From: Streptomyces sp. SCL15-4
GTDB taxonomy: Bacteria > Actinomycetota > Actinomycetes > Streptomycetales > Streptomycetaceae
Assembly: GCF_033366695.1 (NCBI RefSeq)
Contig: NZ_JAOBTQ010000001.1
Location: 7,378,001 to 7,442,000 of the forward strand
Direction: 5' to 3'
Length of the DNA: 64,000 bases
Part shown: positions 1 to 64,000 of the stretch, one piece after another
How positions within the stretch are numbered: position 1 is the first letter of the stretch
Layout of the letters: the number at the start of each line of letters is the position of its first letter
Notes under the pieces: model-generated
What the model saw: the letters and a program-made list of their open reading frames with translations, nothing else
What the model was told of the DNA's origin: nothing
Databases searched by the model: none
Made by a program: the position numbers and the translations under genes

Positions 1-241
1 CGACCGGCCGGTACCGCTGGGCGGGCGCCGCCGAGACCGGGCCGGCCGCCTCGACTGTGTGTCGAACCAGTCGCTGCAAGGGGTGCTGGCCCGGCTCGGC
101 GAGCCCGGCCGCCCGCTGTGGGCGTCGGCGGTGCTGCCGACACCGTGCGTGGGGGCCTGGCGCGTCCGCCGGGCGGCCACCGGCACGGCGGCCTGCCCGG
201 TCAGGCCGGTCTCCTGGGCGCACCACCTGGTGCGGCTGTGA
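1..241 (+). pseudogene. Decayed GT87 (DUF2029) mannosyltransferase fragment
   Basis: From position 59 the frame reads VSNQSLQGVLARL and near its end PVSWAHHLVRL, stopping at 239-241. In intact actinobacterial GT87 enzymes, membrane mannosyltransferases using polyprenyl-phosphate mannose, SNQSL-x-G and SP-x-SW-x-HH motifs of this kind lie in the last third of a protein of about 400 residues. Upstream, TGRY and AAET are read in one frame while DRAGRLDCVSNQ is read in the next, so a frameshift falls near 36-42. The distance between the motifs is short, no hydrophobic spans remain, and the usual C-terminal membrane segments are missing. The left part lies outside the window. Frameshift and family motifs are seen; the family name is from memory of the motif pattern. 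Confidence 0.6.
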
Positions 242-330
242 GCCGGCGACGCCTCCGGCCCCGCCGGATTCGTCGGCGCCAACGCCTGCGTCCGGGTCTC
301 GCCGGACCTGCTGTCCGGCCTGCCGGCGGG

Positions 331-1506
331 TCAGCCCCGGGCCGCCCTGCCGCCTTTGGCCCGCAACGCCAGCGCCACCGCTCCCGCGCCGAGCCCTGAG
401 AGCCCCGCGACGACGGCGGCGGGGGACCACCCGGAGTCGTCGTCCGAGGCCGGTGGTCCCGCCGCCGCGACCGGCAGGGCCGGCGGCTCGGCACGGGAGG
501 GCGGGCGCAGCCCGTCCAGCGAACCCACCGGGTCCACCTCGCCGGCGGCCGCGAAGCCCCAGTCGAGCAGCGCGCGGGCCTCCTCGTACACGGTGAGGCC
601 GCCGTCGGCCTGCGGGTTCAGCACGCTCACCACGAGGGTGTGCCCGTCCCGGCGTGCCGCGGCGACCAGGGTGTTGCCCGCGTTGCTGGTGTAGCCGTTC
701 TTGATCCCGATCAGCCCCGGGTACGGCGTCACGCCGTCCTCGCCGGTCAGCAGCCGGTTGGTGTTCTCGATGGGGTACGACGAGCCGTCACCGGGGAAGT
801 CGGCCTCGGCGGTGGCGCAGTACCGGGCGAAGTCGGGGTTGCGCAGGCCCGCCCGGCCGAACACCGCCAGGTCGAAGGCGGAGGAGACCTGGCCGGGGGC
901 GTCGTAGCCGTCCGGGGAGACCACATGGGTGTCCAGCGCGCCGAGCGAGCGGGCCTTGTCCTGCATGCGGGCGGCCGTGGCGGCCCAGCCGCCGCCGAGC
1001 CGCGCGAGGACGTGCACGGCGTCGTTGCCGGAGCTGAGGAACACGCCGCGCCACAGGTCGGCCACCCGGTAGGTGTGCCCCTCCTCGACTCCGACCAGGC
1101 TGCTGCCCTCGCCGACATCGGCCAGTTCGTCGTAGCGCACGGTGTGCCGGAGTCCGCCGGGCAGCACCGGCAGCACGGTGAGGGCGAACAGGGTCTTCAG
1201 GGTGCTGGCGGGAGGCAGTTCGCGGTGCGCGTCGTGGGCGGCCAGCACCTCGCCGCTGCTCGCGTCGGCGATGAGCCAGGAGAGCGCCGAGAGGCCGGGC
1301 GGTTCCGGTGCGTCCCGGTGCGGCCGGACCTGGGTGCCGGACCGGTACAGCAGGGACGGCCCGGGCATCGCCGCCGGCGGGCGGGGCGGCGCGGGCTCCC
1401 CGGCCGGGGGTCCGGCGGCGGCAGCGGCCGGTGTGAGCACCAGCAGGCCCGCCACACAGAGGGAGCAGGCCGACATTGCCGCACGATACGAGAATCCGGT
1501 GACCAT
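331..1506 (-). CDS. D-alanyl-D-alanine carboxypeptidase (serine-type PBP)
   Basis: Trims the terminal D-Ala from peptidoglycan stem peptides outside the membrane. The 391-residue protein has an N-terminal hydrophobic signal (about 8-32), the catalytic SxxK motif as STLK (101-104), SGN (159-161) and KNG (269-271) in place of the more common KTG, all in the order expected of peptidase family S11. A C-terminal hydrophobic segment (about 362-382) followed by basic residues should anchor it. Length fits DacA/PBP5-like proteins of actinomycetes. It stands alone, with rho downstream on the same strand after a 100-bp gap. Confidence 0.9.
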   Translation of the reverse strand: MVTGFSYRAAMSACSLCVAGLLVLTPAAAAAGPPAGEPAPPRPPAAMPGPSLLYRSGTQVRPHRDAPEPPGLSALSWLIADASSGEVLAAHDAHRELPPASTLKTLFALTVLPVLPGGLRHTVRYDELADVGEGSSLVGVEEGHTYRVADLWRGVFLSSGNDAVHVLARLGGGWAATAARMQDKARSLGALDTHVVSPDGYDAPGQVSSAFDLAVFGRAGLRNPDFARYCATAEADFPGDGSSYPIENTNRLLTGEDGVTPYPGLIGIKNGYTSNAGNTLVAAARRDGHTLVVSVLNPQADGGLTVYEEARALLDWGFAAAGEVDPVGSLDGLRPPSRAEPPALPVAAAGPPASDDDSGWSPAAVVAGLSGLGAGAVALALRAKGGRAARG

Positions 1507-1606
1507 ACGATCAACCTACGAACAGGGTGGAGGTCCCTCACCCTGTCGGGGCCGTTCGGGGCGCCGGGCAACCCAGATGCCGCACCGGACCGTCCCGGCG
1601 CGGCCG

Positions 1607-2755
1607 TCAGCCGGCCGGGAGGGTGGGCCGGATCTGCCGCAGGAACGTGGCGTTGTCGGGGGTGGCGCGCAGCCGTTCGAGCAGGGTCTCCATGGCGGAC
1701 GGACCGCTCTCGCGGGAGCGCAGGGCGCGGCGCAGTCCGCGGGTCGCGGCCAACTCGGCCGGTTCGAGCAGGAGTTCCTCGCGGCGGGTGCCGCTGGCGT
1801 CGAGGTCCACGGCGGGAAAGACGCGCCGGGCGGCCAGCTCCCGGTCCAGGCACAGTTCCATGTTGCCGGTACCCTTCAGCTCCTCGAAGAAGTAGCCGTC
1901 GGCGCGGGAACCGGTGTCCACCAGCGCCGTGGCGAGGATGGTGAGGGAGCCGCCCTCCTCGGCCTGGCGCGCGGCGCCGAAGAACCGCTTGGGACCGATC
2001 AGCGCGCCCGCGTCCACACCGCCGCTCAGGGTGCGGCCGCCGGCGGCGGAGGCGTTGTTGTACGCCCGGCACAGCCGGGTCAGCGAGTCCAGCAGCACGA
2101 CGACGTCCTCGCCGGCCTCGACCAGCCGCTTGGCCCGCTCCACGACCAGTTCGGCGAGGGCGATGTGGTCCTTCGGCGAGCGGTCGAAGGTGGAGGCGAA
2201 CACCTCCCCGCGCACCGAGCGGCGCATCTCGGTGACCTCCTCGGGCCGTTCGTCGAGCAGCAGGACCATCAGCCGGCACTCGGGGTGGTTGCCGGCCACG
2301 GCGGCGGCGAGCTGCTGGAGCAGCACGGTCTTGCCGCTCTTGGGCGGGGCCACGACCAGGCCGCGCTGGCCCTTGCCGACCGGTGCGAGCAGATCGGCGA
2401 CGCGCCCGGTCAGTCCGGCGCCGGGGTGTTCCAGGCGCAGCCGCCGGTGCGGGTGGAGCGGGGTGAGGTCGTGGAAGTGGCGCCTGGCACGGGGCTCTCC
2501 GGGAGCGCGTCCGTTGACACGCGCGATCTCGGTCAGGGCCCGCTGGGCGCCCCGGACGCCTTCGACCAGGTCGCCCTTGCGCAGTCCGTGGCGGCGCACG
2601 AGCGCCGCCGTGAGCTGCGGATCGGCGGGGGAGGGCAGCAGGTTCGCGGCCCTCAGGTGCCCCTTCCCGTGCGCGTCGATGTCCAGGACGCCGGTGACGA
2701 GCGGGGCGGACGGCGCCTGCGAGGCCTCGGGGCGGGGTGCGAGTGCGGTGGTCAT
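1607..2755 (-). CDS. rho: Short transcription termination factor Rho (paralogue)
   Basis: ATP-dependent RNA helicase that terminates transcription. The 382-residue protein has a cold-shock-like RNA-binding region (about 20-110), a P-loop PPKSGKT (137-143), Walker B with LLLDERPEEVTE (about 165-176), Q-loop residues near SGGVDAGALIGPKRFFG and the R-loop EELKGTGNMEL, aligning without gaps to the E. coli motor core. It lacks the N-terminal helical bundle and the long basic insertion of the usual actinomycete Rho (well over 600 residues), so it is probably a second, accessory Rho. The P-loop has Ser where E. coli has Ala. Start is the ATG 8 nt behind GAAAGGA. Whether a long rho exists elsewhere cannot be seen here. 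Confidence 0.9.
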   Translation of the reverse strand: MTTALAPRPEASQAPSAPLVTGVLDIDAHGKGHLRAANLLPSPADPQLTAALVRRHGLRKGDLVEGVRGAQRALTEIARVNGRAPGEPRARRHFHDLTPLHPHRRLRLEHPGAGLTGRVADLLAPVGKGQRGLVVAPPKSGKTVLLQQLAAAVAGNHPECRLMVLLLDERPEEVTEMRRSVRGEVFASTFDRSPKDHIALAELVVERAKRLVEAGEDVVVLLDSLTRLCRAYNNASAAGGRTLSGGVDAGALIGPKRFFGAARQAEEGGSLTILATALVDTGSRADGYFFEELKGTGNMELCLDRELAARRVFPAVDLDASGTRREELLLEPAELAATRGLRRALRSRESGPSAMETLLERLRATPDNATFLRQIRPTLPAG

Positions 2756-3261
2756 GCGGATGTCCTTTCGCGGACGGAACAGGAAGGAGAAGCGGGGGCG
2801 GGGCCGCGAGCGGGAGGCGTCTGCGACTGCCTCCGGGCGGCGGGAGGGACGCCCCGGGTACGGCGGAGAAGGCCGTCACGAGGCGGTACCGGGAAGCTGA
2901 CGCGCCGGGGACCGGGGGATCCCGGGACGGCGGCGAACCGATCAGCTGAGAGAGACTGGCACCGGCGCCCACCTTGGGCGTGCACGAGTGCTGACAGCAC
3001 GCTACCACTGCTTGGGGCGCGGTGTCCGTGATTCCGTCAACACAGCACCGGAACGTGGCATTCCCGCGGGACCGCACGTCCTCTCCGGACCTGCCGGCCG
3101 TGGCACGCGCAACGGCAAGGCGGCGCGGGAGAGTTGGTGGCGTCCGGCGCGGACGCCGGCCGGACCGCGGCGGAGGCGCGTCGTCCCGGCCGGTCGCTCG
3201 TGGGAGTGGTCGTCCGGCGTGGAGCGGGCCGCGGCACCCGGGGGTGCGGCACAGTGGGCGG
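2756..3261. other. Intergenic region upstream of rho
   Basis: 506 bp between the divergent rho and lipoprotein genes. On the minus strand an 82-codon open frame starts at GTG 3000 (VLSALVHAQGGRRCQSLSADR) and stops at 2752-2754, overlapping the rho ATG as ATGA; it could be a translated leader but has no recognisable family. A TAGCGT-like -10 lies just upstream of it (about 3001-3007). On the plus strand 3022-3261 is open in the lipoprotein frame but reads as low-complexity Arg/Gly sequence before the signal peptide, so it is not taken as coding. Confidence 0.35.
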
Positions 3262-3720
3262 GTGCCTCGCCGACTTCTTCCGCTGGTGGTGGCGGCGCTG
3301 GTGAGCGTCGCCGGCTGCACCACCGTCACTCCTGGTCCCGACCCCGCTCCCGCCGGCTCCCGGCGCACCCTCCCGCCGAACGCCCCGGCCGTACCGTCGG
3401 TCCTGCGGGCGCCGGCCGGCGATCCTGCCGACCGGGCCGCGCTCGTGCGCACCGGCAAGGGACACCCGGACCGTCCCGGCCCGGCGGCGCGGACCCGCGG
3501 CCCCGCGTCCGGCGCACCGGCCTCCGCCGCCCCGTCCCCGGCCACCGCCTCGCCGGCCCGCGCTCCGCGCGCGGAGCACCGGCCGTCCGGCCGGCACCCG
3601 GTTCCCCGTCCCCGTACGGTCTCCCGGCCGCCCGCCGCCGTGATGCGCGACCTGTGCCGCCGGGCGGACGGCGTGGCCGCCCCCGAGGTCGTCCGCCTCT
3701 GCCGCAAGACCTACGGCTGA
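3262..3720 (+). CDS. Small Pro/Ala-rich lipoprotein
   Basis: Predicted secreted lipoprotein of 152 residues and unknown role. The GTG at 3262 begins a classic lipoprotein signal: basic VPRRLL, a hydrophobic stretch, then lipobox VAGC with the lipidated Cys at residue 19. The middle is a Pro/Ala/Arg-rich disordered stretch; the last 25 residues, with two Cys (MRDLCRRADGV and RLCRKTYG), look like the only folded, conserved part. The frame is open further upstream, but that extension would bury the signal peptide internally, which decided the start. Confidence 0.65.
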   Translation: MPRRLLPLVVAALVSVAGCTTVTPGPDPAPAGSRRTLPPNAPAVPSVLRAPAGDPADRAALVRTGKGHPDRPGPAARTRGPASGAPASAAPSPATASPARAPRAEHRPSGRHPVPRPRTVSRPPAAVMRDLCRRADGVAAPEVVRLCRKTYG

Positions 3721-3762
3721 CGGGCGGGGCGGCGGCCCGCGGCGCCGTCGTAGGCTGCCGCC

Positions 3763-4536
3763 ATGTTCGGTCCCGGAGGTCCCACGCTGCGCGAACTCGC
3801 CGTGCAGGCGCTGTCGTCCGTCGAGCACGGATACGACCTGCTCGCGCCGAAGTTCGACCACACCCCCTTCCGCACCCCCGACGACGTGCTGGACGCCGTG
3901 GCCGGGGCGCTCGCGCCGCTCGGGCCGTTCACGGACGGACTCGACCTGTGCTGCGGCACCGGCGCCGGGATCCGTCCGCTGGCCCGGCTGTGCCAAGGGA
4001 GCGTCACCGGGCTCGACTTCAGCGCCGGCATGCTCGACGTCGCCCGGCACCGGGTGCGCCCCGCCGCCCCGCCCCGGGTCGCCTGGGTACGCGGCGACGC
4101 CCGGGCCCTGCCGTTCACCGCCGCCTTCGATCTCGTCGTCTCCTTCGGGGCGTTCGGCCACTTCCTGCCGGCGGAACTGCCGGCGCTCTTCGCCGGGGTC
4201 CGCTCGGCGCTGCGGCCCGGCGGCCGCTTCGCCTTCCCGGTGTTCGCCCCGCCCCGCCCCACGCAACCCGGCTACTGGCTGCTGTGGGGCTTCGACACGG
4301 TGATGCGGGTGCGCAACGCGCTGTGGCGGCCACCGTTCGTCATGTACTACCGGGCGCTGCGGCCCGGCGCCGTCCTCGGGGAGCTGGAGCGGGCGGGGTT
4401 CGCGGTCGAGACGCGCGTCCTGCCCGGGTTCGGCCGGCTGGCCGGCGGCGGCCCGCGCGGCCGGCTGGTGGTGGCCCGGACCGCCGGCGCGCCGGGCCCG
4501 GCGGGTCACACCGCGGCGGGCAGGGTGAACTCGTAG
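3763..4536 (+). CDS. Class I SAM-dependent methyltransferase
   Basis: Transfers a methyl group from S-adenosylmethionine to an unidentified small molecule or lipid. Motif I is GLDLCCGTGAG (59-69), followed by the acidic post-motif in TGLDFSAGML and a motif-II-like DLVVSFGAFGHFLP with a hydrophobic C-terminal half, the layout of Methyltransf_11/25 domains. The 257-residue length is typical. It overlaps the convergent gntR gene by 31 bp at their 3' ends, so the two are unlikely to share a promoter. Confidence 0.85.
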   Translation: MFGPGGPTLRELAVQALSSVEHGYDLLAPKFDHTPFRTPDDVLDAVAGALAPLGPFTDGLDLCCGTGAGIRPLARLCQGSVTGLDFSAGMLDVARHRVRPAAPPRVAWVRGDARALPFTAAFDLVVSFGAFGHFLPAELPALFAGVRSALRPGGRFAFPVFAPPRPTQPGYWLLWGFDTVMRVRNALWRPPFVMYYRALRPGAVLGELERAGFAVETRVLPGFGRLAGGGPRGRLVVARTAGAPGPAGHTAAGRVNS

Positions 4537-5249
4537 ACCAGCGCGTCCTGTTCGGCGTGCACCACCAGATCGGTGATCTCCAGCGGGCGCGCGTACTGGT
4601 CGTGCACGTGCCGGGTCACCCGGACCGAGGAGGCCTGTGACACGTGGGTGATGCAGTCCCGGTGGTGCAGGCACAGTCCGGCCTTGCGCATCCAGTCGTA
4701 GGCCCGTCCCAACTGCGCGGGCGTGGCGCCGTCGGCCCGGTCCCGGTACCGGGCCAGCTCCGCCACCTCGGCCAGGGCCACCGCCGAGAACGAGGTCACC
4801 GCCGTCCGCAGCGACCGGCCGTCCGGCGTGACCGACCGGTAGCGGTGCACCAGCGTCGGCCGGTGCGGCGCCAGGTCCAGTTCCCGCGCGTGCTCCGGCG
4901 GCGGCACCTCCCAGGTCACCGTCGCCCGGTCGACCGCGCACGGATCCGCCGGCCGGGCGCCCACCGGGAAGGCGAGCGAATCCGGCGACTCCACCGGCCG
5001 GCCGGGCAGCATGGCGTGGCTGCCCCGCCGGTCGGTGGCGACCACACCGCCGCGGCGCAGCACCTCCAGCGCCTGGCGGACGGTCTCCCGGCTGACCCCG
5101 AAGTGCGCGGCCAGGTGCCGTTCGCCCGGCAGCCGCTCGCCCGGCGGAATCGTGCCGTCGCGCAGCTCGCCGAGCAGCAGTGCCGCTATGCGTCCGTACA
5201 GGGGCCGGCCGTCGTCGGGCGGTGGATCGTGCGGGGTGGTGCGGGCCAT
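4506..5249 (-). CDS. GntR/HutC-family transcriptional regulator
   Basis: DNA-binding regulator with an N-terminal winged helix (about 15-80: PLYGRIAALLLGELRDG, then GERHLAAHFGVSRETVRQAL) and a C-terminal UTRA effector domain (about 95-245), the HutC subfamily that includes DasR and YvoA. The ATG at 5249 is preceded by AGGAGGG at a good distance; a TTG eight codons upstream has no ribosome site. A palindrome at 5313-5328 resembling HutC-type operators lies 64-79 bp upstream and suggests autoregulation. No neighbouring transport or sugar-phosphate gene shows what the ligand is. Confidence 0.88.
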   Translation of the reverse strand: MARTTPHDPPPDDGRPLYGRIAALLLGELRDGTIPPGERLPGERHLAAHFGVSRETVRQALEVLRRGGVVATDRRGSHAMLPGRPVESPDSLAFPVGARPADPCAVDRATVTWEVPPPEHARELDLAPHRPTLVHRYRSVTPDGRSLRTAVTSFSAVALAEVAELARYRDRADGATPAQLGRAYDWMRKAGLCLHHRDCITHVSQASSVRVTRHVHDQYARPLEITDLVVHAEQDALVYEFTLPAAV

Positions 5250-5312
5250 GCCGCGCCCTCCTGTCGGTGACAAGACGTAGTCGTACGGGTTCGGTGCGCG
5301 ACCACAATTAGC

Positions 5313-5328
5313 ATTGGTCTAAACCACG
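5313..5328. promoter_or_regulatory. DasR-like (dre) operator upstream of gntR
   Basis: ATTGGTCTAAACCACG differs at three positions from the DasR-response consensus ACTGGTCTAGACCACT and keeps the TGGT/ACCA arms. It sits just upstream of a HutC-type regulator gene. HutC proteins commonly bind such sites and repress their own promoter. It could equally be a genuine DasR site. Confidence 0.5.
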
Positions 5329-5404
5329 AGGGAAGGGTGATCGGTGGTTTCGACCGAAATCCGCCCGCGTCCCACGGCGGTCACCGAGGCGCCGCGACGC
5401 GCGC

Positions 5405-6595
5405 TCACAAGGCGCGGTAGAGGGCGTCGACCAGCGCTGTCTTCCGCGGATCATCGGCCAAGCGGGACCCCATGCGGTTCATCACATAGCCCAGCGACAC
5501 CCCGGCCTCCGGGTCGGCGAGCCCGCAGGAACCACCGAAGCCGTCATGGCCGAAAGCGCGCGGGTTCGGCCCGTACAGACCTCGGGGCCCGCTCAGCCAC
5601 AGACCGAGCCCGATCTCGGTGTCCTCCTCCAAGGCCGCGCCCAGCACCAGGTCGCGGCCCGAGCCCTCGCTCTCGCGCACCCGCTCCGCGGCCCCGGCCG
5701 GCAGGAACCGCCGGCCGCCGAACGCGCCGCGCCCGGCGAGGACGCCGTACAGCGCCGCCACGGCCCGCGCGGTGCCGTGCCCGTTGGCCGCCGGTAGCTC
5801 CGCCGCCCGCCAGCCGGCGCTGTTCGCCTGCGCGGGACCGGCGGCCGGGTTGGTCAGTGCGGCCCGCGCGACCGGCGTCAACTTGCCGAAGAACGCGGCC
5901 TGTTCGGCCGGCGGCCGGGCCGGCGCGGGCACCAGCTCGGCCGCCCGGCCGGCCTGCCGGGCCGGCAGCCCCACCGTGAAGCCGCCCCCGAGCGGCCCGG
6001 TCAGCTCCCGCTCCAGGAAGGCCCCCAGGCGCAGCCCCGAGACCCGCCGCACCACCTCCCCGACCAGGAAGCCGTAGGTCAGCACGTGGTACCCCGACCG
6101 GGTGCCCGGCTCCCACCAGGGCGCCGTGGCGGCGAGCCGGCCGGTGGTCAGCTCCCAGTCGTACAGCTGCTCCAGGGTGTGCGGCCTGCGCAGCCCGGGC
6201 AGCCCTGCGCGGTGCGACAGCAGGTGCCGTACCAGCACCCGCTCCTTGCCCTCGGCGGCGAATTCCGGCCAGTACGCGGCCACCGGCGCGTCCAGGTCGA
6301 GCAATCCCCGGCCGGCCAGGAGGTGGGCGCACAGGGCCACGACGCCCTTGGTGGTCGACCACACGTTCACCACCGTGTCCCGCTCCCAGGGCCGGGTCCG
6401 CGCCGGGTCCGCCCAGCCGCCCCACAGGTCCACCACCGTCTTCCCGCCGACCGTGACCGCCACCGCGGCGCCCAGTTCCCCGCGTTCGCGGAAGTTGTCC
6501 TCGAAGGCCTGCCGTACCCCGGCGAACCGCGGGTCGCAGTGCCCGTGGACCGCCGCGGCCGTCCGCGCCGTCCGCCGTGTCTCCTGTGTGGACAT
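5405..6595 (-). CDS. EstB-type serine hydrolase (class-C beta-lactamase fold)
   Basis: Probable esterase of the family often labelled beta-lactamase or EstB. The nucleophile motif SxxK is STTK (80-83) and the Tyr motif is in GYHVLTYG (168-175), followed by FLVGEVVRRVSG, as in EstB-like carboxylesterases rather than true class-C beta-lactamases. No signal peptide is seen, so it is probably cytoplasmic. Start ATG is preceded by GGAGGC. It lies 117 bp downstream of, and on the same strand as, an acetyl xylan esterase-like gene. Confidence 0.85.
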   Translation of the reverse strand: MSTQETRRTARTAAAVHGHCDPRFAGVRQAFEDNFRERGELGAAVAVTVGGKTVVDLWGGWADPARTRPWERDTVVNVWSTTKGVVALCAHLLAGRGLLDLDAPVAAYWPEFAAEGKERVLVRHLLSHRAGLPGLRRPHTLEQLYDWELTTGRLAATAPWWEPGTRSGYHVLTYGFLVGEVVRRVSGLRLGAFLERELTGPLGGGFTVGLPARQAGRAAELVPAPARPPAEQAAFFGKLTPVARAALTNPAAGPAQANSAGWRAAELPAANGHGTARAVAALYGVLAGRGAFGGRRFLPAGAAERVRESEGSGRDLVLGAALEEDTEIGLGLWLSGPRGLYGPNPRAFGHDGFGGSCGLADPEAGVSLGYVMNRMGSRLADDPRKTALVDALYRAL

Positions 6596-6712
6596 GAGGC
6601 CTCCGTCGTCGCCGGTGGCCCCGGTCCGCGCCGGCCGCGGCCCGGGGGCGTTCCAGAACGTACGGACTGCCCCGTCCGGAGGGAAGGGCGGGCCCCGGCC
6701 CGTCGGCGGGGC

Positions 6713-7681
6713 TCAGGCGTACGAGCGCAGCCAGCGCACCTTCGCCGCCTCGTGGAACGGGCCGCCGCCCTCGTGGTCGTTGAAGTCGTACACCTCGATG
6801 GTCTTGTCCTCGTGGCCCCAGGCGTTGAACGCCGCGAACACGGTCGACGGCGGGCACGTCTGGTCCTCCAGGGCCGCCGAGAACAGCGCGGGCGCCCGGC
6901 CCCGGGCCGCGAAGTGCACCCCGTCGAAGTAGGACAGCGTGCGCCGCACCTCGGCGGTGCGCCCGCGGTACGTCTTGAGGAAGAGGCCGATCTCCCGGTA
7001 CGGGTGGCGGTCGGTCAGGGTCACCGCGCGCGGGAAGTCGCACAGGAACGGCACGTCCGGCGCGACCGCGACCAGGTCGGGGACCAGGGCGCCGACCGCG
7101 ATCGTGAGGCCGCCGCCCTGGCTGGCACCGAGGACCGCGGTCCGCGTCGCGTCGGCCAGCGGGTGCGAGCGGGCCGCCTCCACCGCGCGCACCGCGTCCG
7201 TGATCACCCGGCGGTAGTAGTAGTTCTCGGGCGCCTCGATGCCCCGCGTCATGTATCCGGGGTAGGCCGGTGCCGCGCCCACCGGGTCCGCGGTGGCGCC
7301 CCCGCCGCCCCAGGCACTGCCCTGTCCGCGGGTGTCCATCAGGAAGTGCGCCCGGCCCGTCGACGCCCAGAGCAGGCTCTCGTGCGGCAGGCCGCGCCCG
7401 CCGCCGTAGCCGAGGAACTCCACCACCACGGGCAGCGGTCCGGTGGCCCCGGCGGGCAGCCGCAGCCAGCCCTTGACGGGATGGCCGCCGAACCCGGCGA
7501 ACGTCACGTCGTAGACCTCGACCGTGGTCAGACCGGTCTCCACCGGCTCGAAGCGCGCGTCCAGGTCGTGCTCACGGGCCTGTTCGAGCGTCTTCTCCCA
7601 GAAGGCGTCGAAGTCCTCCGGCTCGGTGGACTCGCTGCGGTACGCGCGGAGTTCGTCCAGGGGCAGATCGAACAGGGCCAT
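6713..7681 (-). CDS. Acetyl xylan esterase / cephalosporin-C deacetylase (CE7)
   Basis: Removes acetyl groups from xylo-oligosaccharides or similar acetylated sugars. The 322-residue alpha/beta hydrolase shows the CE7 motifs: RGQ in MDTRGQGSAWGGGG (116-128), the nucleophile GASQGGG (Ser187), and late HE motif in FNDHEGGG. No signal peptide, which fits intracellular CE7 enzymes acting on imported oligosaccharides. The ATG at 7681 has AAAGGCGG upstream; an upstream in-frame ATG lacks one. A LacI-type operator at 7805-7820 suggests carbohydrate-dependent control. Confidence 0.9.
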   Translation of the reverse strand: MALFDLPLDELRAYRSESTEPEDFDAFWEKTLEQAREHDLDARFEPVETGLTTVEVYDVTFAGFGGHPVKGWLRLPAGATGPLPVVVEFLGYGGGRGLPHESLLWASTGRAHFLMDTRGQGSAWGGGGATADPVGAAPAYPGYMTRGIEAPENYYYRRVITDAVRAVEAARSHPLADATRTAVLGASQGGGLTIAVGALVPDLVAVAPDVPFLCDFPRAVTLTDRHPYREIGLFLKTYRGRTAEVRRTLSYFDGVHFAARGRAPALFSAALEDQTCPPSTVFAAFNAWGHEDKTIEVYDFNDHEGGGPFHEAAKVRWLRSYA

Positions 7682-7804
7682 CAACAACCGCCTTTGTGAA
7701 GGAAGACTGTGCGGTCTCACCGTACGTGGGTGGTCGGATCACTCGCCAGGGACATAACAGGTCCTGTCACCCCGCCGGAGATTCAACGCTCCAGGTCCGG
7801 GATT

Positions 7805-7820
7805 GAGCAAGCGTTTGCTC
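7805..7820. promoter_or_regulatory. LacI-type operator-like palindrome
   Basis: GAGCAAGCGTTTGCTC has 6-bp perfect arms (GAGCAA/TTGCTC) around a CG-centred core that fits AANCGNTT, the signature of LacI/GalR operators. It is 124 bp upstream of the acetyl xylan esterase-like gene start and in no coding region. No lacI-family gene is in the window, so the regulator would act in trans. Confidence 0.5.
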
Positions 7821-7873
7821 CCGGTGGGCGCGCACAGCGGCGGCAGACGCGCAGTGATCGGGTCACTCGCCGG

Positions 7874-8458
7874 TCACATCCGTGGCTGGGTCCACCGCGG
7901 CCCCGTCCGCTCCCACTCCCGCTCCCACTCGGCGAGCCGGTGCCGCAGGGCGATCCGGCGCTCGATCACCCGGGCCAGGAACACCGCCGCCGCCGTGCCG
8001 CCCGCCGCGCACAGGCCGACGGTCACCGCGTGCTGCCACACCGCCATGTCGTCCGGCGGCGCCGCCACATTGCGGCCCCGGGAGTCGAACCACACCGAGA
8101 CCGGCTCCCCGGGGCGGGCCCCGGCGGGCACCCGGACCCACGCCGTCCGGACGACCTGGCCCGGCTCGGTCCAGCGCACCTGGGCGCGGTAGGGCTGCCG
8201 GCGCTCGCCCTGGGCCGCGGCGGGCCGCCCGGCCGGGTCGCTCACCACGACGGCCCGCACCTCGTGGCGCTCGGCCCGCTGCACCGCGGCCAGTGCCCGG
8301 GCCTGGTCATGGGCGTGCAGCCCGGTGAACACCCCCACCAGCGGCGCGGCCACGCACAGCAGGACGGTGACCACCAGCACCGTCCACGCCTCCACGACGT
8401 CCGACCGGCGCCGCAGCGGATTGCGCCGCCAGCGCCAGCCACGCACCCGGGTACGCAT
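7874..8458 (-). CDS. Rv1733c-family membrane protein
   Basis: Integral membrane protein of unknown biochemical role. The N-terminal RRNPLRRRSDVVEAW signature and two transmembrane helices (about 25-47 and 125-150) enclosing an extracytoplasmic domain match the Rv1733c family, a member of the dormancy regulon in Mycobacterium and multi-copy in Streptomyces. Start at ATG 8458 is set by GAGGAGGTGGTC immediately upstream and by the family's short N-terminus; an upstream open extension is not coding-like. 194 residues is the usual size. Confidence 0.8.
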   Translation of the reverse strand: MRTRVRGWRWRRNPLRRRSDVVEAWTVLVVTVLLCVAAPLVGVFTGLHAHDQARALAAVQRAERHEVRAVVVSDPAGRPAAAQGERRQPYRAQVRWTEPGQVVRTAWVRVPAGARPGEPVSVWFDSRGRNVAAPPDDMAVWQHAVTVGLCAAGGTAAAVFLARVIERRIALRHRLAEWEREWERTGPRWTQPRM

Positions 8459-8731
8459 GACCACCTCCTCGTCACCGCCGGAGCCGGTGAGCCGGCCGGG
8501 CCTGACCGCCGTCCCGCCGCTCCCGCGCACGAGCCTCCACATCCGTCTCGTACCCCGTTCGGCGCACCTCGCGCATGCCGCGAACCGCGAGTTCCGGCCC
8601 AAATGGCGCACGGCGGCCACCACGCGCCCCACGATCGCGCGCCGGGCGCCGCCGCGCGACCCGGGCGCCGGTGCGGCCCGCGGGACGAACCGCCTGCGGC
8701 CCGAAGGGGTGACAGCGGGTCCCCGTCGGCC

Positions 8732-9479
8732 TCAGCCGAAGCGCTCGATGCGGATGCGATCCACCGGCTGGCCCGCCGCGACCAGCAGCCGGGAGACGTG
8801 CTCGGCGAAGGCGTTGGAACCGCACACATAGGCCTCCCACCCACCGGCCGGCTGCTCGGCCAGGAGCGGCGCCACATGTGCGGCCGTCATACGTCCCACC
8901 GGCACACCGGGCGGCGCGCTGCGGGTGAACACGGGGGTCGTCTCCGCGCCCAGTTCGGGCGCGTAGATCAGGTCCTCGGGGCCGCGCGCCGACACCAGCA
9001 TCCGCAGCGGGACGGTCAGGCCGCGCGCCCGGTGGTGCCGCACCATCGACATCAGCGGAACGACTCCCGAACCGGCCCCGAGCAGCAGCGCGGGCCGGTC
9101 GCCCGGCCAGGCGAAGAAACCGCTGAGCGGGCCGCGCACCTCCACCGTGTCGCCGGGCCGGGCCACCGTGTGGAACCAGCCGGAGACCTCGCCGTCCGGC
9201 ACCCGGTCCAGGGTCAGCTCGATGTGCCCGGACGCGTCCGGCGCCGACGCGATCGAATAGTGGCGCTGCGCCGCGTAACCGTCCGCCGCGGTCAGCCGCA
9301 GCATCAGGTGCTGGCCCGGCAGATGCCCCGCCCACGCCGGCACCGCCAGCCGGAACGTGCTCGCGCGCGGCGTCTCGCGGCGGATCTCCGTCAGCGTGGC
9401 CGTCTGCCAGCGTGACGCCGCCGGGCCGCTCACGGCGATCCGCCCGGGCACCGCGAACCGCGTCACGGGAGTCGTCGTC

Positions 9480-9487
<8 letters not shown>
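8732..9487 (-). CDS. FAD/NAD(P)-binding ferredoxin-reductase-type protein
   Basis: Flavin reductase of the ferredoxin-NADP reductase fold, with FAD motif RHYSIAS (75-81), pyrophosphate-binding GAGSGVVPLMSM (137-148) and C-terminal VCGSNAFAEHV. No 2Fe-2S cysteine cluster is present. Its GTG start overlaps the stop of the molybdopterin oxidoreductase gene by 8 bp, so the two are translationally coupled; the pair probably moves electrons between NAD(P)H and the molybdenum enzyme. Physiological substrate unknown. Confidence 0.88.
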
Positions 9488-10085
<598 letters not shown>

Positions 10086-10091
10086 GGTTCA

Positions 10092-10097
10092 ACCGTA
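10092..10097 (-). promoter_or_regulatory. Possible -10 element of a leaderless promoter
   Basis: On the minus strand TACGGT ends six bases before the molybdopterin oxidoreductase ATG, which would place the transcript start at or next to the start codon. No good -35 is visible, so this is weak. Confidence 0.25.
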
Positions 10098-10311
10098 CGC
10101 TGTCGTTCCGGATGCTCCGCGCCCGGCCGGCGGCCCCATCGTTGCGGCCGTATGAACACTGCCGGGAGGCGGGAATACCGCCCCGGCGCCGCTCCTTGCC
10201 GATCGGTGCCGGCCCCGGTGGGCCGGTGACACAGCGAGCGAACGCCGAGAGAAGCGAGGAAACGAGGATGCCCCAGGCCCATGTGACCAGGACCGCGACC
10301 GAGGGGGCCGG

Positions 10312-11076
10312 ATGAGCGCCGTGAGCGGCCCGGGCGGCCCCGGCCGGAGCGCCGCCGGCGTCCCGCACGTCCTCGACAACCCGGCCCTCGCCTCCCTGAC
10401 CGGCCCGCACGCCCGCTTCGCCGAGCGGCGCGGCCGGGTGCTGCGCTACCCCGCCGACGTCTCGCCGTGGCTGGCGCTGCCGGACGACCCCGACGAGCGG
10501 GACTGGGCGGACCTCGCCGCGCTGGCCGGTCCCGGCGCCGAGGTCCCGCTGCCCGGCTTCCGCGGCCGGGTCCCGGACGGGTGGGAGATCACCTTCCGGG
10601 TCGAGGGCGTGCAGCTGGTGGACGACGGGCTGGCCGCCGCGCCGGACCCGGAGGCGGTGCGCCTCGGCCCGGCGGACGTGCCGGAGATGCTGGACCTGGT
10701 GGCGCGCACCCGGCCCGGACCGTTCCTGCCGCGCACCGTGGAACTCGGCACCTACCTCGGCATCCGCCGCGACGGCGCGCTGGTCGCCATGGCGGGGGAG
10801 CGGCTGCACCCGCCGGGCTGGACCGAGATCAGCGCGGTCTGCACCGATCCCGCCTTCCGCGGCCAGGGCCTGGCCACCCGGCTGGTCCTCGCGGTGGCGC
10901 ACGGCATCCGGGAGCGCGGGGAGACACCTTTCCTGCACACCGGCGCCGGGAACACCGGCGCCATCCGGCTGTACGAGTCCCTCGGCTTCCGGCTGCGCCG
11001 CCGCACGACGTTCCTGGAGGCGCGGGCACCGCAGCGCCAGACCGACGACGACCGCGAGCCGGTGCCGGTGGCCTAA
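10312..11076 (+). CDS. GNAT-family N-acetyltransferase
   Basis: Acetyl-CoA-dependent transferase; substrate unknown. The conserved acetyl-CoA loop FRGQGLATRL (about 182-191) and C-terminal NTGAIRLYESLGFRLRR identify the C-terminal GNAT fold, while the first 100 residues are an extra N-terminal region, as in FR47-like proteins. 254 residues. The TAA stop lies at the border of an inverted-repeat element (11076-11218): base 11076 belongs to both, so an insertion may have altered the natural 3' end or region. Confidence 0.85.
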   Translation: MSAVSGPGGPGRSAAGVPHVLDNPALASLTGPHARFAERRGRVLRYPADVSPWLALPDDPDERDWADLAALAGPGAEVPLPGFRGRVPDGWEITFRVEGVQLVDDGLAAAPDPEAVRLGPADVPEMLDLVARTRPGPFLPRTVELGTYLGIRRDGALVAMAGERLHPPGWTEISAVCTDPAFRGQGLATRLVLAVAHGIRERGETPFLHTGAGNTGAIRLYESLGFRLRRRTTFLEARAPQRQTDDDREPVPVA

Positions 11077-11218
11077 AGGGCGTTGCAGAACGGCGATCAC
11101 GACAGGACCCGGCCACCCACGGCAAGATCAACTGCCCGATTGTGCGGCGGTTTCCACCGTCCCGGCGGCGCCTTCGGACCCCCTTTTGCAGGATCGGTCT
11201 GCCTTCTGCAACGCCCTT
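11076..11218. mobile_element. 143-bp MITE-like element with perfect 15-bp terminal repeats
   Basis: The ends are AAGGGCGTTGCAGAA (11076-11090) and its exact reverse complement TTCTGCAACGCCCTT (11204-11218). Nothing inside encodes a protein. Flanking triplets are TAA and TCA, both fitting a TNA target of IS5-like elements but not identical, so no clean target duplication exists. It looks like a non-autonomous derivative of an insertion sequence, sitting at the stop codon of the GNAT gene. Confidence 0.6.
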
Positions 11219-11428
11219 CAGGGTCCCTCGTTCACGGCCGGGACGCCCGCGCGGCCGGCGCCGGGCCGTCCCGGCCGGCGGCCGCGTGGGACGCCGGCGA
11301 GGCGGGCCGGGGCGCGCTTCCCGGCTCGGCCGGGCGCTCCGCCGGCGGGCGTCACGGTGTCCTCGGCCGGTGTCGGGGTGCTCCACGGCCGGCGTCCGTG
11401 CGTGCCTCGCGCGGTGTCCGGCTGCCGC

Positions 11429-11869
11429 TCACTCCGCGTCGGCGCCGGCCGGCCCGGCGTTGTAGCGCTCCAGGTACGCCGCGAACCGCACCAGGTCCTC
11501 CTGTGGCCACTCGGCGAGCCGTTCCCGGAAGGCCGCCCGGCGGCTGCGGGTGACCTGGGCCAGGATCTCCCGGCCCGCCTCCGTCAGGTGCAGCACCTGG
11601 ACCCGGTGGTCCTCCGGGTCCAGCCGGCGCTCGATCAGCGCCGCCCGCTCCAGCGCCGCCACCTGCCGGCTCACCGTGGACTTGTCCAGGGCGTAATGGG
11701 CCGCCAGGTCCGTCGCCCGGCAGCCGTCGCGTTCCTCCAGGTGCCCGAGCAGGGTGTACGACACCAGCGACAGCTCGGGGTGCATGCGGCCCGCCGAGGC
11801 GCGGGCCCGGCGGGCGAAGATGGTCATCTCACGCTGGATCGTCTCGACGGCCGACTCCGCTGCGCTCAC
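11429..11869 (-). CDS. MarR-family transcriptional regulator
   Basis: 146-residue winged-helix regulator: ELSLVSYTLLGHLEERDG leads into the HTH (RATDLAAHYALDKSTVSRQVAALERAAL, in part) and the wing DPEDHRVQVLHLTEAG. It is divergent from a membrane permease gene across 84 bp holding a palindromic operator, the usual layout of a ligand-responsive repressor of an efflux gene. GTG start with GGAGGAGG upstream. Confidence 0.92.
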   Translation of the reverse strand: MSAAESAVETIQREMTIFARRARASAGRMHPELSLVSYTLLGHLEERDGCRATDLAAHYALDKSTVSRQVAALERAALIERRLDPEDHRVQVLHLTEAGREILAQVTRSRRAAFRERLAEWPQEDLVRFAAYLERYNAGPAGADAE

Positions 11870-11892
11870 GGAAATACCTCCTCCGGGGTTCT

Positions 11893-11934
11893 AGTTGTAT
11901 AGTACAACTTGAGATGACAGTTGTATAAGCCAAC
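11893..11934. promoter_or_regulatory. MarR-type operator region between divergent genes
   Basis: AGTTGTATAGTACAACT (11893-11909) is a perfect palindrome of 7-bp arms with a 3-bp centre. A related half-conserved copy, AGTTGTATAAGCCAAC, lies at 11919-11934. The spacing of 26 bp puts both on nearly the same helix face. Position between marR and its divergent permease supports binding by that MarR protein. Confidence 0.65.
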
Positions 11935-11953
11935 CTTTGGAGGTTCGCGCGCG

Positions 11954-13060
11954 ATGAGGTCACCGGCACTGCGCCATGTGCTCACGCACCTGATCACCCC
12001 GCTGCTGATGTGCATAGGCATGGGGCTCGCCTACATGGGGGCGTTCGTCACGCCCGAGCCGCACCACCTGCCGGTCGCCGTCGTCGGCACCACCCCACAG
12101 GCCAAGGTCTTCGCGCAGACGGTCAAGGACACCGGCGGGGAGAAGCTCGACGTGCGCACGGTCGCCACCCGCGCCGACGCCGTCGGCCTGCTGGAGTCCC
12201 GCGAGGTCACCGGCGCCTACGTGCCGGACGCCAAGGCCCCCGAGCTGCTGGTGGCGAGCGCCGCGTCCGACATGGGCGCCACGGCCGTGGAGAAGGTCTT
12301 CACCCCGGTCGCCGCCCGGCAGGGCGTGCCGCTGAAGGTCACCGACGTGGCCCGGCCGGTCGCCGACGACCCCACCGGACAGGGCCTGTTCTTCCTGCTG
12401 ATCGCGGTCAGCATCGGCTCCTACGCCTCGGTCGCCGCGCTCGGCGCCGCCGGCGCCGCACTCGCCATGCGGGTCCGCGCGCTGCTCGTCCTCGGTGTCT
12501 CCGCGGTGGTCGGCGGCATCGGCGCGCTGCTCGCCGGACCGGTGTTCCACCTCGCCCACCACGACCTCGCGGGCGTGTGGGGGATGGCCTGGGTGTACTC
12601 GGCGGGCATCCTGTTCATCGGCGTCGGCCTGCACACGTTCCTGAAGCGGTGGACCACGCTGACCATGATGGTGCTGTTCGTGATGCTGAACTTCACCAGT
12701 TCCGGCGGGCTGTTCCGGCCCGAGCTGCAGAACGGCTTCTTCGGCACCCTGCACGCCTTCTGGAACGGCGCCGGCTTCGTCGAGGGCGTCCGCAGCCTGC
12801 TGTACTTCGGCAACGACGGCCTCGCCCGCGACGTGTGGACCCTGGTGCTCTGGCTGCTGGCCGGCATCGTGGTGACCGCGGTCGCCGCCCTGTACGAGCG
12901 CACCGTCCGGGCCCGCCGGGAAGCCGCCGGTCCCGAGAGCGAGGCCGCGCACGCGGGAACCGGGACCGGACGCACGGGCCCGCGGCACGCCAAGGACGAG
13001 GCCGCGCGGGAAGCCGCGGAAGAGGCCGAGGAAGAGGCCGAGGAGTCGGTCGGCGTCTGA
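11954..13060 (+). CDS. ABC-2/DUF3533-like membrane permease
   Basis: Probable efflux-type membrane protein. One N-terminal helix (about 10-35) is followed by an extracellular domain of roughly 100 residues and about six more helices between residues 145 and 320, the YhgE/Pip or DUF3533 topology that accompanies MarR repressors. The last 50 residues are highly charged, with Glu runs. ATG 11954 follows TTTGGAGG; a TTG 11 codons earlier falls inside the operator and was rejected. No ATPase gene is adjacent. Confidence 0.7.
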   Translation: MRSPALRHVLTHLITPLLMCIGMGLAYMGAFVTPEPHHLPVAVVGTTPQAKVFAQTVKDTGGEKLDVRTVATRADAVGLLESREVTGAYVPDAKAPELLVASAASDMGATAVEKVFTPVAARQGVPLKVTDVARPVADDPTGQGLFFLLIAVSIGSYASVAALGAAGAALAMRVRALLVLGVSAVVGGIGALLAGPVFHLAHHDLAGVWGMAWVYSAGILFIGVGLHTFLKRWTTLTMMVLFVMLNFTSSGGLFRPELQNGFFGTLHAFWNGAGFVEGVRSLLYFGNDGLARDVWTLVLWLLAGIVVTAVAALYERTVRARREAAGPESEAAHAGTGTGRTGPRHAKDEAAREAAEEAEEEAEESVGV

Positions 13061-13140
13061 CCAACTCCCCGTGGGCCACAGGCCGTCGCGGGCCGTGGGG
13101 TAAGGTGGCCGTCCGGCCGCGGGACCCGCGGCCCTCGAGG

Positions 13141-13269
13141 ACGAGGAGGTGAGACCCATTACCGCTGTGTCGGCTGGGGTGCTCTCTCCTCGTGACGGCG
13201 CGGTACGCCGGTAGCGGTGACCGCGGGAGCGCCCTGAAGTCTCGCGCTCCCGAAAGGCTTTCGGCTTCC
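13141..13269 (+). promoter_or_regulatory. Possible leader-peptide attenuator upstream of the HemK-like gene
   Basis: GAGGAGGTGAG (13143-13153) precedes a short frame that could begin at ATT 13158 or GTG 13167 (VSAGVLSPRDGAVRR) and stops at TAG 13212-13214. Two overlapping hairpins follow: GGGAGCGC (13225-13232) with GCGCTCCC (13244-13251), and CCGAAAG (13250-13256) with CTTTCGG (13258-13264). They share 13250-13252, so only one can form, and the second covers the GAAAGG ribosome site of the next gene (ATG 13270). This arrangement suggests translation-coupled control. Confidence 0.4.
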
Positions 13270-14079
13270 ATGCCCGTCCCCGCTCCCTTCACCCCGCTCA
13301 CCCCGTCCGCCGTCGTCTCCGCGCTGCGCGCCGCCGGATGCGTCTTCGCCGAGGACGAGGCCGAGTTGATCCTCGCCACCGCCCGTACCCCCGAGGAGGC
13401 GGCCCGCATGGTGGACCGGCGCGCCGCCGGGCTGCCGCTCGAACAGGTCCTCGGCTGGGCCGGGTTCCACGGGCTGCGGATCGCGGTGGAACCGGGGGTG
13501 TTCGTGCCCCGCCGCCGTACCGAGTTCCTGGCCGAACAGGCCCTGGCCGCCGCGCCGGACGCGACCGTCGTCGTGGACCTGTGCTGCGGTTCCGGCGCGC
13601 TCGGCGCCGCCCTCGCCCACGCCCTGGACGGCGCGGAGGTGCACGCCGCCGACATCGACCCCGCCGCCGTACGCTGCGCCCGCCGCAACCTCGCCCCCTT
13701 CGGCGGCCGGGCCCATCAAGGCGACCTCTACGACGCCCTGCCCGCCGGCCTGCGCGGCCGGGTGGGCCTGCTGACGGCCAACGTGCCCTACGTCCCCACC
13801 GCCGAGGTGGCCCTGCTTCCCGCGGAGGCCCGCGACCACGAACCGCCGGCCGCCCTGGACGGCGGAGCCGACGGACTCGACGTGCTGCGCCGGGTCGCCG
13901 CCGGGGCGTCCGAATGGCTCGCCCCCGGCGGCTGCCTGCTGACCGAGACCAGCGAACGCCAGGCACCGGCCGCCGTACGGGTCCTCACCGACGCGGGCCT
14001 GACCGCCCGTCTGGCGGTGGACGAGGACCGGCACGCGCACGTGGCCATCGGCATACGGCCTCCCGAGACCGCCCCGTAA
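13270..14079 (+). CDS. Putative HemK-like protein N5-glutamine methyltransferase
   Basis: SAM-dependent methyltransferase of the HemK/PrmC type. It has the N-terminal helical domain (residues 1-70), GLPLEQVLGWAGFHGLRI and VPRRRTEF as in HemK, motif I VVDLCCGSGALG (about 102-113) and the substrate-binding NVPYVP in place of NPPY. The N(V)PY variant marks actinobacterial paralogues whose substrate is unproven; release-factor methylation is the family precedent. Start at ATG 13270 keeps the fold; upstream sequence holds a possible attenuator. Confidence 0.82.
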   Translation: MPVPAPFTPLTPSAVVSALRAAGCVFAEDEAELILATARTPEEAARMVDRRAAGLPLEQVLGWAGFHGLRIAVEPGVFVPRRRTEFLAEQALAAAPDATVVVDLCCGSGALGAALAHALDGAEVHAADIDPAAVRCARRNLAPFGGRAHQGDLYDALPAGLRGRVGLLTANVPYVPTAEVALLPAEARDHEPPAALDGGADGLDVLRRVAAGASEWLAPGGCLLTETSERQAPAAVRVLTDAGLTARLAVDEDRHAHVAIGIRPPETAP

Positions 14080-14214
14080 CGCCGTGAGCATCCCCTACAG
14101 GGCCGGGCACGGCCGGAGCCGGTCCGCACCTCCCCCGGCCGCACGGCCCCGGACGCCGCCGGCATCAAGGCCCGCGCCGCGTCCCGGCTCGTCCGGTCGA
14201 GGTCGCGCCCGCCG

Positions 14215-16293
14215 CTACGGCAGCTCCTGCGCCCGGGCGATGAGCAGGGCCACGTCGTCGTGGTTGTCCGGGTGGCGGAGGGTGCGCAGGAGGTGGTCGC
14301 AGGTCTCCTCCAGCGGGCGGGCGGGGTCGTCGAGCAGGGTGAGCAGCAGGGCCAGCCGTTCGTCCAGCGAGTGGGAGCGGGTCTCCACCAGCCCGTCGGT
14401 GTAGAACACCAGCTCGTCGCCGGGCTCGAAATCGACCGTGACGGTGCGGAAGCCGACCCCGCCCACCCCGAGCGGCACTCCGGTCGGCAGGTCGAGCAGC
14501 TCCGGCGGGCGTCCGGGCCGGACCCGGGCCGGCGGCAGATGGCCGGCGTTGGCGATCCGGCACTGGCGCAGACGCGGGTCGTGGACGGCGTAGACACAGG
14601 TCGCGATGGAGTGGTCCAGGGCCGAGGTCGTCTTGTCCAGGTGCTCCAGCAGCCGGGCCGGGTCGAGATCGAGCGCGGCCAGGGTGGTGGTCGCGGTGCG
14701 CAGCCGGCCCATCGTGGCGGCGGCGCTGACCCCGCTGCCCATCACGTCCCCCACGACCAGCGCGGTCTTGCCGCCCTCCAGCGGGATGACGTCGAACCAG
14801 TCGCCGCCCACCTCGCTGGTGGCGCCGGCCGGCTGGTAGCGGGAGGCCACCTCCAGTCCGGTGGTGACCGGTGGATGGCTGGGCAGCAGGCTGCGCTGGA
14901 GGGTGAGCGCGGTGTTGCGGGCGTTCTGGTACCAGCGCGCGTTGTCGATCTGCACGGCCGCGCGGGCCGCCAGCTCCCGCGCCAGCAGGACGTCGTCCTC
15001 GTCGAACGGCGCCGGATTGCGGGTCCGCTTCAGGTCCAGCGCGCCCAGCACCTCACCGCGCGCGATCAGCGGCACCGCGAGGTAGGAGTGCAGACCCGCC
15101 CGGCCGAGCAGCACGGCCGCCTCGGCGGAGCGGGCGATCAGCGGCAGGTCCTCGTCCTTCACCCGCGGCACCAGCACCGCCTCGCCGGTGCGCACGCACT
15201 CGGTGACCAGCCGGTCCGGCCCGTAGCGGGCGATCTGGCCCGGCGGGTCGGCGGCCCGGACCGCGTCGCTGCCCTCCGCGGGGCGCACGGCCAGCGCCCG
15301 GATCACCGCGGACTCCGAGGGCCCCAGCGCGCTGGGCCGGCCCTCGACCACCGCGTCCAGCAGGTCCACCGCCGCCACGTCCGCCAGCTCCGGCACCGCG
15401 ACCTCGGCCAGCTCGCAGGCGGTGCGCTCCAGCTCCAGCGTGGTGCCGATCCGGGCGGAGGCGTCGGCGATGACCGCGAGCCGGCGCCGCGCGGTCTCCG
15501 CCTCCGCCTCGGCCCGGTGCTGCTCGGTGATGTCGACCAGCGAGACGGCCACCCCGAGCACATGGCCCAGGGTGTCCTCCAGCCGGTACAGCGAGTGCGA
15601 CCAGGTGTGGTCCTCGTCCGGGTCGGCCGGGGTGCGGCCGACCAGCGTGTCGTCGATCAGCGGCACACCCGTCTCCAGCACCCGCCGGGCCACGGCCTCC
15701 AGCTCGCGGGCGTTCAGCAGCGGCAGCACCTCCGGCAGCGTCCGGCCCACGTGCTCGGCGGCCGGCATCCCGTTGATCCGCTCCAGGGCCGGGTTGACGG
15801 AGACGAACCGCAGGTCGGTGTCCAGCACGGCGTAGCCGATCGGGGACTGCTTCACCATCCGCTCGGACAGCGCCACGTCCTGCTCCAGTCGCCGTACGGT
15901 CGACTGGTCGGCGGCCAGCCCGAGCGCGTAGACGTCCCCGCGGTCGTCCAGCAGCCGCATGTTGCGGAACTCCACCAGACGGGTGCTGCCGTCCTTGTGC
16001 CGGACCGGGAAGCCGCCCGCCCAGCTCTGTCCGGTGCGCATCACGTCGGCGAACAACCGGCCGACCAGCCGGCTGTGCTCTTCGTGGACCATCAGCCGGG
16101 CGGCGTACTGGCCGAGGGCCTCCTCGGCGGAGTACCCGAACAGCTCCGCCGCCTGCGGGCTCCACAGCACGATCCGGCCGTCGGTGTCCAGCACCACCGA
16201 CGCCACGCCCAGCACGTCCAGCAGGCCGCCCGGCGGGACCGGCCCGCGCGCGGGCTCGCCGCTCTGCGTCACCGGAGCCTCGGCTGCACTCAT
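14215..16293 (-). CDS. PAS-PAS-GAF-SpoIIE PP2C-type phosphatase
   Basis: 692-residue signalling protein with two PAS domains (about 25-135 and 140-260), a GAF domain (about 285-445) and a C-terminal SpoIIE-like PP2C phosphatase (about 475-690). Metal-site signatures are visible as EVGGDWFD, VVGDVMGSG and the late NHDDVALL. Such proteins dephosphorylate STAS anti-anti-sigma factors in response to redox, light or small-molecule signals. No kinase (HATPase) domain is attached. ATG 16293 has AAGGCGG upstream; GTG 16302 is possible. Degenerate STAS proteins at 44348 and 45080 are not obvious partners. Confidence 0.9.
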   Translation of the reverse strand: MSAAEAPVTQSGEPARGPVPPGGLLDVLGVASVVLDTDGRIVLWSPQAAELFGYSAEEALGQYAARLMVHEEHSRLVGRLFADVMRTGQSWAGGFPVRHKDGSTRLVEFRNMRLLDDRGDVYALGLAADQSTVRRLEQDVALSERMVKQSPIGYAVLDTDLRFVSVNPALERINGMPAAEHVGRTLPEVLPLLNARELEAVARRVLETGVPLIDDTLVGRTPADPDEDHTWSHSLYRLEDTLGHVLGVAVSLVDITEQHRAEAEAETARRRLAVIADASARIGTTLELERTACELAEVAVPELADVAAVDLLDAVVEGRPSALGPSESAVIRALAVRPAEGSDAVRAADPPGQIARYGPDRLVTECVRTGEAVLVPRVKDEDLPLIARSAEAAVLLGRAGLHSYLAVPLIARGEVLGALDLKRTRNPAPFDEDDVLLARELAARAAVQIDNARWYQNARNTALTLQRSLLPSHPPVTTGLEVASRYQPAGATSEVGGDWFDVIPLEGGKTALVVGDVMGSGVSAAATMGRLRTATTTLAALDLDPARLLEHLDKTTSALDHSIATCVYAVHDPRLRQCRIANAGHLPPARVRPGRPPELLDLPTGVPLGVGGVGFRTVTVDFEPGDELVFYTDGLVETRSHSLDERLALLLTLLDDPARPLEETCDHLLRTLRHPDNHDDVALLIARAQELP

Positions 16294-16613
16294 GCCACGC
16301 ACCGCCTTCGCCCGTCCGCACGGCCCGCCGTGCCCCGTGCCGACTGCCCTCGTTCTACCGCGCTCACACCCGACTCTCCGCCGCCGATGCCGTTACTCCC
16401 TCCACCATCCCTCAACACGGCGGCGTACGTCCGCCGGAGCCGTCGCGCCGGTGGTGCGCGCGGCACGGAACACCCGACGGGACCGTACCGCGCGGGTCCC
16501 GCGGGCCGTGAGAGTTCACGCTCATGTTGCGTTGTTGGTCTGTACATGACTTTCGCGCCACGCCAGACTGTCCGCCGTCCGAGTGCCCCCGTCGCCCGTC
16601 CGAGGAGCCGGAA
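16294..16613. other. Divergent intergenic region, no gene seen
   Basis: 320 bp between the phosphatase gene and a secreted-protein gene. It must hold both promoters, but no convincing -35/-10 pair or palindrome was found. The lower-GC stretch at 16510-16560 is the likeliest promoter zone for the rightward gene. Confidence 0.4.
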
Positions 16614-17495
16614 ATGCCCGCGTCCGCCCGGCAACGTTGTCACGCAGTCCTCGCCGGACTCGTCACCCTCGCCACCGCCGCCGTCGTGTCCCTCGCCGCG
16701 CCCGCGCCCGCCTCCGCGGCCGGCGGCTGGACCGAGACCGGCTCCGACCGCGCCGACCCGCTGACCGAGAGCCAGGGCCTGACCTCGGTCGAGGTCCCGG
16801 CGAACAGCCCGAACCGCTACACCGGCGTCGGCACCGTCCCGCTCGACGTCGCCGGCCGCGGCTGGAACCACGTCGGCGACCCCGACGCCTCCTACGACGG
16901 CTTTTACATCGAGCCCTACCAGCGGGACGCCGGCAACTCGAAGATGTTCCGGGTGCAGGCGCCCGGCGGTGCCTGGTCGGAGTACGTCCACACGCTGGGC
17001 CCGGGCGAGGCGCCGAACAACTCCTGGGCCGCGATCTCGCCGGACGGCCGGTGGATGCTGTCCGGCGAGTGGGGCACCATGACCCGCCTGCTGGTCTTCC
17101 CGACTCCGGGCGTCAACCCGGCCACCTCGCCCTCGGCGGACCTTCCGCAGGTCTCCACCGTCCGCCTGGACCACGCCGTCCGCGACGTCCAGGGCTGCGA
17201 CTTCACCGGCCCGACCACCTTGCTGTGCTCCTCCGACGACCCGGAGGGCAGCCTCTTCGGCCTCACCAAGCCGCTGCTGCGGATCGACCTGTCCGCCCCG
17301 CCGAGCGGGACCGCCGACGTCACCGGGCACGTCACGGCGGAGCGGCAGCTGCCGCTGCGCAGCTCCTGCCAGGGCTCCTTCGAGGCGGAGGGCATCGACT
17401 ACGACCGCCGCAGCGGCATCCTGCGCGTGATCGTCGTCTCGCCCGGCTTCTGCGTGCTGACGGACAGCAAGACGTACAAGTTCACCCGCGGCTGA
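16614..17495 (+). CDS. Secreted protein of unknown function
   Basis: 293 residues with a clear Sec signal peptide ending ASAAGGW (about residue 36). The mature part has repeated SPDGRWMLSGEWGT and GCDFTGPTTLLCSSDDPEG-type turns that look like beta-propeller blades, and four cysteines that could form disulfides. No catalytic motif was recognised. ATG 16614 is preceded by GAGGAG; the open frame upstream lacks a signal. Confidence 0.7.
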   Translation: MPASARQRCHAVLAGLVTLATAAVVSLAAPAPASAAGGWTETGSDRADPLTESQGLTSVEVPANSPNRYTGVGTVPLDVAGRGWNHVGDPDASYDGFYIEPYQRDAGNSKMFRVQAPGGAWSEYVHTLGPGEAPNNSWAAISPDGRWMLSGEWGTMTRLLVFPTPGVNPATSPSADLPQVSTVRLDHAVRDVQGCDFTGPTTLLCSSDDPEGSLFGLTKPLLRIDLSAPPSGTADVTGHVTAERQLPLRSSCQGSFEAEGIDYDRRSGILRVIVVSPGFCVLTDSKTYKFTRG

Positions 17496-17611
17496 CACGG
17501 CAGTCCCCCCGCGGCCGAGGTGTGCGCGACGGTCCGTGGTGTTTTTCTGGGGGTGGACGAGGTTTCGCGGGGTACCCCGTTCCACCGCAGCACGGCACGA
17601 GAGGAGCGGTC

Positions 17612-17980
17612 ATGGCAGACACGGAGCGGTCGCATCCGGAAACCGTCACGGTGGAGATCAGCGGGTCCAAGGAGGACGCCCGCCTCGTCTTCGACGCGCT
17701 CGGGTCCTGCTTCGCCTCGGACCGGGGGCAGGACGAGGAGCCGCAGCAGCTCCACGAGACCCGGCCGATGGTGTGGCTCGGGACCTACGACGTCTCGGAG
17801 GCCCGGGGCGGCTGCCGGCCGGTCCACCTCGGGCAGCCCGTCCAGGCGGACGTCCAGGGCGGCTACTGGGCCGTCGACCGGTTCCGCACCACCCTGGACG
17901 CGATGTTCACCGTGCAGGAGACCTGCACGGCCTCCGGCGACCAGGAGCGGGATTTGCACCTGCGCCTGGAGAGCCGCTGA
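17612..17980 (+). CDS. Conserved small protein of unknown function
   Basis: 122 residues, acidic, soluble, no signal peptide. The opening ETVTVEISGSKEDARLVFDAL reads like a ferredoxin-like alpha/beta fold, and three Cys are present. Start is ATG 17612 behind GAGAGGAG. It ends one base before the convergent tautomerase stop. I do not recognise the family. Confidence 0.7.
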   Translation: MADTERSHPETVTVEISGSKEDARLVFDALGSCFASDRGQDEEPQQLHETRPMVWLGTYDVSEARGGCRPVHLGQPVQADVQGGYWAVDRFRTTLDAMFTVQETCTASGDQERDLHLRLESR

Positions 17981-17981
17981 G

Positions 17982-18398
17982 TCAGCGCGGCGACGCCCCG
18001 GCCGGTCCTTCTCCGGCCGGGGCGTACTGCGCCAGGCCGTACCCGAAGGACCAGTCGGCGTCGCCGTTCTCGGTCAGGGTGACCAGCACGTTGCGCGGCT
18101 CGGTGCCGGTGCGCTCGTGCACCAGCTCGGCGATCCGCCGGTACATCGCGCGCTTGCGGTCCGCGTCCCGTCCGGCCCGCAGGGTGATCGCGACGAAGAC
18201 GGCCGAGTCGTCCCGCGGGATGCCCGGGTAGTCGCCGTGGCGCAGGGTGCTGCCCGCTCCGTCGTGGCCGGTCAGCACCTGGAAGCGGTCCTCCGGCGGC
18301 ACGCCGAGCGTCTCCACCAGGGCGTCCTGGACGGCCTGGCCGAGCGCGGCGAGGCGGGCGGGGTCGGTGCCGAGCGTGTCGATGCGGACGAAGGGCAT
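17982..18398 (-). CDS. Tautomerase-family protein (4-OT/MIF superfamily)
   Basis: 138 residues starting MPFVRIDTL, so Met removal would expose the catalytic Pro1 that defines the tautomerase superfamily; this also fixes the start at 18398, with GAAAGGACACC upstream. The rest (AMYRRIAELVHERTGTEPRNVLVTLTE, in part) matches the second beta-alpha-beta unit of the fused, longer members. It is divergent from the old-yellow-enzyme gene and may share its operators at 18442-18487. Confidence 0.85.
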   Translation of the reverse strand: MPFVRIDTLGTDPARLAALGQAVQDALVETLGVPPEDRFQVLTGHDGAGSTLRHGDYPGIPRDDSAVFVAITLRAGRDADRKRAMYRRIAELVHERTGTEPRNVLVTLTENGDADWSFGYGLAQYAPAGEGPAGASPR

Positions 18399-18439
18399 GG
18401 CGGAGGTGTCCTTTCGGGCGGCGGATAGGTCGCACCTGA

Positions 18440-20560
<2,121 letters not shown>

Positions 20561-20591
20561 GGGCCGGGGCGTCCCTCCCTAGGATGAGCCC

Positions 20592-21158
20592 ATGTCACTC
20601 CCGCACGCGATCCTCACCGCCCTGCTGGAAAAGCCGTCGTCGGGACTGGAACTGACCCGCCGGTTCGACAAGTCGATCGGCTACTTCTGGTCCGCGACGC
20701 ACCAGCAGATCTATCGCGAGCTGGGAAAGCTGGAGGCCGACGGGCTCATCCGCACGCTGCCGGCCGAGCAGCCGGCCCGCGGCCAGAAGAAGCGCTACGA
20801 GGTGCTGCCCGCGGGCCGGGCCGAACTGGCCCGCTGGACCGCCGCCGCGCAGGAGCCGAAGCCGCAGCGGGACGTGCTGCTGCTGCGGCTGCGCGCGGCG
20901 GCCGTGGTCGGCACCGCGGGCCTGGAGGCCGATCTGCGCCGCCATCTGGAGCTGCACCGGCGGCAGCTGGAGGAGTACCGGGAGATCGAGAAGCGCGACT
21001 TCCCGCCGGACCGGGACACCCCGCAGGACCGGCTGCGCCACCTGGTCCTGCGGGCCGGGATCGACCTGGAGACCTTCTGGACCCAGTGGCTCGCCCACGC
21101 CCTGGCGGAGTTCGCGGAACTGCCGGGGGAGGGGCGCGAGGCCGACGGGGCACGGTGA
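20592..21158 (+). CDS. PadR-family transcriptional regulator
   Basis: 188 residues: N-terminal winged helix (SLPHAILTALLEKPSSGLEL, SATHQQIYRELGKLEADGLI) and a helical C-terminal dimerisation region typical of PadR-s1/Vir_act_alpha_C proteins. PadR proteins repress detoxification or aromatic-acid genes and release DNA on ligand binding. It lies 31 bp after the flavoprotein gene, probably in one transcript, and likely binds the palindromes at 18442-18487. Confidence 0.9.
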   Translation: MSLPHAILTALLEKPSSGLELTRRFDKSIGYFWSATHQQIYRELGKLEADGLIRTLPAEQPARGQKKRYEVLPAGRAELARWTAAAQEPKPQRDVLLLRLRAAAVVGTAGLEADLRRHLELHRRQLEEYREIEKRDFPPDRDTPQDRLRHLVLRAGIDLETFWTQWLAHALAEFAELPGEGREADGAR

Positions 21159-21231
21159 CGGTTCCGCGCGGCGCCGGGCCGCGAAGCCACCGGTACGGCG
21201 GTGCGCGAACGCCTCCCGGACGGCCGCCCGC

Positions 21232-21804
21232 TCAGAGCCGGTACGGCCCGGAGCGGCGGCGCAGGAACCAGCCGGTGGCGAGGAGCCCGGCGCCGACCAG
21301 GGCCGCGCCGACGCCGAGGGTCAGCGGGCCGTAGTCGCGGGCGGCGCCGCCGAGGCCGCCCATCACGCCCCGGGACGGGGCCGGGCTGGTGGTCGCCGAG
21401 ATCGTCGGCCGGGTCGGGACGGCGGGCGCGGGCCGGGTCGGGACGGCCGACGCGGAGACGATCACCGACTGGCTGCCCGCGGTGGTGCCGCTGGAGCAGA
21501 GCACGACCACGGTGTAGGTGCCCGGGCTGACCCCCGTCCAGGCCGCGGACTGGCTGACGGACGTACCGGACAGGGCCACCTGCCGGCCCTGGGAGAAGTT
21601 CGCCTGGCGGCTGGTGAGCAGGGCCGCGGTGCCCCAGCCGCCGTTGATCTGGGTGCACGCGCTGGTGACCACCGAGACCGTGGAGCCGGTGGTGCTGACC
21701 GAGATGCCCGAGGCCGCGGCGGTCGGCCCGGCGAGCGCGGCCGGGAGCGCGGCGGCGGCCGCGAGGGTCAGGCCGGAGCGGAGCAGGAGTCGCGAGTTGT
21801 CCAT
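21232..21804 (-). CDS. Secreted, C-terminally anchored Ser/Thr-rich protein
   Basis: 190 residues: signal peptide to about residue 33, a small beta-rich region with repeated SVSTTGSTVSVV and SGTTAGSQSVIV stretches and two Cys, a Pro/Thr linker with VPTRPAPAVPTRP, and a C-terminal hydrophobic span followed by RRRSGPYRL. No LPxTG-type sortase motif is seen, so the anchor is probably a plain transmembrane helix. ATG 21804 follows GGAGGC. Function unknown. Confidence 0.72.
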   Translation of the reverse strand: MDNSRLLLRSGLTLAAAAALPAALAGPTAAASGISVSTTGSTVSVVTSACTQINGGWGTAALLTSRQANFSQGRQVALSGTSVSQSAAWTGVSPGTYTVVVLCSSGTTAGSQSVIVSASAVPTRPAPAVPTRPTISATTSPAPSRGVMGGLGGAARDYGPLTLGVGAALVGAGLLATGWFLRRRSGPYRL

Positions 21805-22014
21805 GGACGGGCCTCCGGCGGCACGGTCGGCGGTACGTCCCATGCGCCGCCGGGGGTCGGGAAGCGCCCGTGCTGCCTCAACCGCAGCCAACGCCCCGCC
21901 GGGCACGCCCGCACCCGGGGCGGCCCGATCAGGTGACGGCCGGATGGCCGCGCCAGGTCCCTGGAGGACGCCGAGGACGACGCGGGGCGCGCGGAGCGGC
22001 GGCCGGCGTGCCCG

Positions 22015-22986
22015 TCAGGCGCCCGTGGTCACCGTCCGCTCCGGGGACCAGCCGCCCCAGGTGCCGTCCGGCAGCCGGCCCCGCAGCCGCACCCGGTGTT
22101 CCTCCCCGGCGGCGGTGCCCACGTAGAAGCTGTGGTGCGCCCGGCCGCGCGGCGGGGCGCCGCCCCAGACCAGCGAGGTGGCCGCGGTGCCGTCCAGCCG
22201 GATCTGGTACTCGGTGATCACCCCGTCCGCGTGCGGCGGGTCCCAGGCGAGGTCGACGTAGTAGGCGCCGTCCGCACGGTGGGTGGCGGCGGTGAAGGCG
22301 GTGGGCGCGGTGTCCCGGCCGTCGTCGCCGCCCGGCGTGGTCAGACGGACCGGCGTGCCGGCGGGGGAGAGGTTGTCGGCGGCGTCCCGGGCCCGCACCG
22401 TGAAGACGTAAGCGGTGCCGGGCCGCAGACCCGTGACGACGGCGGCGGTCTGGTTCCCGCCGACGCTGTGGATCTTCACACCGCTCTGGAACACGTCGTA
22501 CGACGACACGCCCCGGTCGTCCCGGGACGCGCCCCAGGACAGCTGGACGGCCCGGCTGCCCACGGGCCGCCCGGCGGTCGTCCCCGGCCGGGTCGGAGCC
22601 GAGCGGTCCGCCGCCGTCACGGCCGGGGTCCGCGCCCGCACCGACCGGCTCGGCGGACCCAGCCGGCCCTCGGCGTCCCGGGCCCGCACGGTGAACGCGT
22701 ACAGGGTGGACGGCCTGAGCCTGGTGACGTCCACCATGTGCTGTGCGCCAGGTACCTCGGCCACCTTTGTGGTGTCCCGGTACACCTCGTAGGTGCGGAC
22801 CCCGGCGCCGGCGGGGGCCGCGTTCCACATCACGTGCACGCTCGTGGCGCTGCCCGCCGCCGCGGTGACCCCGACGGGAGCGCCCGGTATCCGGCCGTCG
22901 CCGTCGTCCGCCCGGTTCCAGCCGCAGGACGCGACCAGCAGCACGGCCCCGCAGACCACCGCAAGCGGAAAGGGAACGCGTCGCAC
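22015..22986 (-). CDS. Lipoprotein with three fibronectin type III domains
   Basis: 323 residues. Signal with lipobox VASC (Cys21) followed by three FnIII modules (about 35-120, 130-220, 228-322), each with the conserved W near the start and Y-x-F/Y-x-V-R-x-R-D-A pattern. FnIII modules are frequent companions of bacterial chitinases and other polysaccharide enzymes, but there is no catalytic domain here. A chitinase-type operator-like site at 23025-23036 is 39 bp upstream. GTG start with GGGGGAGGG upstream. Confidence 0.85.
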   Translation of the reverse strand: MRRVPFPLAVVCGAVLLVASCGWNRADDGDGRIPGAPVGVTAAAGSATSVHVMWNAAPAGAGVRTYEVYRDTTKVAEVPGAQHMVDVTRLRPSTLYAFTVRARDAEGRLGPPSRSVRARTPAVTAADRSAPTRPGTTAGRPVGSRAVQLSWGASRDDRGVSSYDVFQSGVKIHSVGGNQTAAVVTGLRPGTAYVFTVRARDAADNLSPAGTPVRLTTPGGDDGRDTAPTAFTAATHRADGAYYVDLAWDPPHADGVITEYQIRLDGTAATSLVWGGAPPRGRAHHSFYVGTAAGEEHRVRLRGRLPDGTWGGWSPERTVTTGA

Positions 22987-23024
22987 GGCACTGCCCTCCC
23001 CCGGACGGCCCAGACATCACCTAA

Positions 23025-23036
23025 AGGTCCGGACCA
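23025..23036. promoter_or_regulatory. Chitinase-box/dre-like palindrome
   Basis: AGGTCCGGACCA is one base away from the 12-bp repeat TGGTCCAGACCT (read on the other strand) known from Streptomyces chitinase promoters, and is followed by AATAG as those copies often are by AAT. It sits 39-50 bp upstream of the FnIII lipoprotein start and 410 bp upstream of the chitosanase start. Only one copy was found, whereas chitinase promoters usually have two. Confidence 0.45.
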
Positions 23037-23039
23037 ATA

Positions 23040-23445
23040 GTGGCCCGGCCGGTGTGGCCGCAGCAAGGGGGCCGCGTTGGTGACCATCCGCCGCGATTAC
23101 GTATGCTGAAGCTTCCTACGGCCGAACTGCCCTCAGAAGCAGGGGAGTTCACGCCTGTGGCGCGGACACGCTGTCGTCGCCGATCCCGCGCCGGCGCGGG
23201 CGGCCGGGAGATCCGGACCGTGCACCCGGTCCGGATCCCCGGCCCCTGTCGTCCCTCCCGCCTTTCCCGGCGCCGCAGCCCCTCCGTCCCCTGACAGAGT
23301 GTCAGCCGCGTGCTCCATCCGGCCCCTTCACGGCGCACCCCGTGGCCGGGCGCCCAAGATCACATCACAGTGGGGTCGGCGTCCAGGGCCACGGACAGTG
23401 GGCCGGACGTGCGCCTTTGTGTTCCCGGCGAAAGGTTCCCCCATC
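23040..23445. other. Intergenic region with a strong stem-loop
   Basis: 406 bp between the divergent FnIII lipoprotein and chitosanase genes; no gene seen. It holds a perfect 11-bp stem, GATCCGGACCG (23210-23220) with CGGTCCGGATC (23227-23237) and a 6-nt loop, which could act as a terminator or an mRNA leader structure for the rightward gene. Confidence 0.5.
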
Positions 23446-24304
23446 GTGCGTGTTCCGTCGCTGACCCTGGCCGCGGCCGGCGCCGCCCTGCTCGCCCCGG
23501 CGCTGCCCGCCCCGGCCACCGCCGTCGCCCGCCGAGCGGCCCGCGGCCCGCGACGAGGGCCCGGTCCCCGGCGTGGCCACGGTGCTCGACCGGGGCGCGG
23601 GCCGTGACGGCCGTGCGACCCGTGGCGGCGGTGTGGTCCGTGGCGGCGGTGTGACCCGCGACGACGACGCGGCTCCCGGCGCTGGCGCGGCCCGTGACCG
23701 GGCGACGGCCCACGACGCGGACGAGGTGACCGCCGCCCGGCTGCTGGCCCGGACCGGCCGGTGCGCCCGGGTCTCCCGGGACCGGTACCGCACCGACGCG
23801 GGCCGCCCCGCGACCGTGCCCGTCTGCGGCACCCGGGACGCCGTCTTCTGGAAGGCCGACCTGGACATCGACTGCGACGGCCGGCCCACCGCCCGCTGCA
23901 ACCGCCGCACCGACCCGGTGTTCGCCGCCGCCACCGCGGTCCAGGGGTCCGACGGCCGCCGGCTGAACGCCGAGACCCTGCCCTACATCGTCGTCCCGGC
24001 GCCCAGCCGCCGCTGGGACCACCGCAGGTCCGGCGTGCGCGGCGGCTCGGTCGCCGCCGTCGTCTACCGCGACCGGGTGCGTTACGCCGTCGTCGGCGAC
24101 ACCGGCCCGCGCGACCTCATCGGCGAGGCCTCCTACGCCACCGCGCGCGCCCTCGGCATCCGGCCCGACCCGCGCTCCGGCGGGGTGTCCTCCGGGGTGA
24201 CCTACATCGTCTTCCGCGACTCCCGGATCGGTGCCGCCGAGGACCGCGCGGCGGCGGTGGCGGAGGGGAAGCGGCTGGCCAGACGCTTCCTCGCCCGCCG
24301 CTGA
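23446..24304 (+). pseudogene. GH75 chitosanase with a frameshift after the signal peptide
   Basis: GTG 23446, 10 nt after GAAAGG, begins a good signal peptide (VRVPSLTLAAAGAALLAPAL, then PAPATA). The catalytic domain follows in the next frame: VPVCGTRDAVFWKADLDIDC, RCNRRTDP, LNAETLPYIVVP, GDTGPRDLIGEASY and SGVTYIVFRDS, all GH75 (fungal and actinomycete chitosanase) signatures including the acidic DID and Glu of GEAS. The signal frame ends at 23605-23607 and the catalytic frame is open from about 23522, so one extra base (or two missing) lies in 23520-23605. The domain itself looks intact. Could be a real inactivating mutation, a sequencing error, or ribosomal frameshifting. Between them is a Gly/Arg-rich linker. 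Confidence 0.75.
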
Positions 24305-24387
24305 CCGGCCCCGACGAAAGCCCCCGCACCACCCACCCCTGCCGGGCCCCCGCCGCACCTGCCGGCCCCCGTCGACCCTCCGGTCCC

Positions 24388-24569
24388 GTCACTTCGCCTG
24401 GCGGCGGTCGCGCTTTCTGCTGTCACTTCGCCTGGCGGCGATCGCGCCTTCCGGTGCTGTCATTTCGCCCGGCGGCGGCCGTGCCTTCCGGTCCCGTCAC
24501 CTCGCCCGGTGGTGACCGCGCCTTCCGGTGCCGTCACCTCGCCCGGTGGCGGTCACACCTTCCGATAGC
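24388..24569. repeat. Five-copy 37-bp tandem repeat
   Basis: Copies start at 24388 (34 bp), 24422, 24459, 24496 and 24533 (37 bp each), all beginning GTCAyyTCGCCyGG and mostly ending CCTTCCGGTGCC/CCC. Neighbouring copies differ by a few substitutions, more alike between adjacent units, so the array grew by duplication. The last copy contains the dhaM stop codon (24553-24555) and its last codons. A degenerate copy end (CCTCCGGTCCC) precedes the array. Not a CRISPR: no spacers. Confidence 0.85.
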
Positions 24570-24963
24570 TGTATGCCTCCGCCGCCGCGGCCTCCACCGC
24601 GTCCAGGCCGGCGCCCGCGGCGGCGGTGACCACCGCGGCCACCGCGCCCTCGACGAACGGCGCGTCCACCAGGCGGGTGCCGTCCGGCAGTTCGTCGCCC
24701 TCGGCGAGCAGCGCCTTCACCGTGAGCACCGCGCTGCCCAGGTCGGTCAGCACCGCCACGCCGGCCCCCCGGTCCACCGAGGCCGCCGCGGCGGAGATCA
24801 GCTCGGCGCTGGTGCCGAGCCCGCCGCCCTCGGTGCCGCCCGCCGCGGCCACCGGCACCCCGGCCGCCCCGCCCGCCAGGCCCTTCGCCAGTTCGGCGAC
24901 GGCCGCGGCCACCTGCGCGCTGTGCGACACCAGCACGATCCCGACCGGATTGTCCTCACTCAC
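24553..24963 (-). CDS. dhaM: DhaM, PTS EIIA-type phosphotransferase of dihydroxyacetone kinase
   Basis: Passes phosphate from the PTS phosphocarrier HPr to ADP bound on DhaL. The 136-residue protein is a lone EIIA-Man domain; the phospho-accepting histidine is His14 in VLVSHSAQVA, and GTEGGGLGTS and VLTDLGSAVLT follow as in the family. Unlike E. coli DhaM it has no HPr or EI-like domains, the usual Gram-positive form. Start overlaps the dhaL stop by 8 bp. Its final codons and stop lie in the last unit of a tandem repeat, so the C-terminus may have been remodelled. Confidence 0.92.
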   Translation of the reverse strand: MSEDNPVGIVLVSHSAQVAAAVAELAKGLAGGAAGVPVAAAGGTEGGGLGTSAELISAAAASVDRGAGVAVLTDLGSAVLTVKALLAEGDELPDGTRLVDAPFVEGAVAAVVTAAAGAGLDAVEAAAAEAYSYRKV

Positions 24964-25564
24964 CGTCCGCCTCCGCCGTCTCGGCCAGCGCCGCGATCAG
25001 CAGCGCCGACGAGGTCGCCCCCGGGTCCTGGTGACCGATGCTGCGCTCGCCCAGGTAACTCGCCCGGCCCTTGCGGGCCCGCAACGGCACGGTGGCCGCC
25101 GCGCCCTCCTCCGCGGCGGTCCGCGCGGCGGCGAAGCCCGTGCCGAGCGCGTCCACGGCCGGCACCAGGGCGTCGATCATGGTCTTGTCGCCGGGCGCCG
25201 CGCCGCCGAGCGCCATCACCGCCTCCACACCCGCGCGCAGCGCCTCGGCCAGCTGCTCCACGCCGACCTCTGCGGCGTCGCCGAGCGCCTTGCCGGTCCG
25301 GCGCAGCAGAGTGCCGTACAGCGGACCGGAGGCCCCGCCGACCGTCGATATCAACTGCCGTCCGGCGAGTATCAGGACACCGCCCGGGGTGTCCGGCGTC
25401 TCCTTCTCCAGGGCCGTGGCCACGGCGGTGAATCCGCGCCGCAGATTGCTGCCGTGGTCGGCGTCCCCGATGGCCGAGTCGAGGGCGGTGAGCCGCTCGG
25501 CCTCCCGGCCGACGGACGCGGTCGCCGTCGTCATCCAACGGCGGAAGAAATCGGCGTCGTGCAC
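24956..25564 (-). CDS. dhaL: DhaL, ADP-binding subunit of dihydroxyacetone kinase
   Basis: Holds ADP/ATP as a cofactor and phosphorylates dihydroxyacetone bound to DhaK. The Mg-binding motif is GDADHGSN (33-40), with STVGGASGPLYGTLL and GDKTMIDALVPA as in DhaL. 202 residues from the GTG at 25564, which has AGGAG upstream; an upstream open extension has no ribosome site. Middle gene of a three-gene operon. Confidence 0.92.
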   Translation of the reverse strand: MHDADFFRRWMTTATASVGREAERLTALDSAIGDADHGSNLRRGFTAVATALEKETPDTPGGVLILAGRQLISTVGGASGPLYGTLLRRTGKALGDAAEVGVEQLAEALRAGVEAVMALGGAAPGDKTMIDALVPAVDALGTGFAAARTAAEEGAAATVPLRARKGRASYLGERSIGHQDPGATSSALLIAALAETAEADGE

Positions 25565-25635
25565 TGGAACTCCTAGCGTGACAGGGCCGTTGACCGTGCG
25601 GCCGGGGTGGTGGCGCGGGCGGTACGCACGGGCGT

Positions 25636-26628
25636 TCACATGCCCCAGCGCAGGGCCGGGGTCTTCACCGGTGCGTCCCACAACCGCAGCAGCTCCTCGT
25701 CCACCTGACACAGCGTCACCGAGACGCCCGCCATGTCCAGGGAGGTGACGTAATTGCCGACGAGGGTGCGGGCCACGGCGACACCGCGTTCGCGCAAGAT
25801 GCGCTGCACCTCGGCGTTGAACCCGTACAGCTCCAGCAGCGGGGTCGCGCCCATGCCGTTGACCAGCACCAGGACGGGACCGCGCGGCGGCAGGTCCGTC
25901 AGGACGGCGTCGACCGCGAAGTCGGCGATCTCCCCGGAGGTCATCATCGGCCGCCGCTCCCGGCCCGGCTCGCCGTGGATGCCGATGCCCAACTCCAGTT
26001 CGCCGTCCGGCAGGTCGAAGGTGGGGCTGCCCTTCGCCGGGGTCGTACAGGCGCTGAGGGCCACGCCGAAGCTGCGGGAGTTGTCGTTGACCCGGCGGCC
26101 GATGGACTCCACCTGCTCCAGCGGCCGGCCCTCGGCCGCGGCGGCGCCCGCGATCTTCTCCACGAACAGCGTCGCGCCCGTACCCCGCCGGCCGGCCGTG
26201 TAGAGGCTGTCGGTGACCGCCACGTCGTCGTCGACGAGCACCTTGGCGACCTGGATGCCCTCGTCCTCGGCCAGCTCGGCCGCCATGTCGAAGTTCAGCA
26301 CGTCACCGGTGTAGTTCTTCACGACGAACAGGACGCCCGCGCCGCTGTCCACGGCCGCGGCGGCGCGCGCCATCTGGTCCGGCACCGGGGAGGTGAAAAC
26401 CTCTCCCGGACAGGCGGCGGAGAGCATTCCCGGGCCGACGAAGCCGCCGTGCAGCGGCTCGTGCCCGGAGCCGCCGCCCGACACCAGCGCGACCTGCCCG
26501 GCCACGGGGGCGTCGCGGCGGACGATCACCCGCTTCTCCACGTCCACGTTCAGATCGGGATGCGCGGCGGCCAGACCCCGCAGCGCGTCCGCCACGACCG
26601 TCTCCGGTACGTTGATGAGCATCCTCAT
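25636..26628 (-). CDS. dhaK: DhaK, dihydroxyacetone-binding kinase subunit
   Basis: Binds dihydroxyacetone as a hemiaminal on a histidine: the residue is His218 in LGIGIHGEPG, the same number as in E. coli. GGGSGHEPLHGG (51-62), VKNYTGDVLNFD and CTTPAKGS are all present. 330 residues, the length of PTS-linked DhaK rather than the ATP-dependent fused kinase. ATG 26628 follows GAGGAG. First gene of dhaKLM, feeding dihydroxyacetone phosphate into glycolysis. Gap to dhaL is 71 bp. Confidence 0.94.
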   Translation of the reverse strand: MRMLINVPETVVADALRGLAAAHPDLNVDVEKRVIVRRDAPVAGQVALVSGGGSGHEPLHGGFVGPGMLSAACPGEVFTSPVPDQMARAAAAVDSGAGVLFVVKNYTGDVLNFDMAAELAEDEGIQVAKVLVDDDVAVTDSLYTAGRRGTGATLFVEKIAGAAAAEGRPLEQVESIGRRVNDNSRSFGVALSACTTPAKGSPTFDLPDGELELGIGIHGEPGRERRPMMTSGEIADFAVDAVLTDLPPRGPVLVLVNGMGATPLLELYGFNAEVQRILRERGVAVARTLVGNYVTSLDMAGVSVTLCQVDEELLRLWDAPVKTPALRWGM

Positions 26629-26695
26629 GGGTGTCTCCTCGCGAACTCTCATGGTCGTGCGGTGGCGAGGTCAGTCGCCTGTCCTGTCTGTTGGA

Positions 26696-26723
26696 AGTAT
26701 CGACCTTGCGGTGGTGCAGGTCA
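26696..26723 (-). promoter_or_regulatory. Candidate dhaKLM promoter
   Basis: Read on the minus strand, TGACCT (26718-26723), a 16-bp spacer and GATACT (26696-26701) form a plausible housekeeping promoter, placing the transcript start about 60 nt upstream of the dhaK ATG. No operator palindrome was seen nearby. Confidence 0.35.
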
Positions 26724-26844
26724 CGTGCGGCCGTACGGCTTCACGGTGCGTGGCGACCCGCTCACCGAAGGTGCGCGCCGCGGACCGCCGTACCCGGGGC
26801 GGCTCGGTACGGCCGCCCCGGCCGAAGCGGAGGGCCGCGCGTTT

Positions 26845-27849
26845 CTAATGGGCTTGCGGGGGCGGGATCAGCTCGATCAGGAAATCCTGGTCGGCGGCGC
26901 CGGAGCAGCGGCCCTGGACGACTTCCGCGCCGTCGCCGGTGTCCTGGTCGCGCAGGCTCAGACACTGGCCGGTGACCACGGGACGGATGCGGAACCGCTC
27001 CGCGGCGGGCGGGCCGAACGGCTCGACGCGGAATCGCTGGGCCCGGTCGTCGTCGGCGCAGTCGTCACGGGGTTCGAGGAGGTCGCGGCCGGGCCCGTCC
27101 CGCAGGACGGTGAGGCAGCCGATGCCGAACCGCGGATGGTGCCACTGGATCTGCACGATGTCCTTGGCCAGCGGTTCGAGGAACACATGCGGCAGGGCGG
27201 CCTTCGCGCACGGGCGTTGGGCGGCGACGGCGGTCTTGTAGTGGCCGCGGCGATCCCTGCCCTCGGTGAGGCAGAGCCCGGGGGTGCGGGCGGGGTGGAT
27301 GCGTGCCCAGCTGCCCACGGCCAGGATGCGCAGCCCGGACACCGGCATCGCGGGCGGGGCGGTCGGTGGTGCGGAGGTGTCGAACAGGCTGCCGGCACCG
27401 AGCGTGGCGGCGATCCCGAGAGCCGCGGCGACCACCGGGCCGGCCGCCCGGCGCACTCGCGGAGCGCGCGCCGGGAGGGGCCCGCCGGGTGTGGAGGCCC
27501 GGCTGCCGCCGCGGCCGGTCCTGCCGCTCGCCGGCGCGGGGGCGCCGGTGGCGATGCGGCGGCGGACCTCGAGCCACCGGTGTGCTTCCTCCTCGCCGAG
27601 GCCGCACGCGCGGGTGAAGGCGTCGACGAACCGTTCGCGCGGAAGTCCCGTACGGCCGAGGGTCGTTGCGATGGTGCTGGCCGGGAGCGCGTCCCCGCGG
27701 GCGGTGGCCTTGGCCTCCAGCTGACGGTAGGTCAGTCCCGACCACGTCCGTAGTGCCTTCAGCGCCGCGGTGAACTCGGCCGGGGTGCCGGCCTCCGCCG
27801 GCTGTGGTGCGTTCACCGGTCCGGCTGTGCCGCCTCCTGTCTGGCTCAT
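26845..27849 (-). CDS. HTH-domain membrane protein with an extracytoplasmic beta-trefoil-like domain
   Basis: 334 residues: a helix-turn-helix-like region (about 20-95: FTAALKALRTWSGLTYRQLE, ASTIATTLGR) of the Streptomyces XRE-type family, an Ala/Arg linker, one membrane helix (about 138-156) and an external domain with repeated QW-like blocks (VQIQWHHPRFGIGCLTV, AERFRIRPVVTGQCLSLRD, GRCSGAADQDFLIELI), resembling a ricin-type beta-trefoil. It may couple outside carbohydrate sensing to inside regulation. Divergent from the phospholipase gene. Confidence 0.65.
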   Translation of the reverse strand: MSQTGGGTAGPVNAPQPAEAGTPAEFTAALKALRTWSGLTYRQLEAKATARGDALPASTIATTLGRTGLPRERFVDAFTRACGLGEEEAHRWLEVRRRIATGAPAPASGRTGRGGSRASTPGGPLPARAPRVRRAAGPVVAAALGIAATLGAGSLFDTSAPPTAPPAMPVSGLRILAVGSWARIHPARTPGLCLTEGRDRRGHYKTAVAAQRPCAKAALPHVFLEPLAKDIVQIQWHHPRFGIGCLTVLRDGPGRDLLEPRDDCADDDRAQRFRVEPFGPPAAERFRIRPVVTGQCLSLRDQDTGDGAEVVQGRCSGAADQDFLIELIPPPQAH

Positions 27850-28003
27850 TGCCTCAGCATGGCGCTGCCGGCGGCGACCGGGTGACAGCCAAACCGGCCT
27901 CGGGCGAGTGCGCGCGAAACGTGATGTGGTTCGTTCCGGCTCGCCCGCGGCGTGCCGAGGCGGCCGGTGGTGGCGACCGCTCGAATTCAGCCAAGATTCA
28001 ACC

Positions 28004-28049
28004 GTTCAGGTCAACTCCGTTGCGTCCTCGTAGTGTTCAGGCGTCAACT
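28004..28049 (+). repeat. Direct repeats upstream of phospholipase A2
   Basis: GTTCAGGTCAACT (28004-28016) and GTTCAGGCGTCAACT (28035-28049) are near-identical with start points 31 bp apart, about three helical turns, and 55-100 bp upstream of the phospholipase ATG. They contain GTTCA as PHO boxes do, but lack the 11-bp spacing of Streptomyces PhoP sites. Possible activator site. Confidence 0.35.
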
Positions 28050-28103
28050 TCCTTGTCATGTACCTGCGGCTCAGGGTGGGCCGCAGCCTCGTGGAGGTGT
28101 GGG

Positions 28104-28556
28104 ATGCACCGAAGACTGTCCGTCGGCCTGTCCGCCTCGGCTCTCGCCGTGATCACCACCATCGGCGGCGCCACCGCCGCCGACGCCGCTCCTGCCGACA
28201 AGCCCCAGGTCCTCGCGAGCTGGACCCAGACCAGCGCGTCGAGCTACAACCTCTGGGTGGCCGCCCGGGCCAACCAGGCCGCCTGGTCCGCGTACGGCTT
28301 CGACTGGTCGACCGACTACTGCTCCTCCTCGCCGGACAACCCGTTCGGCTTCCCCTTCGCCACGTCCTGCGCCCGCCATGACTTCGGCTACCGCAACTAC
28401 AAGGCCGCCGGCACCTTCAGCGCCAACAAGGCCCGGCTCGACAGCGCCCTGTACGAGGATCTCAAGCGCGTCTGCGTCAACTACTCCGGCGCCACGAAGA
28501 CCGCGTGCGACAGCACGGCGTGGACCTACTACCAGGCGGTGAAGGCGCTCGGCTGA
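28104..28556 (+). CDS. Secreted prokaryotic phospholipase A2
   Basis: Calcium-dependent hydrolysis of the sn-2 acyl bond of phospholipids outside the cell. Signal peptide ends at ADA before mature APADKPQVLASWTQTS. The mature 122 residues carry the catalytic His-Asp pair in CARHDFGYRNYKAAG and the Ca-binding FDWSTDYC segment, and four Cys for two disulfides. The sequence closely follows the S. violaceoruber enzyme as remembered. ATG 28104 has GTGGAGGTG upstream. Confidence 0.95.
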   Translation: MHRRLSVGLSASALAVITTIGGATAADAAPADKPQVLASWTQTSASSYNLWVAARANQAAWSAYGFDWSTDYCSSSPDNPFGFPFATSCARHDFGYRNYKAAGTFSANKARLDSALYEDLKRVCVNYSGATKTACDSTAWTYYQAVKALG

Positions 28557-29332
28557 GCCGTGGGCGAGGACGCCGACACCTCGGGGCCCGCGGCGACGGA
28601 CCGCGTCCCCGGGGATCGGCGGCGGCGCGTCGATGCCGTGGGCCCGCCGAGGCACGCCGTACGACGGAGAACCCGGCCTGGCTCGTCACCGACTCCACCG
28701 AGGCCCGTCAGGCACCGCGGGAGCGCCGGCCCGGCGCCGACTCCCGCAGGCCCGGCGCCCTCTCCCGCCGCCCACGCGGACCGGCATCCGCGACACCCGG
28801 CCCGCCGTCCCGCGCAGCAGCCCGTCCGGCCGCCCGCGCCCGAGTCCGCCATCGAGCGCGAGACAAGCCCCGCGCACCACGACCGGGTCCGAACGTCACC
28901 ACGAAGCGGCGTCCCCCGGCCCCGTCCGCCCCGCTGCCTCCGCGACGCACACCGTCCCCGCGCGCCCGCGCCGGGAAGCGGACCACACCCTCCGCGCCGC
29001 CTCCCCGGCCCGCACCCGGCGGCCCCCGTCGATCGGCCGGGTCCCGCGGCCGGATGACCGTGTACGCCCCGACCGCGCCGCCCGTCGCCCCGTGGACCCG
29101 CTTCCCGCCGCGCCGAGCGCGCACGGCGCGGGACCGAGGCGAGGCCGTCCACGGGCGGCGTACCCGCCGCCGGGTCCGGACGGGGGCTGCCGCCCGGTAC
29201 GGAACCGCTTCCGACGCGGGCCCGCCCGGTACCGCGCCCCGCAGGCCCGCCCGTCCCGTTCCGCATCTCCCCGGCCGGCCGGGGAACCCGGTAGCGCGGG
29301 GCCTGGGGCCGCCGACCGGCGGAGGAGGTGCC
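28557..29332. other. 776-bp region with no recognisable gene
   Basis: Long frames are open on both strands because of the GC content, but all read as Arg/Pro/Gly/Ala-rich sequence without motifs, a plausible start or even composition. No repeat, RNA gene or terminator was recognised. It could be a decayed gene. Confidence 0.5.
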
Positions 29333-29683
29333 GTGGCCGTGGACGACTGGGAGAAGCGGGACATGCACGACGGGATACGGCTGACACCGCGCGAGCGGAT
29401 CACACTGCTGCGGATCGAGGCGGGCCTCCGGCAGGACCGGCGGTTCGCGCGTCGTATGGGCGAGGCGGGGCACGGGGCGTCGCTGCCGGTCGCGGTGGTG
29501 CTGCTGGCGGTCGCGTCGGTGTTCGTCGCCGTCATGGGCATCCGCACCTCGGACCCCGCGCTGTTGTGGTGCTTCGCGCTGCTGTGGCCGCTCACCCTCG
29601 TCCAGGCGTTCCGGCTGCTGTGCCGGGGGACCCGGCCCCGTCCCCGCCGCCGCACCCGCGCCCGGGCCACCCCCTGGCTGTGA
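29333..29683 (+). CDS. DUF3040-like membrane protein
   Basis: 116 residues. N-terminal LTPRERITLLRIEAGLRQDR followed by RFARRM fits DUF3040 (ER-x-L-x-x-IE-x-x-L-x-x-D-x-RFA), then two membrane helices (about 53-71 and 77-97) and an Arg-rich tail. Role unknown; small actinobacterial membrane proteins of this kind are common. GTG 29333 has GGAGGAGG upstream; GTG two codons later is an alternative. A strong terminator follows. Confidence 0.7.
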   Translation: MAVDDWEKRDMHDGIRLTPRERITLLRIEAGLRQDRRFARRMGEAGHGASLPVAVVLLAVASVFVAVMGIRTSDPALLWCFALLWPLTLVQAFRLLCRGTRPRPRRRTRARATPWL

Positions 29684-29688
29684 ACGTC

Positions 29689-29722
29689 GCGGGGGGCCGG
29701 GCCCACGGGCCCGGCCCCCCGC
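29689..29722. terminator. Bidirectional hairpin terminator
   Basis: GCGGGGGGCCGGGCCC (29689-29704) and its exact complement GGGCCCGGCCCCCCGC (29707-29722) form a 14-16-bp all-GC stem, 6 bases after the DUF3040-like stop and 28 before the convergent hemerythrin stop. No U-tract, as is normal for Streptomyces terminators. Confidence 0.8.
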
Positions 29723-29749
29723 GCTGCCGGCGAAACCCGAAGGTGCCCG

Positions 29750-30313
29750 TCAGCTCTCCTTCCCCCGCCCCGACAGCGCGTCCCGCAGCCGGTCGACCAG
29801 GCCGGCTCCCGGGGCCAGCAGCTTGTTGGCCGGAGGAGTGTCCGGCGCCGACGGGTGCGGGCGGGTCGGTGCCATCTGCTTGGCCCGGCGGACCTTGTCG
29901 CCCAGCTCCATCAGCGCGTCCGGGGGACAGGCCTGCTCCAGCCGCGGGAACAGGTTCTGTTCCTCGTCGGTCACATGGGACCGGATCTCGCTCATCAACC
30001 GCGTCATCAGCGTGTCGAGGCGCGGATCGTCCGCCCGGCAGCCCTCCAGGTCCTTCATGATCCGCTCGGCCTCGGCGTGATCTGCGATCTCCTTGTCCGC
30101 CAGCGCGTCACCGCCCGCCACGTGTTCGCGCACCGCCGGGTAGAGGTAGGCCTCCTCGGCGACCGAGTGCCGGACCAGCTCGATGGTGGCCTGGTCGCAG
30201 AGGTCCTTGCGCTGCGGCGAGCCGGGCGGCAGCGCCTCGAAACGGCCGAAGATCTCCTCGACCTCACGGTGGTCGGTGGTCAGCTCCTGGATGACGTTTC
30301 CGCCGTGGCCCAT
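29750..30313 (-). CDS. Hemerythrin HHE-domain protein
   Basis: 187 residues, probably binding a diiron centre for oxygen or redox sensing or storage. Iron-ligand pattern visible: DHREVEEIF, RHSVAEEAYLYP, DHAEAERIM and HVTDEEQNLFP, four helices of an HHE pair. C-terminal 45 residues are a Pro-rich basic tail. ATG 30313 follows AGGAGG. Not in an operon with the adjacent pyruvyl transferase (99-bp gap, same strand) as far as sequence shows. Confidence 0.88.
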   Translation of the reverse strand: MGHGGNVIQELTTDHREVEEIFGRFEALPPGSPQRKDLCDQATIELVRHSVAEEAYLYPAVREHVAGGDALADKEIADHAEAERIMKDLEGCRADDPRLDTLMTRLMSEIRSHVTDEEQNLFPRLEQACPPDALMELGDKVRRAKQMAPTRPHPSAPDTPPANKLLAPGAGLVDRLRDALSGRGKES

Positions 30314-30412
30314 GTCGTTGCCTCCTGCGTGGAACGCGGCGGCCCGGGAGGGCCGGCCGTCGCCGTGCCGAGTGCCCTGGCCACCGTGCGTCACACGGAG
30401 CGCCACGCGCGG

Positions 30413-31306
30413 TCAGCTCATCGAGTGACGGGCGGCGGCCGTCCGGCCCGCCCCGGACAGCGCCCAGTCCCACCAGCGGTCCAGCACACCCGGGGCCGGC
30501 GCGTCCGCCGCCACCAGCGCCGGCCAGCCCACCGCCCGCGCCTGCGCGGTGACCTTGGCGCCGCCCGCCACCGGGTCCACCGCGATCACCGGGGTGCCGG
30601 TGCGCAGCGCCAGCACCAGACCGTGCAGCCGGGTGGTGACGACCAGGTCGCAGCGGGCGACGAGGGCGAGGAACTGCTCGGCGGTGGCGCACAGCCGCCA
30701 GTCGTCCACGGCCAGCCGGGTCTCGGCCGGCACCCGCGCGCAGTCCTTGCCGCCCAGCCAGCCGGTGATCGCCTCGTTCACCGCCGCGTGCCGCCGGCGC
30801 GCCCCGTACTCGCCCTGACCCGCGGAGAGCACCACCGCCACGACCGGCGGCAGCGGCCCCAGCGGGGCGCCGGCCGCCAGGTCCCGGCGGGCCGGGGCCC
30901 GGGTGCCGTCCCGGGCGATGATCGTGTGGAAACCGGTGGCCGCGGGATGCGCCGGGTCGACCACCGAGACCCCGGCCGCCAGTCGTGTGCAGGAACTGAA
31001 CCTGACATGCAGGGCGGCGACTTGGGGGCCGTACACCGGACCGCACACGAACAGCAGCGTGCCGTAGGCGTCGGGGTCGGCCGTCTCCAGGGACAGCGCC
31101 CCGGGCCGGAAGCCCGGGCTCCACGCCGTGTCGTGCGGGATGCCGGCGCCGGTCAGTGCCGCCGACGTGTGCCGCTGCGCGAGCACGTCCCCGGCCGTCG
31201 CCTCCCCGTCCGGGAAGCTGAACCAGCCGGTGAGCAGCAGCCTCCTTCGGGGGCCGGCGGGCCCGCGCAGGCTGCGCAGTACGGCTGCCGGGACGTCGTC
31301 GTGCAT
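30413..31306 (-). CDS. Polysaccharide pyruvyl transferase family protein
   Basis: Transfers pyruvate from phosphoenolpyruvate to a sugar as a ketal, adding negative charge to a surface glycan (CsaB/WcaK family). The C-terminal signature is [20 protein letters not shown], and the N-terminal half has the GT-B-like [17 protein letters not shown] region. 297 residues, compact for the family. ATG 31306 follows GGAGGAGG. Divergent from the heptose-type glycan operon, and probably a decoration enzyme for its product. Confidence 0.75.
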
Positions 31307-31636
31307 GGCAGCCTCCTCCGTGGTGACCGAGCCGCCTGAGTCGCGCGAGTACCCCTGAGTCCGGAGAATAAGAATCCAACGCGTGAACCCAACTGGCAGG
31401 GGAACCCAGCTGCCAGTGCCGTCCAGCAAGCGGCGGCCGACCAGGGCGGCCCCGGACGTCTTCCGGGGCCCGGGCCCTGTCCTCTTCCTCTCCGACGGGC
31501 CGGTGCCGCCGGGCCGGTGGCCCGGCGCGCGCCGAAACCACCGCACACCTGCCCACAGCACGCGGACGGCGCGTTCGGCGGCGCCGCTTCAGGGGCGCGG
31601 ACGACGTGGACGAAGGACGACGAAGGAGTAGCCCCC
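31307..31636. other. Divergent promoter region of the glycan locus
   Basis: 330 bp between the pyruvyl transferase and SDR genes. Its left third has the promoter and inverted repeat listed at 31365-31417. The right part has no gene and no clear promoter for the rightward operon. Confidence 0.45.
31365..31417 (-). promoter_or_regulatory. Promoter with overlapping inverted-repeat operator
   Basis: On the minus strand TTGGGT (31387-31392), 16 bp and TATTCT (31365-31370) form a sigma-70-like promoter for the pyruvyl transferase, start about 52 nt before its ATG. ACTGGCAG (31392-31399) and CTGCCAGT (31410-31417) are a perfect 8-bp inverted repeat abutting the -35. GAACCCA-x-CTG also appears twice as a direct repeat. 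A local repressor site is plausible; no regulator gene is in the locus. Confidence 0.4.
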
Positions 31637-32644
31637 ATGACTGGTGACACACCCTTCTCCTGGCGGCGCGCCCTCGTGACCGGCGGCGCCGGCTTCCTCG
31701 GCTCCCACCTGTGCGAGCGGCTGCTGGATTCAGGCGTCGAAGTCGACTGCGCCGACAACCTGGTCTGCGGGCGGCGCGAGAACATCGCGCACCTTCAGGC
31801 GCGGCCCGGCTTCCGGTACGTGCGCTGCGACGTCTGCGCGGCCGACTGCGCCGCACGCCTGCCGGGCCCCTACGACCTGGTCCTGCACTTCGCCTGCCCC
31901 GCCTCGCCCGCCGACTATCTGCGCCTGCCGCTGCAGACCCTGGAGGCCGGCAGCACCGGCACCCGCAACGCGCTGACGATCGCCGAACGCGACGGCGCCC
32001 GCTTCCTGCTCGCCTCCACCTCCGAGGTGTACGGCGATCCCCAGGTCCACCCGCAGCACGAGGGCTACTGGGGCAACGTCAACCCGGTCGGGCCGCGCAG
32101 CGTCTACGACGAGGCGAAACGGTTCGGCGAGGCGCTGGTCACCGCGCACGCCGGCACCCGGGGCACCGACGCGGGCATCGTGCGGCTGTTCAACACCTAC
32201 GGGCCGCGGATGCGCGCCCACGACGGGCGGGCGGTGCCCACCTTCATCTGCCAGGCCCTGGCCGGCGAACCGCTCACCGTGACCGGCGACGGCAGCCAGA
32301 CCCGCTCGCTGTGCTACGTCGACGACACCGTGGACGGCATCCTCCGGGTCGCCGCGAGCAGGTCCCTGCGGCCGGTGAACATCGGCGGCAGCGACGAGAT
32401 CACCGTCGCCGACCTGGCCCGCCGGGTGGTCGCCCTCACCGGCTCCCGCTCCCCGATCGCGTTCGTCGACCGGCCCGTGGACGACCCCGGCCGGCGCCGC
32501 CCCGACACCACCCTCGCGCGCGAGCTGCTCGGCTGGTCGCCGCAAGTCCCCTGGGAGGAGGGCCTGAAGCAGACCATCGCCTACTTCGCCGCCCCGACCC
32601 CGCAACCGGTGCCGCGCGCGCAGGACCCGGCCCCGCAGTCCTGA
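31637..32644 (+). CDS. UDP-glucuronate decarboxylase-like SDR
   Basis: Extended short-chain dehydrogenase acting on a nucleotide sugar. N-terminal NAD motif [13 protein letters not shown], then [18 protein letters not shown], catalytic STSEVYGD and YDEAKRFGE, and [10 protein letters not shown], a set typical of UDP-xylose synthase (UXS). 335 residues. Expected reaction: UDP-glucuronate to UDP-xylose; other UXS-like 4-keto enzymes are possible. It is not HldD. First gene of the rightward glycan operon; ATG 31637 has GAAGGAG upstream. Confidence 0.8.
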
Positions 32645-32676
32645 CCCCCGCCCCTTTCCGGCCCTGGAGACAGCGC

Positions 32677-34311
32677 ATGCACGTCCTCGGAATCAACGCA
32701 CTCTTCCACGACCCCGCCGCCGCCCTGATCACCGACGGCCAGGTCGTGGCGGCGGCGGAGGAGGAGCGGTTCTCCCGCCGCAAGCACGGCAAGCGGCCCG
32801 TACCCTTCTCCGCCTGGGAGCTGCCCGAGCGGTCGGCCCGCTGGTGCCTGGAGCAGGCCGGCCTCACCCCGTCCGACCTGGACGCCGTCGCCTACTCCTA
32901 CGACCCCGTCCTCGCCCGCCCCGCCGAGGAGCTGGGCCTGCACGACCCCTGGGACCACCTGCGCCAGGAGTACGCCCGGCAGGCCCCCGGCTTCCTCGCC
33001 GAGGCACTGCCCGGACTCGACCCGGACAAGGTGCGGTTCGTCCCGCACCACGTGGCGCACGCCGCCTCCGCCGGGCCCGTCTCCCCGTACCCCGACTGCG
33101 CCGTGCTCGTCCTGGACGGCCGCGGCGAGTGCGGCTCCCACCTGGCCGGCCGGTACACCAACCGCGAGCTGACCGTCCTCACCGCCCAGCAACTGCCGCA
33201 CTCCCTCGGCCTGTTCTACGAGGACCTCACCCAGCACCTCGGATTCCTGCGCAGCAGCGACGAGTTCAAGGTCATGGCGCTCGCCTCCTACGGCACCCCG
33301 CGCTTCGCCGACCGGCTGCGCGAGTACGTCCGCGCCGGCGACCAAGGCGGCTTCCTGGCCCGCCCGGTGCCCTGGGCCGATCTCGTCCCGCCCCGCCCGG
33401 CCGGCGGCGCCTGGCACCAGGACCACGCCGACCTCGCCGCCAGCGCCCAGCTCTGCCTGGAGGAGGTCACGCTGGCGCTCGCCCGCTGGCTGCGCGAACG
33501 CACCGGCGAGGACGCCCTCACCCTGGCCGGCGGTGTCGCCCTGAACTGCGTCGCCAACACCCGGCTGTGGCGCGAGAGCGGCTTCACCCACGTATGGGTG
33601 CAGCCCGCCGCGGGCGACGCCGGCACCGCGCTCGGCGCCGCCGCGCACATCGCCGGGCAGAAGGACACCCTGGAGCCGATGGAGACGGCCGCCCTGGGCC
33701 GCGGCTGGAGCGACGCCGAACTGCGGGCCTGGCTCGAACGGGCCGCCGTACCGTACGAGGAGCCCGCCGACATCGCCGAGACGGCCGCCGAGGCACTGGC
33801 CGCCGACGGGATCGTGGCCTGGTTCCAGGGACGCGGCGAGTACGGGCCGCGCGCGCTCGGCCACCGCTCCCTGCTCGCCCACCCCGGCAAGGCGGAGAAC
33901 CTGGAGCGGCTCAACGCCGTCAAGGGACGCGAGGAGTTCCGGCCGGTCGCGCCGATGGTGCTCGCCGAACGCGCCGCGGAGATCTTCGACGGGCCGCTGC
34001 CCAGCCCGCACATGCTGTTCGTGCACGACGTGGCCGCCGGCTGGAAGTCCCGCATCCCGGCCGTGGTGCACGTCGACGGCACCGCCCGCATCCAGACCGT
34101 CGACCGCGCCCGAGAACCCCTGGTGGCCCGGATGATCGACGGCTTCGAACGGCGCACCGGACTGCCGGTGGTGGTCAACACCAGCCTGAACACCGCCGGA
34201 CGGCCCATGGTCGACGACCCCCGGGACGCCCTGGAGTGCTTCGGCTCGGCCCCCGTGGACCTGCTGGTCCTCGGCCCGTTCGCGGTCCGCCGGGGAAAGG
34301 CGTTCGCATGA
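32677..34311 (+). CDS. NodU/CmcH-type O-carbamoyltransferase
   Basis: Transfers a carbamoyl group from carbamoyl phosphate to a hydroxyl, probably on a sugar. N-terminal Kae1-like ASKHA domain starts MHVLGINALFHDPAAAL with HHVAHAAS (metal-binding His) and later LTLAGGVALNCVANT; the C-terminal NodU domain has GRGEYGPRALGHRSLLA and NTSLNTAGRPMVD. 544 residues, full length. Its stop overlaps the next start as ATGA. Confidence 0.92.
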   Translation: MHVLGINALFHDPAAALITDGQVVAAAEEERFSRRKHGKRPVPFSAWELPERSARWCLEQAGLTPSDLDAVAYSYDPVLARPAEELGLHDPWDHLRQEYARQAPGFLAEALPGLDPDKVRFVPHHVAHAASAGPVSPYPDCAVLVLDGRGECGSHLAGRYTNRELTVLTAQQLPHSLGLFYEDLTQHLGFLRSSDEFKVMALASYGTPRFADRLREYVRAGDQGGFLARPVPWADLVPPRPAGGAWHQDHADLAASAQLCLEEVTLALARWLRERTGEDALTLAGGVALNCVANTRLWRESGFTHVWVQPAAGDAGTALGAAAHIAGQKDTLEPMETAALGRGWSDAELRAWLERAAVPYEEPADIAETAAEALAADGIVAWFQGRGEYGPRALGHRSLLAHPGKAENLERLNAVKGREEFRPVAPMVLAERAAEIFDGPLPSPHMLFVHDVAAGWKSRIPAVVHVDGTARIQTVDRAREPLVARMIDGFERRTGLPVVVNTSLNTAGRPMVDDPRDALECFGSAPVDLLVLGPFAVRRGKAFA

Positions 34312-35306
34312 GCGACGCCCCCGCCTACACCGTCGTCGTCCCCACGATCGGCCGGCCCTGCCTCGCCGAGTGCCTGCGCGCGCTCGCCGAGGGCGCCGTC
34401 GCGCACACCCCGCACGAGGTGGTCGTCGTCGACGACCGGCCGGCGCCCGAGGGCGGCCTGCCGCTGGGGACCGCGGGGCAGCTGCTGGACCGGGTGCGCA
34501 CCCTGCGCACCGGCGGCAAGGGACCGGCCGCCGCCCGCAACGCCGGCTGGCGCACCGTCCGCACCCCCTGGACGGTGTTCCTGGACGACGACGTCCAGGT
34601 GCTGCCGGACTGGTCCCGGCGGCTCGCCGAGGACCTGCGCGCGGCCGGCCCCGACGTCGGCGGCGTCCAGGGGCGGCTGCGCGTCCCGCTGCCCGAGGAC
34701 CGCCGGCCCACCGACTGGGAACGCACCACCAAGGGCCTGGAGAACGCCGCCTGGGCCACCGCCGACATGGCCTACCGCACCGACGTCCTCAAGCGGACCG
34801 GCGGCTTCGACGAACGCTTCCCGCGCGCCTTCCGCGAGGACGCCGACCTCGCCCTGCGCGTCGAGCGGGCCGGCTGGAGCCTGACCCGGGGCACCCGCGT
34901 CACCCGGCACCCGGTCCGCCCCGCCCACTGGTGGGCCTCGCTGCCCGCCCAGCGCGGCAACGCCGACGACGCCCTGATGAACCGGCTGCACGGCCGCGAC
35001 TGGTGGCACCGCGCCCAGGCGCCCCGCGGCCGGCTGCCCCGCCACCTGGTGGTCACCGGCGCGGCCCTCGCCGCCGCCGCGTGCGCGCTGGCCGGACGGC
35101 GCCGCACCGCGACCGCCTGCGCGGCCCTGTGGACCCTCGGCACCGCCGAGTTCGCCCTCGCCCGTATCCTGCCCGGCCCGCGCGACCCCCGGGAGATCGC
35201 CGGGATGCTCGGCACCAGCGTGCTCATCCCCCCGCTCGCCGTGCGGCACTGGATGCGCGGCGTCGTCCGTCACCGCAACGCCCGCCCGCTGGGAGGCGCC
35301 GGATGA
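34308..35306 (+). CDS. GT2 glycosyltransferase with C-terminal membrane segments
   Basis: GT-A fold enzyme: VVVPTIGRP start, nucleotide-binding VVVDDRPAPE, metal DxD as VFLDDDVQVLPDW (about 84-96) and acceptor-site FREDADLALRVERAGW. Two hydrophobic spans near residues 245-295 suggest membrane attachment. 332 residues. Linked by 4-bp ATGA overlaps on both sides. Confidence 0.85.
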   Translation: MSDAPAYTVVVPTIGRPCLAECLRALAEGAVAHTPHEVVVVDDRPAPEGGLPLGTAGQLLDRVRTLRTGGKGPAAARNAGWRTVRTPWTVFLDDDVQVLPDWSRRLAEDLRAAGPDVGGVQGRLRVPLPEDRRPTDWERTTKGLENAAWATADMAYRTDVLKRTGGFDERFPRAFREDADLALRVERAGWSLTRGTRVTRHPVRPAHWWASLPAQRGNADDALMNRLHGRDWWHRAQAPRGRLPRHLVVTGAALAAAACALAGRRRTATACAALWTLGTAEFALARILPGPRDPREIAGMLGTSVLIPPLAVRHWMRGVVRHRNARPLGGAG

Positions 35307-35845
35307 CCACCGTGTCCGCGATCCTGTTCGACCGCGACGGCACCCTCGTCGCCGACGTGCCGTACAACGGCGACCCGGACCGGGTCCGGCTGCTGCCCGG
35401 CGCCCGCGAGGCCGTCGCGCTCGCCCGGTCCCACGGCCTGGCCACCGCCGTGGTCAGCAACCAGTCCGGCATCGGCCGCGGGCTGCTCACCGCCGGGCAG
35501 GTCCGGCGGGTCAACGAGCGCGCCGACGCGCTGCTGGGCGGGCTGGACCTCTGGCTGTTCTGCCCGCACACCGCCGAGGACGGTTGCCCCTGCCGCAAGC
35601 CCCGGCCCGGCCTGGTCCGCGCCGCCGCCGTCCGGCTGGGCGTGCCGCCGGCCGCCTGCCTGGTCGTCGGCGACATCGCCGCCGACGTGCTGGCCGCCCG
35701 CGCCGCCGGAGCCCGGGGCGTGCTCGTGCCCAACGCGGCCACCGCACCGGAGGAGACCCGGCGGTTCGCCGGGCACAGCGCCCCCGACGTGCTCACCGCC
35801 GTACGAAGCGCCCTCGGCGCCGCCGCGGGGAGGGCACCGGCATGA
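35303..35845 (+). CDS. gmhB: GmhB-like heptose-bisphosphate phosphatase (HAD-IIIA)
   Basis: Removes the 7-phosphate from D-glycero-D-manno-heptose 1,7-bisphosphate. HAD nucleophile FDRDGTL (Asp10, Asp12), SNQSGIGRG (52-60) and zinc-binding loop CPHTAEDGCPC (Cys87, His89, Cys95, Cys97) followed by RKPRPG, as in GmhB. 180 residues. The same operon holds GmhA- and HldE-like genes, which supports the role over histidinol phosphatase. Confidence 0.85.
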   Translation: MTTVSAILFDRDGTLVADVPYNGDPDRVRLLPGAREAVALARSHGLATAVVSNQSGIGRGLLTAGQVRRVNERADALLGGLDLWLFCPHTAEDGCPCRKPRPGLVRAAAVRLGVPPAACLVVGDIAADVLAARAAGARGVLVPNAATAPEETRRFAGHSAPDVLTAVRSALGAAAGRAPA

Positions 35846-36852
35846 GATCCCTCGTCGTCCGCCTCGACAGCTTCGGTGACGTGCTCCTCGCCGGGCCCGC
35901 CGTCCGCGCCGTCGCCGCCCACAGCACCCGTGTCACCCTGCTGTGCGGCCCGCGCGGCGCGGACGCCGCCCGGCTGCTGCCCGGCGTGGACGACGTCCTG
36001 GTCTGGGAGGCGCCCTGGGAAGGCTTCGACCCGCCCCCGGTCCGCCCGGCCGACATCGACGCCCTCCTCGGACGGCTGCGCGCCGGCGCCCACGACAGCG
36101 CGCTCGTCCTCACCTCCCACCACCAGAGCCCGCTGCCCGCCGCCCTGCTGCTGCGCCTCGCCGGCATCGGCCGGATCGGCGCCGACAGCACCGACCACCC
36201 CGGCCGCCTCCTCGACGTGCGCCACCGCCGGCTGCCCGGCCGGCACGAGGCCGAGGCCGCCCTCGACACCGCCGCCGCCATGGGCTTCACACCGCCCCCG
36301 GGCGACGACGGGCGGCTGCGCGTCCTGCCGCCCCCGGACACCGGCGGCCTGACCGGCAACGGCCCCTACGTCGTCCTGCACCCCGGCGCCAGCGCCCCCG
36401 CCCGCGCCTGGAGCCCGCACCGCTGCGCCGAGGCGGTCACCCTGCTCGCCGACGCCGGGCACCGGGTCGTCGTCACCGGCGGCCCCGACGAGCGGGACCT
36501 CACCCGGCGGGTCGGCGGCGACGCGGCCGTGGACCTCGGCGGCCGGACCTCCCCGCGCACCCTGGCCGGGGTGCTGCGCATGGCGGACGTCGTGATCAGC
36601 GCCAACACCGGACCCGCCCACCTCGCCGCCGCCGTCGGCACCCCGGTCGTCTCCCTCTTCGCGCCCGTCGTCCCGGCCGGACGCTGGGCGCCCTACGGCG
36701 TCCCCGTCATCCTGCTCGGCGACCAGTCGGCGCCGTGCGCGGACACCCGGGCCCTGACCTGCCCGGTGCCCGGCCACCCCTGCCTGGACGAGGTCACCGG
36801 CCAGGACGTGGTGCGCGCGGTGCACAAACTCATCCAGGAGCGGCCCTCATGA
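35842..36852 (+). CDS. GT9 glycosyltransferase (heptosyltransferase family)
   Basis: 336 residues. Family 9 signatures: N-terminal VVRLDSFGDVLLAGPAVRA, central VVLHPGASAPARAWSP, and ANTGPAHLAAAVGTPVVSLF near the end, the ADP-heptose site of WaaC/WaaF/RfaF-type enzymes. Likely adds heptose to a glycan carrier. Starts and ends in ATGA overlaps. Confidence 0.88.
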   Translation: MRSLVVRLDSFGDVLLAGPAVRAVAAHSTRVTLLCGPRGADAARLLPGVDDVLVWEAPWEGFDPPPVRPADIDALLGRLRAGAHDSALVLTSHHQSPLPAALLLRLAGIGRIGADSTDHPGRLLDVRHRRLPGRHEAEAALDTAAAMGFTPPPGDDGRLRVLPPPDTGGLTGNGPYVVLHPGASAPARAWSPHRCAEAVTLLADAGHRVVVTGGPDERDLTRRVGGDAAVDLGGRTSPRTLAGVLRMADVVISANTGPAHLAAAVGTPVVSLFAPVVPAGRWAPYGVPVILLGDQSAPCADTRALTCPVPGHPCLDEVTGQDVVRAVHKLIQERPS

Positions 36853-37811
36853 ACATCCTCGTCTGGCATGTGCACGGGTCCTGGCTCACCGCCTTCGTGC
36901 AGGGCCCGCACACCTACCTGGTCCCGGTCACCGAGGACCGCGGCCCCGACGGCCTCGGCCGCGCGGTGACCTGGGACTGGCCCCCGTCCGTCCGGGAAGT
37001 CACCCCCGCCGCGCTGCGGGACGCCGACATCGACCTGATGGTGCTGCAACGCCCGCACGAGCCCGGCCTCGCCCTGCGCTGGACCGGCCGCCGGCCCGGC
37101 CTGGACGTGCCCGCCGTCTACGTCGAGCACAACAGCCCCGACGCCTCGCCCGAACGCCAACTCCACCCGCTCGCCGCCCAGTCGGCGATTCCCCTGGTGC
37201 ACGTCACCCACTTCAACCGGCTGATGTGGGACAGCGGCCTGGCCCCCACCGAGGTCGTGGAGCACGGCATCGTCGACCCCGGCCCGCTGTGGACCGGCAC
37301 CGAGCGGCGCGCGGCCGTCGTCGTCAACGAGCCGGTGCGCCGGGGCCGTACCACCGGCACCGACCTGCTGCCCCGGTTCGCCCGCTCGGTCCCGCTGGAC
37401 GTCTTCGGCATGGGCACCGGCTCACTCGCCGGCCACCTCGGCCTGCCGCCCGGGCGCTGCCGCGCCCGGGACCTGCCGCAGCACGAGCTGCACCGGGAGA
37501 TGGCCCGGTGCCGCCTGTATCTGCACCCCGTGCGCTGGACCTCGCTCGGCCTGTCCCTGCTGGAGGCCATGTTCCTCGGCATGCCCGTGGTCGCCCTGGA
37601 CACCACCGAGGTCCGCGAGGCCGTACCCGAGGGCGCCGGGGTGGTGTCGAACCGACTCGACGTACTGGAGGACGCGGTACGGGCCTTCCTCGCCGATCCC
37701 GGGCACGCCCGCGCGACCGGCGCGGCGGCCCGGGCCGCCGCCCGCGCCCGCTACGGAGAGCGGCGCTTCCTGGACGACTGGGAGCGCCTGATCAAGGAGG
37801 TCACCCGATGA
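36849..37811 (+). CDS. GT4-like glycosyltransferase
   Basis: 320 residues. The N-terminal domain is atypical (MNILVWHVHGSWLTAFVQGP), but the C-terminal half has VFGMGTGSLAGHLG, then LHPVRWTSLGLSLLEAMFLG and MPVVALDTTEVREAVPEGAG, the donor site of GT-B GT4 enzymes with E-x7-E spacing. Donor and acceptor unknown. Confidence 0.8.
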   Translation: MNILVWHVHGSWLTAFVQGPHTYLVPVTEDRGPDGLGRAVTWDWPPSVREVTPAALRDADIDLMVLQRPHEPGLALRWTGRRPGLDVPAVYVEHNSPDASPERQLHPLAAQSAIPLVHVTHFNRLMWDSGLAPTEVVEHGIVDPGPLWTGTERRAAVVVNEPVRRGRTTGTDLLPRFARSVPLDVFGMGTGSLAGHLGLPPGRCRARDLPQHELHREMARCRLYLHPVRWTSLGLSLLEAMFLGMPVVALDTTEVREAVPEGAGVVSNRLDVLEDAVRAFLADPGHARATGAAARAAARARYGERRFLDDWERLIKEVTR

Positions 37812-39040
37812 GCCGCATTCCGCACTCGGCCGGGCGCGTCGCCATGGTCTCCGAGCACGCCAGCCCGCTGGCCGCGCTCGGCGGACCGGACGCGGGCGGC
37901 CAGAACGTGTACGTGGCGCAGGTCGCCCGGCAGCTCGCCAGGAAGGGATACCGGGTCACCGTGTACACCCGGCGGGACTCGGCGGGCCTGCCGGACCGGG
38001 TGACCCTCATCGACGGCGTCCAGGTGGTCCACGTCCCCGCCGGGCCGCCCGCACCCGTCCCCAAGGACGAACTCCTGCCCCACATGAGCGAGTTCGGGAA
38101 CTTCCTGGCCCGGCAGTGGGCACAGCGCCCGCCGCAGGTGGTGCACGCCCACTTCTGGATGTCCGGCCTGGCCGCCCTGGCCGGCGCCCGCGACCCGGAC
38201 ATCCCGGTCGTGCAGACCTACCACGCGCTGGGCACGGTCAAGAAGCGCTACCAGGGCACCGCCGACACCAGCCCTCCGCAGCGACTCGCCGTCGAGGAGG
38301 CCATCGGGCACGAGTGCGCCCGGATCATCGCCACGTGCAGCGACGAGGTGGCCGAACTGAAGGCCATGGGCCTGCCCGAGGACCGGATCAGCGTCGTGCC
38401 GTGCGGCGTCGACCCCGAACAGTTCACCCCGGTCGCCCGCAACCGCCCGCCCGGCGCCCGCAAGCGGCTGCTGGCCGTCGGCCGGCTCGTGCCCCGCAAG
38501 GGCTTCGACCGCGCCATCCGCGCCCTGGCCGGCGTCCCCGACGCCGAACTCCTCATCGCCGGCGGCCCCGAGGCCGACCTGCTGCGCACCGAACCCGAGG
38601 CCGCCCGCCTGTACGGCATCGCCCGCGAGTACGGCGTCCTGGACCGCGTCACCCTGCTCGGCGGCGTCGGCCGCGCCCGCATGCCCCGGCTGATGTCCAG
38701 CGCCGACCTGGTCCTGTCCCTGCCCCGCTACGAGCCCTTCGGCATCGTGCCGCTGGAGGCCATGGCCTGCGCCACACCCGTCGTCGCCACCGCCGTCGGC
38801 GGCCAGCTCGACACGGTCGTGGACGGCACCACCGGCCTGCTGGTCCCGGCCGACGACGACTACGACCTCGGCGCGGCCCTGCGCGCCCTGCTCGCCGACC
38901 CCGGCCGGCTCGCCCGGTACGGCACCGCCGGCCGCGCCCGGGTCCTCGCCCACTACACCTGGGACCGGGTGGCCGACGGCGTGGCCGGGGTGTACGGCGC
39001 CGTGTCCTCGATCCGCTCGCTCTCGGGAGTCGTCCGATGA
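37808..39040 (+). CDS. GT4 glycosyltransferase (group 1)
   Basis: 410 residues. N-terminal GGPDAGGQNVYVAQVARQLA is the GG-x-x-x-Y-V-x-x-LA loop of sucrose-phosphate-synthase/MshA-type GT4 enzymes; the C-terminal site has AVGRLVPRKGFD, SLPRYEPFGIVPLEAMACAT and VVDGTTGLLVP. Could use UDP- or ADP-sugar donors. Between two ATGA overlaps. Confidence 0.9.
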   Translation: MSRIPHSAGRVAMVSEHASPLAALGGPDAGGQNVYVAQVARQLARKGYRVTVYTRRDSAGLPDRVTLIDGVQVVHVPAGPPAPVPKDELLPHMSEFGNFLARQWAQRPPQVVHAHFWMSGLAALAGARDPDIPVVQTYHALGTVKKRYQGTADTSPPQRLAVEEAIGHECARIIATCSDEVAELKAMGLPEDRISVVPCGVDPEQFTPVARNRPPGARKRLLAVGRLVPRKGFDRAIRALAGVPDAELLIAGGPEADLLRTEPEAARLYGIAREYGVLDRVTLLGGVGRARMPRLMSSADLVLSLPRYEPFGIVPLEAMACATPVVATAVGGQLDTVVDGTTGLLVPADDDYDLGAALRALLADPGRLARYGTAGRARVLAHYTWDRVADGVAGVYGAVSSIRSLSGVVR

Positions 39041-39753
39041 ACACCGCCACCGACACCACGCACTGCGACGACCTCGCCAAGGCCCTGGAGGCGTTCCGCG
39101 ACCACGCCCCCCTCCTGGAGCGCTGGGGCACCGAACTCGCCCGGCGGCTCGGCTCGGGAGCGCGGCTGCTCGTCGCCGGCAACGGCGGCAGCGCCGCCCA
39201 GGCCCAGCACCTCACCGCCGAACTCGTCGGCCGCTACCGCGAGGACCGCCCGCCGTTCTCCGCCCTCGCCCTGCACGCCGACACCTCCTCCACCACCGCG
39301 ATCGCCAACGACTACGGCGTCCAGGAGGTGTTCGCCCGCCAGGCCGCCGCCCACGGCCGCCCCGGCGACGTGCTCCTGCTGCTGTCCACCAGCGGCGCCA
39401 GCGCCAACCTGCTGTCCGCCGCCGACCGCGCGCACCGGCTCGGGATGACCGTGTGGGCGCTGACCGGACGCTCTCCCAACCCGCTGCAACTCGGCGCGGA
39501 CGACGCGGTGTGCGTCGACGCCCCGGCCACCGCCACCGTCCAGGAACTCCACCTGGTCGCGGTGCACATGCTCTGCGAGACCTTCGACCGGGCGGTGACG
39601 CGCGAGGAGGCCGGACGCGCGGACGCGGGCGCCGACGGAGCACCGAGTGCCGACGGCAGACCGGGGGTCGTGGGGCGGCTCGTCGGCCGGGCCCGCACCG
39701 TCGGGCGGGCCGCGCCCGGCGGGCCCGTCGCCCCGCGGGAGGGGCAGGCATGA
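39037..39753 (+). CDS. gmhA: GmhA-like sedoheptulose-7-phosphate isomerase (SIS)
   Basis: Converts sedoheptulose 7-phosphate to D-glycero-D-manno-heptose 7-phosphate. SIS motifs GNGGSAAQAQHLTAEL (48-63), ANDYGVQEVF, STSGASANLL (117-126) and QELHLVAVHMLCE (169-181) all match GmhA, including the conserved Gln-x-x-His. About 45 extra C-terminal residues, rich in Gly, Ala, Arg and Asp, are unusual for the family. First step of the heptose pathway. Confidence 0.88.
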   Translation: MNTATDTTHCDDLAKALEAFRDHAPLLERWGTELARRLGSGARLLVAGNGGSAAQAQHLTAELVGRYREDRPPFSALALHADTSSTTAIANDYGVQEVFARQAAAHGRPGDVLLLLSTSGASANLLSAADRAHRLGMTVWALTGRSPNPLQLGADDAVCVDAPATATVQELHLVAVHMLCETFDRAVTREEAGRADAGADGAPSADGRPGVVGRLVGRARTVGRAAPGGPVAPREGQA

Positions 39754-41174
39754 GCGACACACCGACCCCCCTGGTCGTCGTCGGCGACGCCCTGCTCGAC
39801 CACGACCTGTGCGGCCGGGCCGAACGGCTGGCCCCGGACGCCCCGGTGCCCGTCGTGCACGGCACCCGCCGCAGCTCCCGCCCCGGCGGCGCCGCCCTCG
39901 CCGCCTGCCTCGCGGCGGCCGACGGACGCCCCGTCACGCTGGTCACCGCCCTCGGCGCCGACCCCGCCAGCGACACCCTGCGCGAACTGCTGGAGGGCCG
40001 GGTCCGCCTGGTCGAGGTGCCCCTGGAAGGCACCCTCGCCAGCAAGACCCGGGTCCTGGCCGGAGACCGGCCGCTGCTGCGCCTGGACGACGGCGAGGGC
40101 CGCGCCCGCGAGGCCACCGGGCAGGCGGTGGCCGCGGTCGCGGAGGCCGGGGGAGTCCTCGTCGCCGACTACGGCCGCGGCACCGCCGACGTCCTGCGGG
40201 ACGCGTTGGCCCACACGGCGGCCCCCGTCGTCTGGGACCCCCATGTGCGCGGCCGGCCCCCCGTGCCCGGCGTCCGCCTCGCCACCCCCTCCGCCCAGGA
40301 GGCCCGCGCCTTCGCCCGGCGGGCCGCCGGGGACGAGGAGGCGGCCGGCGGGACGGCGGGGCTGCGCACCGCCGCCGGCGACGCCCGCGCCCTGGTCCGG
40401 GCCTGGCGGGCCCGGGCCGTCGCGGTGACCCTCGGCGAACGCGGCGCCCTGCTCTCGCACGGCGAGACCCCGCTGCTGGTGCCGACCCCGGCCGCCGCCA
40501 CCGGCGACCCCTGCGGCGCCGGCGACCGGTTCGCCGCCGCCGCGGCCGGCCTGCTCGCCGACGGCGCCCTCACCGAGGCCGCCGTCCAGGCCGCCGTACA
40601 CGCCGCCACCCGCTACGTCGCCGAGGGCGGCGCCCGCGCGCTCGCCACCCCGGACGGGACGGAGACGGCCGCGCGCCAGGCCCCGGCCGACGGCGACACC
40701 ACCGCCGACGCCGTGCGCACCGCCGCCCGGGTCCGGGCCGCGGGCGGCACCGTCGTCGCCGCGGGCGGCTGCTTCGACCTGCTGCACGCCGGCCACGTCG
40801 CCCTGCTCCAGGCCGCCCGCCGGGCCGGCGACTGCCTGATCGTCTGCCTCAACTCCGACGACTCCGTCCGCCGCCGCAAGGGCGACGGCCGCCCTCTCGT
40901 GCCGGCCGCCGACCGGGTACGGGTGCTGCGCGCCCTGGAGTGCGTGGACGCCGTAGCCGTCTTCGACGAGGACACCCCCGAACGCGTCCTCGGCGAACTG
41001 CGCCCGCACATCTGGGCCAAGGGCGGCGACTACGCGCGGACCCGGCTGCCCGAACAGCCCCTGGTGGAGAGCTGGGGCGGGCAGGTCCTGCTGCTGCCCT
41101 ACCTCGACGGCCGCTCCACCACCGTCCTCGCCCGCCGGGCCGCCCTGGCCCCCACGGCAGGAGAGGGCACGTGA
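39750..41174 (+). CDS. hldE: HldE-like heptose 7-phosphate kinase / heptose 1-phosphate adenylyltransferase
   Basis: 474 residues joining two activities. Residues 1-310 are a PfkB-type kinase beginning VVVGDALLDHDLCGRAERLA with APVPVV, and the catalytic GDPCGAGD (252-259); residues 335-474 are a nucleotidyltransferase with GGCFDLLHAGHVALL (339-353), RRKGDGRPLVP and KGGDY. This is the HldE layout and full length. It would make ADP-D-glycero-beta-D-manno-heptose with GmhA and GmhB. After its stop 219 bp without coding sequence precede the next gene, the first break in the operon. Confidence 0.88.
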   Translation: MSDTPTPLVVVGDALLDHDLCGRAERLAPDAPVPVVHGTRRSSRPGGAALAACLAAADGRPVTLVTALGADPASDTLRELLEGRVRLVEVPLEGTLASKTRVLAGDRPLLRLDDGEGRAREATGQAVAAVAEAGGVLVADYGRGTADVLRDALAHTAAPVVWDPHVRGRPPVPGVRLATPSAQEARAFARRAAGDEEAAGGTAGLRTAAGDARALVRAWRARAVAVTLGERGALLSHGETPLLVPTPAAATGDPCGAGDRFAAAAAGLLADGALTEAAVQAAVHAATRYVAEGGARALATPDGTETAARQAPADGDTTADAVRTAARVRAAGGTVVAAGGCFDLLHAGHVALLQAARRAGDCLIVCLNSDDSVRRRKGDGRPLVPAADRVRVLRALECVDAVAVFDEDTPERVLGELRPHIWAKGGDYARTRLPEQPLVESWGGQVLLLPYLDGRSTTVLARRAALAPTAGEGT

Positions 41175-41393
41175 CCCCCGCGCCCACCGCCCGCACCCCG
41201 GGCCGCCCCACCACGCGTCCACGGCCGCCCCGTGCGCCCCACGGCCCCGCGGCGAGCGCGGCCACCGGGCGCATGCGGTCCGGGCTTCCCGGTTACCCGG
41301 GTGGAGACGAGCCGGCCCGGACCCTGCCGCCCGGCCCGGCACCGCCCCACCGTCCGCCCCCCGCTTCCCCGCCCACCCCCGGAGGACCACCCG

Positions 41394-42383
41394 GTGACCA
41401 CTGAGCAGACTCCGCGTGTCCTGGTCCTGCGCGCGCTCGGACTGGGCGACCTGCTGGCCGGCGTGCCCGCGTTGCGCGGGATCCGGCGCGCCTTCCCCGG
41501 GCACCAGGTCGTCCTCGCCCAGCCGCCGGCCCTCACCGAACTCGCCCTGGCCACCGGGGCGGTCGACACCGTGTTCCCGGCCGAGGCGCCGGGCCGCGCG
41601 GTGCCCGACCTCCGCCACTGGCCGGGACCGCCCCCCGAGGTGGCCGTCGACCTGCACGGCAGCGGACCCGAGAGCCGCGACGCCCTGGCCGCCCTGCGCC
41701 CGCGCCGGCTGCTCGCCCACGCCTGCCCGGACGGCCCGCCCTGGCCCGCCCACGTCAACGAACGCGACCGCTGGTGCGCCTTCCTGCGCGGCTACGGCAT
41801 CCCCGCCGACCCCCGCGACCTGCGGCTGCCCCCGCCCGGCACACCCTCCCCGGCCCCCGGCGCGGTCGTCGTGCACCCCGGCGCGGCCTCCGGCTCCCGC
41901 CGCTGGCCGCCGGAGCGGTTCGCCGCCGTCGTCCGGTGCCTGCGCGCGGCCGGCCACCGCGTCGTCCTCACCGGCGGCCCCGGCGAGGACTCCCTGGTCC
42001 GCGAGGTCGCCGAACGCAGCGGCCGGCCCGGCACCGACGTGCTCACCGGCGGCCTGCCGCCCGCAAGGCTGTCCGCCCTCGTCGCCGGGGCGTCCCTGCT
42101 GCTCAGCGGCGACACCGGCCTGGCCCACCTCGCGGTCGCCCACGGCACCCGCTCCGTCACCCTGTTCGGCCCCGTCTCCCCCCGTCTGTGGGGACCGCCC
42201 CCGGGCCCGGACCACCTGGCCCTGTGGAAGCCCGGCCCGCCCGGCGACCCGCACGGCCTCGCCCCCGACGCCCGCCTGCTGCGCATCGGCACCGGCGAGG
42301 TCGCCGCGGCCTGCCTGACCCTCCTGCGGGACGCCCGCGGCCGGCGCCGGCCCGCCGGAGCGGAGGTGGCGCATGTCCACTGA
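41394..42383 (+). CDS. Second GT9 glycosyltransferase (heptosyltransferase family)
   Basis: 329 residues. VLVLRALGLGDLLAGVPALRG at the N-terminus, VVVHPGAASGSRRWPPERFA in the middle and LLSGDTGLAHLAVAHGTRSV before VTLFGPVSP, all GT9 hallmarks with ADP-heptose transferases as prototypes. GTG 41394 with GGAGGACC upstream was chosen; the frame is open further but reads Pro/Arg-rich. Its 3' end overlaps the next gene by 11 bp. Confidence 0.87.
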   Translation: MTTEQTPRVLVLRALGLGDLLAGVPALRGIRRAFPGHQVVLAQPPALTELALATGAVDTVFPAEAPGRAVPDLRHWPGPPPEVAVDLHGSGPESRDALAALRPRRLLAHACPDGPPWPAHVNERDRWCAFLRGYGIPADPRDLRLPPPGTPSPAPGAVVVHPGAASGSRRWPPERFAAVVRCLRAAGHRVVLTGGPGEDSLVREVAERSGRPGTDVLTGGLPPARLSALVAGASLLLSGDTGLAHLAVAHGTRSVTLFGPVSPRLWGPPPGPDHLALWKPGPPGDPHGLAPDARLLRIGTGEVAAACLTLLRDARGRRRPAGAEVAHVH

Positions 42384-43314
42384 GCACGCTCCCGCCCGCC
42401 CCCGCCCGCCCACCGTCCCCGGCGACCCGCGGATCACCGTCGCCGTCATCACCCGCGACCGCGCCGCCAGCCTGCTGCGCACCCTGGACGCCCTGGCCGC
42501 GCTGCCCGAACGGCCGCCCGTCGTGGTCGTCGACAACTCCCGCGACGACACCACCCGCCGGGCCGTCGCCGGCCACCCGGCCATCGCCCGCCTGCTGCGC
42601 CCGGCCGGCAACACCGGCGCCCTCGGCCGCAACCTGGCCGCGCGCCACGCCCGCACGCCCTACGTCGCCTTCAGCGACGACGACTCCTGGTGGGAGCCCG
42701 GCAGCCTGGCCCGTGCCGCCGACCTCCTCGACGGGCACCCGCGGCTCGGCCTGCTCGCCGCCCGCACCCTGGTCGGCGACGAGGCCGCCGAGGACCCCCT
42801 CAACGCCGTCCTCGCCGCCTCACCCCTGCCGGCCGAGCCCGACCTGCCCGGCCGCCCGGTGCTCGGCTTCCTGGGCTGCGCCTGCGTGGTCCGCAAGGAG
42901 GCCTTCCTCGGCGTCGGCGGCTACCATCCGCTGCTCTTCTTCGGCGGCGAGGAGACCCTGCTCGCCTACGACCTGGCCGCCGCCGGCTGGGGCGTCGCCT
43001 ACGAACCCGCCCTGCGCGCCCGCCACCACCCCGGCGACCACACCCGCGCCGGCCGCTCCGCCCTCGTCCGCCGCAACCACGTCCTCACCGCCTGCCTGCG
43101 CCGCCCCTGGCCCGTCGCCCTGCGCGCCGGCACCGGCCTCGCGGTGGCCGCCGCGACCGGCCGGCCCGGCGCCTCCCGCGCCCTGAAGGAGGCCGTCGCC
43201 CGGTTCCCGGCCGCGCTCGCCCGCCGCCGGCCCCTGCCCCCGCACGTCGAGCACGCCGCCCGGCTGCTCGACCGGGAGGCGGCCGGACCCGCCGCGGAAG
43301 GCGGCGCGCCATGA
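42373..43314 (+). CDS. GT2 glycosyltransferase, tandem copy 1
   Basis: 313 residues. TVAVITRDRAASLLRTLDAL, VVVVDNSRDDTTRR, and metal site YVAFSDDDSWWEPGSL, with later FGGEETLLAYDLAAAGWG, form a GT-A GT2 fold. It is clearly paralogous to the following gene; both share the TPYVAF-x-DDD-x-WWEPGSL block. Overlaps that gene by 4 bp (ATGA). Confidence 0.87.
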   Translation: MSTEHAPARPRPPTVPGDPRITVAVITRDRAASLLRTLDALAALPERPPVVVVDNSRDDTTRRAVAGHPAIARLLRPAGNTGALGRNLAARHARTPYVAFSDDDSWWEPGSLARAADLLDGHPRLGLLAARTLVGDEAAEDPLNAVLAASPLPAEPDLPGRPVLGFLGCACVVRKEAFLGVGGYHPLLFFGGEETLLAYDLAAAGWGVAYEPALRARHHPGDHTRAGRSALVRRNHVLTACLRRPWPVALRAGTGLAVAAATGRPGASRALKEAVARFPAALARRRPLPPHVEHAARLLDREAAGPAAEGGAP

Positions 43315-44222
43315 CCGCCCGGCCCGGCCCCGACCACCGCACGACCGTCGTCGTGATCACCCACAACCGCCGCGAGGAACTGCTGCGCACCCTCGGCCTG
43401 CTGCGCCGGCTGCCCGAACGCCCGCCCGTGATCGTCACCGACAACGCCTCCACCGACGGCACCGCCGAAGCGGTCGCCCGGGACTTCCCCGGCATGACCC
43501 TGCTGCGCCCCGGCCGCAACCTCGGCGCCATCGGCCGCAACCTGGCCGTGCAGCGCGTGCGCACGCCCTACGTCGCCTTCTGCGACGACGACACCTGGTG
43601 GGAGCCCGGCAGCCTGCGCCGCGCCGCGGACCTGCTGGACCCCCGGCCCCGGCTGGCCGCCGTCACCGCCCGGATCCTCGTCGAACCCGAAGGCACCGAG
43701 GACCCGGTCGTCCCCGAACTGCGCGACTCCCCGCTGACCGGCCCCGACTGGCTGCCCGGACCCGCGCTCGGCTCCTTCCTCGCCGCCGCCACCGTGCTGC
43801 GCACCGAGGCCTTCCGGGCCGCCGGCGGCTTCCATCCCGGCCTGTGGCTCGGCGGCGAGGAGGAACTGCTCGCCTGCGACCTCCAGCGCCGCGGCTGGTG
43901 GCTCGCCTACGCCGGGGAACTCACCGTCCACCACCACGCCTCCACGCTGCGTGACAGCACGGCCCGCCGCGTCCTCGGCCTGCGCAACACCCTGTGGTTC
44001 ACCTGGCTGCGCCGCCCCCTGCTGCCGGCCCTGCGCCGCACCGGCCACCTGATCCGCACCGTGCCCCGGGACGCCGCCTCCGCCCGCGCCTTCGTCCACG
44101 CCACCGCCGGACTGCCGTGGGTGCTGCGCCAGCGCGCCCCCGTGCCGCCGGACCTGGAGCACCGGATCGCCACGCTGGAACGCGCCCGCCGGGACTCACC
44201 CGCACGGCGGTACGTCGGCTGA
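43311..44222 (+). CDS. GT2 glycosyltransferase, tandem copy 2
   Basis: 303 residues, paralogue of the preceding gene: VVVITHNRREELLRTLGLL, VTDNASTDGTAEAVA, YVAFCDDDTWWEPGSL, and LGGEEELLACDLQRRGWW. The C-terminal 60 residues are similar to copy 1 (ARRDS/LEHRIATLE versus VEHAARLLDRE). Last gene of the glycan locus. Confidence 0.87.
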   Translation: MTARPGPDHRTTVVVITHNRREELLRTLGLLRRLPERPPVIVTDNASTDGTAEAVARDFPGMTLLRPGRNLGAIGRNLAVQRVRTPYVAFCDDDTWWEPGSLRRAADLLDPRPRLAAVTARILVEPEGTEDPVVPELRDSPLTGPDWLPGPALGSFLAAATVLRTEAFRAAGGFHPGLWLGGEEELLACDLQRRGWWLAYAGELTVHHHASTLRDSTARRVLGLRNTLWFTWLRRPLLPALRRTGHLIRTVPRDAASARAFVHATAGLPWVLRQRAPVPPDLEHRIATLERARRDSPARRYVG

Positions 44223-44347
44223 CCGGCCGGCGCCACGACACGCCCGGAGACGTCGTTGCGTCCGGCATCCGCGTGCGGGCACAGTGAACCCCCGGTCAAG
44301 AAGCGGCCGGCCGATCCTTCCTCCCCGCCCAGGAAGCGCGTCCCTCC

Positions 44348-44806
44348 ATGGAAATCGGTCAGCCCTCCCCGGCCCGCGTCCGCCCCGGCGGCCCCGCCCC
44401 GCTGCGCCTGCGCACCGAACGCGAGCACCACGCCGGCCTCGGCCGGATCAGCGTCCTGAAGGCCCGCGGCACGGTCGACGCCGACAACGCCGGCCGCCTG
44501 TCCGCCGCGCTCGCCGAACACCTCGCCGACGCCGGACGCACCGGGGACCACCCCTTGCTGGACCTCACCGAGACCTACCTCGCCTGCCCCGCCGCCCTCG
44601 CCGCCCTGGACCGGGCCACCGGTGCCCTCGCCCGCGCCGGCCGCGCGCTGCACGTCGTCCAGCCCCGTCCCCACGTCCGGGAAACCCTCGCCGCGGCCGG
44701 CCTGCCGGGCATCCGGACATACGCCGCCCTGACGGCCGTCCTGCGCGCCCTGGAGACCGGCGAACCGGCGGACACGGAACCCGGCCCCGCGCGCACGCGA
44801 CCCTGA
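44348..44806 (+). CDS. STAS-domain protein without the usual phospho-serine
   Basis: 152 residues with an anti-sigma-factor antagonist (STAS) fold: GRISVLKARGTVDADNAGRL, then LLDLTETYLACPAALAALDR where active antagonists have D-S-S/T-G-L. The serine normally phosphorylated by an anti-sigma kinase is replaced by ACPAAL, so it probably cannot switch that way. The C-terminus is disordered. A paralogue-like STAS in the next gene is also degenerate. Confidence 0.75.
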   Translation: MEIGQPSPARVRPGGPAPLRLRTEREHHAGLGRISVLKARGTVDADNAGRLSAALAEHLADAGRTGDHPLLDLTETYLACPAALAALDRATGALARAGRALHVVQPRPHVRETLAAAGLPGIRTYAALTAVLRALETGEPADTEPGPARTRP

Positions 44807-45079
44807 AGGGACGCGCGGAACCAGCGCGGACGGCCCCGGAGCAGGGACCGGCCAGGACGGACCCCGGGCCCGTGCACGCGGCTCCCGTGACGCCGGGCGC
44901 CGCCGCCCGGGCCGCACACGCGGACCCCGGCGGCCTGCGCTGACGGCCGTCCGGCCCGCCGTCCCCCGCCCGGCGCGGTGGATGGCGGACCCGGCGGCCC
45001 GGGCCTACCGTGCGAGGTGATGCCGGGGCCGGGAAGACGGCCGGGCGAGACCTCTGTGACGTGCTGTCTGGGTGATGCG

Positions 45080-46330
45080 ATGAAACCTTCCTCCGGCCGG
45101 CCGGCCGCACCGGCCCCCCTCGTCATCGAGTCGTCCGTGGTCGAGGGGCTCCCCGCCGAGGGCGCCCTGCTGCTGCGCATGTCGGGCAGCCTGGACGCGC
45201 AGGGCGCCGAGGTCTGGTCGGAGGAGCTGCGCGGCCACCTGGACCAGGCGGACCGCGCCGGACTGCGTCCCGTACTGGACATGGCCCACGTCCAGCTCGG
45301 CGGCGCCGCCGTGCTGCGCGCGCTCAGCGAGACGACCCGGACCCGCACCGGACGCCCCGACCTGATCATCGTCCGCGCCCGGCCCGGGGTGCGCGAGGCG
45401 GTGCACCTGGCCCGGCTGACCGGCGTACGGCTGTACGCCACCCTGGACGAGGCGCTGGGCGAGCTGGCCCGCGCCGCCTGCCGGGTGGAGGAGCCGCCCG
45501 CCTGGCGGTCGCAGCTGGCCGACCCGGTCCGGCCCTCCTACGAGGACCTGCACAAGGAGGTCCGCGCGCTGCGCGCCCGGGTGCGCAGCGCACCGGTGAT
45601 CGGCATGGCGCAGGGCGTGCTCATGGTCCGCTACGGCCTGCCGGACTCGGGTGCCGCCTTCCGGGCGCTGCGGGAGGCCTCGCAGCGGTTCAACGTGCCG
45701 CTGCGGGTCCTGGTCTCCGCCGTGGTGGCGGCCCGCGCCCCGAACGGCGAGGTGTGGTTCCCCGGCCGCCGTCCCCTGCCCGTGCCGCAGCTGCGGATCC
45801 TGGCCCGCGGCGGCCGGGACCCCCGCTACCGCCGGCAGATGATCGACGCCGTCCTGTACGAGGCGCTGGCCATCGGCCGGGCACCCGCCGGACACGTACG
45901 GCTCGTGGACCCGGCGGTGAACGCGCTGGCGCTGGAGACCCACCACGGCTGCGCGGAGCCGGTCCTGGACCACCTGGCGCTCGGCCGGGGCGACGGCACC
46001 GCCGACGGGGCGGCCCGTACCCGGGGCCGCCAGGCGGGCGTCCCCGACGTCGCGACGGACGCGCTGCTCTCCGACGACTGCCGGTCCGCCCTGCTGGCCG
46101 GCGGCGTCCGGGCGCTGCACAGCGTCCCGGTGCTCTCCTCGGCCGGCTCCTGCACCGGCGTGATCGGCCTGCACTGGGCCGACGCCGGCCACCGGCCCAC
46201 CGCCGCGCAGGCCGAGGCGCTCGCCGTGCTGGCCGCGGACACCTCGGCCTGGCTGAGCTGGTACCACCGCTCGGTCCTCCTGGACGCCCTGGAACACCTC
46301 CACCGGACGCTGACGCGCGGCGCGCCGTGA
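45080..46330 (+). CDS. STAS-ANTAR-GAF fusion regulator
   Basis: 416 residues in three parts: a degenerate STAS domain (about 25-130; GGAAVLRAL replaces the phospho-site), an ANTAR RNA-binding domain (about 155-216: LHKEVRALRARV, IGMAQGVLMVRYGLPDSGAA, ASQRFNVPLRVLV) and a C-terminal GAF-like sensor (about 245-405). ANTAR proteins bind paired hexaloop hairpins and prevent termination. The order, with GAF last, is uncommon. Start at ATG 45080 is chosen as first codon before STAS; upstream sites lack a clear ribosome site. A terminator follows. Confidence 0.8.
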   Translation: MKPSSGRPAAPAPLVIESSVVEGLPAEGALLLRMSGSLDAQGAEVWSEELRGHLDQADRAGLRPVLDMAHVQLGGAAVLRALSETTRTRTGRPDLIIVRARPGVREAVHLARLTGVRLYATLDEALGELARAACRVEEPPAWRSQLADPVRPSYEDLHKEVRALRARVRSAPVIGMAQGVLMVRYGLPDSGAAFRALREASQRFNVPLRVLVSAVVAARAPNGEVWFPGRRPLPVPQLRILARGGRDPRYRRQMIDAVLYEALAIGRAPAGHVRLVDPAVNALALETHHGCAEPVLDHLALGRGDGTADGAARTRGRQAGVPDVATDALLSDDCRSALLAGGVRALHSVPVLSSAGSCTGVIGLHWADAGHRPTAAQAEALAVLAADTSAWLSWYHRSVLLDALEHLHRTLTRGAP

Positions 46331-46444
46331 AGCCGGGCCGCCGCCGGGTGCGTCAGCCGTGCGGCGCCGGGAGGAGAGGGCGGCGGGGTGCCGCCGGCGC
46401 AGCAGCCGGACCACCCGTGACCGCACTCCTTCGACCCGGCCCGT

Positions 46445-46471
46445 CGAACGGCCCCGCAGCGGGGCCGTTCG
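46445..46471. terminator. Hairpin terminator after the STAS-ANTAR-GAF gene
   Basis: CGAACGGCCCCG (46445-46456), loop CAG and CGGGGCCGTTCG (46460-46471) form a perfect 12-bp stem, 115 bp after the gene's stop. Confidence 0.8.
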
Positions 46472-46488
46472 TCATGTCCGGCCGGACA

Positions 46489-46567
46489 CGGCACGGCCCG
46501 CGCCGGCCGCTTCGACGCCTCCGGACCCGTTCCGGGGGCGTCGGGCGGTCCGGCGCGGGCCGTGCCG
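46489..46567. terminator. Very long near-perfect hairpin between convergent genes
   Basis: Outer arms CGGCACGGCCCGCGCCGG (46489-46506) and CCGGCGCGGGCCGTGCCG (46550-46567) pair perfectly over 18 bp; inner arms at 46513-46525 and 46531-46543 add a 13-bp stem with one G-T pair and a 5-nt loop. Between them most bases also pair. Lies 31 bp from the DUF6479 stop and serves as a bidirectional terminator or a small palindromic element. Confidence 0.7.
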
Positions 46568-46597
46568 ACGGTGAGGGCCGGTGGCGGGGCCGGACGT

Positions 46598-46963
46598 TCA
46601 GTGGGCGCCGAGTCCGCCGCCGCCGAAGGAGCCGCTGGAGCCCTTGCTCCAGCGCGGACGGTCCTTCGACGCGCTCGGCCGGCTGTCCATGTTGGTCAGG
46701 TCGTACGGCGTGAGCGGGCGTTCGCCCTTGGCGATCCGCGGTATCTCCGCGGACTCCCGGTTCTGCCGGACCTCGTGCACCGGACCGCCCGGCGGCATCT
46801 TGGGCTGCTCCTCCGGGCGCGGGCGCGGGGACTCCTGGGAGCGGACGCGGGAGGTCATCCAGAAGCCGCCGCCGAGCAGCGCGAGGACCGCCACGGCCAC
46901 GAGGAACAGTACGAGGCTCATCAGGCCGCTCGCCGCGGCCAGCTGCATCGATGCGGTGTTCAT
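46598..46963 (-). CDS. DUF6479 family membrane protein
   Basis: 121 residues: a short N-terminus MNTASMQLAAASGLM, one membrane helix (about 10-35), then a charged tail with RPRPEEQPKMPPGGPVHEVR and C-terminal DRPRWSKGSSGSFGGGG. These match the DUF6479 family known only from streptomycetes. Function unknown. ATG 46963 fits the family start; there is no good Shine-Dalgarno, so it may be translated from a short or absent leader. Divergent from the Cys-rich protein. Confidence 0.75.
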   Translation of the reverse strand: MNTASMQLAAASGLMSLVLFLVAVAVLALLGGGFWMTSRVRSQESPRPRPEEQPKMPPGGPVHEVRQNRESAEIPRIAKGERPLTPYDLTNMDSRPSASKDRPRWSKGSSGSFGGGGLGAH

Positions 46964-47114
46964 AGAACAGGAATACCCATACCATAAGCGTATGAATCCG
47001 GACATTGAGGGCGGCCGAGGGGTGGCGAGGGCGGCGCGGAGGGTGTATCCGGACCTCTCCCGCGTACGCCGGAGGCAGTGGTTTGTGGCCGCCCGCCCCG
47101 GCTACCCGCCCGGT

Positions 47115-47489
47115 GTGACAACGCCGACTTCTCAGCAGCAGCTCTACCGGTTCCTGGAGGACCGTTTCACCTGTGCCCAGGCGTGCACGGAGTGCGCCCG
47201 GGCCTGTGCGGTGCGGGCGAGTCTGGTCGACCCGGACGGCACCGAGCACCAGGAGCGCGTGCGCCGGCTGGGCATCATGTGCGCCGAGGCGTGCGACGCC
47301 ACGTGCAGGGTGCTGGGCGAGGAGAACCAGCAGGACGAGGAGGGCATCCGGGCCCGGGTGGAGTGGTGCCGCTCGGTCTGCCTGGAGTGCGCCCGCGCCT
47401 TCGACGAGCACCCCGGCGCCGAGTCGGCCGCGGCCACCTGCCGGGCCTGCGCCGAGGCGTGCGCGCACTTCCTGGAACTGCTCGGCTGA
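47115..47489 (+). CDS. Four-helix Cys-rich metal-binding protein (DUF326/Csp-like)
   Basis: 124 residues with twelve or more Cys in helix-compatible C-x3-C spacing: CAQACTECARAC, CAEACDATC, CRSVCLEC and CRACAEAC. This is the pattern of DUF326 four-helix bundles that store copper(I) (Csp proteins). No export signal, so cytosolic storage or detoxification is likely. The start is uncertain: GTG 47115 gives the usual size, but ATG 46992 in frame would add 41 residues; neither has a strong ribosome site. Confidence 0.75.
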   Translation: MTTPTSQQQLYRFLEDRFTCAQACTECARACAVRASLVDPDGTEHQERVRRLGIMCAEACDATCRVLGEENQQDEEGIRARVEWCRSVCLECARAFDEHPGAESAAATCRACAEACAHFLELLG

Positions 47490-47673
47490 GCGCCACGGCC
47501 GCCCGCCGCGACCGCGCACCCACCGGCTCGGCCACGCGCACGGCCTCATGGCCATCCGCGCCCCGCGCGACGTAGGGCACCGGGCGATCCGCACCGACCC
47601 CGCCGGCGGCCACCGGGCCGCCGGCCCGCCGCCGGACGGCCCGGCCCCGAGGGCGCGGCGTTAGCCTTCGTGC

Positions 47674-48519
47674 ATGGCGGCGGACCCCGGGCTCTTCACG
47701 CCCGACTCGGTGACCTGGCAGCTGCACGGCGATCCCATGATGTGGGTCGCGGGAGTGCGGGCGCTGTACCTTCAGGCGCTGCATCCGCGGGCGGTGCGGG
47801 GGGTGACGCAGAACTCCGACTTCCGGCGGGACGCCTGGGGGCGGCTGCGGCGGACCGCGGACTTCGTGGGGACGGCGACGTACGGCACCACCGAGGCCGC
47901 CGAGCGGGCCGGGGCGCGGGTGCGCGGCATCCACGCCCGGCTGACGGCGACCGACCCGGACACCGGCGAACGCTACGGCCTCGACGAGCCCGCGCTGCTG
48001 CTGTGGGTGCACTGCGCGGAGATCGACTCCTACCTGCACGTCCTGCGCCGCTCCGGCTTCCCGCTCACCGACGCCCAGGCCGACCGGTACGTGGCCGAAC
48101 ACCGGGCGGATGCCCGGCTGGTGGGGCTCGACCCGGACACCGTACCGGCGAGCCGCGCGGAGCTGGCCGCCTACTTCGCCAAGGTCCGGCCGCAGCTCGC
48201 CGCCGGTCCCGAGGCCCGCGAGGTGGACGACTTCCTGCGCCGCCCGCCGGTCCACCCGCTGCTCATACCGGCGCGCGAGGTGCTGTGGCAGTGGGTGGCG
48301 CGCCTGGCGTACGCCTCCCTGCCCGCGTACGCCCACGAGCTGTACGGCAGGCCGGCCCCCGCGCCCGCCGCCGTCACCCGGCGACTGCGCGCCACCGGTG
48401 CCGTACTGCGCGCGATCCCCGCACGGCTGCGCTGGCAGCTCCCGCCGAAGCACATCCTGCGCGCCATGGGCCGCCTCGGTCCCGGCGCGCGTCCGGCGGC
48501 GCGCAGGCTCCGGCCGTGA
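47674..48519 (+). CDS. DUF2236 (MpaB/latex-clearing protein) family oxygenase-like protein
   Basis: 281 residues with the family block ALYLQALHPRAVRGVTQNSD, WGRLRRTADFVGTATYG and LLLWVHCAEIDSYL, where the His in WVHC is the likely haem ligand by analogy with latex-clearing proteins. Some relatives degrade poly(cis-1,4-isoprene) or oxidise lipids, but most are uncharacterised; there is no signal peptide. Starts at ATG 47674 shortly upstream of the FAD oxidoreductase gene (49-bp gap). Confidence 0.8.
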   Translation: MAADPGLFTPDSVTWQLHGDPMMWVAGVRALYLQALHPRAVRGVTQNSDFRRDAWGRLRRTADFVGTATYGTTEAAERAGARVRGIHARLTATDPDTGERYGLDEPALLLWVHCAEIDSYLHVLRRSGFPLTDAQADRYVAEHRADARLVGLDPDTVPASRAELAAYFAKVRPQLAAGPEAREVDDFLRRPPVHPLLIPAREVLWQWVARLAYASLPAYAHELYGRPAPAPAAVTRRLRATGAVLRAIPARLRWQLPPKHILRAMGRLGPGARPAARRLRP

Positions 48520-48568
48520 TCCGCGCCCGGCTCTGGCCGTCGTGGATCAGCGCGTGCTACGAAGGACC

Positions 48569-50185
48569 ATGTCCGCGAACGAGCCGACCCGCGCGTACGA
48601 CGCCGTGATCGTCGGCGGTGGCCACAACGGCCTGGTCGCCGCCGCCTACCTGGCCCGCGCCGGCCGCTCCGTGCTGGTGCTGGAACGGCTGGACCACACC
48701 GGCGGCGCCGCCGTCTCCACCCGCCCCTTCACCGGCGTCGACGCCCGCCTGTCCCGCTACTCCTACCTGGTCAGCCTGCTGCCGCAGAAGATCGTGCGCG
48801 ACCTCGGACTGGACTTCCGGGTCCGCCCGCGCACCATCTCCTCGTACACCCCGGCGGAGCGGGCGGGCCGGCCCACGGGACTGCTGGTCGGCGGGGACGA
48901 GCGGCGCACCCGCGAGGCGTTCGCCCGGCTGACCGGCGGCGACCGCGAGTACACGGCCTGGCGGCGGTTCTACGGCATGACGGCCCACGTCGCCCGGCGC
49001 GTCTTCCCCACGCTCACCGAACCGCTGCCCACCCGCGACGACCTGCGCCGCCGCGTCGACGACGAGGCCGCCTGGCGCGCCCTGTTCGAGGAGCCGATCG
49101 GCGTCGCCATCGAGGAGGCGTTCGCCGACGACCTGGTGCGCGGCATCGTCCTCACCGACGCGCTCATCGGCACCTTCGCCGACGCCCACGACCCCACCCT
49201 GGTCCAGAACCGCTGTTTCCTCTACCACGTCATCGGCGGCGGCACCGGCGCCTGGGACGTGCCCGTCGGCGGCATGGGCGCGCTGACCGACGCGCTGGCC
49301 GCGGCGGCCCGCTCGGCGGGTGCGCGCATCGCCACCGGACACGAGGCGGTCCGCGTCGACACCGACGGACACACCGCCGAGGTCACCTACCGCACGGCCG
49401 ACGGCGTCGGCACCGCCGCCGCCCGGCACGTCCTCGTGGGCGCCTCCCCGCACGAACTGGCCGCCCTCACCGGCGGCCCGGCGCCCGAGCCCGCCGAGGG
49501 CGCCCAGCTCAAGGTGAACATGCTCCTCACCCGTCTGCCCCGGCTGCGCGACCCCGGCACCGACCCCCGCGAGGCGTTCGCCGGCACCTTCCACATCGCC
49601 GAGGGCTACCGGCAACTGGCCACCGCCCACGCCGAGGCCGCCGCCGGCCGGCTCCCCGCCACCCCGCCGGCGGAGATCTACTGCCACTCCCTGACCGACC
49701 CCACCATCCTCGGCCCCGGCCTCGCCGAACGCGGCCACCACACGCTCACCCTGTTCGGCCTGCACGCCCCGGCCCGGCTCTTCGACCGGGACAACGACGC
49801 CGCACGCGAGGAACTGCTCACCGCCACCCTCGCCCAGCTCGACGCCCACCTCGCCGAACCGCTCGCCGACTGCCTGGCCACCGACGCCGACGGCCGCCCC
49901 TGCATCGAGGCGAAGACCCCGCTGGACCTGGAACGCGACCTGCGGCTGCCCGGCGGCCACATCTTCCACCGGGCCCTGTCCTGGCCCTACGCCGATCAGG
50001 GGGAGGGCCGCTGGGGAGTGGAGACCCGGCACCGCAACGTCCTGCTGTGCGGGGCGGGAGCGGTGCGCGGCGGCGGGGTGAGCGGGGTGCCGGGCCACAA
50101 CGCGGCGATGGCGGTACTGGAAGCGGACCCGTCCCCGCGCCGCGGCCCGGTCAGTCGGCCGACTCCTCCCAGCCCACCGCCGTGA
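48569..50185 (+). CDS. FAD-dependent oxidoreductase (phytoene desaturase/PYROXD2-like)
   Basis: 538 residues. N-terminal dinucleotide motif AVIVGGGHNGLVAAAYLARAG is the signature of the PYROXD2/CrtI-related family, and the C-terminus has LLCGAGAVRGGGVSGVPGHN. Substrate unknown; no carotenoid genes are nearby, so retinol- or phytoene-type chemistry is not supported by context. ATG 48569 follows GAAGGACC. Ends overlap the convergent hydrolase by 35 bp. Confidence 0.85.
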   Translation: MSANEPTRAYDAVIVGGGHNGLVAAAYLARAGRSVLVLERLDHTGGAAVSTRPFTGVDARLSRYSYLVSLLPQKIVRDLGLDFRVRPRTISSYTPAERAGRPTGLLVGGDERRTREAFARLTGGDREYTAWRRFYGMTAHVARRVFPTLTEPLPTRDDLRRRVDDEAAWRALFEEPIGVAIEEAFADDLVRGIVLTDALIGTFADAHDPTLVQNRCFLYHVIGGGTGAWDVPVGGMGALTDALAAAARSAGARIATGHEAVRVDTDGHTAEVTYRTADGVGTAAARHVLVGASPHELAALTGGPAPEPAEGAQLKVNMLLTRLPRLRDPGTDPREAFAGTFHIAEGYRQLATAHAEAAAGRLPATPPAEIYCHSLTDPTILGPGLAERGHHTLTLFGLHAPARLFDRDNDAAREELLTATLAQLDAHLAEPLADCLATDADGRPCIEAKTPLDLERDLRLPGGHIFHRALSWPYADQGEGRWGVETRHRNVLLCGAGAVRGGGVSGVPGHNAAMAVLEADPSPRRGPVSRPTPPSPPP

Positions 50186-51941
50186 TCCGTGCCGCGTCCG
50201 CCGGGCGCGCCCCGTCGAACAGCACCGTCCCGCCCGTCTCCACGCGCGGCGCGTCCACGTACGCGCCCCGGCCGACGTACCGCGGGCCGGTGGTGTACCG
50301 CCAGCGCAGGACCAGGCGCGGGCCGGCCGGCAGCGCGGCGGCCACCCGGTGCCAGACGCGGCCCGACCAGCCGGACACCGCGCCCTCCGGGTGGTCCTCG
50401 GGGCCGGCACCGGGCCGGATGGTGGTGAAGGGCACCGGCCGCCAGGTGGCGCCGCCGTCCGTGGTGGACTCCAGCACCACCTGATCGGCACCGGGTTCGG
50501 TGTCCCACCACAGGGCGCAGCGCAGCCGGGCCGTGCCGGAAGAGGTGTCCAGCGCGGGGAGCGTGAGCGTCGCGGCCGTGGCGTTCGCCATGCCCGCGAA
50601 CCAGGCCGTACGGCCCCGCGCCGGGCGGAGGGGCACCGCGCGGGCGAGCCGGTCGCCGGCCGCGACCCGGGGAGCGGAGCCGGAGCGCCAGGTGCGCACC
50701 GGGTGCACGGAGTTGCCGAGCACGACGAGGAACGAGTCGGTCGAGGGGTCGAGCACCAGCGAGGTGCCGGTGAAGCCGGTGTGGCCGGCGGTGCGCGGGG
50801 TGGCCATCGCCCCCATGTACCAGTGCTGGTACAGCTCGAAGCCGAGGCCGTGCGCGTTGCCGGGAAAGGCGGTGTTGAAGTCGGTGAACATCAGCTCCAC
50901 CGACTCCGGCCGCAGGATCCGCGTCCGGCCGTAGCGGCCGCCGTCGAGCAGCGTCCGGCCGAGGACCGCCAGGTCCCAGGCGCGGGAGAACACCCCGGCG
51001 TGGCCGGCGACACCGCCCAGGCTGTAGGCGTTCTCGTCGTGCACCTCGCCCCACACCAACCCGCGGTCCAGCCCGGACCAGGGCGGGCGGGCGTCCTCGG
51101 TGGCCGCGATCCGCGGCTTCCAGGAGGCGGGCGGGCGGTAGCGGGTGCCGTCCATGCCGAGCGGGCCGGTGATCTCCTCGCGCAGCAGCGCGTCCAGCGG
51201 GCGGCCGGTGACCGTCTCCAGGACGAGGCCCAGCGTGATCAGGTTCAGGTCCGAGTACAGGTAGGCGGTGCCCGGCGGGCTGACGGGGGCCTCTTCCCAG
51301 ACGAGCCGGAGCTTCGCCTCGTGGGTCGGCGCCGTGTACAGCGGCAGCCACGCCCGCAGACCGGAGGTGTGCGTCAGCAGCTGACGGATCGTCACTTTCT
51401 CCTTGCCCGCCCGGCCGAAGTCCGGCAGGTACGAGGCGACCGTGCCCGCGAGGTCCAGGGCGCCCCGCTCGATCTGCTGCACGGCGAGGAGCGAGGTGAA
51501 CAGCTTGGAGACCGAGGCCAGGTCGAATACGGTGTCCCGGGTCATCGGCAGCTGCCGGCCGGGCGGCAGCTCGACGCCCGTGTCGGTCTTCTCGTCGTAA
51601 CCCGAGTAGCGCACCGCCATGCCGATCGGCTCGTGCAGGGCCACGATGTTGCCGCGCCCGGCGAGCAGGACGGCGCCCGCGTACCAGGGCCGGCGGGGGG
51701 AGGGGGCGAGGAACGCCTCGGCGTCCGCGACGAGGTGCCGCAGGTGCGCGGGCAGCAGCCCGGCGCGCTCGGGGGAGCCGTGCCGCAGGGTGGCGCGGCG
51801 GCCGGAGGAGGCGGGCGCGGTGGCGGCCGGCCCCGCCGGGAGCGCGCCGAGGGCCAGCGCGCCGCCTGCCGCCAGGGAGCCCGCGACCAGCCGCCGCCGG
51901 GTCGGCCCGCCCGGTGCTCCGCCTGCCAGGTCGTCCGTCAT
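50151..51941 (-). CDS. Tat-exported class-C beta-lactamase-like hydrolase
   Basis: 596 residues. Tat signal with TRRRLVAG and a hydrophobic stretch to about 47, then a serine hydrolase domain with SVSKLF (SxxK), YSDLN (Y-x-N) and AGHTGFTG in place of K-T-G; the last 170 residues form a beta-rich module probably binding sugar or wall. Such exported esterase or peptidase-like proteins work on cell-wall or exogenous substrates. ATG 51941 with GGGAGG. GAAACTTTC (51993-52001) upstream is a XlnR-like motif. Confidence 0.87.
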   Translation of the reverse strand: MTDDLAGGAPGGPTRRRLVAGSLAAGGALALGALPAGPAATAPASSGRRATLRHGSPERAGLLPAHLRHLVADAEAFLAPSPRRPWYAGAVLLAGRGNIVALHEPIGMAVRYSGYDEKTDTGVELPPGRQLPMTRDTVFDLASVSKLFTSLLAVQQIERGALDLAGTVASYLPDFGRAGKEKVTIRQLLTHTSGLRAWLPLYTAPTHEAKLRLVWEEAPVSPPGTAYLYSDLNLITLGLVLETVTGRPLDALLREEITGPLGMDGTRYRPPASWKPRIAATEDARPPWSGLDRGLVWGEVHDENAYSLGGVAGHAGVFSRAWDLAVLGRTLLDGGRYGRTRILRPESVELMFTDFNTAFPGNAHGLGFELYQHWYMGAMATPRTAGHTGFTGTSLVLDPSTDSFLVVLGNSVHPVRTWRSGSAPRVAAGDRLARAVPLRPARGRTAWFAGMANATAATLTLPALDTSSGTARLRCALWWDTEPGADQVVLESTTDGGATWRPVPFTTIRPGAGPEDHPEGAVSGWSGRVWHRVAAALPAGPRLVLRWRYTTGPRYVGRGAYVDAPRVETGGTVLFDGARPADAARITAVGWEESAD

Positions 51942-51992
51942 CGTCCGCGGCCTCCCGCCTGAAAATATCTTTCCGGACCCGCCCCGCACCGT

Positions 51993-52001
51993 GAAACTTT
52001 C
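51993..52001. promoter_or_regulatory. GAAACTTTC palindrome
   Basis: GAAACTTTC matches the core of the CGAAA-N-TTTCG operators of Streptomyces xylan/xylose regulators. It lies 52-60 bp upstream of the exported hydrolase. A 9-bp match is weak. Confidence 0.25.
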
Positions 52002-52049
52002 CTGTCGGGCCGGAGGTGTGTCAACGGGGCGCGGCAGCCGCCGAGAAAT

Positions 52050-52064
52050 CTGACGGTCCGTCAG
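52050..52064. promoter_or_regulatory. TetR-type operator upstream of the acyl-AMP ligase
   Basis: CTGACGGTCCGTCAG is a perfect palindrome (7-bp arms, single central T) of the kind bound by TetR/FadR-type repressors of fatty acid genes. It is 120 bp upstream of the acyl-AMP ligase start and also 109 bp from the divergent hydrolase. Confidence 0.55.
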
Positions 52065-52184
52065 TGACGGCTTCCCGTGACCGTCCTGTGGTCTCGCCAC
52101 ATGTGCGCCGGAACCATGTGCCGCAGACCGAGGTACTCCCGGGTGCTTGACCCGCCCCGGGTGACCTGCCGAGGATCCTGAGGC

Positions 52185-53681
52185 ATGACGCACGGACAGG
52201 GCAGCACGGTGGACGCGATGCTGCGGCGCAGCGCCCGGCGCACCCCGGCACGCGTCGCCGTCGAGTACGGCGACCGGACGTGGACGTACGGGGAACTGGA
52301 CGACGCCGTCTCCCGCGCGGCCTCGCTGCTGCTCGCCGAGGACACCGCACCCGGCGACCGGGTCGCCGCCTACGGCCACAACTCCGACGCCTATCTGATC
52401 GCCTTCCTCGCCTGCGCCCGCGCCGGCCTGGTCCATGTGCCGGTCAACCACCACCTCACCGGCGACGACCTCGCCTACCTCCTCGGCCAGTCCGGCAGCA
52501 CCCTCGTCCTCGCCGACCCCGGCCTCGCCGGGCGGCTGCCGGCCGGGACGCGGACGCTGCCGCTGCGCGACACCGGCGACTCGCTGCTCTCCCGGCTCCC
52601 CGGCGCACCGCCGTACGACGGCCCCGAACCGCGCTCGGAGGACCTGGTGCAACTGCTGTACACCTCCGGGACGACCGCCCTGCCCAAGGGCGCGATGATG
52701 ACCCACCGGGCCCTGGTGCACGCCTACCTGAGCGCCATCACCGCCCTCGACCTGCGTGCCGGCGACCGGCCCGCGCACGCGCTGCCGCTGTACCACTCGG
52801 CGCAGACACATGTGTTCCTGCTGCCGTACCTGGCGGTCGGCGCGACCAACCTCATCCTGGACGCGCCCGCCGGCGACCTGCTGTTCGACCTGGTCGAAGC
52901 GGGCCGCGTGGACAGCCTGTTCGCCCCGCCGACCGTCTGGATCGCCCTGGCGGGCCGCCCGGACTTCGCGACCCGGGACCTGTCCGGGCTGCGCAAGGCC
53001 TACTACGGCGCGTCGGTCATGCCGGTGCCGGTGCTGCGCCGCCTGCGCGAGCGCCTGCCCGGGCTCGCCTTCTACAACTGCTTCGGCCAGAGCGAGATCG
53101 GCCCGCTGGCCACGGTCCTCGGCCCGGACGAGCACGACGCGCGGCCGGAGTCCTGCGGGCGTGCCGTCCTGTTCGTCGAGGCCCGGGTGGTCGACGGGGA
53201 CGGCACGGACGTTCCCGTCGGAGTGCCCGGCGAAGTCGTCTACCGCTCCCCGCAGTTGTGCGAGGGCTACTGGGAGCGGCCCGAGGAGACCGCCGAGGCG
53301 TTCCGCGGCGGCTGGTTCCACTCCGGGGACCTCGCGGTGCGGGACGCCGAGGGCTGCCTCACCATCGTGGACCGGGTGAAGGACGTCATCAACTCCGGTG
53401 GCGTACTGGTGGCCTCACGCCAGGTCGAGGACGCGCTCTACACCCACGAGGCGGTCGCCGAGGCCGCCGTGATCGGCCTGCCCGACGACCGGTGGATCGA
53501 GGCCGTCACCGCGGTCGTCGTGCCGCGCGCCGAGGTGACGGAGGATCAGCTCATCGCCCATGTGAAGGCCAGGATCGCCCCGTTCAAGGCCCCCAAACGC
53601 GTCCTGTTCGTCCCGGAGCTGCCGCGCAACGCCAGCGGAAAGATCCTCAAACGCGAACTGCGCGACCGCTTCGGGGGCTGA
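52185..53681 (+). CDS. Fatty-acyl-CoA synthetase-type AMP-binding enzyme
   Basis: Activates a carboxylic acid to acyl-AMP, then to acyl-CoA. 498 residues with YTSGTTALPKGAMMTH (159-174), FGQSEIGP, the ATP-binding YW-x-RPEET, WFHSGDLAV and NASGKILKREL with the C-terminal catalytic Lys. Fits the FadD/long-chain acyl-CoA ligase family; the preferred chain length is unknown. Upstream palindrome at 52050-52064 suggests TetR control. Confidence 0.9.
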   Translation: MTHGQGSTVDAMLRRSARRTPARVAVEYGDRTWTYGELDDAVSRAASLLLAEDTAPGDRVAAYGHNSDAYLIAFLACARAGLVHVPVNHHLTGDDLAYLLGQSGSTLVLADPGLAGRLPAGTRTLPLRDTGDSLLSRLPGAPPYDGPEPRSEDLVQLLYTSGTTALPKGAMMTHRALVHAYLSAITALDLRAGDRPAHALPLYHSAQTHVFLLPYLAVGATNLILDAPAGDLLFDLVEAGRVDSLFAPPTVWIALAGRPDFATRDLSGLRKAYYGASVMPVPVLRRLRERLPGLAFYNCFGQSEIGPLATVLGPDEHDARPESCGRAVLFVEARVVDGDGTDVPVGVPGEVVYRSPQLCEGYWERPEETAEAFRGGWFHSGDLAVRDAEGCLTIVDRVKDVINSGGVLVASRQVEDALYTHEAVAEAAVIGLPDDRWIEAVTAVVVPRAEVTEDQLIAHVKARIAPFKAPKRVLFVPELPRNASGKILKRELRDRFGG

Positions 53682-53705
53682 CCGCCCCGGCGGCCGGTCG
53701 GAGCC

Positions 53706-54038
53706 TCACAAACTCTGCCCCAGCTTCGCGACGAGAGCGGCGATGTGGTGCTCGTCGCGCTGGTAGTGGGTCCACTTGCCCACGCGGGTCGCCCGGACCA
53801 GGCCTGCGCGCTGGAGTTCGGCCATATAGGCGGACACCGTGGACTGGGCCAGGCCCGCCTTGGCCTGTATGTGGCTCACGGACACCCCGGCCTGGGCCGG
53901 GCCGGCGGTGGCCGCGTTCCTCGGGAAGTGCCGCTCGGGGTCGCGCAGCCAGCGCAGCATCTGCAGCCGCATCGGGTTGGACAGCGCCCGCAGCGCGGTG
54001 ACCAGATCAGGGTCCGGGGTGGCGGCGGTGTCCGTCAT
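53706..54038 (-). CDS. ArsR-family transcriptional regulator
   Basis: 110 residues: winged helix with LRALSNPMRLQMLRWL, SHIQAKAGLAQSTVSAYMAEL and LVRATRVGKWTHYQRD. No metal-binding Cys pair is seen, so it may sense another ligand. TATACT (54047-54052, minus strand) ends 8 nt before the ATG, so the transcript could be leaderless. Separate from the upstream CGNR gene by 55 bp. Confidence 0.85.
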   Translation of the reverse strand: MTDTAATPDPDLVTALRALSNPMRLQMLRWLRDPERHFPRNAATAGPAQAGVSVSHIQAKAGLAQSTVSAYMAELQRAGLVRATRVGKWTHYQRDEHHIAALVAKLGQSL

Positions 54039-54046
54039 GAGGTCGG

Positions 54047-54052
54047 AGTATA
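54047..54052 (-). promoter_or_regulatory. Possible -10 for a leaderless arsR transcript
   Basis: TATACT on the minus strand, 8 nt before the arsR ATG and no ribosome site between. No matching -35. Confidence 0.4.
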
Positions 54053-54093
54053 GGGGGCCTCCGGCCTGCCGGGGCGCGCCGATACGTCCCTGG

Positions 54094-54657
54094 TCAGCCG
54101 CCGGACCGGCGGCGCAGCGCCGCCTTCTTCGCCCGGTTGCCGCAGGTGTCCATCGAGCACCAGCGCCGGGTGCCCGGCCGCGAGGTGTCCAGGAACAGCG
54201 CCCCGCACGCGGCCCCCGCGCAGTCCCGCACCCGGTCCACGGCCGGTGAGGCGACCAGGTCCAGCGCGTCCCGGGCGACGAGGGCGAGCGTGGCGCGCAC
54301 CGGATCCCCGGCGTGCCAGGCCAGCCGGCCCGAGGCGGTGAGCGCGGGGACGGGCACGGGATGGGCGGCGGCCTCGTTGACGAGGGCCCGCGTCGCCGCG
54401 TCCGGTCTCCCGCCGGAGCGGGCGGCACCGATCAGCCGGTGGATCGCCTCGCGCAGCTCATGAGCCGTACGCACCAGGGCGGGCGTCGCGTCGCCGGCCC
54501 CGGCGGGACAGGGGCCGCACTGCCGCACCCAGGCGGCCAGGGCCTCGGCGTCGGGCAACTCCTCCACCGCCTCGGCCGTACCCCGGAAGCGCAGGGTCCG
54601 GGCGAAGTCCAGACACAGGCGTCCCGAGCCCTGGCGGAAGCGGATGGTCGTCGGCAC
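54094..54657 (-). CDS. CGNR zinc-finger/ABATE-domain regulator
   Basis: 187 residues. N-terminal ABATE-like domain (SGRLCLDFARTLRFRG) and C-terminal CGNR finger with Cys pairs in CAGAAC and CSMDTCGNRAKKAALRRR, which bind zinc and DNA. Such proteins act as local repressors. Divergent from an MFS exporter with operators at 54677-54721. Confidence 0.85.
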   Translation of the reverse strand: MPTTIRFRQGSGRLCLDFARTLRFRGTAEAVEELPDAEALAAWVRQCGPCPAGAGDATPALVRTAHELREAIHRLIGAARSGGRPDAATRALVNEAAAHPVPVPALTASGRLAWHAGDPVRATLALVARDALDLVASPAVDRVRDCAGAACGALFLDTSRPGTRRWCSMDTCGNRAKKAALRRRSGG

Positions 54658-54676
54658 CCTCTCACCCTACACAGGA

Positions 54677-54721
54677 GAACCGGTTTGACTGGTACCGTGC
54701 GGGAACCGTTCAAACCGGTTC
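54677..54721. promoter_or_regulatory. Inverted pair of AACCGGTT operators
   Basis: GAACCGGTTTGA (54677-54688) and TCAAACCGGTTC (54710-54721) are exact reverse complements; each includes the perfect palindrome AACCGGTT. They lie 20 and 17 bp from the divergent CGNR and MFS starts, an arrangement typical of a local repressor. Confidence 0.7.
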
Positions 54722-54737
54722 CTGGAGAGGTGACCGC

Positions 54738-55970
54738 GTGTCCGCGTCCCCCGCACCGTCCGCCCCGCCCCGCCGGGTGATCCTCGCGCTGGCGCTCGCC
54801 TGCGGAGTGAGCGTCGCCACCATCTACTTCCCCCAGGCCATCAGCGCGCTGATCGCCGCCGACCTGCGCGTCTCGGCGGGCGAGGCGGCCCTCGTCGTGA
54901 CCGCGGCCCAGTTCGGCTACGCGGCCGGCATCTTCCTGCTGGTCCCGCTCGGCGACCGGCTGCCGCACCGCCGGCTGATCGTCACGCTGCTCGCGCTGAC
55001 CGCGGCGGGGCTGCTCGCCGCCGGCGCCGCGCCGACCCTGCCCGTCCTCGTCGCCGCGAGCGCCGCCACCGGCATCACCACCGTCGTCCCGCAGATCATC
55101 ATCCCGATGACCGCCGGGCTCGTGCCCGCCGAACGGCGCGGCGCCGTCACCGGCACACTGCTCAGCGGACTCATCGGCGGCATCCTGCTGGCCCGGACCT
55201 TCGGCGGCACCCTCGGCGAGTGGCTGGGCTGGCGCGCCCCCTACCTCGTCGCCGCCGCCCTGATCCTCACCCTCGCGCTGCTGCTCGCCCGCGTGGTGCC
55301 GGACACCACACCCACCTCCCGCCAGCCGTATCCCGCGCTGATATCCGCCCCGCTGCGCCTGCTGCGCGAGGAACCCGACCTGCGGCGCTCCTGCCTCTAC
55401 CAGGCGACCGTCTTCGCCGGCTTCAGCGCCGCCTGGACCGCGCTCACCCTCCTGGTGACCGGGCCGGCCTACGGCATGGGTGCCCAGACCGTGGGCGTGC
55501 TCGGGCTCGTGGGTGCCGCGAGCATGTTCTGCACCCCCGTCGCCGGGCGCGTGGCCGACCGCCGGGGACCGGACGCGGTGAGCCTGTGGTGTCTGCTCGG
55601 GGCGATCGGCTCGGCGGGAGTGCTGGTCCTCGGCGGCACGGGCGGCACCGCCGGGCTGGTGGTGCTGGCCGCCGGCATGCTGCTCCTCGACGTGGCCGTG
55701 CAGGGCGGCCAGGTCGCCAACCAGGCCCGCAACTTCGCCCTCCGCCCGGACGCCCGGGCCCGGATCAACACCGCCTACATGACGTGCGCGTTCCTCGGCG
55801 GCAGCGCCGGGTCCTGGCTCGGGGTGCGGGCGTACGACGGGCTGGGCTGGCCGGCGGTGACGGCACTGGTGGCCCTGCTGGCCGCGCTCGCGCTGACCCG
55901 GCACCTGACCAGGCCCCGGGTGCCGGCCGTACCGGCCGAGGACGCGGTGACACCGAGCAAGGTGCTGTGA
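54738..55970 (+). CDS. MFS transporter (probable efflux)
   Basis: 410 residues with about twelve transmembrane helices and the MFS loop LVPLGDRLPHRRLI between helices 2 and 3. Near helix 5, GLIGGILLARTFGG resembles the GP-rich drug/H+ antiporter motif. GTG start after GGAGAGG. Divergently paired with the CGNR regulator, so likely induced by its ligand. Substrate unknown. Confidence 0.88.
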   Translation: MSASPAPSAPPRRVILALALACGVSVATIYFPQAISALIAADLRVSAGEAALVVTAAQFGYAAGIFLLVPLGDRLPHRRLIVTLLALTAAGLLAAGAAPTLPVLVAASAATGITTVVPQIIIPMTAGLVPAERRGAVTGTLLSGLIGGILLARTFGGTLGEWLGWRAPYLVAAALILTLALLLARVVPDTTPTSRQPYPALISAPLRLLREEPDLRRSCLYQATVFAGFSAAWTALTLLVTGPAYGMGAQTVGVLGLVGAASMFCTPVAGRVADRRGPDAVSLWCLLGAIGSAGVLVLGGTGGTAGLVVLAAGMLLLDVAVQGGQVANQARNFALRPDARARINTAYMTCAFLGGSAGSWLGVRAYDGLGWPAVTALVALLAALALTRHLTRPRVPAVPAEDAVTPSKVL

Positions 55971-56026
55971 GGCGGAGCCCGCAGCGCGCCGCCTCCGCCG
56001 CGCTCGTCCCTCTCGCCGGCCCGGCC

Positions 56027-57331
56027 CTATCCGTCGTCCCGGGGCCGCAGGTCCACGATCCGGCGGATCTTGCCCACCGACCGCTCCAGCGACTCCGGTT
56101 CCACGATCTCCACGTCCACCGACACCCCGATGCCGTCCTTGACCGCCGCGACGATGGCCCGGGCCGCCGCCTCCCGCACCTCCGCCGGGGCGTCCGGGCG
56201 GGCCTCGGCCCGGACCGTCAGGGCGTCGAGGCGGCCCTCCCGGGTCAGACGCAGCTGGAAGTGCGGTGCCACCCCGGGCGTGCGCAGCACGATCTCCTCG
56301 ATCTGGGTCGGGAAGAGGTTCACCCCGCGCAGGATCACCATGTCGTCACTGCGCCCGGTGATCCGCTCCATCCGCCGGAACACCCGGGCCGTGCCCGGCA
56401 GCAGCCGGGTCAGGTCCCGCGTCCGGTACCGGACGATCGGCATGGCCTCCTTGGTCAGCGAGGTGAACACCAGCTCGCCCCGCTCGCCCTCCGGCAGCAC
56501 CTCGCCGGTGACCGGGTCCACGATCTCCGGGTAGAAGTGGTCCTCCCACACATGCAAACCGTCCTTGGTCTCCGCGCACTCCTGCGCGACACCCGGACCG
56601 ATCACCTCGGACAGCCCGTAGATGTCGACGGCGTCGATCGCGCACCGCTCCTCGATCTCCCGCCGCATCGGCTCGGTCCAGGGCTCGGCCCCGAAGACGC
56701 CCACCCGCAGCGAGGTGCTCCGCGGGTCCACGCCCTGCCGCTCGAACTCGTCCAGCAGGGTGAGCATGTAGGACGGGGTCACCATGATGACGGACGGTTC
56801 CAGGTCCAGGATCAGCCGCACCTGCCGGGCCGTCATGCCGCCGGACGCGGGGACGACCGTACAGCCCAGGCGCTCGGCGCCGTAGTGGGCGCCGAGCCCT
56901 CCGGTGAACAGCCCGTAGCCGTAGGCCACATGGACGACATCGCCGGGCCGGCCGCCGGCCGCCCGGATCGAGCGGGCCACCAGGTCGGCCCACAGGGAAA
57001 GGTCGCGGTCGGTGTAGCCGACCACCGTGGGTCGGCCCGTGGTGCCACTGGAGGCGTGCAGCCGGCGGATCCTCTCCCGGGGGACGGCGAACATGCCGTA
57101 CGGGTAGTTCGCCCGGAGGTCGGCCTTGGTCGTGAAGGGAAACCGGGCCAGGTCGGCGAGCGTACGGCAGTCCTCCGGGCGGACACCGGCCCGGTCGAAG
57201 GACTCCCGGTAGAACGGCACGTGCTCGTACGCGTGCCGCAGCGAGGCACGCAGCCGCTCCAGCTGGAGTGCCCGCAGCTCCTCGGCCCCGAGCCGTTCGC
57301 CCGCGTCCAGCAGATCCGCCACATCCGTCAT
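56027..57331 (-). CDS. paaK: Phenylacetate-CoA ligase
   Basis: Activates phenylacetate or a related aromatic acid as CoA thioester. 434 residues, with SSGTTGRPTVVGYT (94-107), YGYGLFTGGLGAHYGAERLG, DIYGLSEVIGPGVAQEC and DDMVILRGVNLFPTQIEE, the PaaK pattern rather than that of FadD. ATG 57331 after GGGAGAC. The rest of the paa pathway is not in the window. Confidence 0.92.
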   Translation of the reverse strand: MTDVADLLDAGERLGAEELRALQLERLRASLRHAYEHVPFYRESFDRAGVRPEDCRTLADLARFPFTTKADLRANYPYGMFAVPRERIRRLHASSGTTGRPTVVGYTDRDLSLWADLVARSIRAAGGRPGDVVHVAYGYGLFTGGLGAHYGAERLGCTVVPASGGMTARQVRLILDLEPSVIMVTPSYMLTLLDEFERQGVDPRSTSLRVGVFGAEPWTEPMRREIEERCAIDAVDIYGLSEVIGPGVAQECAETKDGLHVWEDHFYPEIVDPVTGEVLPEGERGELVFTSLTKEAMPIVRYRTRDLTRLLPGTARVFRRMERITGRSDDMVILRGVNLFPTQIEEIVLRTPGVAPHFQLRLTREGRLDALTVRAEARPDAPAEVREAAARAIVAAVKDGIGVSVDVEIVEPESLERSVGKIRRIVDLRPRDDG

Positions 57332-58028
57332 GGGACGTCTCCCTAGCCAGCCACACATTCCGGACGACCGATCATTCGGTCGTTGTTGCTGCGGCAAGTA
57401 ATTCAGGCCACCCGGGCTCCGGGCAAGAGGCCGACGGAATTTTCCCGACACCGCACGCCGGAGAGCCGGCCCCGGCCCGGCCCGCACGCCACGGGCTCGG
57501 ATGGCGCGTCCTGGCCGGCCCGTGCGCGCGGCGCGGGCTCCACACCGCCGCACCGCACGCCCCGTCCAGTTCCCAGGCGGTGATCCCGCGCCGCTCCCCG
57601 CGCCTCGGCGCCGTCGGCGGCTCCACCGCACGCGTCGCCGCGCACCCGAACGCCGCCCGCGTCCACCGCACGGTTCTCATCCTCGCCTTCGACAAACAGT
57701 CCGAGTCCCACCGCGATGTGCGGCCTGCGGCGCCACCGACACCATCGGCGCCGCGCGGGCCGCAAGCCCACCGGGGCCGGGACGACGGCACTCGACGGGA
57801 CCTGGCCGCCGCCAGGCCCGGCGGCGTGCTCCGCGCCGACCCCATCGGTGCCTCCGGCCCGATCCGCTCCGCCGGGGCCGCCTTCCGGATGTCCGTCCAC
57901 GCGGCTCCCGGGTTCCGAACCCCCGGCTCCTGACGGCCCGCCGCGAAGATCGCCCCCGTGTGCCCTGTCCGCCGTGGCGGCCGGTCGCTAGGCTGACCCG
58001 CGGACGACGAACCGGGAGGAGCACGGAC
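57332..58028. other. 697-bp region upstream of paaK and the DUF397 gene
   Basis: Only the operator at 57365-57382 was recognised. The remaining 645 bp is open in several frames but Arg/Pro/Ala-rich without motifs. DUF397 genes usually follow an XRE regulator; no sign of one, intact or decayed, was found. Confidence 0.45.
57365..57382. promoter_or_regulatory. TetR/PaaR-type operator upstream of paaK
   Basis: CGACCGATCATTCGGTCG is a perfect 18-bp palindrome with 7-bp arms (CGACCGA/TCGGTCG) and a TCAT centre, 34 bp upstream of the paaK ATG. TetR regulators of phenylacetate genes recognise ACCGA-type palindromes. Confidence 0.65.
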
Positions 58029-58271
58029 GTGGCCGAGAGCACCACCCAGCACAAGCCGCTCGCGGGCTGGGACAAGCCGGAGCTGGACCTCAGCAAGGCC
58101 GAGTGGCAGTCCAGCAGCCGAGGGCTGGGCGATGTCCAGATCGCCTTCGTCGAGGGCTTCATCGCGATGCGCAACAGCGACCGGCCGGAGAGCCCGTCCC
58201 TGATCTTCACCCCCGCCGAATGGGGCGCCTTCGTCTCCGGCGCGCGCGAAGGCGAGTTCGATCTCACCTGA
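58029..58271 (+). CDS. DUF397 protein
   Basis: 80 residues. Core VQIAFVEGFIAMRNSDRPES with LIFTPAEWGAFVSGAREGEF is the DUF397 pattern, small proteins often acting beside XRE regulators in Streptomyces development. This one is solitary and lacks the usual N-terminal WRKSSYS motif (here EWQSSSRG). GTG 58029 follows GGGAGGAG. Confidence 0.85.
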   Translation: MAESTTQHKPLAGWDKPELDLSKAEWQSSSRGLGDVQIAFVEGFIAMRNSDRPESPSLIFTPAEWGAFVSGAREGEFDLT

Positions 58272-58387
58272 ACCGGGGGTGTTCCGCGCGGATTTCCGGA
58301 CACGCGGCCGGCAGCGCCCCACCGGGGACCGGACCTGAGCCAGGCTGGCCCCTGCACGGGGAAGGTCGCCTTCCGGAGGTGAGAAGG

Positions 58388-59311
58388 ATGAACGCTGCGC
58401 CGGTCATCGCCGCGGTGGACGGTTCCGCGGACAGCCTGCGCGCCCTGGACTGGGCCCTGGACGCCGCCCGCCGCCGCGCGGCACCGCTGCGCGTGGTGCA
58501 CGTACGGCAGTACGCCGCCTGGGGTCAGGCCGGCGTCCTGGTCGCCGGACCGCCCGGCGCCGAGGACGATCCGGTGCTGGACGAGGTGCGCGCCCGCCTC
58601 GGGGACCACGCCGGGCAACCGGCCGTGGAGTACGTGACCCTGGAGGGCGTGCCCGGCGCCGTCCTGCCCGAACTGGGCGACGACGCCCAGCTGTTGGTGC
58701 TCGGCTCCCGGGGCCGCGGCGGGTTCGCCAGCCTGCTGCTCGGCTCCAACGGCCTCGCCGCCGCCCGGGACGCCGGATGCCCCGTGGTCGTCGTCCCGCC
58801 GCCCGGCCGCGAGGTGCACGGAGAGGGTCCCGCCGAACCCGGACCCCGGGTCGTCGCCGGACTGCACGCCGACAGCCCCGACGACGGCGTCCTCGCCTTC
58901 GCCTTCGCCGAGGCCGCCCGGCGCCACGCACGGCTCCAGGTCGTCGCCGCCTACCCCTGGCCGGCGCAGACCTGGTCCGCGCCCGGCCAGCCGCTGCCGC
59001 CCCTGGTCGACGAGGAGGCCGTCGCGGACGAGACCCGCGCCCTCGCCGACGGCTTCCTCGCCCCGCACCGCGAGCGGCACCCCGAAGTGCGCGCGGACGC
59101 CGAGGCGTTGCCCGGCGACGCGGCCGGCCATCTGGTCGCCGCCTCCAGGGACGCCGAACTGGTCGTGGTCGGCCGGCACCGGCGGCGCCTGCTCGCCCCG
59201 GCCCGCATGATGGGCTCGGTCACCCAGGCCGTACTGCTGCACGCGGCGAGCCCCGTCGCGGTGGTACCGCCGGCCCCGCACCCGGAACCGGACCGGGAAA
59301 CGGCGCCCTAG
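58388..59311 (+). CDS. Tandem universal stress protein
   Basis: 307 residues with two Usp domains (about 5-140 and 155-290). Each ends in the ATP-binding G-x2-G-x9-G-(S/T) type stretch: GSRGRGGFASLLLGSNGLA in the first and GRHRRRLLAPARMMGSVTQA in the second. Starts DGSADSLRALDWALDAARR. Typical stress-induced cytosolic protein. ATG 58388 with GGAGGTGAG. Confidence 0.92.
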   Translation: MNAAPVIAAVDGSADSLRALDWALDAARRRAAPLRVVHVRQYAAWGQAGVLVAGPPGAEDDPVLDEVRARLGDHAGQPAVEYVTLEGVPGAVLPELGDDAQLLVLGSRGRGGFASLLLGSNGLAAARDAGCPVVVVPPPGREVHGEGPAEPGPRVVAGLHADSPDDGVLAFAFAEAARRHARLQVVAAYPWPAQTWSAPGQPLPPLVDEEAVADETRALADGFLAPHRERHPEVRADAEALPGDAAGHLVAASRDAELVVVGRHRRRLLAPARMMGSVTQAVLLHAASPVAVVPPAPHPEPDRETAP

Positions 59312-59329
59312 GTGTGCTGTCCCGGGACG

Positions 59330-59404
59330 TAGGGCCTGTCTGACAATGCCCGTCTGCCGCGCGACGCCCTTCGGGCGACGACGCGCATGGTCAGACAGGC
59401 CTTA
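59330..59404. repeat. 75-bp imperfect palindrome, MITE-like
   Basis: GGCCTGTCTGACAATGC (59333-59349) and GCATGGTCAGACAGGCC (59385-59401) pair in 16 of 17 positions; pairing extends to 59330 and 59404 through one G-T. A GCCC-TTCG-GGGC-like hairpin lies in the middle. It starts 19 bp after the Usp stop. It could be a small transposon-derived element or a strong terminator. No transposase. Confidence 0.6.
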
Positions 59405-59580
59405 GCAGGCCGCACCGCGCTCCGCAATCCCTCCGGCGCCGACTGACGCTCCGCCGGCTGTGGGGCGCGACGCCATGGTGCCCGGACACACCCGAACCTA
59501 AGGTTCCGCCACCCCGCCGCTCCCGGCGCCGCCCGCGCCCGGAACCGGCCGGGGCCCGTGTGTCCACCGAAGGAGCCGTC

Positions 59581-60846
59581 ATGCCCCTGCCCCCGCGACC
59601 CGGAGCACCCGTGGCACCCGGAGCGCGACCCCGCGCCCGTCTGCTGCCCCGCCTGCTCGCCGTCCTCGCCGTCGTCCTCGGCACCGTCCTCGCCGGCCCC
59701 GCGCCCCGGGCCGACGCCGCCGTCACGCTCACCAGAGTGAACGACTTCGGATCCAACCCCGGAGCCCTCACCATGTACGTGTACCGGCCCGCGACCCTGC
59801 CGGTCCGCCCACCGGTCGTGGTGGCCCTGCACGGCTGCACCCAGAACGCCCAGGTCTACGCCGACAACTCCGGACTGCCCCGGCTCGCCGACCAGGACGG
59901 CTTCCTGCTGGTGTTCGCCGAGACCGGCACCGCCAACAACGCGAACAAGTGCTTCAACTGGTTCCAGTCCGGCGACAACCGGCGCGGCCAGGGCGAGGCG
60001 CTGTCCGTCCGCCAGATGGTGAGCCACGCCGTCACCGCCTACGGCGCCGACCCGGGCCGCGTCCACGTCACCGGCCTGTCCGCCGGCGGCGCCATGACCG
60101 CGGTCATGCTCGCCACCTACCCCGACGTCTTCGCCGCGGGCGCGATCGTCGCCGGCCTGCCCTACGACTGCACCAAGGACAACAGCCCCTACACCTGCAT
60201 GAACCCCGGCGTCGACCGGAGCCCCGCCGACTGGGCCCGGCGAGTGCGCGACGCCCACCCCTCGTACACCGGGCCCTGGCCGCGCACGGCCATCTGGTAC
60301 GGCGACCGGGACACCACCGTCGTACCGCGCAACGCCACCGAACTGCGCGACCAGTGGACGGCCCTGCACGGCCTGTCCCAGACGCCCACCCGCACCAGGG
60401 CCATCGGGCCGGACGCCACCCGGCAGGACCAGTACCTGGCCGCCGACGGCACCGTGGCCGTCGAGGTCGACCAGGTCCCCGGCATCGGCCACGGCACCCC
60501 GGTCGACCCCGGAACCGGCGGCGAACAGTGCGGCGGCACCGGCGCCCCCTACTTCCTCGACTCCATCTGCTCCAGCCGCTGGATCGCCCGCTTCTTCGGC
60601 CTGGACACCACCGACCCGGGCGACCCCGGCCCCGGCGACCCCGATCCCGGCGACCCCGGCACCGCCGCATGCTGGACGGCGAGCAACTACGCCCACGTCC
60701 AGGCGGGACGGGCCACCGTGGGCGGCGGCTACACCTACGCCGTCGGCTCCGGCCAGAACATGGGCCTGTACAACACGTTCGTCACCCACACCCTGAAGGA
60801 ATCACCCACGGGCTACTACACCCTCGCCGACAGCGGCTGCCCCTGA
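59581..60846 (+). CDS. Secreted PHB-depolymerase-type esterase
   Basis: 421 residues. Signal peptide to about 47. Alpha/beta hydrolase with oxyanion HGCTQN (84-89), nucleophile GLSAGG (Ser167), and late Asp/His in YGDRDTTV and GIGHG, the esterase_phb pattern (LpqC family). A Gly/Asp/Pro linker (about 345-357, DPGDPGPGDPDPG) leads to a small Cys-containing C-terminal domain that may bind the polymer. Substrate could be PHB, feruloyl esters or similar. ATG 59581 with GAAGGAG. Confidence 0.87.
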   Translation: MPLPPRPGAPVAPGARPRARLLPRLLAVLAVVLGTVLAGPAPRADAAVTLTRVNDFGSNPGALTMYVYRPATLPVRPPVVVALHGCTQNAQVYADNSGLPRLADQDGFLLVFAETGTANNANKCFNWFQSGDNRRGQGEALSVRQMVSHAVTAYGADPGRVHVTGLSAGGAMTAVMLATYPDVFAAGAIVAGLPYDCTKDNSPYTCMNPGVDRSPADWARRVRDAHPSYTGPWPRTAIWYGDRDTTVVPRNATELRDQWTALHGLSQTPTRTRAIGPDATRQDQYLAADGTVAVEVDQVPGIGHGTPVDPGTGGEQCGGTGAPYFLDSICSSRWIARFFGLDTTDPGDPGPGDPDPGDPGTAACWTASNYAHVQAGRATVGGGYTYAVGSGQNMGLYNTFVTHTLKESPTGYYTLADSGCP

Positions 60847-61001
60847 CCACCCGTCAGCGCCCGCACACCAGCGACCACCCCTCCACCGCCATGGTGACCG
60901 GCACCGGCGAACAGCCCGTCATCATGGCGGCCTCACACATGTCCGCAACCCCCACACCGCGCCTAACCTCCAGCGCGTCCCCAACCCGCCGGAGGAGCCG
61001 T

Positions 61002-62432
61002 ATGTTTCCGCCCCGAACAGAACACCGCGCCCGGCGCACCCCGCTCGGCGCCCTGTCACTCGCCGCCGTCTGCGCACTCCTGGCCGGCCCGGTCACCCCG
61101 GCCGGCGCGCCGCCCGCCGGCCCCGGAAGCCCGGACGCCCACTGCGCCGGACGCGCCCTGGTGCGCGTCCCCGGCGCCGCCCGCCAGCGGACCGACTGCC
61201 TGGAGGAGCTGACCACCGCCGGAACCGCCGCCACCGGCCACACCGACCCCGCCGACTACGCGGGCCTCACCCCCAAGGACCTGCCCACGCCCACCGGCGT
61301 CCCCGGCCTCCAGATCGACGGCTACTTCCCGGACACCTCCACCACCAACACCAACCACGGCTGGCACCACGACTCCCAGTTCGTGATCCGGCTGCCCGAC
61401 CACTGGAACGGCGGCCTGGTCGTCGCCGGCACTCCGGGCAACCGCGAGCAGTACGCGGGCGACCGGGCCATCGCCGACTGGGTCCTCGCCCGCGGCTACG
61501 CCTACGCCGCCACCGACAAGGGCAACACCGGCACCGCCTTCTACCGCGACGGCCGCCGGCCCGGCGACGCCATCGCCGAGTGGAACACCCGCCTCACCCA
61601 GCTCACCCGCGCCGCCCGCACCGTCGTCACCGAGCGCTACCACCGGCCCCCCGCCCGCACCCTGGCCACCGGCCTGTCCAACGGCGGCTACCTGGTGCGC
61701 TGGCAGCTGGAACACCACCCGGAGCTGTATGACGGCGGCGTCGACTGGGAAGGCACCCTCTGGCGCGCCGACGGCCCCCACCCGCTCACCTTCCTGCCGG
61801 CCGCCCTGCGCCACTACCCGGACTACGCCGCCGGCGGCCCCCGGGCCGCCGAGGCCGCGGCGGCCCTGCACCGGGCCGGCTACCCGGCCGGCTCCGAGTT
61901 CCTGTGGCCGTACCACCATCAGGTCTACTGGGACCTCACCCAGCGCCTCTACCGCGAGGAACTCGACCCCGGCTACGACGGTCCCACCGAGGCGGGCACC
62001 CCCTACTGCGCCTCCGGCACCCCCGCCTGCGACGCCGACTACGCCTACGCCGAACGGCCCGCCGCCGTCCACCGCGCGGTCGGCCGCATCGGCCTCACCG
62101 GCCGCATCGGCAAACCCCTGATCACCCTCCAGGGCACCCTCGACGTACTCCTGCCGATCAGCCAGGACTCCGACGTCTACGCCCGCATGGTCCACGAGGC
62201 CGGCCGCGGTGCCCTGCTGCGCTACTACCGCATCGAGGACGGCACCCACACCGACTCCCTCGCCGACGCCTTCCCCGGCCGGCTCCGCCCGATGGTGCCC
62301 TGCCACCGCGCCGCCTTCACCGCCCTGGAGCGCTGGCTCGCCGGAACGGGCCGCCCGCCCGCCGACCGCACGGTCGCCCGCCCGGCCGGAGCGGACCCCG
62401 CCACCCTGCTCACCAGCTGCCCCCTGCGCTAG
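61002..62432 (+). CDS. Secreted tannase/3HB-oligomer-hydrolase-like esterase
   Basis: 476 residues. Signal peptide to about 38. GLSNGGYLVRWQLE (224-237) is the nucleophile elbow, with acid residue in GTLDVLLP and His in EDGTHTDS. Several Cys suggest disulfides. Nearby family names are tannase/feruloyl esterase and D-(-)-3-hydroxybutyrate oligomer hydrolase; its place 155 bp after a PHB-depolymerase-type gene favours the latter. ATG 61002 follows GGAGGAG. Confidence 0.75.
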   Translation: MFPPRTEHRARRTPLGALSLAAVCALLAGPVTPAGAPPAGPGSPDAHCAGRALVRVPGAARQRTDCLEELTTAGTAATGHTDPADYAGLTPKDLPTPTGVPGLQIDGYFPDTSTTNTNHGWHHDSQFVIRLPDHWNGGLVVAGTPGNREQYAGDRAIADWVLARGYAYAATDKGNTGTAFYRDGRRPGDAIAEWNTRLTQLTRAARTVVTERYHRPPARTLATGLSNGGYLVRWQLEHHPELYDGGVDWEGTLWRADGPHPLTFLPAALRHYPDYAAGGPRAAEAAAALHRAGYPAGSEFLWPYHHQVYWDLTQRLYREELDPGYDGPTEAGTPYCASGTPACDADYAYAERPAAVHRAVGRIGLTGRIGKPLITLQGTLDVLLPISQDSDVYARMVHEAGRGALLRYYRIEDGTHTDSLADAFPGRLRPMVPCHRAAFTALERWLAGTGRPPADRTVARPAGADPATLLTSCPLR

Positions 62433-62490
62433 CCGGCCTGCCCGGCGCCCGCAGGTCACCCACCGGAGCACGGGCACGTACCATGGCCGC

Positions 62491-62988
62491 ATGTCGTTCC
62501 TCCGCCGCCGCAGCGCGACCCCTGCCGGACCCGACTTCGACGTGCTGGCCATGGACCCGGGCGACTGGCCGGGCAATCTCGGCGCGGGCCTGCTGCCCGC
62601 CCCCGACGGCACCTGCCAGGGCGTCTTCCTGCGCTACGACCTGTTCGGCGGACGCGGCCCCGCCATGATCATCGGCAATCTCCCGGAGGGCTCCCCGGCC
62701 CGCGACGTCGCCGAGGACGAGATCCCCTTCGAGGTGGGCCAGCTGCTGCTGGCGCTGGAGAACGACGAGGAGGTCACCGTCGTCGGCACCGAGGACACCC
62801 CGGTGCTCCAGGGCGACAACCTCCTCATCGTGCGGCGGCTGAAGCTCTCCGAGAGCCGGATCTCCTGCGTCCAGTTCGACCGCAGCGACGGCGTCCTCGT
62901 GACCATCGCCGCCTGGGACCGGCCCATCACCGACGACCTGTACGCCCTCCTGAAGCCGCTCCCGGCGGAACTGTTCCAGCAGGGCTGA
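62491..62988 (+). CDS. Conserved protein of unknown function
   Basis: 165 residues, acidic, no signal or membrane helix. Blocks DFDVLAMDPGDWPGNLGAGL, VFLRYDLFGGRGPAMIIGNL and LSESRISCVQFDRSDGV suggest a single alpha/beta domain. Conserved-looking but no known motif. Followed within 16 bp by the convergent amidase stop. Confidence 0.7.
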   Translation: MSFLRRRSATPAGPDFDVLAMDPGDWPGNLGAGLLPAPDGTCQGVFLRYDLFGGRGPAMIIGNLPEGSPARDVAEDEIPFEVGQLLLALENDEEVTVVGTEDTPVLQGDNLLIVRRLKLSESRISCVQFDRSDGVLVTIAAWDRPITDDLYALLKPLPAELFQQG

Positions 62989-63003
62989 CACCCGTCGGCC
63001 GGC

Positions 63004-64000
63004 CTAGCGGGCCGCGGTCCCGTCCTCGACCGTCACGTCGGCGGCCCGGACGAAGGCGACCCGGTGGCCGTACTGGATCTCGTAGTACCGGTCCTCGCCC
63101 CTTACCACCCGGTGCGCGTCCGGGGTGAAGGTCACCGCGTAGTAGTACTCGCCCGGCATCTCGTCACCGACGACGTACCGCTGCCCGGCCGGGATCGTGT
63201 ACGGCAGCGGCACCACCGACTGGGCGGGGACACCCGCCGGGTAGGCCGCCTTCTCCGGGTAGGCCCGGCCGTACACCGGCACGCTCGCCAGGCCCTCGCG
63301 CGGGGTCACCACCAGGCCCTTCGCGGGCACCGCCGTGCGCTGCCCGGCCGGGTCGCGGAACCAGGCCTTCTGCCCGAGGTACCAGACGGCCGTCCAGTCA
63401 CCCCAGCGGCCGGCCACCGCGTACTGCTGGCCCGTGGAGACGCGCGAGGACAGGTCGTTCACCCCGTCGGTCGGGTCCGTCTTCACTCCGATGTCCCTGA
63501 TGAGCGGCGCGTTCTCGTCGTGGTCCGTGTACAGCCGCACTTCACCGGAGCCGTGCGCCGGGCAGGGCTCGCCCTTGGCGGCGCAGCCGGTGTACACGGG
63601 CCGGTTCGCGTCGTAGTCCGGCAGCACCGTCAGCACACCCGAGTGCGGTCCGGCCGTGCGCCGCAGCGGCCGGCCCAGCAGCCGGAAGTAGTGCCGCCAG
63701 TCCCAGTACGGTCCCGGGTCCGTGTGCATCCCCGGAATGGTGGAGGCGGTCGGCCCGGGCACGTTGTCGTGGCCGAGGACGTGCTGCCGGTCCAGCGGGA
63801 TGCCGTACGTCCTGGCCAGGTACCGCACCAGCCGCGCCGAGGAGCGGTACATCTCCTCCGTGTACCAGGCGTCCGGAGCGGCGAGGAACCCCTCGTGCTC
63901 GATGCCGATGGACCGGGCGTTGACATCCCAGTTGCCGGCGTGCCAGGCCACGTCCTTCGCCTTCACATGCTGGGCTATCAACCCATCGGTCGAGCGAATC
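63004..64000 (-). CDS. N-acetylmuramoyl-L-alanine amidase (amidase_2), partial
   Basis: Cuts peptidoglycan between MurNAc and L-Ala. The frame runs off the right edge (RSTDGLIAQHVKAKDVAWHA reads into it), so the start and the first zinc ligand lie outside. Visible zinc-site and catalytic residues: AWHAGNWDVN, SIGIEHEG and LGHDNVPGPTAST with TDPGP. After the catalytic domain the C-terminal 180 residues hold SH3-like segments (VYTGCAAKGEPCP, YAVAGRWGDWTAVW). About 332 residues are seen. Confidence 0.88.
   Translation of the reverse strand, partial: IRSTDGLIAQHVKAKDVAWHAGNWDVNARSIGIEHEGFLAAPDAWYTEEMYRSSARLVRYLARTYGIPLDRQHVLGHDNVPGPTASTIPGMHTDPGPYWDWRHYFRLLGRPLRRTAGPHSGVLTVLPDYDANRPVYTGCAAKGEPCPAHGSGEVRLYTDHDENAPLIRDIGVKTDPTDGVNDLSSRVSTGQQYAVAGRWGDWTAVWYLGQKAWFRDPAGQRTAVPAKGLVVTPREGLASVPVYGRAYPEKAAYPAGVPAQSVVPLPYTIPAGQRYVVGDEMPGEYYYAVTFTPDAHRVVRGEDRYYEIQYGHRVAFVRAADVTVEDGTAAR

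Follow-up and report, generated by a model that had tools for sequence, protein, structure and literature searches.

A cwg-type operon in Streptomyces predicted to build a cell-envelope glycan with D-glycero-D-manno-heptose

The window analysed here is a stretch of 64,000 nucleotides from Streptomyces sp. SCL15-4 (contig NZ_JAOBTQ010000001.1). Its positions 31637–44222 hold a compact run of 12 genes on the forward strand, including GmhA, GmhB, a two-domain HldE and seven glycosyltransferases, two of them of family GT9. All of the named genes were open, GC3-biased ORFs with matches to their families, as the original prediction had claimed for this set. That prediction had extended the locus over 30413–44222; the operon accounts for 31637–44222, whereas 30413–31306 is a divergent gene outside it. 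At the 11 junctions in the operon, the genes overlap by 4 bases in eight cases and by 11 in one, and the other two leave gaps (32 and 219 bases). The dN/dS values of the operon genes against three relatives (0.17–0.53) imply purifying selection and, together with the gene order kept in relatives, indicate that the locus is more than a product of chance.

The first two genes, which had been overlooked earlier, encode a putative UDP-glucuronate decarboxylase/UDP-xylose synthase and a putative O-carbamoyltransferase. The former (g33, cwgA-like, 31637–32644, + strand) starts at the ATG at 31637, preceded by GAAGGAG, and matches a solved human-type UDP-glucuronate decarboxylase at 1.3e-90. Five genes of the NDP-sugar dehydrogenase family were over the cut-off in the genome and could feed g33. 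The idea that the 219-base gap marks the loss of a dehydrogenase gene present in other loci was rejected, as a search for that gene in the gap gave no match better than E = 7. The carbamoyltransferase (g34, cwgB-like, 32677–34311, + strand) has both carbamoyltransferase Pfam domains and matches solved chains of a carbamoyltransferase (2.7e-89) and of TobZ (1.4e-85).

The isomerase, kinase, phosphatase and nucleotidyltransferase of the ADP-D,D-heptose pathway are all present with conserved catalytic residues. For GmhA, the sedoheptulose 7-phosphate isomerase (g40, cwgH-like, 39037–39753, + strand), the assignment rests on family, solved relatives and residues. GmhB, the heptose 1,7-bisphosphate 7-phosphatase (g36, cwgD-like, 35303–35845, + strand; NF006506, 1e-32; 4pnh, 9.1e-26), keeps the HAD aspartates and the zinc loop. 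The closest solved relatives of both are heptose enzymes, and their active-site residues were invariant or almost so. HldE (g41, cwgI-like, 39750–41174, + strand), combining heptose 7-phosphate kinase and heptose 1-phosphate nucleotidyltransferase, is the sole copy in the genome; its best solved match is named a putative cytidylyltransferase and another a heptose 7-phosphate kinase. HldE domain II sits at its cut-off of 181.5 bits, with scores of 179.3 and 182.6 in two scans. The NCBIfam equivalog cut-offs were not reached by GmhA (165.4 vs 276 bits), GmhB (113.1 vs 178) or HldE (263.1 vs 521). No ADP-heptose 6-epimerase (HldD) was over the cut-off in the genome, where the best of 12 weak matches scored 107.1 vs 274.6 bits. 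The conserved catalytic residues and the lack of an HldD over the cut-off lead us to predict ADP-D-glycero-D-manno-heptose as the donor.

Promiscuous NDP-heptose synthetases (STTR5) carry the motif (F/L)XXGRSTT. The window protein does not match it, having YLDGRSTT, in which Arg5 is kept and the first residue is Tyr. All 81 streptomycete-type rows have Tyr as this first residue, and 75 of them have the Arg.

Both GT9 proteins have the domain PF01075 (78.4 bits in g37 and 70.3 in g42), and they represent two classes. In the class of g42 (cwgJ-like, 41394–42383, + strand; D240), the residue corresponding to Asp261 of E. coli heptosyltransferase I is kept in 76 of 76 sequences; in the class of g37 (cwgE-like, 35842–36852, + strand; Asn255), it is Asn in 88 of 88. 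The system shares enzyme families, conserved catalytic residues and GT9 transferases with the Gram-negative ADP-heptose pathway and WaaC and WaaF. It differs from the lipopolysaccharide system in its monoderm host, in the lack of an HldD over the cut-off, in scores below the equivalog cut-offs and, at the transferase step, in the Asn for Asp261 of one GT9.

A rival view is that the enzymes act on another sugar phosphate, such as a hexose, and that their heptose names mislead. The sub-cut-off scores and the Asn of g37 would fit such a reading, as would the BlmC/BlmD/BlmE relatives of bleomycin synthesis, GT9, carbamoyltransferase and HldE homologues that serve hexoses (PMC7017467). We consider it improbable: the window has both GmhA and GmhB with active sites that are invariant or nearly so, and both are absent from the 19.5-kb stretches around the related genes of two NRPS loci, L107 and L108.

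The other five glycosyltransferases are three of GT2 (g35, cwgC-like, 34308–35306; g43, cwgK-like, 42373–43314; g44, cwgL-like, 43311–44222), a short GT4 that served as the locus marker (g38, cwgF-like, 36849–37811) and an MshA-like GT4 (g39, cwgG-like, 37808–39040), all on the + strand. In the search for transmembrane segments, matches in several proteins fell on ordinary hydrophobic strands, and the C-terminal segments of g35 were sub-threshold only.

The divergent gene g32 (30413–31306, − strand) travels with the operon. Its match to polysaccharide pyruvyltransferase is weak (43 bits over 38 residues), and CsaB scored 26.9 vs 213.1. In comparisons with its predicted structure, GT-B-like glycosyltransferase chains headed the fold list, suggesting a GT-B-like fold. 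Whole-model alignments had an rmsd near 17, so that the firm structural match is confined to the C-terminal half.

The twelve genes match the cwg operon of S. coelicolor (SCO6179–6190, cwgA–L) in families and order, with genes 8 and 9 being GmhA and HldE like cwgH and cwgI. They are also colinear, 12 of 12, with L092, an operon found behind an exact copy of the S. coelicolor cwgA sigma-E site. In contrast, identity to the S. coelicolor genes is 58–75%, the neighbours differ, the window lacks a clear sigma-E site, and g32 lies divergently at the 5′ end rather than at the 3′ end as in the S. coelicolor-type operon. Judged from these sequences, the window locus is of the cwg operon type, a kind already described. 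In the literature, cwg is presented as a cell-wall glycan operon and a target of sigma-E and envelope stress, with the label "cell wall glycan" itself a prediction. ADP-heptose is also already described as feeding the synthesis of antibiotics in Streptomyces, septacidin among them. For both reasons, the earlier statement that the role of the pathway in streptomycetes had not been established went too far. PMC3123327 does not mention cwg, and PMC13390465, on Actinoplanes EPS, does not mention heptose, cwg or carbamoyl. Among the matches listed by a search of a literature collection with few subscription papers, there was no report of heptose in the Streptomyces wall.

A block upstream of the operon (31370–31430, + strand) is conserved in near relatives and has no recognisable sigma-E promoter. 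We scored upstream regions with a model built from 39 published sites, the cwgA site included. The best score before the window operon was 7.4, below the 10.07 that 95% of random pieces do not exceed, and no clear sigma-E promoter was found there; the known sites had a median of 14.4, with 4 of 39 below 7.4. Eleven of 66 upstream regions were above the 95% line, against about 3 expected by chance, with four of the 11 (L092, L093, L095 and L096) preselected by the cwgA sigma-E site itself. Since the window operon lacks a clear site, it is the S. coelicolor operon that provides the link to envelope stress. An inverted repeat at 31393–31416, perfect over 7+7 bases, was dismissed as a signal, being at chance level (44 of 100 shuffles had a match at ≤2 mismatches).

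When the locus was compared across actinomycete genomes, the marker g38 was found in 52 of 150 Streptomyces genomes and in 25 of 236 Actinomycetota genera. The operon is accessory, being present in roughly one streptomycete in three. Searches for homologues of g38 and of g34 each listed, as the best 120 of 8000 scored, close Streptomyces relatives and carry nothing on distant ones. Among 56 long streptomycete loci, the ten-gene core was colinear in all 39 that had all ten genes. Six of the 56 lacked GmhB and both GT9s and retained HldE, and in L094 a near-exact sigma-E site precedes only remnants of the operon; the gene set is therefore not indispensable.

The core order was alike in distant Actinomycetota. 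Across 20 phylum-wide loci, GmhB was fused to the GT2 counterpart of g35 in 12 and to a GT9 in one, and GmhA to the GT4 counterpart of g39 in three. These fusions, new in this analysis, appear to tie heptose supply to glycan assembly. With the families and active-site residues, they support the predicted route from sedoheptulose 7-phosphate through ADP-D,D-heptose to a glycan.

The product had been suggested to be a cell-wall polymer or a natural product; the former side, widened to an envelope glycan, is favoured, and the latter less so in view of the cwg link and the phylum-wide order. A natural-product cluster would add a heptose, perhaps carbamoylated, to a small molecule, as for septacidin, hygromycin B or bleomycin-type compounds. 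Septacidin and hygromycin B are described as likewise using heptose derived from sedoheptulose 7-phosphate in Streptomyces, although they are single natural products. The accessory distribution of the operon fits this reading too. L107 and L108, which we take to be bleomycin-like loci, have HldE, carbamoyltransferase and GT9 adjacent, in the families of the window, although in an NRPS context. In the HldE tree, their HldEs lie far from the window type, and the cwg HldEs of streptomycetes group in a 15-member clade free of natural-product members (support 0.996). A clean split of natural-product HldEs holds for this clade only: deeper nodes are weak, and L111 has a tridomain HldE that groups with cwg-type HldEs from across the phylum, which speaks for the natural-product reading. 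Gene calling and scanning around the window locus revealed no scaffold-building gene, whether NRPS, PKS or other. Given also the core order shared with distant Actinomycetota and the reported envelope-stress control in S. coelicolor, a natural-product cluster is unlikely.

We thus propose that the cwg-type operon probably builds a cell-envelope glycan containing D-glycero-D-manno-heptose. From the genes, residues, order, fusions and distribution read in the sequences, we infer the activities, donors, linkages and cell-wall destination as follows. GmhA would convert sedoheptulose 7-phosphate to heptose 7-phosphate, and the HldE kinase domain would add the 1-phosphate. Once GmhB has taken off the 7-phosphate, the nucleotidyltransferase domain of HldE would yield ADP-D,D-heptose, used directly in the D,D form because no HldD was found. 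The most likely heptose-transferring enzyme is g42; for g37, which has Asn in place of Asp261, a changed donor or acceptor is most likely. One sugar would be decorated by the carbamoyltransferase, g33 would supply UDP-xylose, and the GT2 and GT4 enzymes would finish an oligosaccharide in the cytoplasm. Functions for the acceptor, export and polymerisation would have to be encoded outside the locus.

The glycan could instead be a short oligosaccharide on lipid or proteins rather than a wall polymer. Seven transferases are enough for a short chain, the locus has no polymerase or flippase gene, clustering found none recurring in at least three phylum-wide loci, and protein heptosylation is known in E. 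coli. The sequence is neutral on this point, and the label "cell wall glycan" is itself predicted; we regard a short oligosaccharide as a serious if rather unlikely alternative.

Heptose of this kind, a seven-carbon sugar, is familiar chiefly from the Gram-negative outer membrane. The core of the cwg-type locus occurs widely across the branches of Actinomycetota. If our proposal of an envelope glycan is true, actinobacterial envelopes would have an extra surface glycan, and Gram-positive bacteria would include one more source of ADP-heptose, which animals sense as a foreign molecule. Only tentatively, the glycan may be an old, Actinomycetota-wide structure with carbamoylated D,D-heptose at its centre, equivalent in a monoderm to the lipopolysaccharide inner core. 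In it, heptose enzymes would be fused to the glycosyltransferases that use their product, and the Asn-for-Asp261 GT9 class would have moved to a heptose donor that is modified or carries a nucleotide other than ADP. For the cwg operon, so far a named envelope-stress target, this analysis predicts a specific building block: D,D-heptose, accompanied by carbamoyl and, in certain lineages, by pentose. UDP-xylose synthase was present in only 4 of the 20 phylum-wide loci.

On the forward strand at 31637-44222, gene calling by codon-position GC gave twelve genes encoding, in order, a UDP-glucuronate decarboxylase, a carbamoyltransferase, a GT2 glycosyltransferase, GmhB, a first GT9, two GT4s, GmhA, HldE, a second GT9 and two further GT2s. 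Eight junctions were 4-base overlaps and one was an 11-base overlap, with gaps of 32 and 219 bases at the other two. The genes named in the original prediction were correct, though it had omitted the decarboxylase and the carbamoyltransferase. Divergent from the operon lay g32 (30413-31306), which had a weak family match (43 bits over 38 residues) and a GT-B-like predicted fold. The flanking genes, for hemerythrin, STAS/ANTAR, MpaB-like and FAD proteins, were common mainly to near relatives. No gene for export, polymerisation or anchoring of a glycan was found within the window locus, and among the loci clustered no family with such a function was shared by at least three.

The cwgA sigma-E site, as printed in PMC6767563, was used as a query against 392 genomes of the genus Streptomyces. 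It was exact in one, either S. coelicolor itself or a very close relative, and had one or two mismatches in five more. The operon behind the exact site had 12 genes colinear with those of the window at 58-75% identity. Its eighth and ninth genes encoded GmhA and HldE, the same places as in the S. coelicolor cwg operon, where cwgH and cwgI are GmhA and HldE according to PMC5839063. In PMC6767563, cwg appears among the sigma-E targets as an operon of 12 genes for 'cell wall glycan synthesis'; PMC3902916 and PMC13011467 give a much similar account. We conclude that the window carries a genuine and intact cwg-type operon, a known kind of locus.

Among five cwgA-site loci fetched, all twelve genes were called in three, two genes were in pieces in L093, and L094 held remnants. 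In L094 (G136:C1:6064500-6084000), a near-exact sigma-E site was followed only by the first GT2 (g35), the second GT4 (g39) and part of g38, the short GT4 that marks the locus.

The HldE scan confirmed at least 413 loci, of which 80 were kept, 56 of them at least 20.9 kb long. The ten genes from the decarboxylase to the second GT9 were all called in 39 of these 56 and were colinear in every one; all twelve were called in 27 and colinear in 24. Six of the 56 were without GmhB and both GT9s. Reduced streptomycete operons of this kind (L054, L056, L062, L064, L066, L072) kept the decarboxylase, carbamoyltransferase, GT2, GT4, GmhA and HldE. Because such reduced and remnant operons exist, the cwg-type gene set can be lost. 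In a sample of 150 Streptomyces genomes, including the source genome, HldE scored >100 bits in 53 (over the cut-off in 49), g38 was found at 1e-20 in 52, both were present in 47, and both lay within 8 kb in 45. HldE was detected at 1e-50 in 21 of 61 relatives. Across the Actinomycetota, g38 was found in 39 of 396 genomes, representing 25 of 236 genera.

For 35 g38 loci outside Streptomyces, 20 picked by hand for diversity were read. In this set, where g38 was present by choice and some contigs were short, the first GT9, g38 and HldE occurred in all 20 loci, g39 in 19, GmhA in 18, GmhB in 17, the carbamoyltransferase in 15, the second GT9 in 14, g35 in 13, a dehydrogenase by HldE in 13, the terminal GT2s g44 and g43 in 7 and 5, UDP-xylose synthase in 4 and g32 in 1. 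The dehydrogenase, a short-chain type between HldE and the second GT9 (L130-L146), was an operon member in those 13 loci but is missing from the window; modification of the heptose is a possible role. Fusions joined GT2 to GmhB in 12 loci, GT4 to GmhA in 3 and GmhB to GT9 in 1, in frames taken from assemblies of which several were fragmentary. As read from sequence, these fusions tie sugar supply to assembly independently of annotation.

The GmhA (g40) aligned with solved phosphoheptose isomerases at 1.4e-38. Its His58, Glu62, Gln169 and His172 showed no variation in an alignment of unfused copies, which had 78 streptomycete-type rows and 15 from other actinomycetes. For GmhB (g36), the nearest solved structure was 4pnh (9.1e-26), and the HAD aspartates and Cys-His-Cys-Cys loop were conserved, by column, in 54-56 of 56 streptomycete-type rows and in all four unfused others. 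In HldE, the kinase Asp was present in 81 of 81 rows and the HxGH histidines in 80. We presume that these conserved residues have the roles assigned to them. All three proteins scored below curated whole-protein cut-offs, as diverged members would. The source genome had one HldE copy, no HldD over the cut-off, and five NDP-sugar-dehydrogenase-family genes. From this and the enzyme set, the predicted nucleotide sugars are ADP-D,D-heptose and UDP-xylose, the predicted ADP-D,D-heptose route being complete in the window locus. According to PMC11573728, the STTR5 motif, (F/L)XXGRSTT, marks promiscuous nucleotidyltransferases. The window HldE matched the motif, as given there, at all positions save the first; NDP-heptoses other than ADP-heptose are therefore possible. 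His replaced the Arg of this motif in four of the six reduced operons (L054, L056, L062, L064).

Asp261 of E. coli heptosyltransferase I was kept in the alignment of the second GT9 (62 of 62 and 14 of 14 rows), whereas the first GT9 had Asn there (68 of 68 and 20 of 20), rows being allotted to either by best BLAST score. We infer that the two classes use different donors or acceptors. We would tentatively call new this fixed Asp/Asn split, the fusions and the phylum-wide core.

The original prediction left a cell-wall polymer and a natural product as alternatives. Six streptomycete genomes had HldE without g38; HldE loci were read in three of them, one of which contributed two copies, and an extra copy was read in a fourth genome. 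In two of these five loci, L107 and L108, adjacent genes for HldE, carbamoyltransferase and GT9 lay in an NRPS setting, an association that would suit a natural product; these two presumably resemble bleomycin loci (BlmC/D/E). Both GT9s had Asp at the Asp261 position, by motif; in L107, a carrier protein adjoins HldE. PMC7017467 describes BlmC/D/E as hexose enzymes, so such relatives of HldE, carbamoyltransferase and GT9 can serve hexoses. In the literature searched, with subscription journals mostly outside its scope, no report of heptose in the Streptomyces wall was found. A third locus, L111 (G110:C1:7392000-7411500), encoded a tridomain GmhA-HldE of 655 residues, next to a carbamoyltransferase, a GmhB relative and a GT9 in which the motif around the Asp261 position was not found; the locus is possibly an uncharacterised heptose natural-product locus. 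The remaining two HldEs had a single nucleotidyltransferase domain only.

In a tree of 38 HldEs, excluding three short pieces and L081, the window copy and fourteen streptomycete copies formed a clade (support 0.996) from which all three natural-product-type HldEs were absent. L111 fell among the phylum-wide rows, and the deeper nodes of the tree were weak. The natural product is less favoured than an envelope glycan, because the gene order is conserved and the S. coelicolor copy is linked to envelope stress.

Against this reading, no clear sigma-E site was found before the window operon; the lack of export, polymerisation and anchoring genes, the hexose use of relatives, the reduced and remnant operons and the literature result given above weigh on the same side. 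Upstream of g33, a block at 31370-31430 without a visible sigma-E site was conserved among near relatives in the window's clade and may be where the actual promoter or operator lies. Elsewhere, the small protein encoded at 28149-28556 has a phospholipase A2 domain of the prokaryotic type. An ARAGORN tRNA-Phe (anticodon aaa) at 16848-16935 on the reverse strand, within a predicted forward-strand gene (16686-17495), is probably a false positive.
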